From: a virus
IMG/VR virus record: IMGVR_UViG_3300042475_001727
Span: 1-37,911 of that record
Strand: one strand, 5' to 3'
Length of the DNA: 37,911 nt
In this document: one piece after another, positions 1 through 37,911 of the stretch
Layout: the number at the start of each line of letters is the position of its first letter
Numbering within the stretch: position 1 is the stretch's first letter
Program-made: the position numbers and the translations under genes
The notes under the pieces: generated by a model
What the model was told of the DNA's origin: nothing
The model's input: only the letters and a program-made list of their open reading frames with translations
The model's database searches: none

Positions 1-163
1 CAGCGTGTCGCAGACCGTAGCGTCTACGACCATCACCGGCACCTGCAAGTCCAAGGTCAGGTGTGAGATTGCCGGGACGTACAACATTCAGTTCAGCGTT
101 CAATTTGTAAACACCGACAACAACATTCACGACACCGATATTTGGATGCGTAAAAACGGTGTA
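1..163. repeat. Terminal overlap of the assembly, left copy
   Basis: These bases repeat at 37749-37911 with three differences (positions 127 T/C, 137 G/A, 160 T/C). Both copies lie in the same frame of the same gene, so joining the ends restores one reading frame. This is what a circular or circularly permuted genome gives when assembled as a linear contig. Two differences are silent and one changes Asp to Asn. Confidence 0.9.
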
Positions 164-415
164 AATGTGCCTGACTCCAACAGCCAGTTTTCCGTGCCCA
201 ATCGGCACGGCGGCACAGACGGGCACTTAATCGGCGCGCTAAACCTGTTCGTCGATTTAGCCGCTGACGAATACATTGAGTTGATGTGGGCAACTACTAA
301 CGCCTCCACTACAATTCAGTACATTGCTGCACAAACCGGGCCAGTTCGTCCGGCCACGCCGTCAGTCATATTAACTGTGTCGATAGCCTCTGTGCCGACA
401 CTACAGGGAGTCTAG
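2..415 (+). CDS. Tail needle/fibre, C-terminal C1q-like knob (partial, 5' end at the right edge of the window)
   Basis: This is the 3' part of a gene whose start lies at 37084. The frame is open from base 2 to the TAG at 413-415, and the GTG at position 5 is an internal valine codon in the joined gene. The segment is beta-rich, with a pattern typical of C1q/TNF-like jelly-roll domains at the tips of phage fibres: [16 protein letters not shown], then WMRKNGVNVPDSNSQFSVPN, HGG, and an aromatic strand near EYIELMWATT. The full joined protein would be about 359 residues: a short N-terminal anchor, a coiled coil, then this knob. It follows the gp10-like gene, where P22-type phages carry the tail needle gp26, and some needles (Sf6) end in a similar knob. 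Needle identity rests on position and architecture, not on a clear sequence match. Confidence 0.75.
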   Translation, partial: SVSQTVASTTITGTCKSKVRCEIAGTYNIQFSVQFVNTDNNIHDTDIWMRKNGVNVPDSNSQFSVPNRHGGTDGHLIGALNLFVDLAADEYIELMWATTNASTTIQYIAAQTGPVRPATPSVILTVSIASVPTLQGV

Positions 416-417
416 TC

Positions 418-753
418 ATGACAGTCACCGTCAAAGTCCTCGTTCCGGCCAAAACGGTCGAGAACAGCCAAACCACCCAGTACACCGCGACTGGCGTGAC
501 GACCATCATCGACAAATTCACGGCGACGAACTACAGCGCCACCGCCGCGACGATCAGCGTCAACCTCGTCACGGCTGCTGGCTCGGCGGGCAATCAGAAC
601 TTGATTACCAAGACCAAGACGCTTCAGCCGTCCGAGGTGTACACCTTCCCCGAACTGGTGGGCCAGGTGCTTGGCATCGGCGACTTCATCAGTACAATTG
701 CTGGAACTGCCAGCGCCATCAACATGCGCGTCAGTGGACGCGAAGTGACTTAA
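418..753 (+). CDS. Hypothetical virion protein in the P22 gp14 position
   Basis: I do not recognise this 111-residue protein. It is rich in Thr, Ala and Val with alternating hydrophobic residues, no membrane segment and no cysteines, which suggests a small all-beta fold. The ATG follows an AGGGAG ribosome-binding site that overlaps the end of the needle gene, so the two genes are probably translated together. Its place between the needle and the first ejection protein is where P22 carries gp14, a minor head/ejection assembly factor. It is shorter than gp14, so only the position supports that link. Confidence 0.7.
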   Translation: MTVTVKVLVPAKTVENSQTTQYTATGVTTIIDKFTATNYSATAATISVNLVTAAGSAGNQNLITKTKTLQPSEVYTFPELVGQVLGIGDFISTIAGTASAINMRVSGREVT

Positions 754-763
754 GGAGCCTGAC

Positions 764-1459
764 ATGGCCGCATGGATGATCCCCGCCGCGATTATCGGCA
801 GTTCTTTGCTTGGCGCAAGTTCTTCCCGCAGCGCCGCCAACGCGCAAGCCGCCGCTGCTGACCGCGCTGCCGATGTGCAGCGCGAGATTTTTGAGCGGCA
901 GGTTGAGCTGGGCAGACCCTACCGTGAAGCTGGTGAGCAGGCGCTTAACAAGCTGATCCCGCTAGCAACCGAATACACGCCATTTGGAATGCAACAGTTT
1001 CAGGCTGATCCTGGCTACGCATTCAGGCTGTCGGAGGGCCAGAAGGCGCTGGAGCGGTCGGCTGCGGCGCGGGGCGGGCTGATGGGCGGCGCAACCGGCA
1101 AGGCGCTGACGCGGTTCGGGCAGGAGATGGGCTCACAAGAGTACCAGAACGCCTTCAACCGCTATCAATCCGAGCGCCAAGCGCGGCTTAACCCGTTGCA
1201 ATCGCTGGCCGGCGTTGGTCAGACCGCAGCGCAAAATCTTGCCGGACAAGCCGGGCAGTTTGGGTCCAACTTGGCTGAAACCATTGGTGCTGGTGCTCAG
1301 GCCCGCGCATCTGGCTACATGGGCGCAGCCAACGCAATTACTGGCGGCTTGGGCCAATACATGAACTATCAGCAGGGTCAAGCGCAGAACTCGTTGCTGC
1401 AACAGGCTCTTAACAGCCGCCGTTACGACCCGTCTAACTTTGCTGGCGTGGGGTACTAA
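764..1459 (+). CDS. DNA ejection (pilot) protein, gp7-like
   Basis: This 231-residue protein starts with a short hydrophobic stretch (residues 4-17, MIPAAIIGSSLLGA), then a long Ala/Gln/Arg helical region. The central block FGMQQFQADPGYAFRLSEGQ (about 73-92), followed by an AARGGLMGGATGKAL stretch, is typical of internal virion and DNA-transfer proteins of podoviruses. The remainder is Gln/Gly/Ala-rich and probably helical. Such proteins are packaged in the head and ejected with the DNA to form a conduit through the envelope. It is the first of three consecutive genes in the gp7-gp20-gp16 order, with a GGAG ribosome-binding site about 6 bases before the ATG. Confidence 0.8.
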   Translation: MAAWMIPAAIIGSSLLGASSSRSAANAQAAAADRAADVQREIFERQVELGRPYREAGEQALNKLIPLATEYTPFGMQQFQADPGYAFRLSEGQKALERSAAARGGLMGGATGKALTRFGQEMGSQEYQNAFNRYQSERQARLNPLQSLAGVGQTAAQNLAGQAGQFGSNLAETIGAGAQARASGYMGAANAITGGLGQYMNYQQGQAQNSLLQQALNSRRYDPSNFAGVGY

Positions 1460-1461
1460 TC

Positions 1462-3288
1462 ATGGCACTCGTTAACCCTAACATTGCGATGAGCTTTCGC
1501 CAGCCCGAGTTTAGGCCGCGTAATGCGCTGGCCGAGTACGCGCAAGTCCAACAGATTGTAGGTGGTCAGCGTCAGACTGAAATTGCCGACATGCAGATGG
1601 AAGATTTGCGCCGTGAACGTGGCGTTCTTGGTCAGATCGCAGCCGCTATCTCGGCTAAAGGTGGTCCCGATCTTAGGACTGCATCGCTGCTGATGATGCA
1701 AAACCCCAGAACTAGCGAGCAAGGGTACAACATCTATCAAGCGTTGCAAAAACAGCAACTCCTTGATGAATACGAGCGCCGATATGGCGGCGGCGCTGGC
1801 GCGCCCACTACGCCGACATCGGCTGCTGGCGCGATCACTGGTGCTGCGCCAGCAGCGGCTGAGCCTGTTAAAAGCACTGATTTTGACATGCGGTCGCATG
1901 TTGAAGAAAAAGGTACGCCGGAAAGTCCTTTCATTGAGGTAATGCCTTATGAAAGCTCCCCAACATCTACGCAACGTCGAGCGCAGGGCAAGTCACAAGC
2001 CGAATTGCGTGGCATGTTGCAAAGCGAGTCTGAATCAGGCCGGCCTTTGGTGCGGTATGTAAACCCAATGGACTCTGCTTCCGGGCGCGTTTTTAGCTAC
2101 AGCATGCCAACAACGACCAACCCGTTTTTGGCCGAACCGTTGCCGCCTTTTGAGCCTACTAATGAGCCTGCGCCGGTCGCCGCTGTTCAGACTAACGCTC
2201 TTGCGCCTACCGCGCCTCCTGCAAACCTCAATCAGTTGGCGGCTGCTGGCGGCGCTGCGCCGGATATAGACGCGCTAATGAGACGGTACAACTTGGCGTC
2301 TAAGGCGGGCAGCCCCGACGCAGCGGTGCTTCTTAAGCAGATTGACGCCGCGTTGCGTGGGGATCAAAACAAGCCTATAACTGTGTCTCGGGGGCAAGTA
2401 GTTATTGACCCAAGAACCGGCCGGCAGATATTTGCGGCGCCTGAAGCTGCGGCTTCACTGTCGGATCGTTTTGTCCCCGTGGGTAGATTGGTGTTTGACC
2501 GTCAAACGGAACAGTTTATCTCGCCGACGCAAGCGCAACTTGCTCAATCGCAAGAAAACGCCGCTACTGCTGCGGCAGCCCCCGCGCCGGCGCGGGCGGC
2601 GGGTAAACCTCCTGTCGGGTATCGTTTTACGCCTACTGGTGATTTGGAGCCTATCCCTGGAGGACCGGCGGCTCGGGCCGCAGAAGGCTCCGCAGCAGCG
2701 CAACCAAAGCCGCTCACTCCGGTGCAAGAGGCGGCGCGGCGCGATAAGCTGGGCAAAGAATTTAAGTCTGCGACTGCGGCGCTTCAGACAACGCAGGAAG
2801 TTCTCGACTCTATTTCGTTTGTTAGAGCAGAGCCTGGACTGTCGCGTGCAACCGGCTTTACAGGTATGCTGCCGTCAATCCCAGAAGGCGCGGCGGCGGC
2901 GGCTGAAACGCGGCTGGCTAACCTGAAAGGCAAGATTACAGCTTTGGGTAAGGCTGCTGCGGCAGCATCCGGCGCTATCGGCTCAATTGCCAACCAAGAA
3001 TGGAAAATTCTTTCCGATCAAATTGCGGCCATTGACCCTGTCAAAGGCACGGGGCCACTTTTGAAACAGTTGGAGTTGGTTGAAGCGCAAGCGCAAGGTG
3101 CGATGGCGCGCATTCGCGACGCATACCAACGGCAGTTTGGTGAGGATTTTGCGCGGTTTCCGCAATTTTCTGACTTGCCAGCACCGCAATCGTCGTTTAA
3201 GCCTGCAACACCCGCTAATCGCCGCGCGGCGCCTGGCGCGGCGCCGGCCAGCAGCGGCGTGGATACCAACAACCCGCTTCTTCGGTAA
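1462..3288 (+). CDS. Internal virion / DNA ejection protein, gp20-like position
   Basis: This 608-residue protein has a charged helical N-terminus (about 1-110), a long low-complexity Ala/Pro/Gly-rich middle (about 110-430) and a predicted helical C-terminal domain (about 430-570). No catalytic motif is visible. It starts two bases after the previous stop codon. Size, low-complexity linkers and position between two ejection-type proteins fit the second P22-type ejection protein (gp20), but that is by synteny and I see no decisive sequence signature. Confidence 0.7.
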   Translation: MALVNPNIAMSFRQPEFRPRNALAEYAQVQQIVGGQRQTEIADMQMEDLRRERGVLGQIAAAISAKGGPDLRTASLLMMQNPRTSEQGYNIYQALQKQQLLDEYERRYGGGAGAPTTPTSAAGAITGAAPAAAEPVKSTDFDMRSHVEEKGTPESPFIEVMPYESSPTSTQRRAQGKSQAELRGMLQSESESGRPLVRYVNPMDSASGRVFSYSMPTTTNPFLAEPLPPFEPTNEPAPVAAVQTNALAPTAPPANLNQLAAAGGAAPDIDALMRRYNLASKAGSPDAAVLLKQIDAALRGDQNKPITVSRGQVVIDPRTGRQIFAAPEAAASLSDRFVPVGRLVFDRQTEQFISPTQAQLAQSQENAATAAAAPAPARAAGKPPVGYRFTPTGDLEPIPGGPAARAAEGSAAAQPKPLTPVQEAARRDKLGKEFKSATAALQTTQEVLDSISFVRAEPGLSRATGFTGMLPSIPEGAAAAAETRLANLKGKITALGKAAAAASGAIGSIANQEWKILSDQIAAIDPVKGTGPLLKQLELVEAQAQGAMARIRDAYQRQFGEDFARFPQFSDLPAPQSSFKPATPANRRAAPGAAPASSGVDTNNPLLR

Positions 3289-3297
3289 GGAATAAAC

Positions 3298-5577
3298 ATG
3301 GCAACTCTGGCCTCAATTCTTACCGACCCCAATTACGTCAACGCCAACCCTGCCACCAAGCAGGCAATTTTTGACAAGTACGCCGCGCAAGATGCAAATT
3401 TTGCAAACGCAAATCCCGCCACGCAAGAAGCTATTCGGCAACGGTTTGGCGTTGCTCAGGCGCGGCCTAGCTCTGCGGTAGACCAGATACCTGGCTACGG
3501 CCGGCCAGTGCCTGCGGCCCAGACTCAGCAAGATGCTATCCCAACTCGCCGGCGAGCAATCGCGCAATTTATAGCACCTACAGTTGAAGCCTTAGGCACG
3601 GTCGGCGGGGCTGCTCTTGGTACGCCAGCGGGTCCGGCGGGCGTGGTAGCTGGCGCAGGCGCTGGGTTTGCGGGCGCTAAGGAGCTGATGCGAATGGCAG
3701 GAGGGGGCGCCGCGCCCGAAACGCTGCCTCAAGCTGCCGCAAGACAAGCCCAAACCGCGCTTGAAGGCGCGACTATGGAGGCGGCCGGCAGAGGCGTCAT
3801 CGCGCCAATAATCGGCAAGGGCATGGAGTACGCCAGCAAGTTGGCGAACGTCAAGCTAGACACATACATCAAAGCCATTGGCAACAAAGGCGATGACATC
3901 GTAAACGCGCTTAGAGGGCGACCGTCGGCTGTGCCAGGCGCAGCGCCGACCGCAGGTGAAATTGCCGCGCCAGCGGGCAGCACTGGGTTTTCTACGCTGC
4001 AGGCTAGAGCGTTGGAAGTTCCCGCGATGACCGACACTTATGCGGGGATGGCAGCGCAAACAAATCAAGCGCGACTGGCTCAACAAGCCCGAGCCGACGC
4101 AAAGTTTCGGGCGTCTGCGGATAAGGTCAAGCAAAAAATTGACGCTGGCCTGACAAATGTTAGCCAACGAGAGGCAGGGCAGACGCTGCTGGACGCGGCG
4201 AGGGCTGAACAACAGACAGCAAAAGCTACCGTCACTGAGCCGGCGTATAACCGCGCGTTTGCGGCGGCAGGCGACGCCAAGATCAATGTTGGCAACGTGA
4301 TCGACGAGGCCGAGTCTATCTTGGGCCGTAAACTGTCTACGTTTGACCCAAGCACCGCGCCGTCAACCGTTACTAAACTGCTGTCTTTGCAGCCCGCCGC
4401 GCCGGCTGCAAAGCCTGTTGGCGTTGGTCTAATAGCGTCCCGCATAAAAGCGCCTACGCCGCCTGCGGCAGCGCCTGAAGTCACGCTCGCGCAACTCGAT
4501 GATGTTCGCAAAGCCATCAACGCTGACATCGCTGCCGCAGCCAGGTCTAGCGACCCCTCGGCTGCGGTGACGCTTCGCAACTTGGGGAAACTGCACCGCG
4601 CAATCGATGCGGCCGTTGACGGCAGCTCTACGCTGCCTGCGGAAGCTAAAACGCTGTACACCGAGGCGCTTAACACATACCGCACGCAATACGCGCCTCG
4701 GTTCAAAACCGGCGTTAACGCAAACCTGTTTAAGCAAACGTCGCTCAATGAGCCTCGGCTCAACCCTGACGACGTGATCAAAACGTACTTCCAGCCAAGA
4801 GGTGAGCGGGAAGCCCAGCAGTTTGTGACGATGTTCGGCAAAAATGCCGATGCGGTTCGCACGGCGCGGGCAGGCATTGAAGACCTGTACCGTAGAGAAG
4901 TCACCGACGCTGCCGGTCGTGTGACGCCGGAAGCGCACGCTAAATTCTTGAAAAAGTACGCCGATCCAATCCGCATCCTTGACGACGCGGGCATGAGCCT
5001 TACGCCTCGGCTGGACGCAGTAGCCAAGGACGCGGCGCGATTGGCAAAGATTGATTCACTTGCGGTTGCAAGTCAGAATAAACTTGCGCCCGCGCTGCCG
5101 GCTGGGTCAAACGCTCTGGCGGTTGACAAGCGCATCGCTGAACTTACCAAGAACTTTACGCCCCAGCAGTTGTCTCATGTAAATGCTGTCCGAAACGACC
5201 TGCTACGCGAAGGCGAGTACCAGCGCCTTGTAGACGCTGGCGCCAAGGCTGACATTAAGATACGCGGTTTGGGGACTGAAACTGGCCGCGAGATAGGTCT
5301 TCCCCTGCCTAACTTTCTGTCTGTTCCGATCACGGTCTTTAACAATGTGTTCAAAAGACTGGCGCTTAGGATGGACGACAAGATTGCGATGGAAATCGCT
5401 CGCGAAATGACCAGCCCTGCAAAAGCCGCTGATATGGTTGAGGCTGCTATGGCGTTGCGCCGTAGCCGCGAGATAAACCAAATGCCTGAGTTTTACGGCC
5501 GCGCGGCCGCACAATTCGGAAATGAGTTGTCGCGCCGTGCCGAGCCCGCGTCTCGCGCAAACGCGCTCGCGCCCTAA
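3298..5577 (+). CDS. Internal virion / DNA ejection protein, gp16-like position
   Basis: This is a 759-residue protein with AAGGAA before the ATG. The N-terminus carries two copies of a short motif, NANPATKQAIFDKYA and NANPATQEAIRQRFG (about residues 15-50), seen at the start of many podovirus internal proteins. A Gly/Ala-rich hydrophobic segment follows (about 90-130, VGGAALGTPAGPAGVVAGAG), able to insert into a membrane. The rest is helical, with repeated Ala-rich heptads. No lysozyme motif is visible. It is the last and largest of the three ejection proteins and precedes the lysis genes. Confidence 0.75.
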   Translation: MATLASILTDPNYVNANPATKQAIFDKYAAQDANFANANPATQEAIRQRFGVAQARPSSAVDQIPGYGRPVPAAQTQQDAIPTRRRAIAQFIAPTVEALGTVGGAALGTPAGPAGVVAGAGAGFAGAKELMRMAGGGAAPETLPQAAARQAQTALEGATMEAAGRGVIAPIIGKGMEYASKLANVKLDTYIKAIGNKGDDIVNALRGRPSAVPGAAPTAGEIAAPAGSTGFSTLQARALEVPAMTDTYAGMAAQTNQARLAQQARADAKFRASADKVKQKIDAGLTNVSQREAGQTLLDAARAEQQTAKATVTEPAYNRAFAAAGDAKINVGNVIDEAESILGRKLSTFDPSTAPSTVTKLLSLQPAAPAAKPVGVGLIASRIKAPTPPAAAPEVTLAQLDDVRKAINADIAAAARSSDPSAAVTLRNLGKLHRAIDAAVDGSSTLPAEAKTLYTEALNTYRTQYAPRFKTGVNANLFKQTSLNEPRLNPDDVIKTYFQPRGEREAQQFVTMFGKNADAVRTARAGIEDLYRREVTDAAGRVTPEAHAKFLKKYADPIRILDDAGMSLTPRLDAVAKDAARLAKIDSLAVASQNKLAPALPAGSNALAVDKRIAELTKNFTPQQLSHVNAVRNDLLREGEYQRLVDAGAKADIKIRGLGTETGREIGLPLPNFLSVPITVFNNVFKRLALRMDDKIAMEIAREMTSPAKAADMVEAAMALRRSREINQMPEFYGRAAAQFGNELSRRAEPASRANALAP

Positions 5578-5599
5578 CTGCAAAATCTTGTCACTCGTC

Positions 5600-5628
5600 T
5601 TGAACTTCGCACAAACGTTTGATCAAAT
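5600..5628 (+). promoter_or_regulatory. Possible sigma-70 promoter before the lysis cassette
   Basis: The gap between the ejection gene and the first lysis gene holds TTGAAC (5600-5605), a 17-base spacer and TCAAAT (5623-5628). Three or four of six bases match the consensus in each box. The gap is otherwise featureless. Confidence 0.3.
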
Positions 5629-5636
5629 TAACGGTC

Positions 5637-5858
5637 ATGGACTACCAAATTCTCTTCAACATCGCCGTGGCCGTCGCAGGATTCTTCGGGGGCTGGACAC
5701 TCAACCGCATCTACCAGGCCATCGACCGGCTTGACGCTGATGTGCGGCAGATGCCGACGCACTACGTCGCTCGCGACGACTACCGCGCCGACATGGTAGA
5801 CATCAAGTCGATGTTGGGGCGCATCTTCGACAAGCTAGACGGCAAGGTAGACAAGTGA
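5637..5858 (+). CDS. Small membrane protein of the lysis cassette
   Basis: This 73-residue protein has one N-terminal membrane helix (about 3-24, YQILFNIAVAVAGFFGGWTL) followed by a charged, probably coiled-coil tail. I chose ATG 5637 over the upstream in-frame TTG because the hydrophobic helix then starts at the N-terminus. No strong ribosome-binding site is visible. Its stop overlaps the endolysin start (GTGA). Position and topology suggest a holin, antiholin or lysis accessory protein; a spanin is less likely because there is no second component or lipobox. Confidence 0.7.
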   Translation: MDYQILFNIAVAVAGFFGGWTLNRIYQAIDRLDADVRQMPTHYVARDDYRADMVDIKSMLGRIFDKLDGKVDK

Positions 5859-6331
5859 ACTTCCTAACCGCCTTCGACAAGCTGCTCAAGCATGAGGGCG
5901 ATTACAGCAACCACCCCGCCGACCCCGGCAACAAGACCCGCTACGGCATCACCGAGGCCGTGGCCCGCGAGGTCGGCTACCGTGGCGACATGCGCGAACT
6001 GCCACTAGAGCTGGCGCAGCGCATCTATAAGGAGCGATACTGGGACGCCGTGCAGGCCGAGGCGCTGCCCCCAGACGTGCGCTACATCGTCTTCGACGGC
6101 GCCGTCAACTCAGGCGTGGCTCAGTCATCCAAGTGGCTCCAGCGGGCCTGCGGTGTCAAGGACGACGGCGTGATCGGCCCCATCACCATCCGCGCGGCCA
6201 GTACGCTGCACTCCGAGGGGCTGCGCCGGCGCATCCTCGCCCAGCGCCTGCGCTTCATGGCCAAGCTGCCCAACTGGCCGGCGTTCAGCCGAGGCTGGGC
6301 CAACCGCATCTGCGACTTGCTGGAGGTGTGA
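5855..6331 (+). CDS. Endolysin, glycoside hydrolase family 108 (muramidase)
   Basis: This 158-residue protein contains the family signature near its N-terminus: LLKHEGDYSNHPADPGNKTR then YGIT (residues 10-33). Glu14 of the HEG motif is the expected catalytic acid. The C-terminal half (about 90-155) matches the usual peptidoglycan-binding domain of this family, including VNSGVAQSSKWLQRACGV and DGVIGPIT. It should cleave the glycan backbone of peptidoglycan at lysis. There is no signal peptide, so export should depend on a holin. The GTG start overlaps the preceding stop, and the family length is normal. Confidence 0.92.
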   Translation: MNFLTAFDKLLKHEGDYSNHPADPGNKTRYGITEAVAREVGYRGDMRELPLELAQRIYKERYWDAVQAEALPPDVRYIVFDGAVNSGVAQSSKWLQRACGVKDDGVIGPITIRAASTLHSEGLRRRILAQRLRFMAKLPNWPAFSRGWANRICDLLEV

Positions 6332-6332
6332 C

Positions 6333-6704
6333 ATGGACCCGCTAACCATCCTCGCCGCCCTCGGCCCTCTGGCCGTTGACTTGGGTAAGTCGCTCATCGG
6401 GCGCTTCATTCAGACCGACGGCTACAAGCCCGTCAACGTAGAAGAGTACGTCAAGATGCGCCAGTTCGATCTGGACATGTTCAAGGCGATGAATGAGGCC
6501 GGTGGGGCCAATCCCTCGTACCCGTGGGTCGAGGCCGCCGTGCGCCTTATGCGGCCCACTGTAGCGATGATTGTGCTGGGCACCTGGGCCTCGCTCAAGC
6601 TGTCGGGCCAGCCGAGCGACGCTGTGGACAACTTCGCTGCGGCTGTGGGCTTCTACCTGTTCGGCGACCGGACGCTGTTCTACAGCCGCAACAAGGCCCG
6701 GTAA
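6333..6704 (+). CDS. Holin-like protein (3-TM gene-transfer-agent holin type)
   Basis: This 123-residue protein has a hydrophobic N-terminus (DPLTILAALGPLAVDLGKSL), a charged middle, then two hydrophobic stretches (about 70-88, LMRPTVAMIVLGTWASLKL, and about 95-112, DNFAAAVGFYLFG). That layout, with an Arg-Pro before the second helix, matches the three-helix holin family best known from gene transfer agents. It would permeabilise the inner membrane so the adjacent endolysin can reach the wall. It starts one base after the endolysin stop. Its 3' end overlaps the last gene of the opposing leftward operon by 25 bases. Confidence 0.75.
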   Translation: MDPLTILAALGPLAVDLGKSLIGRFIQTDGYKPVNVEEYVKMRQFDLDMFKAMNEAGGANPSYPWVEAAVRLMRPTVAMIVLGTWASLKLSGQPSDAVDNFAAAVGFYLFGDRTLFYSRNKAR

Positions 6705-6886
6705 GCCTCCAGCGCCGTCTTGAGGTCTTGGCGCAACTGCTCTAGCTGGTCCTCCTGCTCACGCATCTTTGCGTAGGAGTCTTGCGCGAACTTCGTCAGC
6801 ACCATTGGGCTCCAGCTTGCGAAGTCTGGCCCCTCCGTGCGGCTTGGTGGGGACGACGCGCTCTTCTGTGGTGAACTTGTGCTCAT
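6680..6886 (-). CDS. Small hypothetical coiled-coil protein, end of the leftward operon
   Basis: From ATG 6886 it encodes 68 residues; an internal ATG at 6805 would give 41. The C-terminal part is a clear amphipathic helix ([20 protein letters not shown]) that looks real, while the first 27 residues are Ser/Pro-rich low complexity. The upstream start overlaps the stop of the previous gene as ATGA, the usual coupling in this operon, but this N-terminal part is read across the zinc-ribbon gene in another frame. The start is therefore uncertain. The 3' end runs into the holin gene tail to tail. Confidence 0.5.
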
Positions 6887-6974
6887 TGCCGCATACCCTT
6901 GATCTCTGGACGTACTCGCCCATCTGCTTGGTCAATTTTACTTCTGTCCACGCTGCGCACGTTGGGCATTTCAT
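6759..6974 (-). CDS. NrdR-like zinc-ribbon protein
   Basis: This 71-residue protein begins [13 protein letters not shown] and continues with [20 protein letters not shown]. That reproduces the zinc ribbon of NrdR-type proteins: CPxC, a basic stretch, a CGNxH second pair and FTTxE. Only the ribbon is present, without the ATP-cone domain of bacterial NrdR, as in many small phage copies. It probably binds zinc and perhaps nucleic acid; target unknown. ATG 6974 is chosen because the family starts at MKCP. Both ends overlap neighbours in another frame. Confidence 0.7.
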
Positions 6975-7071
6975 CGAGAGGTTTCCATCCAAATTTTCGC
7001 CATGTTGCCTGAACATCTGTCGCCGCTGCCGGCACATATTTAAAGTTGGGGTCTAGGATACGGGATTTCAT
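6883..7071 (-). CDS. Small conserved phage protein (KYVPAA type)
   Basis: This 62-residue protein starts [20 protein letters not shown] and continues QATWRKFGW, a pattern I associate with short proteins of unknown function in proteobacterial phage early operons. The first 30 residues look conserved. The rest overlaps the zinc-ribbon gene in another frame and may be an unconserved extension. Start and stop both form ATGA overlaps with neighbours, supporting translation. Confidence 0.6.
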
Positions 7072-7250
7072 TTGATTGCTTCCTTCAGTAGTTCCACTCG
7101 TTCGCGCGCCGCCCGCAGCATGGTGTATCGCTGGTGCAGACGCTCCAAGAACGTCACGCGCTTGGCGCCTTGGCGTTCAATCTCAAGCAGCGCCAGCACC
7201 TCATCCTCGGTCAGCATGTTTAGCTTTTTGTTTAGCTCGCGCCAGTTCAT
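7068..7250 (-). CDS. Small helical hypothetical protein
   Basis: This 60-residue protein starts [18 protein letters not shown] and is predicted to be entirely helical and charged, with an [20 protein letters not shown] segment common in short phage early proteins. I chose ATG 7250 because GGAGA lies 7 bases upstream, rather than the ATG 21 bases earlier. The stop overlaps the next start as ATGA. Function unknown. Confidence 0.65.
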
Positions 7251-7377
7251 CTTTCTTCTCCAGTTGTTCAAGTGATTTCTTCAGCCGCTCCATCAGGCGC
7301 TGCGCTTGGTTGTACTGCTTGACGGCGATGCGGAACTGCGCCTTCGTCGAGCGAATACGGTCTTTCAGGGTGTTCAT
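7201..7377 (-). CDS. Small coiled-coil hypothetical protein
   Basis: This 58-residue protein is highly basic and helical ([20 protein letters not shown]). ATG 7377 overlaps the helicase stop as ATGA, so it is translated with the helicase. Its last 50 bases overlap the next gene. No motif or catalytic residue is visible. Confidence 0.65.
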   Translation of the reverse strand: MNTLKDRIRSTKAQFRIAVKQYNQAQRLMERLKKSLEQLEKKDELARAKQKAKHADRG

Positions 7378-8654
7378 TTCAGGCTCTCCATTGCAATGTC
7401 GCTGACCGCCTGCTTGCTGTGCAGCGCGGCCCATATCTTCTCGTCCACCGTCTGGTTGGCGATCATGACGTAGCACCAGACGTCGCGGCGCTGCCCGGAT
7501 CGGTGCAGCCGTCCGTTGGCCTGCTCGAACAGCTCAAGGCTCCAAGGCAGGCTGAGCCAGACGATATGGTGGCCGCCGTGCTGGAGGTTGAGCCCGTGCC
7601 CGGCAGATCGCGGGTGCAGGCATAGAAGGCGTACTCGTCCGGCGTTCCAGTCATCAATGCTGTCAACTGTCCGGGCGTAAGGAAAACGTCGCTTGAGTTC
7701 ATGGAGTTCCTCGACAAAGTTGTAAAAGACAATCGTGTTGGCCTGCTGGTTCTCGGCCAGCAGCTCTTCGAGCCGGTCGAACTTGTGGCTGCTGAACCAG
7801 ACCGGCTCTGGCGTGTAGACGAACCCTGCGGCCATCTGCGACAGTTTTTGCGTCACCACGGCGGCGTTGATCGCCACCGCAGTCGCGTCCGGGAAGCGCG
7901 TCACGAAGTCCTTCTTCATGTCCTCGTACGGCTTGCGGTCGGGCAGGTCCAGCCGCACCTCGACCGTGTGCAGCGGCGGCAGCTTGTCCTTGTACTCGCC
8001 TGGCTCCAGCACGAAGGTAGCCGGCTTGATCCGGGCCATGACCTGCTCCAGCGCGCCGGGGCGCGGTTGCCAGTCGTTGTAATCCTTGTTGACGAGGTAG
8101 AAGTACTGTTGCTGGAACGCGCCCTTGCTGCGGCCTAGCAGCTTCTGGTCGATGATTTTGCACTGCCCGAAGACGTCCTCCAAGCCGTTGCTGGTGAAGC
8201 TGCCGGTCAGGCCCCAGCGGATCGGGCAGTCAAGCGCCTTGGCGAGCGCCTTGAACCTGGCGCCCGACGGGTTCTTCAGGCGCGTCAGCTCGTCGAACAC
8301 CACGCCATCGAAGGTGCTTAGGTCTTGCTCGGCCAGCCACTGGAGGTTGTCGTAGTTGGTCACGACGATCTCGCACCAGTAGTCGAGCGCCGCCTTGCGC
8401 TGCGTAGGTGTGCCGACCGCCACGCGCAGTTGCAGGCCGGGCGCCCACTTGGCGGCCTCGACCGGCCAGACGCTGGCGGCGACGCGCAGCGGGGCGACGA
8501 CGAGGAAGCGCCTGACGTGGCCGTCCCGCACCATGTCCTGCATGGCCGTCAGCGTGATCGCCGTCTTGCCCGCGCCGACCGGCGCCAAGATCATGGCGCG
8601 GTCGTGCTCGTACAGGAAGTCAGCCGCCTGCTCTTGGTAGGGTCTTAGCTCCAC
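7374..8654 (-). CDS. SNF2-type DEAD-box helicase
   Basis: Read from GTG 8654 this is a 426-residue superfamily 2 ATPase. Visible motifs are ELRPYQEQAADFL (2-14), Walker A APVGAGKT (24-31), VVAPLRVAASVWPVE for motif Ia (about 52-66), TNYDNL (99-104), the DEAD-box equivalent FDEL followed by RLKNP (120 onward), LTGS for motif III, and QANGRLHRSGQR for motif VI (about 378-389), which is typical of SNF2 proteins. GGGAG lies 8 bases before the GTG and the family's RPYQ motif begins right after it; the longer ATG start at 8780 would add unrelated sequence. Such phage proteins pair with the VRR-NUC nuclease encoded just upstream and probably act in replication or recombination as DNA translocases. 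Confidence 0.9.
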   Translation of the reverse strand: MELRPYQEQAADFLYEHDRAMILAPVGAGKTAITLTAMQDMVRDGHVRRFLVVAPLRVAASVWPVEAAKWAPGLQLRVAVGTPTQRKAALDYWCEIVVTNYDNLQWLAEQDLSTFDGVVFDELTRLKNPSGARFKALAKALDCPIRWGLTGSFTSNGLEDVFGQCKIIDQKLLGRSKGAFQQQYFYLVNKDYNDWQPRPGALEQVMARIKPATFVLEPGEYKDKLPPLHTVEVRLDLPDRKPYEDMKKDFVTRFPDATAVAINAAVVTQKLSQMAAGFVYTPEPVWFSSHKFDRLEELLAENQQANTIVFYNFVEELHELKRRFPYARTVDSIDDWNAGRVRLLCLHPRSAGHGLNLQHGGHHIVWLSLPWSLELFEQANGRLHRSGQRRDVWCYVMIANQTVDEKIWAALHSKQAVSDIAMESLK

Positions 8655-8959
8655 CTTTTTGTCTCCCAGTTGTAGCGCCGGCTTTGGATGTACGCAGTCA
8701 TCTCTTCGTCGGTCATGCGCTGCGTGACGGGCGGCACATACGGGTCGGGCGGGTACACGAATTCCGTAGTCTGATTCCACTCGTCGGCGATCTGCTTGGC
8801 GTGCGCCTCATCGGTCACCACAGCACCGCGCTTCTCGGCGAACGTCAACACGTTGACGCCGTTCTTGTTCATCACGCCCCACCATGTCGGGCCGACCTGC
8901 TCGGCGCGGTACGGGCCAACGGCAAAGTACTTAGCCGGCAAGGCTGTTAATCCATCCAT
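8645..8959 (-). CDS. Conserved phage hypothetical protein
   Basis: This 104-residue protein starts MDGLTALPAKYFAVGPYRAE and has aromatic-rich segments (GPTWWGVMNKNGVNVLTF) and a charged C-terminus. ATG 8959 has AAAGGAG 7 bases upstream. It overlaps the VRR-NUC gene by 29 bases and the helicase start by 10, so it is embedded between them. I recognise no domain; context suggests an accessory of the helicase/nuclease pair. Confidence 0.65.
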   Translation of the reverse strand: MDGLTALPAKYFAVGPYRAEQVGPTWWGVMNKNGVNVLTFAEKRGAVVTDEAHAKQIADEWNQTTEFVYPPDPYVPPVTQRMTDEEMTAYIQSRRYNWETKRWS

Positions 8960-9209
8960 CAACGTGCTCCTTTGACCATAGACAGGCGTAGTTCTGGCGC
9001 AGCCGCGCCATGTCAAATTGGAAAATTTTTTGCAATTCAGACAGCCGACCGCCCGGCGCCTTCAGCTCGACGAACCATGTGCTGCCGTCGGGCAGGCACA
9101 CCACGCGGTCAGCCACGCCCCGGTGCGCGGGGCTGGTGAACTTGTACGCGATGCCGCCAGCGGCCTTGACCTGGGCGACGAAGTACTTCTCAATGGTTGA
9201 CTCTTTCAT
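8931..9209 (-). CDS. VRR-NUC domain nuclease
   Basis: This 92-residue protein carries the whole minimal VRR-NUC fold. It begins MKESTIEKYFVAQVKAAGG, then HRGVADRVVCLPDGSTWFVE followed by LKAPGG. The PD-(D/E)xK residues are Asp34, Glu48 and Lys50. Stand-alone versions are common in phages beside SNF2 helicases, and members of the family act on branched DNA. ATG 9209 is chosen because the domain begins there. It is translated ahead of the helicase in the same operon. Confidence 0.9.
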   Translation of the reverse strand: MKESTIEKYFVAQVKAAGGIAYKFTSPAHRGVADRVVCLPDGSTWFVELKAPGGRLSELQKIFQFDMARLRQNYACLWSKEHVDGWINSLAG

Positions 9210-9211
9210 AA

Positions 9212-9307
9212 TCAATAGAACTGCGCCCACCAGGCGAGTATCTCTGCGACCAGATAGCAGCAGATCAACATGCCCGCCACGAAGAATGCAGTTTCCCAAT
9301 GGTTCAT
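9212..9307 (-). CDS. 31-residue membrane peptide
   Basis: The sequence is MNHWETAFFVAGMLICCYLV followed by AEILAWWAQFY: one membrane helix with two adjacent cysteines. ATG 9307 overlaps the stop of the upstream small gene as ATGA and has AAGGAAA upstream. It stops two bases before the VRR-NUC start. No function can be assigned. Confidence 0.5.
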   Translation of the reverse strand: MNHWETAFFVAGMLICCYLVAEILAWWAQFY

Positions 9308-9438
9308 GATTTCCTTGCCGGGCAGTCACGCCCTTGCCGGCAGTCGTGGTTGCACTCGTCGCAGGCGTCAAAGTTGGCGCTCGCGGCCCACCAGACGATG
9401 ACGACGAAGACGCCGGCGGTGATGATGATCTCTATCAT
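9304..9438 (-). CDS. 44-residue Cys-rich membrane peptide
   Basis: One N-terminal membrane helix (EIIITAGVFVVIVWWAA) is followed by a Cys-rich tail with the spacing CDECNHDCRQGRDCP. The helix plus a possible metal-binding or disulphide tail is a recurring type of phage micro-protein. GGGGG lies about 6 bases before ATG 9438. The stop overlaps the next start as ATGA. Confidence 0.5.
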   Translation of the reverse strand: MIEIIITAGVFVVIVWWAASANFDACDECNHDCRQGRDCPARKS

Positions 9439-9440
9439 GC

Positions 9441-9662
9441 TTACCCCCGCGCAAGCAAAACTGCCCGACCACAGTTGTTACCCAAACGTGCAAATATCTC
9501 ATCACGCTCATCCATCAGCTCGCGCCAAAGGAACAAGTATTTCCAAGCCACTTGGTCATCCTTATACTCAAAATGCCACCTTGCCAATCTCATCGCTCGG
9601 ATGGCCTGTATGTTGGTTGCGTAGTAATCTTCAAGCAAGCACAGTAGTTTTTCATCAGTCAT
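9441..9662 (-). CDS. Small hypothetical protein
   Basis: This 73-residue protein starts MTDEKLLCLLEDYYATNIQA and is predicted all-helical, with several Trp residues and a basic C-terminus. ATG 9662 overlaps the upstream stop as ATGA and has AAGGGGG 6 bases before it. Not recognised. Confidence 0.6.
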   Translation of the reverse strand: MTDEKLLCLLEDYYATNIQAIRAMRLARWHFEYKDDQVAWKYLFLWRELMDERDEIFARLGNNCGRAVLLARG

Positions 9663-10024
9663 GCTTGCCCCCTTGCTCGGATTGCGGCGGCGTATGTCGG
9701 CCAAGCCAACAAAGTGTTTTTGTCCTCACACACCTTTGCACACGCCTCGCGCTCGGCCTCAACGCTGGCAACGACAACTTTCGACCATGATTCAGTGATC
9801 TGCCAATCCAGCTCTTCCAGCAGGTCTTCGGTCGTGTCACCGTGGCCGGTGGCGTAGCCCTGGGCCATCATCCACTGAGCCACCTTGTTGCGCTCGGCTG
9901 CGGCGACAAGGGCGGCGAAGAGTTCAACTTCTTCGTCGCACCATATACCATCAAAAGCAAGCGTTTCGCCATTCCACTCAAACCCAGCCTCCCGCGCCAT
10001 CTTGATGATGTCTTCTCTGTTCAT
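9659..10024 (-). CDS. Conserved phage early protein (MNREDI... type)
   Basis: This 121-residue protein starts MNREDIIKMAREAGF and includes ELFAALVAAAERNK and EREACAKVCED, ending AAAIRARGQA. These blocks are very common in short early proteins of proteobacterial phages, where related proteins often differ only in the middle. No function is established to my knowledge. ATG 10024 has GGAGG 5 bases upstream and overlaps the previous stop as ATGA. Confidence 0.7.
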   Translation of the reverse strand: MNREDIIKMAREAGFEWNGETLAFDGIWCDEEVELFAALVAAAERNKVAQWMMAQGYATGHGDTTEDLLEELDWQITESWSKVVVASVEAEREACAKVCEDKNTLLAWPTYAAAIRARGQA

Positions 10025-10224
10025 TGCGTCCTCCAGCATCTGATCGTGCCGTCTGGCATCTGACGGGTTATGAACTTCATGCCGTGCTTGTCGCCGTAGC
10101 GCCGCGCAGCAACAGATGCGGTCTGGCGCTTGGTCGTTATGACAAAGCTGTCGCCCACCTCCATCTTGTCGAAGGGAAAGCGGTTAGGGATAGGCACTCC
10201 CTTGTCAATAAGGGGCTGGTTCAT
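10021..10224 (-). CDS. Conserved small phage protein (MEVGDSF type)
   Basis: This 67-residue protein has the pattern FPFDKMEVGDSFVITTKRQT, then AARRYGDKHGMKFITRQMPD and a terminal RCWR. It is a widespread phage family of unknown role, probably a small alpha/beta fold with a basic, perhaps nucleic-acid-binding, surface. Its ribosome-binding site and start lie inside the 24-base repeat at 10212-10235. The stop overlaps the next start as ATGA. Confidence 0.7.
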   Translation of the reverse strand: MNQPLIDKGVPIPNRFPFDKMEVGDSFVITTKRQTASVAARRYGDKHGMKFITRQMPDGTIRCWRTQ

Positions 10225-10249
10225 GGTCGTCCTTGTTTAAATCAGTCAT
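10205..10249 (-). pseudogene. 14-codon remnant copy of the end of the 36-residue gene
   Basis: The frame from ATG 10249 reads MTDLNKDDHEPAPY. Its end matches the end of the peptide encoded at 10605-10715 (SKDNHEPAPF), through the repeat at 10212-10235. Its start overlaps the stop of the coiled-coil gene as ATGA. I read it as a duplicated gene end kept because it carries the ribosome-binding site of the next gene. It may still be translated. Confidence 0.45.
10212..10235. repeat. 24-bp direct repeat, copy 1
   Basis: This differs at one base from 10612-10635, exactly 400 bases away. On the minus strand it contains a ribosome-binding site and an ATG start. The two copies flank an AT-richer coiled-coil gene. 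Confidence 0.8.
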
Positions 10250-10596
10250 GATGCTTCCTCAATTAATTTTTTAATTCGTTCAAGTTCTTTGTGAGCTTGA
10301 TTGAATTTCCGAACAGCTTGTAATCTAGCCGTTTCTGCTTCGCCCATTTCTTTTCGCGCTTGAATAAAAGGCGGAGTAGCATCGTCTATGTCTTTTTGAC
10401 TTTGTGTCAATTCCGCAGCGGCCTTTTCTACGTTTTTTATTCCCTCGTACCATTTTTTACTGGCGCTGTCTAGCTTGTCACCGCATTGTCGAAGCATTAA
10501 ATTAGCAGACCTGCTAACAGCATCTGCTTTGTAAGTGGCTTCTTCAGCGGCCCAGTAGTGAGTTCTGGCCTGTTCAAGTTGTTCTTGTAAAGTCAT
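10246..10596 (-). CDS. Coiled-coil protein on an AT-richer cassette
   Basis: This 116-residue protein is almost entirely predicted helix, rich in Ala, Glu, Lys and Gln (MTLQEQLEQARTHYWAAEEA; ETARLQAVRKFNQAHKELER). It resembles a generic long coiled coil and gives no family match by eye. The gene is visibly more AT-rich than its neighbours and lies between two 24-bp direct repeats, suggesting later arrival. AGGA lies about 6 bases before the ATG. Confidence 0.7.
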   Translation of the reverse strand: MTLQEQLEQARTHYWAAEEATYKADAVSRSANLMLRQCGDKLDSASKKWYEGIKNVEKAAAELTQSQKDIDDATPPFIQARKEMGEAETARLQAVRKFNQAHKELERIKKLIEEAS

Positions 10597-10604
10597 GGCG
10601 CGTC

Positions 10605-10715
10605 CTAAAACGGGGCTGGTTCATGGTTGTCCTTGCTAGGGTCAAACTTGCTTGGCGCTGGCGGCTGGCCGGGGCGGTCAAGCGGGTTGGGGAAGGGTGG
10701 GAACGGCCAGGTCAT
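10605..10715 (-). CDS. 36-residue Pro-rich peptide
   Basis: The peptide starts MTWPFPPFPNPLDRPGQPPA and ends KDNHEPAPF. The Pro-rich composition suggests it is unstructured. ATG 10715 overlaps the upstream stop as ATGA. Its 3' end lies in the repeat at 10612-10635, and that sequence also looks like a ribosome-binding site and start for a following gene. Confidence 0.5.
   Translation of the reverse strand: MTWPFPPFPNPLDRPGQPPAPSKFDPSKDNHEPAPF
10612..10635. repeat. 24-bp direct repeat, copy 2
   Basis: Partner of 10212-10235, with one mismatch. It lies in the 3' end of the 36-residue Pro-rich gene, probably its original location. Confidence 0.8.
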
Positions 10716-10888
10716 GCGATCACCCGCTGCAATTGGGCTACTAGCAGTTGCGCTTGCTCGCGGGTCAAGATAGTGCTGGCGCGGGCACGCCCGACGCTGA
10801 CAGTCAGCCACACGTCGTCTACGTCTTGTGCGTCTATGAGCACTGCCTCATTAGGCAGCGTGCGGATGTAGGCTTCTTTGTGTTCCAT
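10712..10888 (-). CDS. Small hypothetical protein, first gene of leftward operon I
   Basis: This 58-residue protein starts MEHKEAYIRTLPNEAVLIDA and is predicted beta then helix (ILTREQAQLLVAQLQRVIA). ATG 10888 has GGAG 6 bases upstream; an earlier in-frame ATG at 10933 would lie close to the promoter -10 box. Not recognised. It is promoter-proximal. Confidence 0.6.
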   Translation of the reverse strand: MEHKEAYIRTLPNEAVLIDAQDVDDVWLTVSVGRARASTILTREQAQLLVAQLQRVIA

Positions 10889-10918
10889 ACGGTACTCCAG
10901 TTGATTGATTGGGCCGCC

Positions 10919-10947
10919 ATCATAGCGGGTCAAAAAGTTTTGTGCAA
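10919..10947 (-). promoter_or_regulatory. Sigma-70-type promoter of leftward operon I
   Basis: On the minus strand: TTGCAC (-35, 10942-10947), a 17-base spacer and TATGAT (-10, 10919-10924). The leader to ATG 10888 is about 25 bases. Confidence 0.7.
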
Positions 10948-10969
10948 CTACTTTTTTTCGTGCTATGAT
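10940..10969 (+). promoter_or_regulatory. Extended -10 promoter of the rightward replication operon
   Basis: TTGTGC (10940-10945), 18 bases, then TATGAT (10964-10969) preceded by TGC (extended -10). Its -35 overlaps that of the opposite promoter, and the two -10 regions form a 9-base inverted repeat (10918-10926 and 10962-10970). Confidence 0.6.
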
Positions 10970-10997
10970 GACGGCTCAACAACTACAGGAGAGTTCA

Positions 10998-12095
10998 GTG
11001 CAACACTCAAACATCGTCGGCGGCTCAACCGCCAAGCGCGTCATCTCGTGCCCCGGCTCGGTGAAGCTGGTGCAGAAGATGCCCCCGCAGCCGTCCAGCG
11101 TTCACGCTGATCGCGGCACCATGCTGCATGAGGCCATCAGCACCATCTTGTCCGACGGCACTGTGCGCGCTGGCATGTACAAACACAAGGATCAACTGCT
11201 CACACAGGAGCTATACGATGAGAAGATTACGCCTGCCCTGGACGCGCTCGACGAGGTCGATCCCCACGGTGACTTGGTATACGAGGTGGAGACGCGCGTT
11301 GGTTTCGGCGATCTTCTGCCTGGAGTGTTTGGCAGCACTGATCTTGTTGGGCGTATTGGTCAGCGTGCTGTGGTCCTTGATTGGAAGTTTGGCGACGGTG
11401 TTGTCGTTGATGCTGTAGAGAACGCGCAGCTCATGTTCTACGCCGCTGCCGCGATGCGTACCGATGAGCTGAAGTGGGCGTTCGACGGCGTAGACGAGAT
11501 CGAGTGCGTCATCGTGCAGCCGCCTGTCGTGCGGCGCTGGGTGACGACCGTGGAGCGCATCAAGCAGTTCGAGCATGAGCTGGTGTCTGCGGTCAAGACC
11601 GCACTGCAAGACGACGCGCCGCTGGCGCAGGGCGAGCACTGCCGCTGGTGCGCGGCCAAGCCGATCTGCCCGCAGATGACCGGCGCTGTGGACCGCGCGA
11701 TCAAGCAGCAGGTCATCAACATGGACGTTGACACGCTGGCTAAGTATCTGCATACTGCCGACCTCCTTGAGGAATGGATCAAAGATTTGCGTGCGCTTGC
11801 TTTTGGGCTGCTTGAGAAGGGCGCTGATGTGCCTGGCTACAAGATAGTCCAGAAGCAAGCGCGGCGACAGTGGGTCGATGAGGCTCACGCTGCCAAGGTG
11901 CTTGGTGAAGATTTTGTTGAAACAGTGCTTCTCTCGCCCGCACAGGCCGAGAAGTTGCTGAAAAAGCGCAAGTTGACGCTGCCCGACGATCTTGTCGTGT
12001 CAGTGTCATCGGGCACGACGCTCGCCCCGGTGGATGATCCCCGGCCAGCGGTGCAGTCGTTCATCGGGCTATCAAAAGCCCTTTCTAAACTGTAA
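10998..12095 (+). CDS. Cas4/RecB-like PD-(D/E)XK nuclease with Fe-S cysteines (DUF2800 type)
   Basis: From GTG 10998 this is a 365-residue nuclease. GGAGAG lies 4 bases upstream, whereas the in-frame ATG at 10965 sits in the promoter -10 box. RecB-family motifs: GTMLHEAI (His44), GVFGSTDLVG (Asp115), VVLDWKFGDG (Asp128, Lys130) and ENAQLMFYAAA (Gln144, Tyr148). Cysteines 18, 215, 218 and 224 (VISCPGS; HCRWCAAKPICPQ) are arranged as in Cas4/AddB proteins that hold a 4Fe-4S cluster. No cas genes are nearby, so a role in phage recombination or end-processing is likely. It is the first gene of the replication operon. Confidence 0.85.
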   Translation: MQHSNIVGGSTAKRVISCPGSVKLVQKMPPQPSSVHADRGTMLHEAISTILSDGTVRAGMYKHKDQLLTQELYDEKITPALDALDEVDPHGDLVYEVETRVGFGDLLPGVFGSTDLVGRIGQRAVVLDWKFGDGVVVDAVENAQLMFYAAAAMRTDELKWAFDGVDEIECVIVQPPVVRRWVTTVERIKQFEHELVSAVKTALQDDAPLAQGEHCRWCAAKPICPQMTGAVDRAIKQQVINMDVDTLAKYLHTADLLEEWIKDLRALAFGLLEKGADVPGYKIVQKQARRQWVDEAHAAKVLGEDFVETVLLSPAQAEKLLKKRKLTLPDDLVVSVSSGTTLAPVDDPRPAVQSFIGLSKALSKL

Positions 12096-12106
12096 TGGAG
12101 TTTCAC

Positions 12107-12742
12107 ATGTCCAATATCGTAAAGTTCTCTGGCGCTAACCTGCCGTCTGTCACTTCCCTGTCCACCGCGCTTCGCAGCATCGCCACCGATGTCAGCGCCT
12201 CGACCACGGCCATCATCAAGATGGACCGCACGGGGCACTGGGTCTTTGGCGCTGACCAGACCGAGGCCGAGGACGACGCCCGCTGGGCGGTCAACCCCTT
12301 CTCGTTCGTCCACGGCTTCATCGCCTGGGGCGACGGCGAGGTGCTTGGTGAGAAGCTGGTGCCCGTCACCGAGCCTCTGCCTGAGCAAGACGCAGCGCCT
12401 CACGGCGCGAAGAAGGGCTGGGAGCCGCAGACGGGCCTGAGCCTGAAGTGCATCAGCGGTGAGGACGCTGGGCTTGAGGCGCGGTTCACGACCACCTCGG
12501 TCGGTGGCCGCAAGGCCGTGCAGACCTTGGCTGTCGCCATCGCCGCGCAAGTGGAGAAGGACCAGTCCAAGCCGGTGCCGGTCGTGAAGCTGGGCAAGGA
12601 CCACTACACCCACAAGAGCTATGGCCGTATCTATACGCCCGTGTTCGAGGTGGTGGAGTGGGTCAGCATGGACGGTGAGGCTGAGGCCGAGCCGGCTGCT
12701 GAGGCAGCGCCCGCTGCTGGCCGTCGTCGTCGCTCGGCCTGA
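12107..12742 (+). CDS. Conserved replication-region protein, possibly ssDNA-binding
   Basis: This 211-residue protein starts MSNIVKFSGANLPSVTSLST and has conserved-looking blocks (TGHWVFGADQTEAEDD; NPFSFVHGFIAWGDGEVLGE; YTTTSVGG-like FTTTSVGG) and an Ala/Glu-rich, acidic then Arg-rich tail (GRRRRSA). The body is probably beta-rich. I know such proteins in phage replication operons next to this nuclease type. An acidic low-complexity tail resembles single-stranded DNA-binding proteins, but the very end here is basic and the function is not established. ATG 12107 has GGAG 7 bases upstream; an in-frame ATG at 12095 overlaps the previous stop. Confidence 0.7.
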   Translation: MSNIVKFSGANLPSVTSLSTALRSIATDVSASTTAIIKMDRTGHWVFGADQTEAEDDARWAVNPFSFVHGFIAWGDGEVLGEKLVPVTEPLPEQDAAPHGAKKGWEPQTGLSLKCISGEDAGLEARFTTTSVGGRKAVQTLAVAIAAQVEKDQSKPVPVVKLGKDHYTHKSYGRIYTPVFEVVEWVSMDGEAEAEPAAEAAPAAGRRRRSA

Positions 12743-12748
12743 TTGAGA

Positions 12749-12774
12749 GCGGGGGCTTCGGCCCCTGCTTTTTT
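12749..12774 (+). terminator. Rho-independent terminator with UUCG loop
   Basis: An 8-bp stem GCGGGGGC/GCCCCTGC (one G-U pair) closes a TTCG loop and is followed by six T residues. The next gene's ATG begins at the very next base, so this may attenuate rather than fully terminate. Confidence 0.85.
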
Positions 12775-13356
12775 ATGCGAGTTCTCATTGCATGTGAATA
12801 TTCCGGTGTTGTGCGCGATGCGTTCATCCGCACAGGACACGAGGCCATGAGCTGCGATCTGTTGCCAACAGACGCACCGGGGCCACACTACCAAGGTGAT
12901 GTGTTCGACATCATCAACGACGGCTGGGACTTGATGATCGCCCACCCGCCTTGCACCTACTTGAGCGTCAGTGGTATGCACTGGACGACGCGGGGGCTGC
13001 GCGATCCGCAACTGACCGAGGACGCGCTGGCGTTCGTGCAGCGTCTGATGGACGCGTCAGTCGAGCGCATCGCCATCGAGAATCCGGTGAGCATCATCAG
13101 CACACGCATCCGCAAGCCAGACCAGATCATCCAGCCGTGGTGGTTCGGCCATGACGCGAGCAAGAAGACGTGCTTGTGGCTCAAGAATCTACCGCTGCTT
13201 ACGCCGACCGACATGCTGCCGGGCGACGCCAAGACGCGCAGGGGCAACCAGACGGCTAGCGGCCAGAACAAACTGCCGCCAAGCAAGGACCGCTGGAAGA
13301 TTAGATCAGCCACCTACAAGGGCATCGCTGACGCGATGGCAGCGCAATGGGGGTGA
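12775..13356 (+). CDS. Short C5-cytosine methyltransferase-like protein
   Basis: This 193-residue protein starts MRVLIACEYSGVVRDAF, matching the SAM-binding motif I region of C5-methyltransferases. It continues with GDVFD, then AHPPCTYLSVSG (PPC motif, catalytic-type Cys60) and IAIENPVSI (ENP in place of ENV, residues 102-104). Only the N-terminal catalytic half is present: there is no target-recognition domain or C-terminal motifs IX-X. Phages often carry these short forms. They may methylate with a partner or do different base chemistry. The ATG directly follows the T-run of a terminator, with no room for a normal ribosome-binding site. Confidence 0.75.
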   Translation: MRVLIACEYSGVVRDAFIRTGHEAMSCDLLPTDAPGPHYQGDVFDIINDGWDLMIAHPPCTYLSVSGMHWTTRGLRDPQLTEDALAFVQRLMDASVERIAIENPVSIISTRIRKPDQIIQPWWFGHDASKKTCLWLKNLPLLTPTDMLPGDAKTRRGNQTASGQNKLPPSKDRWKIRSATYKGIADAMAAQWG

Positions 13357-15311
13357 AGCTCTGGATCGACTTCGAGACGCGCAGCCGAGTAGACCTCGGC
13401 GCCAAGGGCGTCTACAACTACGCGCAGGACATGAGCACCGAGGTGCTGTGCATGTCCTACGCCTTCGACGATGGCGAGGTGCAGACGTGGGTGCCCAAGT
13501 ACACACCCGACGGTGTGATGTGGCTTAACGACTCACCCTTCCCCGAGGCTGTAGCCAAGCACACCGGCCCGATCTACGCCCACAACGCCGCTTTCGAGCG
13601 GCTGATCTTCTGGTACGTCCTACAGATCAACTTCGACCTTGAGCAGTTCTACTGCACCGCCACGCAGGCCAGAGCCAACTGCGCGCCTGGCAGCCTTGAG
13701 GACGTGGGGCGCTTCGCCAGCGTCAGCATGAAGAAGGACCACCGAGGCGCGCAGCTCATCCGGCTGCTGTCCATCCCGCAGGCCGACGGCACCTTCCGCG
13801 AGGACGCGGCGCTGATGGCCGAGATGATCCAGTACTGCGAAACCGACGTGCGGGCCATGCGAGCCGTTTCCAAGGCCATGCGCCCGCTGTCAGCCGAGGA
13901 GCTGGCCGACTACCACGTCAACGAGCGCATCAACGACCGTGGCGTGCTGGTGGACGTGCCGCTTGCCAAGGCCGCCATGCGCTACGCTCACGATGAGCTG
14001 GTCGAGATCGAGGAGCGCGTGGCTGAGCTGACCGACGGCGAGATCACATCAGTGCGCTCGCCCAAGATGCGCGAGTGGGTGCTTGAGCGCGTGGGCGACG
14101 AGGCCAAGAAGCTGATGCTGGTCAAGGACAAGTATTCGATTGACAAGACTGTGCGGGCCAACCTGCTCGCGATGGAGAACCCCGATGAGATACCGCCCAC
14201 TGTTGCCGAGGTTATACAGTGCGCCAGCGACCTATGGGCGTCGTCGGTTGCGAAGTTCCAGCGCATGGCAGACTTGGCAGACGACGAGGATTGCCGAGTC
14301 CGTGGCGCTTTTGTCTTCGCTGGGGGTGCCGCCACTGGTCGTGCATCGAGCTATGGACTCCAAGTGCATAACTTCCCTCGCAAGTGCGCTGCGGAACCTG
14401 ACACGGTACGACAGGCTATGGTCCGAGGACATAACATTGTCCCTGCCTACGGGAAACGAGTCACAGATGTTCTGCGGGGAATGCTCAGGCCCGCACTGAT
14501 CCCCGCGCCTGGCAAGTCCTTCGTCGTCGCCGACTGGTCGGCCATCGAGGGCCGCGTCAACCCGTGGCTGGCGTCCAGCCCCGCAGGCGAGGCCAAACTG
14601 GACATCTTTCGGCGCAAGCTCGACCCGTACAAGGTCAACGCCGCTGCGACCTACAGCGTGGCGTATGAGGAGGTCACCGGCGAGCAGCGCCAAGTCGGCA
14701 AGGTGCAGGAGCTGGCGCTCGGCTTTGCCGGTGGCGTGGGCGCCTTTGCTGCGATGGGCCGCGCCTACGGCGTGCATTTCGAGGAGGCGCAAGCCCGCAG
14801 GATCGTCGAGGCGTGGCGCAGAGCTAACCCGTGGTCTGTGCGTTTCTGGCAGGAGCTGGAGGAGGCCTACACGAGGGCGATGCGTAACCCCGGCCATGAG
14901 TTCAGCGCCGGCCGCGTGGCGTACCTATTCGACGGCCAGCACCTATGGTATGCGCTGCCCTCCGGGCGCGTGCTATGCTACCCCTACGCTCGGCTGGAAA
15001 GCGATGGGGTGACTTACGCTAAAGCATCTTGGAAACCAGCCGCAGACGCTACAGAATGGCCCCGCGCCCGCCTCTGGAAAGGCTTGGCCTGCGAGAACAT
15101 CACCCAAGCCGCAGCCAATGACATCCTACGCCACGCCCTGCGTCAGCTTGACGACGTGGTCCTACACGTCCACGACGAGATCGTCGTCGAGACAGATAAA
15201 CCAGATCAGGTGGTGGAAGAGATGGAGCGTATCATGTGCTCCCCACCAGCATGGGCCGAGGGCCTGCCCTTGGCCGTTGAGGCCGAAATCATGACCCGCT
15301 ACGGTAAGTAG
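13347..15311 (+). CDS. A-family DNA polymerase with 3'-5' exonuclease
   Basis: This 654-residue polymerase has an N-terminal proofreading domain: Exo I WIDFETRS (Asp8, Glu10), Exo II HNAAFERL (about 74-81) and Exo III YCETDVRAM. The polymerase domain shows motif A VVADWSAIEGR, motif B RQVGKVQELALGFAGG (the Arg-Lys O-helix) and motif C VLHVHDEIVVE (His609-Asp-Glu). All catalytic acidic residues are present. It is the phage replicative polymerase. The start overlaps the end of the methyltransferase gene by 10 bases; GTG 13353 is an alternative start. Confidence 0.95.
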   Translation: MGVKLWIDFETRSRVDLGAKGVYNYAQDMSTEVLCMSYAFDDGEVQTWVPKYTPDGVMWLNDSPFPEAVAKHTGPIYAHNAAFERLIFWYVLQINFDLEQFYCTATQARANCAPGSLEDVGRFASVSMKKDHRGAQLIRLLSIPQADGTFREDAALMAEMIQYCETDVRAMRAVSKAMRPLSAEELADYHVNERINDRGVLVDVPLAKAAMRYAHDELVEIEERVAELTDGEITSVRSPKMREWVLERVGDEAKKLMLVKDKYSIDKTVRANLLAMENPDEIPPTVAEVIQCASDLWASSVAKFQRMADLADDEDCRVRGAFVFAGGAATGRASSYGLQVHNFPRKCAAEPDTVRQAMVRGHNIVPAYGKRVTDVLRGMLRPALIPAPGKSFVVADWSAIEGRVNPWLASSPAGEAKLDIFRRKLDPYKVNAAATYSVAYEEVTGEQRQVGKVQELALGFAGGVGAFAAMGRAYGVHFEEAQARRIVEAWRRANPWSVRFWQELEEAYTRAMRNPGHEFSAGRVAYLFDGQHLWYALPSGRVLCYPYARLESDGVTYAKASWKPAADATEWPRARLWKGLACENITQAAANDILRHALRQLDDVVLHVHDEIVVETDKPDQVVEEMERIMCSPPAWAEGLPLAVEAEIMTRYGK

Positions 15312-15318
15312 AAACAAC

Positions 15319-15353
15319 AACGCCCGACAGGTAGTGGCCTGCCGGGCGTTTTC
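15319..15353 (+). terminator. Terminator after the DNA polymerase gene
   Basis: Inverted repeat ACGCCCG/CGGGCGT with an inner CAGG/CCTG pairing and a TAGTGG loop, followed by a short T-run. It lies between polymerase and primase-helicase genes and may attenuate transcription. Confidence 0.7.
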
Positions 15354-15370
15354 ACCAAAGGAGCTAATCG

Positions 15371-17677
15371 ATGGATTTCTTGGAGTATATGACAAGTCTT
15401 GCCCCTGAGGGCGAAACGTTTCTGATTGTCAGACAAAAACCACGCTTGCAGGACGGCGAGATACAGCTACACGTTGACGGGGCAGTCAAGGCCACCTGGC
15501 CGGCGTTCTTGCCGAACAAGCCCCGGCCCGACGGGCAGTCGTGGTACGGCAACACCGCCAGCTTCATCCTTGACCGCTTTACCGACGGCAAGATCAGCGC
15601 CAGCGCCGCCAACTGCGAGTATGTCTTGTGCATGGTGCTGGACGACGTGGGCGACCCCGAGAAGGCGCCCAAGACGCCGCCCCTGCCCCCGACTTGGGTC
15701 ATGGAGACGAGCGAGGGCAGTTACCAGTGGGGCTACGCCTTCACCGAGGAGCAGCCCACCAAGGCCGAGTACAGCGCGGCCATCACGGCCATCGCTGCTG
15801 CCGGCTACAGCGACAAGGGCGCGGTCAACCCCGTGCGGAACTTCCGACTGCCTGGCAGCGTCAACCTGAAGCCCGGCCGTGACGGGTTCGTCTCTCGGCT
15901 GGTTGAGTTCCACCCCGAGCGCCAGTTCAGCCTGCCGCAAATCTGCGAGGCGCTCGGCGTTACCCCGGCCGAGGAGGCCGCAACCTTTCGCCCGATCCGC
16001 GTCTCAGACGACGGCGCCGATGACGTGCTGGCCTGGCTGTCCGATCAGGGGCTGGTCCTCAGTAAGCCCAACGCTCAAGGCTGGGCCGGCATCGTCTGCC
16101 CTAACTCCAGCGAGCACAGCGACGGCAATCCCGAGGGGCGCTATAACCCGTCCATGCGGGCGTTTTGCTGTTTGCACTCGCACTGCATCGATCTGGATAG
16201 CGTGACGTTTCTCAAGTGGGTCGGCGAGCAGGGCGGGCCGCACCATGCGCCGGGCCTGCGCGATGAGCTGCTGGCGTCGATGATGACTGACGCGCTGGGC
16301 AAGCTGCACCCCACCGAGGCGTTCCCCGACGAGGCCAAGCGCGTGATCGCCGAGGTCGAGCGCAAGGAGCTGGGCCGCACCGAGAAGGCCGACTGGTATA
16401 AACGGTTCTGCTACGTCCAAGAGGGTGACCATTACTTCGACCTTCAAGACCGCCGCGAGATCAGCCGCAGCACGTTTAACGCGCTGTTTCGCCATATCGA
16501 GTGCCGCTCGCTGTTCGGCAAGCGCCCTAAGATTGAGGCCAGCTACTGCTTTGACGAGAACCGCCAAGACATGGGCGCCCGCGCCCTCGTCGGCATCACC
16601 TACGCCGCCGGCGAGGGCGTGCTAGTGGCCCGTGACGGTGACGTGTACGGTAACCGCTGGCGCGACGCGCGCCCGGCCGTGGGCGCTGCCGGCGCCGATA
16701 TCTCGCCCTGGCTGGACCACTGCGCGGCGCTGGTGCCCGAAGTCAGCGAGCGCGAGCATATTTTTAACGTGATGGCCTACAAGGTCCAGCATCCCGAAAT
16801 CAAGATCAATCACGCGGTCTTGCATGGCGGCGATCAGGGATGCGGCAAAGATACCCTTTGGGCGCCGTTTATCTGGGCGGTGTGCGGGCCGCAGCTCAAG
16901 AACCGGGGCCTGCTCGACAACGACACGCTTGGGTCACAGTGGGGCTACGCGCTGGAGTCGGAGATTTTGATCCTCAATGAGCTGAAGGAGCCCGAGGCCA
17001 AAGAGCGCCGCGCCCTGGCGAACAAGCTCAAGCCTATCATTGCTGCGCCGCCCGACATGCTCACGGTCAATCGCAAGGGCCTGCACCCGTATGACTCGCT
17101 CAATCGCATGTTCGTGCTGGCGTTTTCCAATGACCCGGTGCCGATCACAATCGACAGTCAGGACCGCCGCTGGTTTTGCGTCTGGTCCTCGGCGCCTCGC
17201 ATGGCGCCAGACGCTGCCGCCCGACTGTGGGCATGGTACAAGGCCGGCGGCTATGAGGCCGTCGCCGCTTGGCTGCGCGCCCGTGACGTGTCGGCGTTCA
17301 ATCCTTCGGCTGCGCCGGCCTGGACTGAATTTAAAGCAAACCTGGTCGAACATGGCATGAGCATTGCCGAGAGCTACCTGGTCGAAATGATGCGCGCGCG
17401 TCGGGGTGAATTCGCGCGCGGCGCCGTCGGATCGCCCTTCCACGCCTTGTGTGACCGCGTAGCAGCCTCGGCGCCGTCTGGCGTGAAGGTGCCGCAAGCT
17501 GCGCTCCTGCACGCGCTCAAAGAGGCCGGGTGGGTTGACTGTGGCCGGCTCAAATCGCGCGCCAACGACACGAAGAAGCACATTTTCTGCGCGCCCGACA
17601 TGGTGCAGCATAGCCGGTCCGAATTGCGCGATCTGGTGGAAGAGCCCGCATCGCCGCTCATGGTGCGGGTGAAGTAA
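15371..17677 (+). CDS. Primase-helicase (RepB-primase-like N-terminus, superfamily 3-type ATPase)
   Basis: This 768-residue protein has a primase-like N-terminal domain (to about 180), including the block NPVRNFRLPGSVNLKP that I associate with RepB-type phage primases. A Cys/His cluster follows (Cys243, His249, Cys266, Cys267, His269, His271, Cys272), which may bind zinc. The C-terminal ATPase has Walker A GGDQGCGKDT (486-495) and a Walker-B-like ILILNELKE stretch, then RRALANKLKPIIAAPPDMLT and a FSNDPVPITIDSQDRRW sensor region. This matches the DUF5906-type primase-helicase family. It should unwind and prime at the fork for the polymerase. AAAGGAG lies upstream of the ATG. Confidence 0.88.
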   Translation: MDFLEYMTSLAPEGETFLIVRQKPRLQDGEIQLHVDGAVKATWPAFLPNKPRPDGQSWYGNTASFILDRFTDGKISASAANCEYVLCMVLDDVGDPEKAPKTPPLPPTWVMETSEGSYQWGYAFTEEQPTKAEYSAAITAIAAAGYSDKGAVNPVRNFRLPGSVNLKPGRDGFVSRLVEFHPERQFSLPQICEALGVTPAEEAATFRPIRVSDDGADDVLAWLSDQGLVLSKPNAQGWAGIVCPNSSEHSDGNPEGRYNPSMRAFCCLHSHCIDLDSVTFLKWVGEQGGPHHAPGLRDELLASMMTDALGKLHPTEAFPDEAKRVIAEVERKELGRTEKADWYKRFCYVQEGDHYFDLQDRREISRSTFNALFRHIECRSLFGKRPKIEASYCFDENRQDMGARALVGITYAAGEGVLVARDGDVYGNRWRDARPAVGAAGADISPWLDHCAALVPEVSEREHIFNVMAYKVQHPEIKINHAVLHGGDQGCGKDTLWAPFIWAVCGPQLKNRGLLDNDTLGSQWGYALESEILILNELKEPEAKERRALANKLKPIIAAPPDMLTVNRKGLHPYDSLNRMFVLAFSNDPVPITIDSQDRRWFCVWSSAPRMAPDAAARLWAWYKAGGYEAVAAWLRARDVSAFNPSAAPAWTEFKANLVEHGMSIAESYLVEMMRARRGEFARGAVGSPFHALCDRVAASAPSGVKVPQAALLHALKEAGWVDCGRLKSRANDTKKHIFCAPDMVQHSRSELRDLVEEPASPLMVRVK

Positions 17678-17711
17678 AGAAAAACCCCCACGGGCTTGTG
17701 GCCGGTGGGGG
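17678..17711 (-). terminator. Terminator of leftward operon II
   Basis: The 7-bp stem CCCCCAC (17685-17691) / GTGGGGG (17705-17711) is followed on the minus strand by a run of T (17680-17684). On the plus strand no T-run follows, so it acts mainly on leftward transcription. Confidence 0.75.
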
Positions 17712-17726
17712 CTAAGTGGCAACTGC

Positions 17727-17789
17727 CTAGAGATCGAGGAAGACCACTAGCAGCGCGACCAGTATAACCGCGATCAGTCCTGCGACCAT
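17727..17789 (-). CDS. 20-residue membrane peptide
   Basis: The frame from ATG 17789 reads MVAGLIAVILVALLVVFLDL, a bare hydrophobic helix. GAGGG lies about 6 bases upstream and the start overlaps the 3' end of the preceding gene. It is the last frame before the terminator. Its size makes coding uncertain, but the composition is not what random GC-rich sequence gives. Confidence 0.4.
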   Translation of the reverse strand: MVAGLIAVILVALLVVFLDL

Positions 17790-17989
17790 ATCGCGCCCTC
17801 TTCGATCTGGCCGATCAAATCGTTTCCGAGCAAGGGCAGGATGTCGACCCCGCCCACCTTGGCGCTGATGAGATACGCTGCGGGCGGGTATGGCGGGTCA
17901 ATCTCGCTGGCCGTCTGGCCTCGGTCATATTCCAGCTCGCAATCTAGCTCGATCTCGCCGAACTGGTGCAGGTGGCCGATCGTCCTCAT
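17774..17989 (-). CDS. Conserved small phage protein (SAKVGGVD type)
   Basis: This 71-residue acidic protein contains IELDCELEYDRGQTASEIDP and AAYLISAKVGGVDILPLL, a pattern common in small phage proteins, followed by IGQIEEGAIWSQD. Predicted beta then helix; function unknown. ATG 17989 overlaps the upstream stop as ATGA. Confidence 0.7.
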   Translation of the reverse strand: MRTIGHLHQFGEIELDCELEYDRGQTASEIDPPYPPAAYLISAKVGGVDILPLLGNDLIGQIEEGAIWSQD

Positions 17990-18144
17990 CGTGCACCCCG
18001 GTTGTATAGTTCATCTTCTAGCTGTTCAATCCGCGCCGTAGCAGCGCCCAGCGCGCGCTGTAGGGCGTCGATGCGCGCCAGTAGATCGGCCGTCTTGGTG
18101 TCGCCGGCCATGTACGCGGCGCGTTCTTGTTCGGTGGTGGTCAT
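17986..18144 (-). CDS. 52-residue coiled-coil peptide
   Basis: The frame from ATG 18144 begins MTTTEQERAAYMAGDTKTAD and continues as a regular heptad helix (LLARIDALQRALGAATARIE, QLEDEL). It overlaps both neighbours as ATGA. No family recognised. Confidence 0.55.
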   Translation of the reverse strand: MTTTEQERAAYMAGDTKTADLLARIDALQRALGAATARIEQLEDELYNRGAR

Positions 18145-18269
18145 GGCGTCATGCTCCAAAAATAAAGGACAAAGGGCGCGCCGATCAGCGCGGCGAAGAT
18201 AAGCGCGGCGAGGAAGTCGCGCAGGATGCTGGGCCGGCGCTGGGGTTCGGGCGTGTAGTGCTGCCTCAT
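18141..18269 (-). CDS. 42-residue membrane peptide
   Basis: The frame from ATG 18269 begins MRQHYTPEPQRRPSILRDFL, with a basic N-terminus, then one membrane helix (AALIFAALIGAPFVLYFW) and a short tail. It overlaps both neighbours as ATGA. Positive-inside topology predicts a cytoplasmic N-terminus. Confidence 0.55.
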   Translation of the reverse strand: MRQHYTPEPQRRPSILRDFLAALIFAALIGAPFVLYFWSMTP

Positions 18270-18592
18270 TCTGCGGCCTCCTCTTGCGGGTTATCTTCGC
18301 ACCAGTCGGCGTATTCGTTGTCCATGACAGACTGCGCGATTTCGTACCAATCTACGCAGCCCAAGGCGTGATTGAGCAGATCGGCAAAGGGCCCATCAAG
18401 CTCACCGGCAGGGCTAAGCTCGTCGTGCTGGCCCTCCAGCCAGCCGGCAAGCGTATGCGTAGCGGTGATCTTGTCTCCAGCTTCAGCGTCTAGCGCCTCC
18501 CGTGCCTGCTCGCGCAAGCGTTCGTCCGAATAAGAATCGTTGGTCAGCCAAAGGTTGATGACCCAAGTCTCGTAGTTTTTCCAGCCGTTCAT
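18266..18592 (-). CDS. Conserved phage protein (NGWKNYETW family)
   Basis: This 108-residue acidic protein begins MNGWKNYETWVINLWLTNDS, the hallmark of a widespread phage/plasmid family of unknown function, and ends with a helical acidic region (DWYEIAQSVMDNEYADWCED). AAAGGA lies 6 bases before the ATG. It is preceded by a GC-rich hairpin between it and the upstream gene. Confidence 0.8.
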   Translation of the reverse strand: MNGWKNYETWVINLWLTNDSYSDERLREQAREALDAEAGDKITATHTLAGWLEGQHDELSPAGELDGPFADLLNHALGCVDWYEIAQSVMDNEYADWCEDNPQEEAAE

Positions 18593-18614
18593 GTTCTGTC
18601 CTTTACTGAATGAT

Positions 18615-18634
18615 GCGCGGCGCTCGGGCCGCGC
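18615..18634 (-). promoter_or_regulatory. Intergenic hairpin in operon II
   Basis: A 7-bp stem GCGCGGC/GCCGCGC with a 6-base loop lies between a stop codon and the next ribosome-binding site. There is no T-run, so it is more likely an RNA stability or translation element than a terminator. Confidence 0.5.
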
Positions 18635-18645
18635 GGGGTTGAGGG

Positions 18646-18849
18646 TTAGATGGTTGACAGGAAATCAATGGCGCGTTCAGTGACGTCGCGCTCGCGCAAC
18701 TTTGGCGCGCCATTGACAATTACGCGCTCGATTTCGATCACGCGCTTGATTTCGCCATGATGGTAGGCGGCAAGAGCGGCGGCTTCAAAGCTGAATCGGT
18801 GCTGGCGCTTGCCGGCGGTGGTGACAGTAAAGTATCCGGTTTCGTTCAT
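18646..18849 (-). CDS. Small hypothetical protein
   Basis: This 67-residue protein begins MNETGYFTVTTAGKRQHRFS and continues with EIKRVIEIERVIVNGAP, predicted beta-rich and basic. The ATG lies in the repeated leader GGAGCAAACGACATGA shared with the gene at 19409. It ends in -STI, like the first gene of the operon, which ends -VTI. Not recognised. Confidence 0.65.
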   Translation of the reverse strand: MNETGYFTVTTAGKRQHRFSFEAAALAAYHHGEIKRVIEIERVIVNGAPKLRERDVTERAIDFLSTI

Positions 18850-18861
18850 GTCGTTTGCTCC
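18846..18861. repeat. 16-bp leader repeat, copy 1
   Basis: The minus strand reads GGAGCAAACGACATGA, a ribosome-binding site and start codon, identical to 19406-19421. Confidence 0.8.
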
Positions 18862-18869
18862 TTGGTGGG

Positions 18870-19016
18870 TTAACGAGATGCGCGATACGCTGCGCGGGCT
18901 TGGATAGCTGCGGTGCTTGCCGCCCAGTAGGCGGCGTAGCTTGCGTCGGTCGGGTTGCGCTTGTAGGCGCGCAGGGCGCGGTCGGCGGTGCGGATTGCGG
19001 AGATGTAGGTTTGCAT
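18870..19016 (-). CDS. 48-residue Ala-rich basic peptide
   Basis: The frame from ATG 19016 begins MQTYISAIRTADRALRAYKR and continues with Ala/Tyr-rich helix (NPTDASYAAYWAASTAAIQA). GGAG lies 7 bases upstream. It is a strongly helical small basic protein; function unknown. Confidence 0.55.
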   Translation of the reverse strand: MQTYISAIRTADRALRAYKRNPTDASYAAYWAASTAAIQARAAYRASR

Positions 19017-19020
19017 GGGG

Positions 19021-19257
19021 TCACTCCTCCGATTGATGTTGCAGGGCTAGGTTGTGGCGATAGGCAGCTACCCGCTCGCCAAATGCTTGCGGGTCTGCTT
19101 CTATGAAATCCATCGTTTCCGGGTAGACCCCAGTGAACAATGCTTCCAGCAGTTGCAAGTCCAAGCCGCCGGTAAAGGGTTGATCTAGGCGCGCAGCCCA
19201 TGCCTGCGCAGTATGTTCATAGTTGACTGCTGGGTCTACATAGTGTCCGATGTTCAT
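19021..19257 (-). CDS. Small hypothetical protein
   Basis: This 78-residue acidic protein begins MNIGHYVDPAVNYEHTAQAW and continues DLQLLEALFTGVYPETMDFI, predicted helical. AGGAG lies about 8 bases before ATG 19257; the longer upstream frame has no ribosome-binding site and is Arg-rich. Not recognised. Confidence 0.6.
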   Translation of the reverse strand: MNIGHYVDPAVNYEHTAQAWAARLDQPFTGGLDLQLLEALFTGVYPETMDFIEADPQAFGERVAAYRHNLALQHQSEE

Positions 19258-19275
19258 GGTGCTGCTCCTATTGGC

Positions 19276-19293
19276 GCCCGGCTTGCGCCGGGC
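19276..19293 (-). promoter_or_regulatory. Intergenic hairpin in operon II
   Basis: A 7-bp stem GCCCGGC/GCCGGGC with a GCAA (GNRA) loop on the transcribed minus strand. It sits between the ACCATCTAA gene end and the next ribosome-binding site, the same arrangement as at 18615-18634. Confidence 0.55.
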
Positions 19294-19301
19294 TGGGTTG
19301 G

Positions 19302-19409
19302 TTAGATGGTGACGAAGGACGCTGCGATCATTGCGCCCCATATGATGACGACACTGACGACGCCGGCGATAGCGGCGCATTTGATGGTTGTATCGATTAG
19401 CTTAGTCAT
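19302..19409 (-). CDS. 35-residue membrane peptide, first gene of operon II
   Basis: The frame from ATG 19409 begins MTKLIDTTIKCAAIAGVVSV and continues VIIWGAMIAASFVTI, one membrane helix. GGGAG lies 8 bases upstream within the repeated leader. The longer frame starting at 19559 would cross the promoter and is rejected. Confidence 0.55.
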   Translation of the reverse strand: MTKLIDTTIKCAAIAGVVSVVIIWGAMIAASFVTI

Positions 19410-19421
19410 GTCGTTTGCTCC
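19406..19421. repeat. 16-bp leader repeat, copy 2
   Basis: Exact copy of 18846-18861, carrying the ribosome-binding site and start of the first gene in operon II. Confidence 0.8.
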
Positions 19422-19454
19422 CAGGTGTTGCATGGCGACGTTGCCATGTGCGAG

Positions 19455-19483
19455 ATCATAAAGGATTCTCTTACACAATGCAA
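19455..19483 (-). promoter_or_regulatory. Sigma-70-type promoter of leftward operon II
   Basis: On the minus strand: TTGCAT (-35, 19478-19483), a 17-base spacer and TATGAT (-10, 19455-19460). It closely resembles the operon I promoter, implying common early control by host polymerase. Confidence 0.75.
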
Positions 19484-19486
19484 CAC

Positions 19487-19504
19487 CCCTACAAAATAGT
19501 AGGG
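19487..19504. promoter_or_regulatory. Inverted repeat upstream of the operon II promoter
   Basis: CCCTAC-AAAATA-GTAGGG lies 4 bases upstream of the -35 box, a plausible site for a dimeric regulator. Confidence 0.4.
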
Positions 19505-19584
19505 AATGGATAGTGTGGGGGTTATGTGTGGATAGCGTTTTTGACGTGGCGTTGTCCACGTCGCGCCATAGGGGAAATGGGCTA

Positions 19585-19600
19585 TGTGGACAATGTGGAC
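19585..19600 (-). repeat. DnaA-box-like cluster 1
   Basis: TGTGGACAATGTGGAC: two adjacent boxes read on the minus strand, inverted relative to the other clusters and beside the AT-rich stretch. Confidence 0.75.
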
Positions 19601-19636
19601 TATTAGTCTATAAGTCTAGAGAGAGATAAAAAATAT

Positions 19637-19654
19637 ACTGTATGGATATACAGT
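19637..19654. promoter_or_regulatory. Palindrome in the AT-rich stretch
   Basis: ACTGTAT-GGAT-ATACAGT, 7-bp arms with a 4-base spacer: a possible operator or hairpin within the presumed unwinding element. Confidence 0.5.
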
Positions 19655-19715
19655 AGTCACAATGGGCCGCGCCGTCAGCCCGCGCCCCAAAGGGGGTTGA
19701 CCGACTTGAAATCGA

Positions 19716-19741
19716 TTGTCCACATGTCCACATTGTCCACA
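19716..19741 (+). repeat. DnaA-box-like cluster 2
   Basis: Three tandem boxes: TTGTCCACA, TGTCCACA (preceded by A) and TTGTCCACA. Confidence 0.75.
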
Positions 19742-19791
19742 AACCCCACGCCCTTGGCCCACGTCACGCAAGCCTTGCGCTTGACCGGCCA

Positions 19792-19808
19792 TTGTCCACA
19801 TTGTCCAC
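19792..19808 (+). repeat. DnaA-box-like cluster 3
   Basis: TTGTCCACATTGTCCAC, two adjacent boxes (the second lacks the final A) in the first 67-bp unit. Confidence 0.75.
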
Positions 19809-19858
19809 GCGACTGGCGCGCAGCCGCGCAGCACGCAAGCCTTGCGACTGCCAGGTGA

Positions 19859-19885
19859 TGGTCCACATTGTCCACATGGTCCACA
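19859..19885 (+). repeat. DnaA-box-like cluster 4
   Basis: Three tandem 9-mers: TGGTCCACA, TTGTCCACA, TGGTCCACA, in the second 67-bp unit. Confidence 0.75.
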
Positions 19886-19932
19886 GCCGCCGCCCAAGCG
19901 GCGCGCGGCCAGGTGCTGCCGGCCAAAACCGA

Positions 19933-19958
19933 GGGGGGGGAGGGGGCCGGGGACCGGG
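19933..19958 (+). other. G-quadruplex-forming sequence
   Basis: Runs of 8, 5, 4 and 3 G residues separated by A, CC and ACC. This meets the usual four-run rule. It lies between the box array and the terminase promoter. Confidence 0.6.
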
Positions 19959-20008
19959 AGGTCACGGCAGCGGAGAGATCGCTCAAACTTTTTTATTTTT
20001 TGCAAAAG

Positions 20009-20017
20009 TGCTATATT
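20009..20017 (+). promoter_or_regulatory. Extended -10 promoter for the late/terminase genes
   Basis: TGC followed by TATATT (20012-20017), with only a T-rich tract in the -35 region. Transcription would begin near 20024, the A of the terminase start codon. Confidence 0.5.
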
Positions 20018-20023
20018 CGGCCT

Positions 20024-20467
20024 ATGTTCGAGACCCTGCCATATGAGCCGCGTCAGTTGCAAGCGACTGAGGACCGGCTGCATCGCATCTACAAGGCTGC
20101 CAAGCTTGGCCTCAAGGGCGACAACCTGGCGCTGGCCGCAGGCATGTTGCCCAAGGAGTACGCCAGGCTCAAGCAGTTTGACGAGATCGCGGAGTACGCC
20201 GAACTCAAGGGCCGCGCCGAGGGCGAGTTGGAGATGAGTCACCTGCTGCACGACGCCGCAGCGCAGGGCGACGCCAAGGCGGCGCTGGCGATCTTGCAGA
20301 ACGTCCACGGCTGGGTAGCCAAGCAGGCTATTACAGTAGACGTGAACCAGTCCATCAGCATCACCGCCGCGCTACAAGAGGCCGAGCGACGCGTCATCGA
20401 TGTGATCGAGAACAACCCAAGCCAAGTGCTACAACATGCAGACCACACGTTACAGCGCGCAGGATGA
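20024..20467 (+). CDS. Terminase small subunit
   Basis: This 147-residue protein precedes the large terminase and overlaps it by 32 bases. The N-terminal half (about 10-60) looks like a helix-turn-helix DNA-recognition domain (KAAKLGLKGDNLALAAGMLP then YARLKQF). A helical oligomerisation region and a C-terminal tail follow. It would recognise the packaging site and load the large subunit. ATG 20024 has no Shine-Dalgarno sequence; an open frame extends upstream through the origin repeats but is not gene-like. Confidence 0.8.
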   Translation: MFETLPYEPRQLQATEDRLHRIYKAAKLGLKGDNLALAAGMLPKEYARLKQFDEIAEYAELKGRAEGELEMSHLLHDAAAQGDAKAALAILQNVHGWVAKQAITVDVNQSISITAALQEAERRVIDVIENNPSQVLQHADHTLQRAG

Positions 20468-21968
20468 GCAGGAGCTGATGGCTCGGCTATGGAGCCCGGC
20501 CATCAAGGACAACCCGCTGGCGTTTGTGATGTTCGCGTATCCGTGGGGCGTCAAGGGCACGCCACTGGAGCACTTCACTGGCCCGCGCAAGTGGCAGCGC
20601 GAGGTGCTCGCAACTATGGCCGAGCACATCAAGAAGAACGGCGGCAAACTGGACTTCGACGTGCTGCGCCTGGCGGTCAGTTCGGGCCGGGGTATCGGCA
20701 AGTCGGCGTTGGTCAGTTGGATCACGGACTGGATGCTGTCCACGCGCATTGGCTCGACGACCATCATATCGGCCAACTCAGAAAGCCAGCTCAGATCAAT
20801 CACCTGGGCCGAGCTGACAAAGTGGCTGGCGATGTCGATCAACAGCCATTGGTTTGAAGTAAGTGCTACCAGACTGATGCCGGCCAAGTGGCTGACGGAG
20901 CTGGTCGAGCGCGATCTGAAGAAAGGCACCAGATACTGGGGCGTTGAGGGGCGGCTGTGGTCGGCCGAGAACCCGGACGCCTACGCTGGCGTGCACAACT
21001 TCGACGGCGTGATGGTGATATTTGACGAGGCCAGTGGTATCGACGACTCGATCTGGGCGGTGACCAGCGGATTCTTTACTGAGAACACGCCAAACCGCTT
21101 CTGGCTGGCGTTTTCCAACCCGCGCCGCAACACTGGGTATTTCTACGAGGCGTTTAACAGCAAGCGGGAGTTCTGGACGTCGAAGATTGTGGACGCTAGG
21201 ACGGTCGAGGGCACCGACAAGGCGGTTTACGAGCAAATCATCGCGGAATACGGGCCGGACTCCTCACAAGCGCACGTCGAGGTGTACGGTCAGTTCCCGA
21301 ACGAGGGCGACGATCAGTTCATCAGCATCGGCGTGGTCGATGAGGCGATGAAACGGGCCAAGCATATGGACCAGTCGGCACCAATCGTGATCGGCGTAGA
21401 CCCGGCGCGGTTCGGGGCAGACGCTACGGTCATCGCCGTGCGGCAGGGGCGCGACATCGTCAAGCTGATCCGGCACCGGGGCGACGACACCATGACGGTG
21501 GTCGGGCACGTCATCGACGCGATTGAGGAATTTAAGCCGTCGCTGGTCAACATCGACGAGGGCGGGCTGGGGGCGGGGGTCGTGGACCGGCTAAAAGAGC
21601 AGCGGTACAAGGTCAGGGGCGTGAACTTCGGCAACAAGGCCAAAAACCCCATTATGTATGGCAACAAACGGGCTGAAATGTGGGGTGATATGCGCGATTG
21701 GTTAAAAACAGCCAGTGTGCCCAACGACAGATTCTTGAAAAGTGATCTGATTTCGCCTAAGATGAAGCCCGATTCGCGTGGTACGATCTATCTAGAGTCC
21801 AAAAAGGACATGAAAGCCCGTGGTCTGGCCTCACCGGACGCAGCAGACGCCATCGCGCTGACGTTTGCGTATCCTGTCGCCAGCCGAGAGTATCGTGAGC
21901 CAAAGTCACACATTCGCACCGCAAGCGGGTATAGTGGCGGGGCTGTAACCAGTTGGATGGGGGCGTAA
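20436..21968 (+). CDS. terL: Terminase large subunit
   Basis: This 510-residue packaging motor has an ATPase domain with Walker A SGRGIGKS (83-90) and Walker B VMVIFDEAS (192-200, Asp197-Glu198). The RNase H-like nuclease domain has IGVDPARFGADAT (Asp322), VNIDEGGLGAGVVDRL (Asp374, Glu375) and SPDAADAIALTFAYP (about 468-482). All key acidic residues are present. It cuts and pumps DNA through the portal. The ATG lies inside the small-subunit gene, and the stop overlaps the next start (TAATG). Confidence 0.95.
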   Translation: MQTTRYSAQDEQELMARLWSPAIKDNPLAFVMFAYPWGVKGTPLEHFTGPRKWQREVLATMAEHIKKNGGKLDFDVLRLAVSSGRGIGKSALVSWITDWMLSTRIGSTTIISANSESQLRSITWAELTKWLAMSINSHWFEVSATRLMPAKWLTELVERDLKKGTRYWGVEGRLWSAENPDAYAGVHNFDGVMVIFDEASGIDDSIWAVTSGFFTENTPNRFWLAFSNPRRNTGYFYEAFNSKREFWTSKIVDARTVEGTDKAVYEQIIAEYGPDSSQAHVEVYGQFPNEGDDQFISIGVVDEAMKRAKHMDQSAPIVIGVDPARFGADATVIAVRQGRDIVKLIRHRGDDTMTVVGHVIDAIEEFKPSLVNIDEGGLGAGVVDRLKEQRYKVRGVNFGNKAKNPIMYGNKRAEMWGDMRDWLKTASVPNDRFLKSDLISPKMKPDSRGTIYLESKKDMKARGLASPDAADAIALTFAYPVASREYREPKSHIRTASGYSGGAVTSWMGA

Positions 21969-22228
21969 TGGCTAAAAAAGGCGTGTCTCTAAGCGTTGGA
22001 CGGGGCGAGAAGCTGCCTGTCAGCAAGGGCGCGGGCCTGACAGCCAAGGGCCGCGAGAAGTACAACGCAGCTACTGGCTCGAACCTCAAGGCGCCAGCGC
22101 CCAACCCCAAGACCAAGGCCGACGCTGGCCGCAAGGCGAGCTTTTGCGCCCGCATGGAGGGCGTTGTCAAGAACGCCAAAGGCGACGCCGAGCGGGCCAA
22201 GGCATCACTCAAACGATGGAAGTGCTGA
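21968..22228 (+). CDS. Small basic conserved protein (DUF6321-like)
   Basis: This 86-residue, strongly basic protein begins MAKKGVSLSVGRGEKLPVSK and has TAKGREKYNAATGSNLKAPA and a C-terminal KGDAERAKASLKRWKC. I know this as a conserved phage protein with two Cys. Its function is not established. ATG 21968 overlaps the terminase stop, so the two are translationally coupled. It lies just before a free-standing endonuclease gene. Confidence 0.75.
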   Translation: MAKKGVSLSVGRGEKLPVSKGAGLTAKGREKYNAATGSNLKAPAPNPKTKADAGRKASFCARMEGVVKNAKGDAERAKASLKRWKC

Positions 22229-22229
22229 C

Positions 22230-22727
22230 GTGAAGACGTGCTTTAAATGCAAAGAGTCGAAGCCGTTGGCTTCGTATTTCAAGCATCGTTTGACCGTTGA
22301 CGGCTACCATAGCTGGTGTAAAGACTGCTGCACGGCGGGTAACATTCGCTCTCGCGCAAAGCTAAACTCTACGATTGAAGGCCGCGCCAAAGTGTTCTTG
22401 CAAAACGCAAGAAAAAGCGCGGCCAAACGCCAACAAGTGTTTGCGCTTACAGTTGATGACGTTGTAAAGTGCTGGGAACAGCAAGCTGAAATTTGCGCGT
22501 ACAGCGGGCGGCAAATGACGCTGGAGGCAGGGCATCTCAACACAGTGTCAATTGAGCGCATAGATAGCGCCGTGGGGTACACGCCCGAAAACACAATTCT
22601 TGTTTGCCAAGCCATCAACCGAATGAAATCGGATTTTTCGCTTGATGACTTTCACGCGCTGTGCGCAGACGTTGCTCAGTTTTTAGGCGACAATGAGCTT
22701 AATCTTGCAGTAGGAGCATACAAATGA
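22230..22727 (+). CDS. Free-standing HNH-type endonuclease
   Basis: From GTG 22230 this is a 165-residue protein with an N-terminal zinc ribbon (CFKCKESKPLASYFKH ... WCKDCC), a basic helical linker and a C-terminal HNH-like core (CAYSGRQM, SIERIDSAVGYTPENTILVC, QAINRMKSDF). This layout is common for phage homing or nicking endonucleases that sit between structural genes. It is visibly AT-richer than the genes around it, which suggests transfer. GGAAG precedes the GTG; its stop overlaps the next ATG as ATGA. Confidence 0.8.
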   Translation: MKTCFKCKESKPLASYFKHRLTVDGYHSWCKDCCTAGNIRSRAKLNSTIEGRAKVFLQNARKSAAKRQQVFALTVDDVVKCWEQQAEICAYSGRQMTLEAGHLNTVSIERIDSAVGYTPENTILVCQAINRMKSDFSLDDFHALCADVAQFLGDNELNLAVGAYK

Positions 22728-22885
22728 AAAAGCCCGGCGATCCTGGTCTATATGCTGCAATCCACGCCAAGCGCGAGCGCATCAAAGAAGGCTCGGGCGA
22801 GAAGATGAGGAAGCCTGGCTCGCCCGGCGCCCCTACCAACAAGGCGTTCAAACAGTCGGCCAAAACGGCCAAAAAGGGTAAGTAA
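22724..22885 (+). CDS. 53-residue basic peptide
   Basis: The frame from ATG 22724 begins MKKPGDPGLYAAIHAKRERI and continues with a Lys/Gly/Pro-rich tail. It overlaps the endonuclease stop as ATGA and the next start as TAATG. AGGAG lies upstream. Such Lys-rich peptides between terminase and portal recur in related phages; a DNA-binding or head-associated role is plausible but not shown. Confidence 0.65.
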   Translation: MKKPGDPGLYAAIHAKRERIKEGSGEKMRKPGSPGAPTNKAFKQSAKTAKKGK

Positions 22886-23022
22886 TGCCGCTCGTCAAAT
22901 CCAAATCTCCAGAAGCCTTCCGCAAGAACGTGAAGGCTGAAGTCAAGAGCGGCAAGCCGGTGAAGCAGGCCGTTGCCATCGCATATGCTGTCAAGCGCGC
23001 TGCGCCGAAAGGAAAGAAATGA
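22885..23022 (+). CDS. 45-residue basic peptide (DUF6496-like)
   Basis: The frame from ATG 22885 begins MPLVKSKSPEAFRKNVKAEV and includes SGKPVKQAVAIAYAVKRAA. The KQAVAIAY core marks a widespread family of tiny phage proteins of unknown function. It overlaps both neighbours (TAATG upstream, ATGA downstream). Confidence 0.7.
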   Translation: MPLVKSKSPEAFRKNVKAEVKSGKPVKQAVAIAYAVKRAAPKGKK

Positions 23023-23204
23023 GCAAGCACCTCGAACCCATCAGCAAACTCAACGCCCGTGAGCCAAAGATGTCCGGCGGCGGGATGCCTGACCGCAACA
23101 AGGAAACTTACTCTAAGATGCCGGGCATGGGCTGTCACGGCAGCATCCCGTCGGGCACCAACGTCAAGGCCACGGTTGCTAAGGTTCTGAGCAAGATCAA
23201 GTAA
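23019..23204 (+). CDS. 61-residue basic hypothetical protein
   Basis: It begins MSKHLEPISKLNAREPKMSG and is Met/Gly/Lys-rich with a single Cys and a helical end (VKATVAKVLSKIK). It starts in an ATGA overlap and stops two bases before the portal gene. No family recognised. Confidence 0.6.
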   Translation: MSKHLEPISKLNAREPKMSGGGMPDRNKETYSKMPGMGCHGSIPSGTNVKATVAKVLSKIK

Positions 23205-23206
23205 TC

Positions 23207-25390
23207 ATGCCGCAAGACTACACAGGAATCGCCGCTGCTGGAGCGGTCAGCGAGGGCGGCTCGGCCAAGGACAAGAGCGACTCTGAGGTGCTCTCGACGG
23301 CCCGCAGTCGCCTCGACATGGCGATTTCTGCGCTGTCTGAATCGCGTGAGGACGAGCTGGACGACCTGCGGTTCTACGCCGGCTCGCCCGACAACCACTG
23401 GCAGTGGCCGGCTGACGTGCTGGCAACTCGCGGCGCGGTGCAGGGCCAGACGATTAACGCCAGGCCGTGCCTGACGATCAACAAGCTGCCCCAGCACGTC
23501 CATCAGGTGACCAACGAGCAGCGGCAGAACCGGCCGCAGCCCAAGGTCATCCCGGCAGACGACGGCGCCGACGTTGAGGTGGCCGAGATTTTCAACGGCA
23601 TGATCCGGCACATCGAGTACATCTCGGACGCCGACGTGGCCTACGATACGGCCTGCGAGAACCAAGTGTCCTACGGCGAGGGCTACGCCCGCATTCTGAC
23701 CGAGTACTGCGACGACAACACATTCGATCAGGACATCAAGATCGGGCGCATCCGCAACAGTTTCAGCGTCTACATGGACCCGCTGATCCAAGACCCGTGC
23801 GGCTCAGACGCCCGCTGGTGCTTCATCACCGAGGACATCCCCAAGGACGAGTACGAGCGCCAGTACCCGGACGCTGCGCCCATCACCACGCTGCAAACGC
23901 TGGGTGTGGGCGACCAAGGCTTTAGCCAGTGGATGAACGAAAACACGGTGCGTATCGCCGAGTATTTCTACATCGAGAACACCAAAGAAACGCTTAACCT
24001 GTACCCCGGCAACGTCACGGCGTTCAGCGGCACGCCCGAGGACAAGATGATGCGGGCGCAGTTTGGCAAGCCCCTGCGCTCGCGCCCGTCTGACCGCAAG
24101 AAGGTCAAGTGGCTCAAGATCAACGGCTACGAGGTGCTGGAGCGGTCCGACTGGGCCGGCTCGCACATTCCGGTGATCCGCTGCGTGGGCAACGAGTTCG
24201 AGGTTGAGGGCCGGCTGTACGTCAGCGGCCTTGTGCGTAACGCCAAAGACGCGCAGCGCATGTACAACTACTGGACCAGCCAAGAGGCCGAGATGCTGGC
24301 GCTGGCCCCCAAGGCGCCGTTTATCGGCTACGGCGGTCAGTTCGAGGGCTACGAGATGCAGTGGAAGACTGCAAACACCCAGAACTGGCCCTACCTTGAG
24401 GTTAACCCAGACGTTACAGATGGCGCAGGAGCCGTTTTGCCGTTGCCCCAGCGGGCAGCCCCGCCCCTACCCCAGACCGGCCTCATACAGGCCAAAATGG
24501 GCGCTGCTGACGACATCAAGTCGGTCACTGGGCAGTACAACGCATCGCTGGGCCAAACGTCCAACGAGCGGTCGGGCAGGGCTATCTTGGCCCGGCAAAA
24601 GGAGTCGGACACCGGCACCTACCACTACGTTGACAACTACGCCCGGTTCATTCGCTACATCGGCCGTCAGTTGATCGACCTGATCCCAAAAATCTACGAC
24701 ACGCAGCGCATCGCCCGGATCGTCGGCGAGGACGGCGAGTCCAAGATGATCAAGATCAACCCGATGCAGCCCGAGCCGGTCAAGAAAATCCGCAACGAGC
24801 AGGGCATCGTGGTGGACAAAATCTACAACCCCGGCGTCGGCAAGTACGACGTGATGGTTATTACCGGGCCCGGCTTTGCCACCAAGCGTCAAGAGTCGCT
24901 GGAGGCGATGGCCCAACTGTTGCAAGGCAACCCAGACCTCTGGCGCGTGGCTGGCGACCTGTTCGTCAAGAACATGGACTGGCCGGGCGCTCAGGAAATG
25001 TCTCAGCGCTTTGCCAAGGTCATCGACCCGGCGATTATTGGCGACGACGAAGATAATCCGGCGCTGGCTGCGGCCAAGCAGCAGATGGAGGCTATGAACC
25101 AAGAGATGCAGCAGATGGCCGGGATGCTTCAGAACGTGCAGAAGTCGATGGAGGCCCGCGATCTGTCGATCAAGGAGTTCGAGGCCGAGATCAAGGCGTA
25201 CCAGGCCGAGACGCAGCGCATCAGCGCGGTGCAGGCCGGCATGACCGAGCAGCAAATTCAGGACATCGCTATGGGCGTCGTGGCTGCGGCAATGGAAAGC
25301 AACAACCTGAACTCGCAGATGCCGGAGATGCAGCCAGAGATGATGGAGCAGCAGCCCCCGATGATGCCACCTGAAGGAGCCATGCAATGA
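23207..25390 (+). CDS. Portal protein, P22 type
   Basis: This 727-residue protein is close to the P22 portal in length (725). Recognisable blocks include LTINKLPQHVHQVTNEQRQN (about 88-107) followed by RPQPKVIPAD, then SYGEGYARILTEY, RCVGNEFEVEGRLYVSGLVR, and NERSGRAILARQKESDTGTY (about 462-481). The last 120 residues are a Gln/Met/Glu-rich helix ending in a Met/Pro-rich tail, matching the long C-terminal barrel region of this family. A dodecamer forms the DNA channel at the head vertex. Confidence 0.92.
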   Translation: MPQDYTGIAAAGAVSEGGSAKDKSDSEVLSTARSRLDMAISALSESREDELDDLRFYAGSPDNHWQWPADVLATRGAVQGQTINARPCLTINKLPQHVHQVTNEQRQNRPQPKVIPADDGADVEVAEIFNGMIRHIEYISDADVAYDTACENQVSYGEGYARILTEYCDDNTFDQDIKIGRIRNSFSVYMDPLIQDPCGSDARWCFITEDIPKDEYERQYPDAAPITTLQTLGVGDQGFSQWMNENTVRIAEYFYIENTKETLNLYPGNVTAFSGTPEDKMMRAQFGKPLRSRPSDRKKVKWLKINGYEVLERSDWAGSHIPVIRCVGNEFEVEGRLYVSGLVRNAKDAQRMYNYWTSQEAEMLALAPKAPFIGYGGQFEGYEMQWKTANTQNWPYLEVNPDVTDGAGAVLPLPQRAAPPLPQTGLIQAKMGAADDIKSVTGQYNASLGQTSNERSGRAILARQKESDTGTYHYVDNYARFIRYIGRQLIDLIPKIYDTQRIARIVGEDGESKMIKINPMQPEPVKKIRNEQGIVVDKIYNPGVGKYDVMVITGPGFATKRQESLEAMAQLLQGNPDLWRVAGDLFVKNMDWPGAQEMSQRFAKVIDPAIIGDDEDNPALAAAKQQMEAMNQEMQQMAGMLQNVQKSMEARDLSIKEFEAEIKAYQAETQRISAVQAGMTEQQIQDIAMGVVAAAMESNNLNSQMPEMQPEMMEQQPPMMPPEGAMQ

Positions 25391-25752
25391 GCACCGCAGC
25401 AGACTTCATGGGCCTCTTGTTCTTGGCCCGCGACGTGGCCCACTCGGTGCATCTGAACACGCGCAGCTACTCCAAGCATGTGGCGCTCAACACCTTCTAC
25501 GACACCATCATCGACCACGCTGATGCGTTTGCCGAGGCGTACCAAGGGCGTCACGGGCTGATTGGCCCCATTACCCTACACTCGGCCAAAAAGACGACCA
25601 ACATCACCGAGTTTCTTGAGGCATCGCTGGCCGAGATTGAGGAGATGCGCTACAAGGTGGCGAAAAAAGAAGACACCTCGTTGCAGCAGTTGATTGATAA
25701 TATCGTCGAACTGTACTTGACCACCTTGTACAAACTCAAATTCTTGGCGTAA
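25387..25752 (+). CDS. Dps/DUF5856-like helical protein
   Basis: This 121-residue protein is fully helical: LLFLARDVAHSVHLNTRSYS (His near residues 19 and 22), then YDTIIDHADAFAEAYQGRHG (His48) and a second pair of long helices. The His/Asp/Glu pattern resembles the ferritin-like DUF5856 family of larger phages. Its role is unknown; a structural or metal-binding part is possible. It overlaps the portal stop as ATGA and lies with head genes. Confidence 0.65.
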   Translation: MSTAADFMGLLFLARDVAHSVHLNTRSYSKHVALNTFYDTIIDHADAFAEAYQGRHGLIGPITLHSAKKTTNITEFLEASLAEIEEMRYKVAKKEDTSLQQLIDNIVELYLTTLYKLKFLA

Positions 25753-25759
25753 AGGACAC

Positions 25760-26071
25760 ATGATGGAACTCCTCAACCCGATGAGCAAAGCGGATTTCCC
25801 CGCATACACTGCAACTGCCGGTGCTACTGCGGGCAACACGACCGCATGGGGCCCTGGCCCGCAAGGCGTACTGGTGTGGTGCGACCAATCCTGCTACGTT
25901 GAAGTGGGCGTGGGGGCCGTGGCTACCAGCGCCAGCACCCCGATCCCTGCCTTCACGCCCATCCCGTTTGTCGTGCCGCTGAACACGACCGGCGCCCCTT
26001 GGCGCGTCAGCGTGCTGCGGATCGGCAGCACCGACGGCACCGCGTACGCCAAACCCATCAACAAGCAATGA
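25760..26071 (+). CDS. Small beta-rich virion-associated hypothetical protein
   Basis: This 103-residue protein is beta-rich with Ala/Thr/Pro patches (ADFPAYTATAGATAGNTTAW; VLVWCDQSCYVEVGVGAV). It may be a small head or tail structural protein. An alternative ATG three bases later has better spacing from AAAGGA. It ends in an ATGA overlap. Not recognised. Confidence 0.65.
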   Translation: MMELLNPMSKADFPAYTATAGATAGNTTAWGPGPQGVLVWCDQSCYVEVGVGAVATSASTPIPAFTPIPFVVPLNTTGAPWRVSVLRIGSTDGTAYAKPINKQ

Positions 26072-26232
26072 GCTTCTTTGGCCCTGATCTTCGCAACTCG
26101 GTTGCCATTGGCCTTGGCGGCATTATTTCGCTGTTCTCGGGCCGAGCAAGCGAACAGGCGCAGAGCAACCTTCTCACCGAGTCTGGCGACAACCTCGTGC
26201 AAGAGGACAATGGCTTGATTCTCTTGGAGTGA
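26068..26232 (+). CDS. 54-residue hypothetical protein
   Basis: It begins MSFFGPDLRNSVAIGLGGII with a weak hydrophobic stretch, then an acidic tail containing the near-repeat LTESGDNLVQEDN. ATG 26068 overlaps the previous stop. The C-terminus resembles short peptides found before phage tailspike genes. Function unknown. Confidence 0.6.
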   Translation: MSFFGPDLRNSVAIGLGGIISLFSGRASEQAQSNLLTESGDNLVQEDNGLILLE

Positions 26233-26237
26233 CCTAA

Positions 26238-28277
26238 ATGGCCGTCAATCTTTCCCCAGTGGGCGGCGTTGCGGCCCAGTTCTTCACCAACACCGGCGCT
26301 GTCCTGACGGGCGGCAAGCTGTTCACTTACGCGGCTGGCACCACCACGCCCGTGGCCGCTTACACATCATCCAACGGTTCTACTGCTTGGACCAATCCCA
26401 TCGTGTTGGATGCTGCTGGCCGGGTGTCCGGTAGCGGCGAGATTTGGATAACCGACGGGCTGCTGTACAAGTTTTTGCTCAAGGACGCCAACGACGTTCT
26501 GATCGCCACCTACGACAACATCAGCGGCATCAACAGCAATTTTGTTTCTTTCGTCAATCAGCAAGAAATCGTCACGGCCACCGCAGGCCAGACGGTGTTT
26601 AATCTTGGCATCAGCTACGCGCCAGGCACCAACAGCCTGTCGGTGTTTGTGGACGGCGTGAACCAGTACGGCCCAGGTGCCCAATACGCTTACCTTGAGA
26701 CTGACGCTGACACAGTGACGTTTGTGTCTGGCTTGCATGTTGGCGCTGAGGTCAAGTTCACCACAAGCCAGTTGCAGAACGCTAGTGTTGGAGACGCATC
26801 TCAGGTGACCTATGACCCACCGTTTGCGGGGTCTGTAGTAACGAATGTTGAAGACAAGCTGGCGCAATACGTCTCGGTCAAAGACTTTGGTGCTGTCGGC
26901 GATGGCGTAACGAACGATACGGTGGCTATTCAAGCTGCGTTAGACACGGCGCTTCAGGTGTATGTGCCTGCGGGTACGTACATGGTTAGTGGACTTACGT
27001 TGAACGACAACAATTGTGTTGTAGGGGCCGGATTTCAAAGCACTATTTTTAAGTTGATAAACGGTTCTAACGCAAGTGTGTTTGACAACGCAAACACGGT
27101 GGCTGGAAATCCAAACATTAAACTTAGCAATTTCAGCATAGATGGAAACTACACCAATCAAACATCTGTAGTTCACGGCATAATTTTTACTAAGTGCGAC
27201 AACCCATATTTTGATGTTGAAATATACAATTGCCGTGGCACTGGCGTTGTTCTATCTGGCGGTTCCGGCGCTTCTACCAGTGCACGAAATACGTGCTATT
27301 CAAACGGAATAGCGGCGGCTGGTTACGGCTTTTATGTGTTTAACCATGACCGCGCTACGATCTACGGCTACTATCACGATAACTGCATCGGTGTGGCTGT
27401 AGAGGCCAGCGGGGCTGCAACAACGGCTTCTGGCTGTCGCGTGTCGGTTACGGCTAACGATAACCGCGCCGATTTTGGGCAGTCTGGCGCTGGCGTCCAT
27501 TGGGAACAATCGGCTGGCGGTTCTGCTAATGACGGCATTGCAATCGGCTGCGTCTGTACCAATTCTACTGGCGTTGGTATCAACAACACTGCGTGTAATC
27601 TCACTATCATAGGCGGCGTAGTCAGCGGTAATACGAAGTCAGGCGTTATTACGTCAGCAGCGCAAAACTTTTTGTATTCTGGCATCAAAATGCTGAATAA
27701 CGGCGCAGGAGATGCTGTTGGCTATAGAACAGCTATGCGTTTTGATGACAGCGGGCTTAACCCAGCGTCTGTAGGCATGGTCATTGGCTGCTACGCTACG
27801 GGTGCTACCGTTGACGGATATAAAACTTTAAGCGCAAACAGCGCAGTAACATTCACCAACAATTTTGCTTCTGGCTTTACGAATAGCTACGTGCTATCAA
27901 GCACAGACGATGTAGTTTCGCGCTTACGCACTAAGGGTACCTTTACTGCTACATTGACCGGCGTTTCAGGTTCAGTTACAGGAACTGTAAAATACGATCT
28001 CAACGGCGATATTGTAACTATCACGGTTCCAACTGCTATTAACGGCACTAGCGCAAATACTAACGCCCCCACCCTGACAGGGCTACCTTCTGCAATCTAT
28101 CCATCAGCCACGCAGCGTGATGTTGGCGTAGCCACTGATAACGGAAACAACGTCATATCGTGGGTAGAAGTTTCGTCTGCTGGCGTCATCACATTTAATA
28201 ATGGAACGTCCGGGACATTTACGGGCAGCGGAACTAAGGGTGTGCAGCAGTGCCAAATCGTATACCGACTGACATAA
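26238..28277 (+). CDS. Tailspike 1 (head-binding domain plus beta-helix)
   Basis: This 679-residue protein has an N-terminal virion-binding region (1-130: NTGAVLTGGKLFTYAAGTTT, then AAYTSSNGSTAWTNPIVLDA) like P22-type tailspike anchors. Near residue 212 it has YVSVKDFGAVGDGVTNDTVA, the start of a pectate-lyase-like right-handed beta-helix, running to about 560. A C-terminal domain (GTFTATLTG ... DLNGDIVTITVP) resembles those of the next two genes. It probably binds and cuts a surface polysaccharide; the catalytic residues are not obvious by eye. Confidence 0.85.
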   Translation: MAVNLSPVGGVAAQFFTNTGAVLTGGKLFTYAAGTTTPVAAYTSSNGSTAWTNPIVLDAAGRVSGSGEIWITDGLLYKFLLKDANDVLIATYDNISGINSNFVSFVNQQEIVTATAGQTVFNLGISYAPGTNSLSVFVDGVNQYGPGAQYAYLETDADTVTFVSGLHVGAEVKFTTSQLQNASVGDASQVTYDPPFAGSVVTNVEDKLAQYVSVKDFGAVGDGVTNDTVAIQAALDTALQVYVPAGTYMVSGLTLNDNNCVVGAGFQSTIFKLINGSNASVFDNANTVAGNPNIKLSNFSIDGNYTNQTSVVHGIIFTKCDNPYFDVEIYNCRGTGVVLSGGSGASTSARNTCYSNGIAAAGYGFYVFNHDRATIYGYYHDNCIGVAVEASGAATTASGCRVSVTANDNRADFGQSGAGVHWEQSAGGSANDGIAIGCVCTNSTGVGINNTACNLTIIGGVVSGNTKSGVITSAAQNFLYSGIKMLNNGAGDAVGYRTAMRFDDSGLNPASVGMVIGCYATGATVDGYKTLSANSAVTFTNNFASGFTNSYVLSSTDDVVSRLRTKGTFTATLTGVSGSVTGTVKYDLNGDIVTITVPTAINGTSANTNAPTLTGLPSAIYPSATQRDVGVATDNGNNVISWVEVSSAGVITFNNGTSGTFTGSGTKGVQQCQIVYRLT

Positions 28278-28288
28278 GGATTTAAAAA

Positions 28289-29101
28289 ATGGCTGACCTA
28301 AAAATTTCTGCATTGACCGGGGCAAGCACTCCTCTTGCTGGCACCGAAGTTCTGCCGATTGTTCAAAGCGGATCAACGGTAAAAGTTGCAGTGAGCAATC
28401 TCACGGCGGGCCGGTCTGTATCGGCAACAGCATATACCGCAACAAACGGTGGGTTTACATCAAACACCGGGGGCGTTCACAGAAGTAATAGCGCGGCAGA
28501 GAGCGACACTATATCTAATCTTTTTTACGCCCAAAATGCGGCAGGCACTAAAGCGTTAAATTTTCAACTTAGTTCTACTAATTTAGGAAGCGCTTGGGCG
28601 TATAACGGATCGTCTTGGCTTGAAGGATGGGCGATAGCAACGAACGGTGACTTGAGGTTGCCGTCAAACAACATCGTCCAAGGCACCGCAGGCAAAGGCA
28701 TCAACTTCACCGCCAACACCAACGCGCCGGGGATGACGAGCGAGTTGCTGAACTGGTATGAGGAGGGGACTTGGACGCCTTCTGATGCCAGCGGCGCGGG
28801 GCTGTCATTTACTGTTGGCACTTGCAGATATACCCGTATCGGAAGACAAGTAACTGCGGTGTTTGACATTACTTTCCCGTCTACTTCTAACACCGCGACG
28901 CAACTTTTGGGTGGGCTGCCTTTTACACCAGCATCTGGAAGCCAAGGTGGATTTATTAACTATACAACTTTTGCCGGTGGCATGAGTCTTTTAGTTTCTT
29001 CTTCTGGCGTCAGTTTTAGGCGCTGGTTGGACGGCTCAGACAACAATAACGCCGCATATTCTGGCGCAGTTGTGCGCGGAACGCTTGTCTACTTTGTTTA
29101 A
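28289..29101 (+). CDS. Tail fibre/spike protein 2 (no beta-helix motif)
   Basis: This 270-residue protein begins MADLKISALTGASTPLAGTE with LPIVQSGSTVKVAVSNL, a short anchor common in phage fibres. A beta-rich middle follows. The C-terminal domain NWYEEGTWTP ... CRYTRIGRQVTAVFDITF is typical of fibre tips. It may be a separate fibre or a host-range component that works with tailspike 1. AT-rich relative to the head genes. Confidence 0.75.
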   Translation: MADLKISALTGASTPLAGTEVLPIVQSGSTVKVAVSNLTAGRSVSATAYTATNGGFTSNTGGVHRSNSAAESDTISNLFYAQNAAGTKALNFQLSSTNLGSAWAYNGSSWLEGWAIATNGDLRLPSNNIVQGTAGKGINFTANTNAPGMTSELLNWYEEGTWTPSDASGAGLSFTVGTCRYTRIGRQVTAVFDITFPSTSNTATQLLGGLPFTPASGSQGGFINYTTFAGGMSLLVSSSGVSFRRWLDGSDNNNAAYSGAVVRGTLVYFV

Positions 29102-29110
29102 GGATTTGAC

Positions 29111-30514
29111 ATGAGCCTCACCAAAGTCAGCTACTCAATGATTACGGGTGCGCCCGTAAACGTCCTTGACTATGGGGCTGACCCAACCGGAAACATTGAC
29201 AGCACTAGCGCGTTAAGCACGGCTATGGCGCAAGCGGGAAAATCCATTTATCTTCCCACCGGCACATACAAAATTTCGTCTACGTTGCGGCCTTTGTGTT
29301 CAGAAATAATTGGCGACGGAGAGCTTGCAACAATTATCAAGCCGACTGCTGCTGTGACTAAAGCAATCGCAATCGGCGGCGGGGCTTCGTACCCAAACAT
29401 ACTTGACGGGTTCCAAGTTGAAGGATCATCCTGTCCAACCGCAACCGGAATCTTCTTTGGTGATGGTGGGTCAATAGCTGGCGAGTTCCGCAATTTGCGC
29501 GTCAAAAATTTTAGCGGCACTGGCGGCGTGGGTGTTCGCATCGACAAAGCTCTAAAAACAAACTTTACAAAAGTTACGTCAGAACTGAACGAAATTGGCT
29601 TGTTGGTTCAACAAGCTGTGTCTGACTCTTTCCCCACGACGCTGCTGTTTGACTCTTGCGTCTTTACAACCAACAGTCTGTACGGCGCAAAACTTGTCGA
29701 TGGCTACGGTCTGTACTTTGTAAACACCGATTTTGAGTCCAGCGGGCAAGAAGGCTTGTACATTACGGACACCTCTAACCGCGATGTGCTTGATATTTAC
29801 ATTATTGGTTGCTGGTTTGAAGCAAACTACAACAACAACCCCGCCCAGTTCCATATGTCTGTGGTTGGGACGGGATCGGGCAGAACTTTGCGCCCCATCG
29901 TAGATGGCACATTTTTCTCGACTAACTCTGGCGGGACTGCGGCAAAAGCCATCAAGTTAAGCGGCGCCGAAGTATCGGGGTTTTACGTCAACAACCCAAG
30001 ACTAGCCCAAGCGTATCCAGGGGCCGTGTTAATTACAAACAGCGCGGTGGGGGTTACTGATAATTGGTCTACTTACCTGAGCTATTTGTCTACGCTGTCC
30101 GATTCAGGCAACGGCGATTACGGCGTGTTGGGGGCGTACAGGTCTTACACACCTACATTCTCCAGTGACGTAGGAAACGCTGCTACGACATTTTCTGGCT
30201 CAGTAACGATTAACAATTGTCAGTACAAACAAATCGGCAAAAGTTTGTTTATTGACTTTTCTTTTTCTGCGACATTAAACGCAGTTACGCCGCAAAGTTT
30301 GATCTTTTCGCTGCCCGCCATATCGGGAATTACAGGCATAAAAAAAGTAGCAAATGCAACTTGTGTTTTGTATGTGGGGGGCGCATCGTCAATCGGGCTT
30401 ATGTTTGGCTCTACAAGCGACAATTTAATTTACTCCCGCAAAGGTGATTCGTCGACTTTTGCTTCTGGCGCAACCGTGTCTTGGCGCGGTCAGATTGTTG
30501 TGGAAATTTATTGA
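29111..30514 (+). CDS. Tailspike 3 (beta-helix)
   Basis: This 467-residue protein has VNVLDYGADPTGNIDSTSAL (about 17-36), the classic start of the pectate-lyase-type beta-helix, near its N-terminus, then many short repeated coils (residues 50-330). The C-terminal domain (about 345-467, NNCQYKQIGKSLFIDFSFSA) resembles those of the two genes before it. Probably a second enzyme or receptor-binding spike. No obvious anchor domain precedes the helix, so it may attach through another spike. Confidence 0.8.
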   Translation: MSLTKVSYSMITGAPVNVLDYGADPTGNIDSTSALSTAMAQAGKSIYLPTGTYKISSTLRPLCSEIIGDGELATIIKPTAAVTKAIAIGGGASYPNILDGFQVEGSSCPTATGIFFGDGGSIAGEFRNLRVKNFSGTGGVGVRIDKALKTNFTKVTSELNEIGLLVQQAVSDSFPTTLLFDSCVFTTNSLYGAKLVDGYGLYFVNTDFESSGQEGLYITDTSNRDVLDIYIIGCWFEANYNNNPAQFHMSVVGTGSGRTLRPIVDGTFFSTNSGGTAAKAIKLSGAEVSGFYVNNPRLAQAYPGAVLITNSAVGVTDNWSTYLSYLSTLSDSGNGDYGVLGAYRSYTPTFSSDVGNAATTFSGSVTINNCQYKQIGKSLFIDFSFSATLNAVTPQSLIFSLPAISGITGIKKVANATCVLYVGGASSIGLMFGSTSDNLIYSRKGDSSTFASGATVSWRGQIVVEIY

Positions 30515-30522
30515 CGAACGTC

Positions 30523-30756
30523 ATGATTGCCAAAGACAAACAGCAACACCTCCTGATGGGCGCGGCCTGTACGGCGGTGCTGTGGGCCGTCCATTTCTTG
30601 CCTGTGTGGGCGGCAGTGGCTATCGGCGGTGTGCTGTTTGCGGTGTTCTACGAAGTCCAGCAGTGGTATCGTAAAGAAGGCAAACCAGAGTTTTGGGATG
30701 CGACTGCAACGGCGCTGCCTGGCGTTATTGTGGGCGCACTCTTGTACACAAAATAA
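30523..30756 (+). CDS. VanZ-like small membrane protein
   Basis: From ATG 30523 this is a 77-residue protein: IAKDKQQHLLMGAACTAVLW then HFLPVWAAVAIGGVLFAVFY and a C-terminal WDATATALPGVIVGALLYTK. That gives two or three membrane helices with the KDKxxH motif at the start, found in small VanZ-like and phage membrane proteins. It may help membrane passage or lysis timing. It starts 9 bases after the spike gene; no strong ribosome-binding site is visible. Confidence 0.65.
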   Translation: MIAKDKQQHLLMGAACTAVLWAVHFLPVWAAVAIGGVLFAVFYEVQQWYRKEGKPEFWDATATALPGVIVGALLYTK

Positions 30757-30770
30757 AATTGTCGTACTAT
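30742..30770 (+). promoter_or_regulatory. Candidate promoter for scaffold and coat genes
   Basis: TTGTAC (30742-30747), a 17-base spacer and TACTAT (30765-30770), overlapping the end of the membrane protein gene. A moderate match; the -10 half overlaps the structured leader. Confidence 0.45.
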
Positions 30771-30812
30771 CGACACAGTACTGGCCCGGTAGACCAGGGA
30801 TTCACAAGAATC
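30764..30812 (+). promoter_or_regulatory. Structured leader of the scaffold gene
   Basis: Three short inverted repeats in a row: GTACT/AGTAC (30764-30781), CTGG/CCAG (30781-30797) and GATTC/GAATC with an ACAA loop (30799-30812). The last lies 4 bases before the ATG and partly covers the only ribosome-binding-like sequence (AGGGA, 30796-30800). Confidence 0.45.
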
Positions 30813-30816
30813 GAAA

Positions 30817-31608
30817 ATGACTGAAGAAGTCCAACAAGCCTTAGCGGAAGTTGAATCCGCGCCAGCACCCGAGGCGACGGCCGCCCCGGAGAATGCACAA
30901 AACGCGCCGGAAGTAGCTGAGAGTCAACCCGAGCAGACGCCCGAGGAGAAGAAATTCACCCAGGCCGAGATCGACGCGATGATCAGCAAGCGCCTTGCCA
31001 GAGAGCAGCGCAAATGGGAACGTGAGCAGCAGGCTAAACTTGCCCAACCGCAAGCGCCAAGAGAAGTCCCGCCTATCGAGCATTTCGAGTCCCCTGATGC
31101 CTACGCGGAAGCGTTGGCCGTCAAAAAGGCTGAAGAACTGCTCGCGCAGCGTGAGTTCCAACGGCAGCAGGCTGAGATTAACGACGCTTACCACGACCGT
31201 GAGGAAGAGGCCAGGGCCAAGTACGACGACTTTGAACAAGTCGCCTACAACCCGCAGCTTCGAGTCACTGACGTGATGGCCGAGACAATCAAGGCGTCCG
31301 ACATGGGGCCGGACCTAGCCTACTGGCTGGGAACCAACCCGAAGGAAGCTGATCGCATTTCCCGCTTGGCACCTCTTTTGCAGGCCCGAGAGATTGGGAA
31401 GATTGAGGCCAAACTTGGCTCCAATCCTCTTGTGAAACCAACTACGTCTGCGCCTGCGCCTATTTCGCCTGTTACCGCACGCACCAGTGGAAGTTCGTCC
31501 TACGACACGACTGATCCTCGCTCGACGAAGACCATGACTGACTCGCAGTGGATTGAAGCTGAACGTGCCCGGCAGATGAAGAAGCTGCAAGCGCAAATGA
31601 ACCGCTAA
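30817..31608 (+). CDS. Scaffolding protein
   Basis: This 263-residue protein is typical of podovirus scaffolds: an acidic, Pro/Ala/Glu-rich N-terminus, then long charged helices (KFTQAEIDAMISKRLAREQR; REFQRQQAEINDAY), a Pro/Ser linker and a basic C-terminal helix (WIEAERARQMKKLQAQMNR) of the kind that binds coat protein. It lies directly before the coat gene, as gp8 does in P22. It organises procapsid assembly and leaves before DNA packaging. Confidence 0.88.
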   Translation: MTEEVQQALAEVESAPAPEATAAPENAQNAPEVAESQPEQTPEEKKFTQAEIDAMISKRLAREQRKWEREQQAKLAQPQAPREVPPIEHFESPDAYAEALAVKKAEELLAQREFQRQQAEINDAYHDREEEARAKYDDFEQVAYNPQLRVTDVMAETIKASDMGPDLAYWLGTNPKEADRISRLAPLLQAREIGKIEAKLGSNPLVKPTTSAPAPISPVTARTSGSSSYDTTDPRSTKTMTDSQWIEAERARQMKKLQAQMNR

Positions 31609-31632
31609 CTTTTTTAAAGGAATTTTTTGATC

Positions 31633-31685
31633 ATGGCTAACTCAATCTTGACAATTGACATGATCACCCGGAAGGCTCTGGAGAT
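31633..31685 (+). CDS. Major capsid protein, exon 1
   Basis: Exon 1 encodes MANSILTIDMITRKALE and the first two bases of Ile18. AAAGGA lies about 13 bases before the ATG. Read straight on, the frame reaches a stop after MANSILTIDMITRKALEIN. Joining 31685 to 32442 gives KALEILENNLVLT in one frame, matching the start of this P22-like coat family (MITREALRVLENNL-type). Last exon bases GGAGAT pair with the intron guide sequence (P1). Confidence 0.88.
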
Positions 31686-32441
31686 TAACTAATCGGTCTC
31701 CCCTAGGGGTAACCCTAGGAAAAAAACTGTGTGAATTCGGTGGACGTCATGTAAGATGATTACATGAAAACACCGAGCCAAGCCAAAAGTGAGAATAGTG
31801 AGGTAGATGTCGAGGCCAAGCGGGCTAAAAACCGCGAAGCCGCAGCCAGATACCGAGAGCGCAACCGAGAGAAGTTCAATCAACGTATGCGTGATTGGCG
31901 TGAAGCAAACAGGGAGAAGTCCCGAGAGCATTCGCGTGAATGGCGCAACCGGAAGATTGCAAATGGAACGCCAGAGGAAGTGGCCGCGATACGCGCCGCA
32001 GAGTCTGAGAAAACCAAGCGCAATCAAGACCGGTGCAGAGAGCAAGTGTTTGAAGCCTACGGCGGATACAAGTGCAACTGCTGCGGAGAGACTGAGCGAA
32101 TGTTTTTGTCGATTGACCACATCAACAATGATGGGGCTGAGGAACGAAGATCAGGCAAGTACAACGGTGGAGGGTCAGCCTTCTACAATTGGCTTCGCAA
32201 GAGCAAGTTTCCGCAAGGCTACCAAGTGTTGTGTATGAATTGTCAAGTCGGCAAACACAGAAACGGCGGCGTTTGTCCTCACCAGCGGAAGGTGTAACGA
32301 CTATCCCGTAAGGGAGTACAGCCAAGTGGCTGGAAGCGCACAGCCCCTCGCAAGAGGGTGAAGAGATAGTCTGCTCTGCATGGTGACATGCAGCAGCCCG
32401 AAAGGGCGGTCAAGGCGTAACGAACCTTGGCGAACATTTGG
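31686..32441 (+). ncRNA. Group I intron (IA-type) in the coat gene
   Basis: A 756-nt intron. P1: exon GGAGAT (31680-31685) with GTCTCC (31696-31701), a U-G pair at the splice site. P2: 31702-31708/31713-31719, GTAA loop. P3: 31727-31733/32337-32343. P4: TCGGTG 31737-31742/CACCGA 31771-31776. P5: 31748-31754/31760-31766. P7: GACTAT 32299-32304/ATAGTC 32366-32371. P7.1: 32305-32314, GTAA loop. P7.2: 32320-32331. P8: CCCTC-GCAA-GAGGG 32345-32358. P9: about 32376-32393, GTGA loop. P9.1: CCC-GAAA-GGG 32397-32406. The intron ends in G 32441. P7.1/P7.2 indicate subgroup IA. It should self-splice with a guanosine cofactor. Confidence 0.9.
31764..32297 (+). CDS. Intron-encoded HNH endonuclease
   Basis: This 177-residue protein has a basic helical N-terminus with repeats (ARYRERNREKFNQRMRDWRE, then ANREKSREHSREWRNR). 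The C-terminal HNH domain comprises CNCCGETE, LSIDHINNDGAEERR (His-Asn-Asn), FYNWLRKSKFPQGYQVLCMN and CQVGKHRNGG; two Cys pairs flank the active site. It probably cuts intron-less copies of the coat gene to drive homing. The ATG lies in the P5 helix and the TAA ends one base before P7. There is no clear ribosome-binding site, so expression may be low or depend on intron folding. Confidence 0.88.
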   Translation: MKTPSQAKSENSEVDVEAKRAKNREAAARYRERNREKFNQRMRDWREANREKSREHSREWRNRKIANGTPEEVAAIRAAESEKTKRNQDRCREQVFEAYGGYKCNCCGETERMFLSIDHINNDGAEERRSGKYNGGGSAFYNWLRKSKFPQGYQVLCMNCQVGKHRNGGVCPHQRKV

Positions 32442-33588
32442 CCTAGAGAACAACCTGGTGCTCACCCGTAACGTGAACCGTCAGTACGACGACAGCTTCG
32501 CTGTCGAAGGTGCCAAGATCGGTTCGACCCTGCGTATCCGTCTGCCTGATCGCGCTCTGGTCACCGACGGCGCCGCCCTGCAAGTGCAGGACGACAACGA
32601 GCAGTTCACCACCCTGACTGTGGCTTCGCAGAAGCACATCGGCGTGAACTTCACGTCTGCCGAACTGACCATGCAGTTGGACGACTTCGCAGAGCGTGTT
32701 CTGAAGCCTCGTATCAGCCAGTTGGCATCGAGCATCGACGCTGACGTTGCCAACGCTTACAAGAGCATCGGTAACTCCGTTGGCACCCCTGGCACCACGC
32801 CCGCTACCTCGCTGGTTTTGCTGCAAGCCCAGCAGAAGCTCAACGAGAACGCTGCTGTGATGAGCCCGCGCTACGCAACCGTCAACCCGGCTGCCAACGC
32901 TGGTCTGGTCGAGGGCATGAAGGGTCTCTTCAACCCCACCGACACCATCAGCAAGCAGTTCAAGAACGGCATGATGGGCATGGGCGTGTTGGGCTTTGAC
33001 GAGATCAACATGTCTCAGTCGATCAAGCAGCACACCACCGGCTCCCGCGCTGCTACTGGCGTGGTTACCGCCGCCGCCGTGACTGCTGAAGGCGCTGCTA
33101 CGCTGACTCTGACTGTTGGCTCTGGCGACACCATCGCTGTTGGTGACGTGTTCACCATCGCTGATGTCTACGCTGTGAACCCGCAGACTCGTGAGTCCAC
33201 CGGCTCGCTGTTCCAGTTCGTGGCCTTGACTTCTTCGACCGCCACCACCACCGCAACTGTGACCGTGGCTCCGATGTACTCGGCCAGCCATGCACTGGCG
33301 ACCATGACCGCTTTGCCTGGCAACAACAAGGCTGTCGTGTTCGTTGGCGCTCCGTCCAGCCAGTACGCCCAGAACTTGGTGTACCACAAGGACGCGATCA
33401 CCTTCGCAACCGCCGACCTGCTCCTGCCGCAAGGTGTGGACATGGCCGCTCGCGCCGTTCACAATGGCATCAGCCTGCGTGTGGTGCGCCAGTACGACAT
33501 CAACAACGACCGTATGCCCTGCCGTATTGACGTTCTGTACGGCTACAGCACCATCCGTCCCCAGATGGGCGTTCGGATGTGGGGTTGA
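32442..33588 (+). CDS. Major capsid protein, exon 2 (P22-like coat)
   Basis: Exon 2 supplies residues 18-399 of the 399-residue coat protein: LENNLVLTRNVNRQYDDSFA, then GAKIGSTLRIRLPDRALVTD and RVLKPRISQLASSIDADV, with NPAANAGLVEGMKGLFNP and a C-terminal DINNDRMPCRIDVLYGYSTI. The NRQYDDSF and IGSTLRIR blocks mark the P22-type coat family; the fold should be HK97-like. Upstream in-frame codons (from ATG 32380) belong to the intron. It is the most abundant virion protein and follows the scaffold gene. Confidence 0.92.
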
Positions 33589-33595
33589 TTTTGAC

Positions 33596-33609
33596 GCCCC
33601 TTCGGGGGC
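33596..33609 (+). terminator. UUCG hairpin after the coat gene
   Basis: GCCCC-TTCG-GGGGC lies 7 bases after the coat stop. There is no immediate T-run, so it is a weak terminator or an mRNA 3'-end stabiliser. Confidence 0.5.
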
Positions 33610-33641
33610 TTCAATTCGTAACTTTTTGAAAGGAATTTATC

Positions 33642-34070
33642 ATGGCTCTCCCTAATGGCGCAGGCGGCTATCAAGTCGGCGACGGCAACCTCAACGAACC
33701 CGTCATCGGCTACTTGCCCGCCCCTACTACTGAAACTGGCACTTCCGCTGTCACCCTGACGGCTGCTGAAGTAACTGGCGGTATTCTGATCGCCAATCCT
33801 GGCACCACTGCCACGACCTACACGATGCCTATCGTGGTTACAGCAGGCGGCGTCACTGGTGTGAACGATCTGGTCTCCAGTGCTAAAGTTGGCAGCACCT
33901 TTAACTGGGTGGTGGTCAACATTGGCACCTCGACCGGCGACATCACCATGGCCGCTGGCACTGGCACGGGCTGGACGATTGTCGGTTCGCTGGCCATCAA
34001 CGATGGTACTTCGGCCTCGTTTATCGCTCGTAAAACCAGCGACACGACTTGGACTCTGTACCGCGTCTAA
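33642..34070 (+). CDS. Head decoration-like protein
   Basis: This 142-residue protein begins MALPNGAGGYQVGDGNLNEP and is beta-rich, Gly/Thr-rich (VTLTAAEVTGGILIANPGTT; NWVVVNIGTSTGDITMAAGT). Small beta proteins right after the coat gene are often capsid decoration or trimer-stabilising proteins. Hairpins on both sides suggest expression is tuned separately. AAAGGA precedes the ATG. The role is inferred from position. Confidence 0.7.
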   Translation: MALPNGAGGYQVGDGNLNEPVIGYLPAPTTETGTSAVTLTAAEVTGGILIANPGTTATTYTMPIVVTAGGVTGVNDLVSSAKVGSTFNWVVVNIGTSTGDITMAAGTGTGWTIVGSLAINDGTSASFIARKTSDTTWTLYRV

Positions 34071-34075
34071 GCTAA

Positions 34076-34100
34076 CGGGAGGCTTCGGCCTCCTGTTTTT
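34076..34100 (+). terminator. Rho-independent terminator with UUCG loop
   Basis: Stem CGGGAGGC/GCCTCCTG (one G-U pair), TTCG loop, then five T residues. Confidence 0.8.
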
Positions 34101-34113
34101 AAAAGGACATATC

Positions 34114-34530
34114 ATGCCAAATACTAAAGCAGTAGGCGTCGCGTTTGCTGACCCGGAGTTTGAGTCGGTAACGGTCACTGGCGCGGTTACCGCTGCGTCA
34201 ATCTCTGCCGCCGGCGCTCTCAGCGGCACGCAACTGGACTTGAACGCGCCGGTCATCAAGGCCGCTTCGTTCACGCTGGGCGCGACCGAAAACTTCGTGG
34301 TTTGCAACGGAACAGGCGCAATTTCCGTCACGTTCCCGACCGCTTCGGCCAGCACTGGCCGCGTGGTTTGGATCAAGACGATTGCGGCTCAGGCAGTCAA
34401 CTCTGCTGCAACCAACGTGAAACCCCTCAATTCCAACACGGCCGGCACCGCCATCCTTACCAACACCGCTGGTAAGTTTGCGATGCTCGTTTGTGACGGG
34501 ACTGATTGGGTCGTCATGTCTGCAAACTAA
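34114..34530 (+). CDS. Small beta-rich head protein
   Basis: This 138-residue protein begins MPNTKAVGVAFADPEFESVT and contains FTLGATENFVVCNGTGAISV and FAMLVCDGTDWVVMSAN. The central-to-C-terminal pattern resembles decoration or fibre-like beta domains. AAAAGGA precedes ATG 34114. A terminator lies on each side. Probably a virion surface protein; not recognised further. Confidence 0.68.
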   Translation: MPNTKAVGVAFADPEFESVTVTGAVTAASISAAGALSGTQLDLNAPVIKAASFTLGATENFVVCNGTGAISVTFPTASASTGRVVWIKTIAAQAVNSAATNVKPLNSNTAGTAILTNTAGKFAMLVCDGTDWVVMSAN

Positions 34531-34535
34531 ATTGG

Positions 34536-34558
34536 CGGGGGCTTCGTGCCCCCGTCTT
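34536..34558 (+). terminator. Hairpin with weak T-run
   Basis: Stem CGGGGGC/GCCCCCG with a TTCGT loop, followed by TCTT. The next gene starts six bases after this, so read-through is needed for the tail genes. Confidence 0.6.
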
Positions 34559-34563
34559 ACTCT

Positions 34564-34758
34564 ATGGCCGCAATCTACCTGACACACCCCGTCCACGGCG
34601 CTAAAGTTGCCGTGATGGACTTGGAAGCCGATTTTGATGTTCAACACGGCTGGTCACGCTACAATCCTGAGGAACAAGATGTGCCTCAGATCGAGCCGCA
34701 AATTGAGGTAGCACCTGCACCTCGGCGCGGGCGGCGCAAAAAGGACGAAGAGGAATAG
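34564..34758 (+). CDS. 64-residue conserved head/tail gene neighbour
   Basis: It begins MAAIYLTHPVHGAKVAVMDL and continues EADFDVQHGWSRYNPEEQDV, then a Pro/Glu linker and an RRGRRKKDEEE tail. The first 40 residues look like a small beta domain seen between coat and gp4-like genes of related phages. No ribosome-binding site is visible because the terminator hairpin ends just before it. Confidence 0.65.
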   Translation: MAAIYLTHPVHGAKVAVMDLEADFDVQHGWSRYNPEEQDVPQIEPQIEVAPAPRRGRRKKDEEE

Positions 34759-34759
34759 C

Positions 34760-35491
34760 ATGACGACCTACACCGCAGGCGAACAGATTAACCGGGCGTT
34801 GCGGCTGCTAGGCGTTCTAGCCGAGGGCGAAACGTCGTCGGCCTCAGTGTCTCAGGACTCCCTGATGGCGCTAAATCAGATGATCGACTCGTGGAACACC
34901 GAGCGCCTGTCTGTTTTTGCCACCATCGACCAGATTTGCAATTGGCCGGTTGGCTTAATCAACGCAACCCTTGGCCCCAGCGGCTCGCTGGTGCGGCTCA
35001 ACGGCACTGCTGTACGCCCGATTCTGGTGGACGACGCCACTTACTTCAAAGACCCCGGTACTGGCGTGTCGTACGGCATCAAGCTGATCAACCAGCAGCA
35101 GTACGACGGCATCGCGGTCAAGACCGTGACCTCGACGTACCCGCAGGTGATGTTCGTCAACAACACCTACCCGGACTTTGACATCTTCATCTACCCGCGC
35201 CCGACGCGGCTGCTGGAGTTCCACTTTATCAGCGTCCAAGAGCTGACGCAGCCGGCCAATCTGTCCACCCAGATTCTGTTCCCGCCAGGCTACCTGCGGG
35301 CGTTTACCTACAACTTGGCCTGCGAGATCGCGCCGGAGTTTGGCATCGAGCCAAGTCCCCAAGTGCAGCGAATTGCAATGTACAGCAAGCGCAACCTCAA
35401 GCGCATCAACAACCCGGACGATGTGATGTCGATGCCGTACTCGCTGATTGCCACGCGGCAGCGGTTCAACATCTATGCCGGCAACTATTGA
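34760..35491 (+). CDS. Tail accessory factor gp4-like (packaged DNA stabilisation)
   Basis: This 243-residue protein begins with TAGEQINRALRLLGVLAEGE and SQDSLMALNQMIDSWNTERL, the helical block typical of gp4-type head completion proteins that bind below the portal. It later has FDIFIYPRPTRLLEFHFISV and YLRAFTYNLACEIAPEFG. It should close the portal after packaging. P22 gp4 is shorter (166 residues) and also has lysozyme activity; no such motif is apparent here. GAGGAA precedes the ATG. Confidence 0.82.
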   Translation: MTTYTAGEQINRALRLLGVLAEGETSSASVSQDSLMALNQMIDSWNTERLSVFATIDQICNWPVGLINATLGPSGSLVRLNGTAVRPILVDDATYFKDPGTGVSYGIKLINQQQYDGIAVKTVTSTYPQVMFVNNTYPDFDIFIYPRPTRLLEFHFISVQELTQPANLSTQILFPPGYLRAFTYNLACEIAPEFGIEPSPQVQRIAMYSKRNLKRINNPDDVMSMPYSLIATRQRFNIYAGNY

Positions 35492-35493
35492 TC

Positions 35494-35655
35494 ATGGAGT
35501 TCACTTTTCGCTCTCGTCCCTTCGAAGTGTGCGTGCGTCTTGGCCGCGTATACAACTTGCTGGAGGAGCGGTTCTTGGGTTCCGCTATCAACGTGCGCGT
35601 CGGCAAAACTGTTTGGACTACCGGTAAAGGCTTGCAAAGGGTAGGTCAAGCATGA
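35494..35655 (+). CDS. 53-residue hypothetical protein
   Basis: It begins MEFTFRSRPFEVCVRLGRVY and continues NLLEERFLGSAINVRVGKTV, a small basic beta/alpha mix. It sits between the gp4-like and gp10-like genes and overlaps the latter as ATGA. Not recognised, but its position suggests a small head-tail connector piece. Confidence 0.6.
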   Translation: MEFTFRSRPFEVCVRLGRVYNLLEERFLGSAINVRVGKTVWTTGKGLQRVGQA

Positions 35656-37091
35656 AAACGCCGATCCTTGGTTCGACCTATGTGGCTCGCAGCGTCAATG
35701 CTGCCGACGCCCGCATGGTCAACCTGTTCCCCGAGATCGTGCCCGAGGCGGGCAAGGAGCCGGCGTTTCTAAACCGCGCTCCGGGGCTGAAGCTGCTCAA
35801 CTCGATTGGCACCGGCCCGATCCGTGGCCTGTGGGCCTTCTCGCCGCAAGACGGCACCGGCTTTGTGGTGTCGGGCACGCAACTCTACAAGATCAACAAC
35901 AGCTACGCGCCGACGCTGCTGGGCACCGTGGCAGGCACCGGCCCAGTCAGCATGGCCGACAACGGCACGCAGCTTTTCATCGCGGCCAACGGCCCGAGCT
36001 ACATCTACAACAACACGACCAACGCTTTTGGGCAGATCACCGACCCGGATTTTCCCGGCGCCGTGACCGTGGCGTATCTCGACGGCTACTTCGTCTTCAA
36101 CCAGCCCAACAGCCAAAAGATGTGGATCACGGCGCTGCTGGACGGCACGTCGATTGACCCGCTGGAGTTTGCCAGCACCGAGGGCTCGCCTGACGGGCTG
36201 GTTGCCGTGGCGTCTAATTTCCGCGAAATCTGGGCCTTTGGCACCAACTCGATTGAAGTTTGGTACGACTCCGGCGCGACCGACTTCCCGCTCCAGCGCA
36301 TCCAAGGCGCGTTTAACGAGCTGGGCTGCGCGGCCCCGTTTTCGGTTGCCAAGATGGACAACGCCTTGTTCTGGCTTGGGCGTGACCGCCGGGGCCAAGG
36401 CATGGTCTACCGGGCCAACGGCTACACCGGCCAGCGCATTAGCACCCACGCCGTTGAGTGGCAGATTCAGCAGTACAGCGATTTGTCGGACGCCATCGCG
36501 TACACCTACCAGCAGGACGGCCACAGCTTTTATGTGCTGATCTTCCCGAGCGCCAACACGACCTGGGTCTACGACGCCGCCACCCAAGCCTGGCACGAGC
36601 GGGCTGGCTGGAGCAATGGCGAGTTCACCCGGCACCGCAGCAACTGCCAGATGGCGTTCAACAACAAAGTGGTCGTCGGCGACTACGAGAACGGCAACAT
36701 CTACGCCTTTGATCTGGACGACTACTCGGACAACGGCCAGATTCAAAAGTGGCTGCGGTCGTGGCGGGCGCTGCCCACCGGCCAAAACAACCTCAAGCGC
36801 ACCGCGCAGCACAGCCTGCAACTGGACATTGAGGCCGGTACTGGCCTGAATCTGGGCCAAGGCAGCAACCCCGAGGTCATGCTGCGCTGGTCGGACGACG
36901 GCGGCCACACATGGGGCAACGAGCACTGGGCGCAGATCGGCAAGATCGGCGAGTACTACCGCCGGGTGTTCTGGCGGCGCATGGGCATGACCCTGAAGCT
37001 GCGCGACCGCGTTTATGAGCTATCGGGCACCGATCCGGTCAAGATCAGCATCATGGGCGCAGAGTTGATCCTGAGTCCAACGAATGCCTAG
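35652..37091 (+). CDS. Tail accessory factor gp10-like (packaged DNA stabilisation)
   Basis: This 479-residue protein begins [20 protein letters not shown] with MVNLFPEI, a start shared by P22 gp10-type proteins (472 residues in P22). Repeated Gly/Tyr/Trp-rich strands follow ([53 protein letters not shown]), as expected for a beta-propeller-like fold. It forms the ring between the gp4-like protein and the needle. It overlaps the preceding stop as ATGA and the needle start by 8 bases. Confidence 0.85.
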
Positions 37092-37911
37092 CCCTAACGC
37101 GACGCCGACGCCAATCACCCCGCCACGGGTGCCGTTGATCGACCCCCGCACGGGGTTGATCGACAGGGCTTGGTATTTGTTCTTCCTGTCGCTCAACAAC
37201 GCGGCCGCAGCGGTTATTGACGACTCGGGGCTTACGTTCAGCGCCGAGTCAACGATTGCCTCTCTTGAGGCCGCGCTTCAAGCAGTCAATCAGGAGTTGC
37301 AGACGCTGCCGCCTGCGGCTGATTTGAGCGATGAGTTGACCAAGCAAATCCAAGCAGAAGCGTTGGCAGACTGCTGCTCGGCTTTGGTGTCGCAGATTGC
37401 CGAGATGCAAAAGCAGATCGACGCACTTCAGTCTGCGCCGATTACCACGCCGCAGATTCCGCAATTTGTATACGGCTCCTTTTACAGCACGGCCAACCAG
37501 CCAGACGGCTCAACAACTACGGCGTACCCGCTGCTGTACGACACCACGCAGTTCAGCAAAAACGTCACGATAGAAGACCGCACAGCCGTGTTCACTGCGT
37601 CGATTGCCACGACCACCATGACGGTGACAGCGATCACCTCGGGGCCAATCTACCCTGGCATGGTGATCACGGGCACCGGCGTTACGGCTGGAACTCGCAT
37701 CGTGTCGCAGCTAACAGGCACGGACGGCAGCACTGGCACCTATCAGGTCAGCGTGTCGCAGACCGTAGCGTCTACGACCATCACCGGCACCTGCAAGTCC
37801 AAGGTCAGGTGTGAGATTGCCGGGACGTACAACATTCAGTTCAGCGTTCAATTTGTAAACACCGACAACAACATCCACGACACCAATATTTGGATGCGTA
37901 AAAACGGCGTA
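37084..37911 (+). CDS. Tail needle/fibre, N-terminal part (partial, continues at base 2)
   Basis: The open frame from ATG 37084 runs off the window and continues at the left end, giving about 359 residues. Residues 1-30 are Pro-rich, then [18 protein letters not shown], an anchor found in many fibres after gp10-like genes. A coiled coil follows (about 58-115: [17 protein letters not shown], then [15 protein letters not shown]), then beta strands leading into the C1q-like knob. Anchor, coiled coil and knob at the gp26 position suggest a tail needle, which would plug the channel and touch the envelope first. A side fibre is the alternative. Confidence 0.75.
37749..37911. repeat. Terminal overlap of the assembly, right copy
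   Basis: Partner of 1-163, with three mismatches. It lies within the needle/fibre gene. Confidence 0.9.

What the first reader, a model, noticed from the sequence alone, without database searches (positions are those of the whole stretch)
19527..19898. DnaA-box-like array suggests a host-DnaA-dependent phage origin
About ten 9-mers of TTGTCCACA type occur as doublets and triplets in a gene-free region next to an AT-rich stretch. They differ by one base from the classic box TTATCCACA; TTGTCCACA itself is the known preferred box of actinobacterial DnaA. A lytic phage with its own polymerase and primase-helicase but a bacterial-style origin would be of interest. Box polarity flips between cluster 1 and clusters 2-4.
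Basis: partly seen in the sequence, partly recalled or inferred. Interest (0 to 1): 0.8.

Follow-up and report, generated by a model that had tools for sequence, protein, structure and literature searches.

The report
Phage origin read by its helicase
The repeats that look like bacterial DnaA boxes are most likely the start site for this phage's DNA replication, but they appear to be read by the tail end of the phage's own primase-helicase: in related phages the repeat word changes, and three amino acids of that protein change with it.

Summary
The array is real: 11 boxes within one mismatch of TTGTCCACA lie in 334 bp (surrogates never exceed 3 in 350 bp). Left boxes point one way and right boxes the other, around the least stable 50 bp of the whole 37.9-kb record. 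This looks like an iteron origin. It is probably not a DnaA origin. Relatives with near-identical terminase and 96%-identical primase-helicase keep the layout and AT-rich core but carry a different word (ATGACCCAA instead of TTGTCCACA). Across 107 loci, word class matches three residues of the phage primase-helicase without exception: K728/R730/D733 with TTGTCCACA (47/47), A728 with G/A/S730 and P/Q/S733 with ATGACCCA (60/60). Eight of eight phylogenetically independent contrasts agree. No column of the polymerase, exonuclease or terminases, and no small gene between helicase and array, tracks the class. The three residues sit in the predicted wing of a C-terminal winged helix. Best reading: a self-loading primase-helicase initiator that reads tandem iterons, as in P4 and PICI/SaPI replicons, here in a P22-like phage lineage that has repeatedly changed origin word and wing together. 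Binding and initiation themselves are inferred.

The parts
15371..17677 (+). Primase-helicase gene, 768 aa: N-terminal archaeo-eukaryotic-type primase, NrS-1/D5-like helicase (DUF5906; Walker A GGDQGCGKDT), C-terminal winged helix. Proposed initiator.
   Evidence: DUF5906 E 4e-10; RepB_primase 1.3e-3, below cut-off; NrS-1 6k9c/6k9e E 1e-9
17363..17641 (+). Codons 665-757: C-terminal winged-helix domain, proposed iteron-binding domain
   Evidence: Model pLDDT 83.5 with order H-E-H-H-E-wing-E-H; structural matches mostly winged-helix proteins, best Z 7.0
17552..17575 (+). Codons 728-735: wing loop holding specificity residues K728, R730, D733
   Evidence: Perfect association with box class in 107 loci; between strands 722-727 and 736-740
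19552..19560 (+). Lone left box TTGTCCACG
19585..19602 (-). Left iteron doublet (TTGTCCACA, TAGTCCACA)
   Evidence: aligned box-for-box with TTGGGTCATATTGTCA in class-B relatives
19600..19649 (.). AT-rich tract, proposed melting region; least stable 50 bp of the record
   Evidence: identical in class-A and class-B relatives but for a base or so
19636..19655 (.). Dyad TACTGTATGGATATACAGTA in the conserved core
19716..19741 (+). Right iteron triplet (TTGTCCACA, ATGTCCACA, TTGTCCACA)
19792..19809 (+). Right iteron doublet (TTGTCCACA, TTGTCCACG)
19859..19885 (+). Right iteron triplet (TGGTCCACA, TTGTCCACA, TGGTCCACA)
20024..20467 (+). Small ORF upstream of TerL, taken as terS by position (flanking gene, control)
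   Evidence: Position next to TerL; no Pfam or PHROG match; columns do not track box class
20436..21968 (+). Terminase large subunit (flanking gene, control)
   Evidence: PHROG 2, E 3.6e-40; columns do not track box class

Best explanation
The region is an iteron-type replication origin of a P22-like phage. The phage primase-helicase (15371-17677) binds the 9-bp repeats through its C-terminal winged helix, with the wing residues K728, R730 and D733 setting which word is read. Two opposed sets of boxes flank a ~115-bp segment holding an AT-rich melting tract; assembly of helicase on each set would melt the tract, load two oppositely directed hexamers, and the fused primase would prime, after which the phage family-A polymerase extends. 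SHOWN by sequence: the array, the opposed layout, the instability, the conservation of layout and core, the co-variation of word and wing. INFERRED: direct binding, melting, hexamer loading, initiation.
For: (1) Array and melting tract; layout of left '--', AT-rich gap (median 112-118 bp), right '++' common in both main word classes, with the least stable 50 bp inside the largest gap in 39/46 class A and 43/56 class B loci. (2) The word switches as a set between close relatives while the core stays almost identical. (3) Word class against helicase residues: A = K728/R730/D733 in 47/47, B = A728 + G/A/S730 + P/Q/S733 in 60/60; only columns 728, 730, 733 reach 100% of the class entropy, next 66%. 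(4) The rule found on one set held on later-fetched loci: 22 K with A, 13 A with B, no crossed case; 28 K and 1 A fell in other word classes. (5) Classes change at least 16 times on a tree built without the C-terminus; 8 of 8 independent A/B contrasts agree, p 0.008. (6) Finer code: with R730 the base at position 9 of the word is C in 713/806 sites, without it 53/631; D733 goes with GTCCACA, T733 with GACYCACA. (7) Controls: best columns of pol 29%, exo 33%, gp12095 12%, TerL 16%, TerS 16% of class entropy; no small gene between helicase and array above 17%. (8) The residues lie in the wing of a predicted winged helix.
Against: No binding, footprint or replication data. The C-terminal fold match is generic (Z <= 7, no family hit). 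The origin is ~1.9 kb past the helicase gene, beyond small opposite-strand genes, not directly after it as in PICIs. GC skew shows no turn here. 13 of 156 loci gave no clear word by the classification used and one was mixed; three KRD helicases with G or N at 734 (L133, L134, L141) and their kin L138 have degenerate words, and one KRD locus was classed C, so 728/730/733 are not the whole code. L176 carries both words with a class-B helicase. For class A against C and B against C the residue association is confounded with phylogeny.
Confidence: 0.83

Rival explanations
1. Host DnaA binds the boxes and opens the origin; the phage supplies polymerase and primase-helicase downstream.
For: TTGTCCACA is the high-affinity DnaA box of Mycobacterium and Streptomyces (PMC4285127) and one base from TTATCCACA; AT-rich tract beside the boxes.
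Against: Close relatives keep the array but with ATGACCCAA, ATGACYCACA or ATAGCCCACA words that are not DnaA boxes; word tracks phage helicase residues. DnaA box words are well conserved in bacteria, so a DnaA origin should not flip words at least 16 times among these phages.
Confidence: 0.06
2. The helicase C-terminus (or the boxes) serves transcription control or partition at this intergenic region rather than initiation.
For: The array sits between a minus-strand small-gene block and the plus-strand terminase block, where promoters are expected.
Against: The co-varying protein is a primase-helicase; opposed sets around the least stable DNA of the record fit melting. No small gene tracks the word.
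Confidence: 0.08
3. The repeats are a packaging (pac) site for the small terminase.
For: They lie just upstream of the presumed terS, as packaging sites often do.
Against: TerS and TerL columns carry at most 16% of the A/B class entropy; phages with opposite words share 97-100% identical TerS and TerL.
Confidence: 0.03

Closest known systems
PICI/SaPI Rep (Pri-Rep) replicons of phage satellites
   Same: Initiator with helicase (and sometimes fused primase); two sets of short iterons flank an AT-rich tract (PMC6092414); SaPI Rep reads its origin with the C-terminal domain (cited in PMC7581432).
   Different: Here in a phage with a P22-like structural gene set, not a satellite; origin ~1.9 kb downstream of the gene rather than directly after it; 9-bp abutting words; structural kinship to SaPI PriRep1 weak (7pds E 0.019).
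Phage P4 alpha protein and its origin
   Same: Primase, helicase and winged-helix origin-binding domain in one protein binding origin repeats (described in PMC4234260).
   Different: P4 alpha has a Toprim (DnaG-type) primase; here an archaeo-eukaryotic-type primase. Not compared directly by sequence or structure.
Vibrio cholerae PLE RepA_N and its origin
   Same: Origin iterons and DNA-binding domain of the initiator swap together between close relatives; a phage nuclease (Odn) targets one type (PMC8263062).
   Different: RepA_N is not predicted to be a helicase or primase (PMC7145576) and reads with its N-terminal domain; two replicon types described there, at least five words here.
NrS-1 phage primase-polymerase
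   Same: AEP-type primase plus ring helicase of the same fold family (6k9c).
   Different: Two copies of an 8-nt recognition site are proposed as the NrS-1 origin (PMC7102993); no iteron array is described in the passages read.

Membership tests
Host-DnaA-dependent origin | 9-mers match a known DnaA box | tested here: met
   TTGTCCACA is the actinobacterial box
Host-DnaA-dependent origin | DnaA boxes conserved in close relatives | tested here: not met
   Array kept, word replaced by ATGACCCAA and others
Host-DnaA-dependent origin | DnaA binds and is required | not testable with these tools
   Needs host and protein
PICI/P4-type origin with self-loading primase-helicase | Initiator holds a hexameric-type helicase domain | tested here: met
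   DUF5906, NrS-1 helicase 6k9c E 1e-9
PICI/P4-type origin with self-loading primase-helicase | Primase fused to or beside the helicase | tested here: met
   Structural match to S-2L PrimPol 6zp9 (E 8.9e-5) and RepB' 3h25 (E 4.4e-4); RepB_primase in Pfam is below its cut-off
PICI/P4-type origin with self-loading primase-helicase | C-terminal winged-helix DNA-binding domain | tested here: met
   Model with winged-helix order, pLDDT 83.5; matches generic, Z <= 7
[quoted passage not shown]
PICI/P4-type origin with self-loading primase-helicase | Origin immediately 3' of the initiator gene | tested here: not met
   1.9 kb downstream beyond small opposite-strand ORFs
PICI/P4-type origin with self-loading primase-helicase | Initiator C-terminus matches its own iterons | tested here: met
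   Perfect co-variation in 107 loci
PICI/P4-type origin with self-loading primase-helicase | Homology to SaPI Pri-Rep or P4 alpha | tested here: inconclusive
   7pds weak; P4 origin-binding domain not among listed matches, which excludes nothing
PICI/P4-type origin with self-loading primase-helicase | Initiator binds the iterons, melts the tract and drives replication | not testable with these tools
   Needs purified protein and an ori plasmid
PICI (satellite) | Satellite without a full set of its own structural genes | tested here: not met
   Terminase and portal present; many further structural-looking ORFs
pac site | Recognition element co-evolves with TerS | tested here: not met
   TerS columns <= 16% of class entropy

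The most novel reading that the evidence does not exclude
These phages hold a natural recognition code: a few wing residues of a primase-helicase (728, 730, 733, with 724 and 734 as modifiers) dictate the origin word (at least five words seen), and phages repeatedly exchange wing and all ten or so boxes together as a two-part module that leaves the melting core untouched. The pressure would be conflict, such as origin-directed nucleases, satellites that borrow the initiator, or co-infecting relatives.
Probability: 0.4. Interest if true: 0.78.

Novelty: new variant of a known kind. Interest (0 to 1): 0.64.

Why it matters
It corrects a tempting error (DnaA-like boxes taken as a DnaA origin) and gives a likely initiator, binding domain and specificity residues that can be tested with single proteins and short oligos. 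With at least 16 natural changes of word it offers a system in which to learn how an initiator and about ten scattered binding sites change together without losing replication, a long-standing puzzle for iteron replicons. It also extends an origin layout described as unique to PICI satellites (PMC6092414) to a large lineage of phages with their own structural genes.

Tried and rejected
Host-DnaA origin: rejected on word switching in relatives. Skew test: no turn at the array, neither support nor refutation. A small repressor or ParB-like gene: no ORF family between helicase and array tracks word class. pac site: terminases do not track. EM motif discovery drifted because TGTCCACA is close to its own reverse complement; word counts were used instead. 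Pattern scan GTCCACANNGTCCACA in viral contigs mixed what look like coding repeats with true arrays and was used only as a lead. No relative in genome contigs, so the host stays unknown. Pfam and PDB sequence searches with the C-terminal domain found nothing credible. The full-length model is poor overall (pLDDT 61), so the C-terminal domain was modelled alone. The P4 origin-binding domain was not among the structural matches listed; this shows nothing either way.

Full report
OBSERVATION. The array exists as described. Eleven boxes within one mismatch of TTGTCCACA lie between 19552 and 19885; the best 350-bp cluster in 300 surrogates had three. They abut at 8-9 bp. The doublet left of the AT-rich tract is on the minus strand, all boxes on the right are on the plus strand, and one lone left box is on the plus strand. 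The tract 19600-19649 is the least stable 50 bp of the whole record. No convincing gene lies over the array.

SETTING. The record is an IMG/VR virus contig of 37,911 bases with a portal protein (PHROG 156, E 1e-131) and terminase, a family-A polymerase, an exonuclease and a 768-aa primase-helicase. I call it P22-like from the gene set and from the annotation of the relative MW202483 (P22 coat, P22-like portal). The array lies 1.9 kb after the primase-helicase gene and just before the presumed terS.

RELATIVES. Searches with helicase and TerL gave several hundred related contigs. Upstream of terS, contigs split: many hold 7-16 TTGTCCACA-type boxes, many hold none. The latter are not empty. They hold an array of the same layout in another word, ATGACCCAA. 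The window's nearest relatives by helicase tree include four of the other class. In a DNA alignment of window and L122 (class A) with L124, L128 and L129 (class B), two separated blocks differ: the last ~45 codons of the helicase gene and the box clusters. The ~100 bp between left and right clusters is identical apart from a few bases.

CO-VARIATION. Array class was assigned from the array alone, with words chosen after seeing the first set. In 156 distinct loci: A (TGTCCAC) 47, B (TGACCYAW) 60, C (TGACYCAC) 35, mixed 1, none 13. For A against B, helicase columns 728, 730 and 733 carry all of the class information (47 KRD; 60 A-[GAS]-[PQS]); the next columns, 731 and 724, carry 66% and 63%. 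The rule came from the first set and was not broken by loci fetched later. On a tree of residues 1-670 the class changes at least 16 times; all eight independent A/B contrasts on well-supported branches agree (p 0.008). Polymerase, exonuclease, a further replication-cluster protein, TerS and TerL reach 12-33%, and no small gene in between exceeds 17%. This singles out the helicase C-terminus. Loci are metagenomic and partly near-duplicates, hence the use of contrasts.

FINER CODE. R730 goes with C at position 9 of the 10-bp word (713/806 sites against 53/631 without R730), which is what a direct arginine-guanine contact on the opposite strand would give (inference). With K728 and R730, D733 goes with GTCCACA and T733 with GACYCACA. 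Rare types: ARI with ATAGCCCACA, ARQ with ATAGCCAACA, MRP with ATGACTAACA. The 54%-identical relative MW202483 has, in the same place, AATGTAAAC words and a quite different wing. KRD proteins with G or N at 734 have degenerate words, so neighbouring residues matter.

STRUCTURE. The C-terminal domain is predicted with good confidence (pLDDT 83.5) as a winged helix; residues 728-735 form the wing between strands 722-727 and 736-740. Fold matches are mostly winged-helix proteins, several DNA-bound, at middling Z (best 7.0), so the fold class is supported but no particular family. The rest matches NrS-1 helicase and AEP primases.

MECHANISM. The layout ('--', AT-rich gap of ~115 bp, '++') is common to classes A and B, and the melting tract falls in that gap in 82 of 102 loci. 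The best reading is a self-loading initiator: primase-helicase binds both opposed sets through its wing, the AT-rich core melts, two hexamers load and the fused primase primes. Binding, melting and loading are inferred from P4 alpha (PMC4234260), SaPI Rep and Cch2 (PMC7581432) and PICI origins (PMC6092414).

KNOWN AND NEW. The principle (helicase C-terminus reads iterons; iterons flank an AT-rich tract) is known from PICI and P4. Paired swapping of origin and initiator specificity is known from PLE RepA_N, where an origin-directed nuclease is proposed to select for it (PMC8263062). What I did not find described, in a limited search of open papers: this system in a lineage of P22-like phages with AEP-type primase-helicases, at least five words, and a wing of three key residues tracking them.

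VERDICT. Origin: likely. DnaA: unlikely. Initiator: the phage primase-helicase, with strong comparative evidence and no biochemistry.

Noticed in passing
L176 (array region upstream of TerL): Class-B helicase (LAGP) and class-B array, followed on the right by nine class-A words: two word sets side by side, possibly a relic or an intermediate of a switch.
   Followed up: partly
L121 (MW202483.1) 31423-31719: A distant relative encodes a stand-alone DnaA C-terminal helix-turn-helix protein (Pfam Bac_DnaA_C, E 1e-17).
   Followed up: partly
L121 27644-28090 and L130 upstream of terS: HNH endonuclease ORF beside the array, between array and terS (L130 by eye only); a candidate origin-linked homing nuclease that could drive word switching.
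   Followed up: no
window 19933-19958: A G-rich run (GAGGGGGGGGAGGGGGCCGGGG) between array and terS is present in the relatives inspected from several word classes; role unknown.
   Followed up: no
class C loci such as L239: The word is 10 bp and the commonest box step 10 bp, against 9 bp in classes A and B.
   Followed up: partly
window 7374-8780 (-): SNF2/DEAD-type helicase gene on the strand opposite to the replication genes.
   Followed up: no
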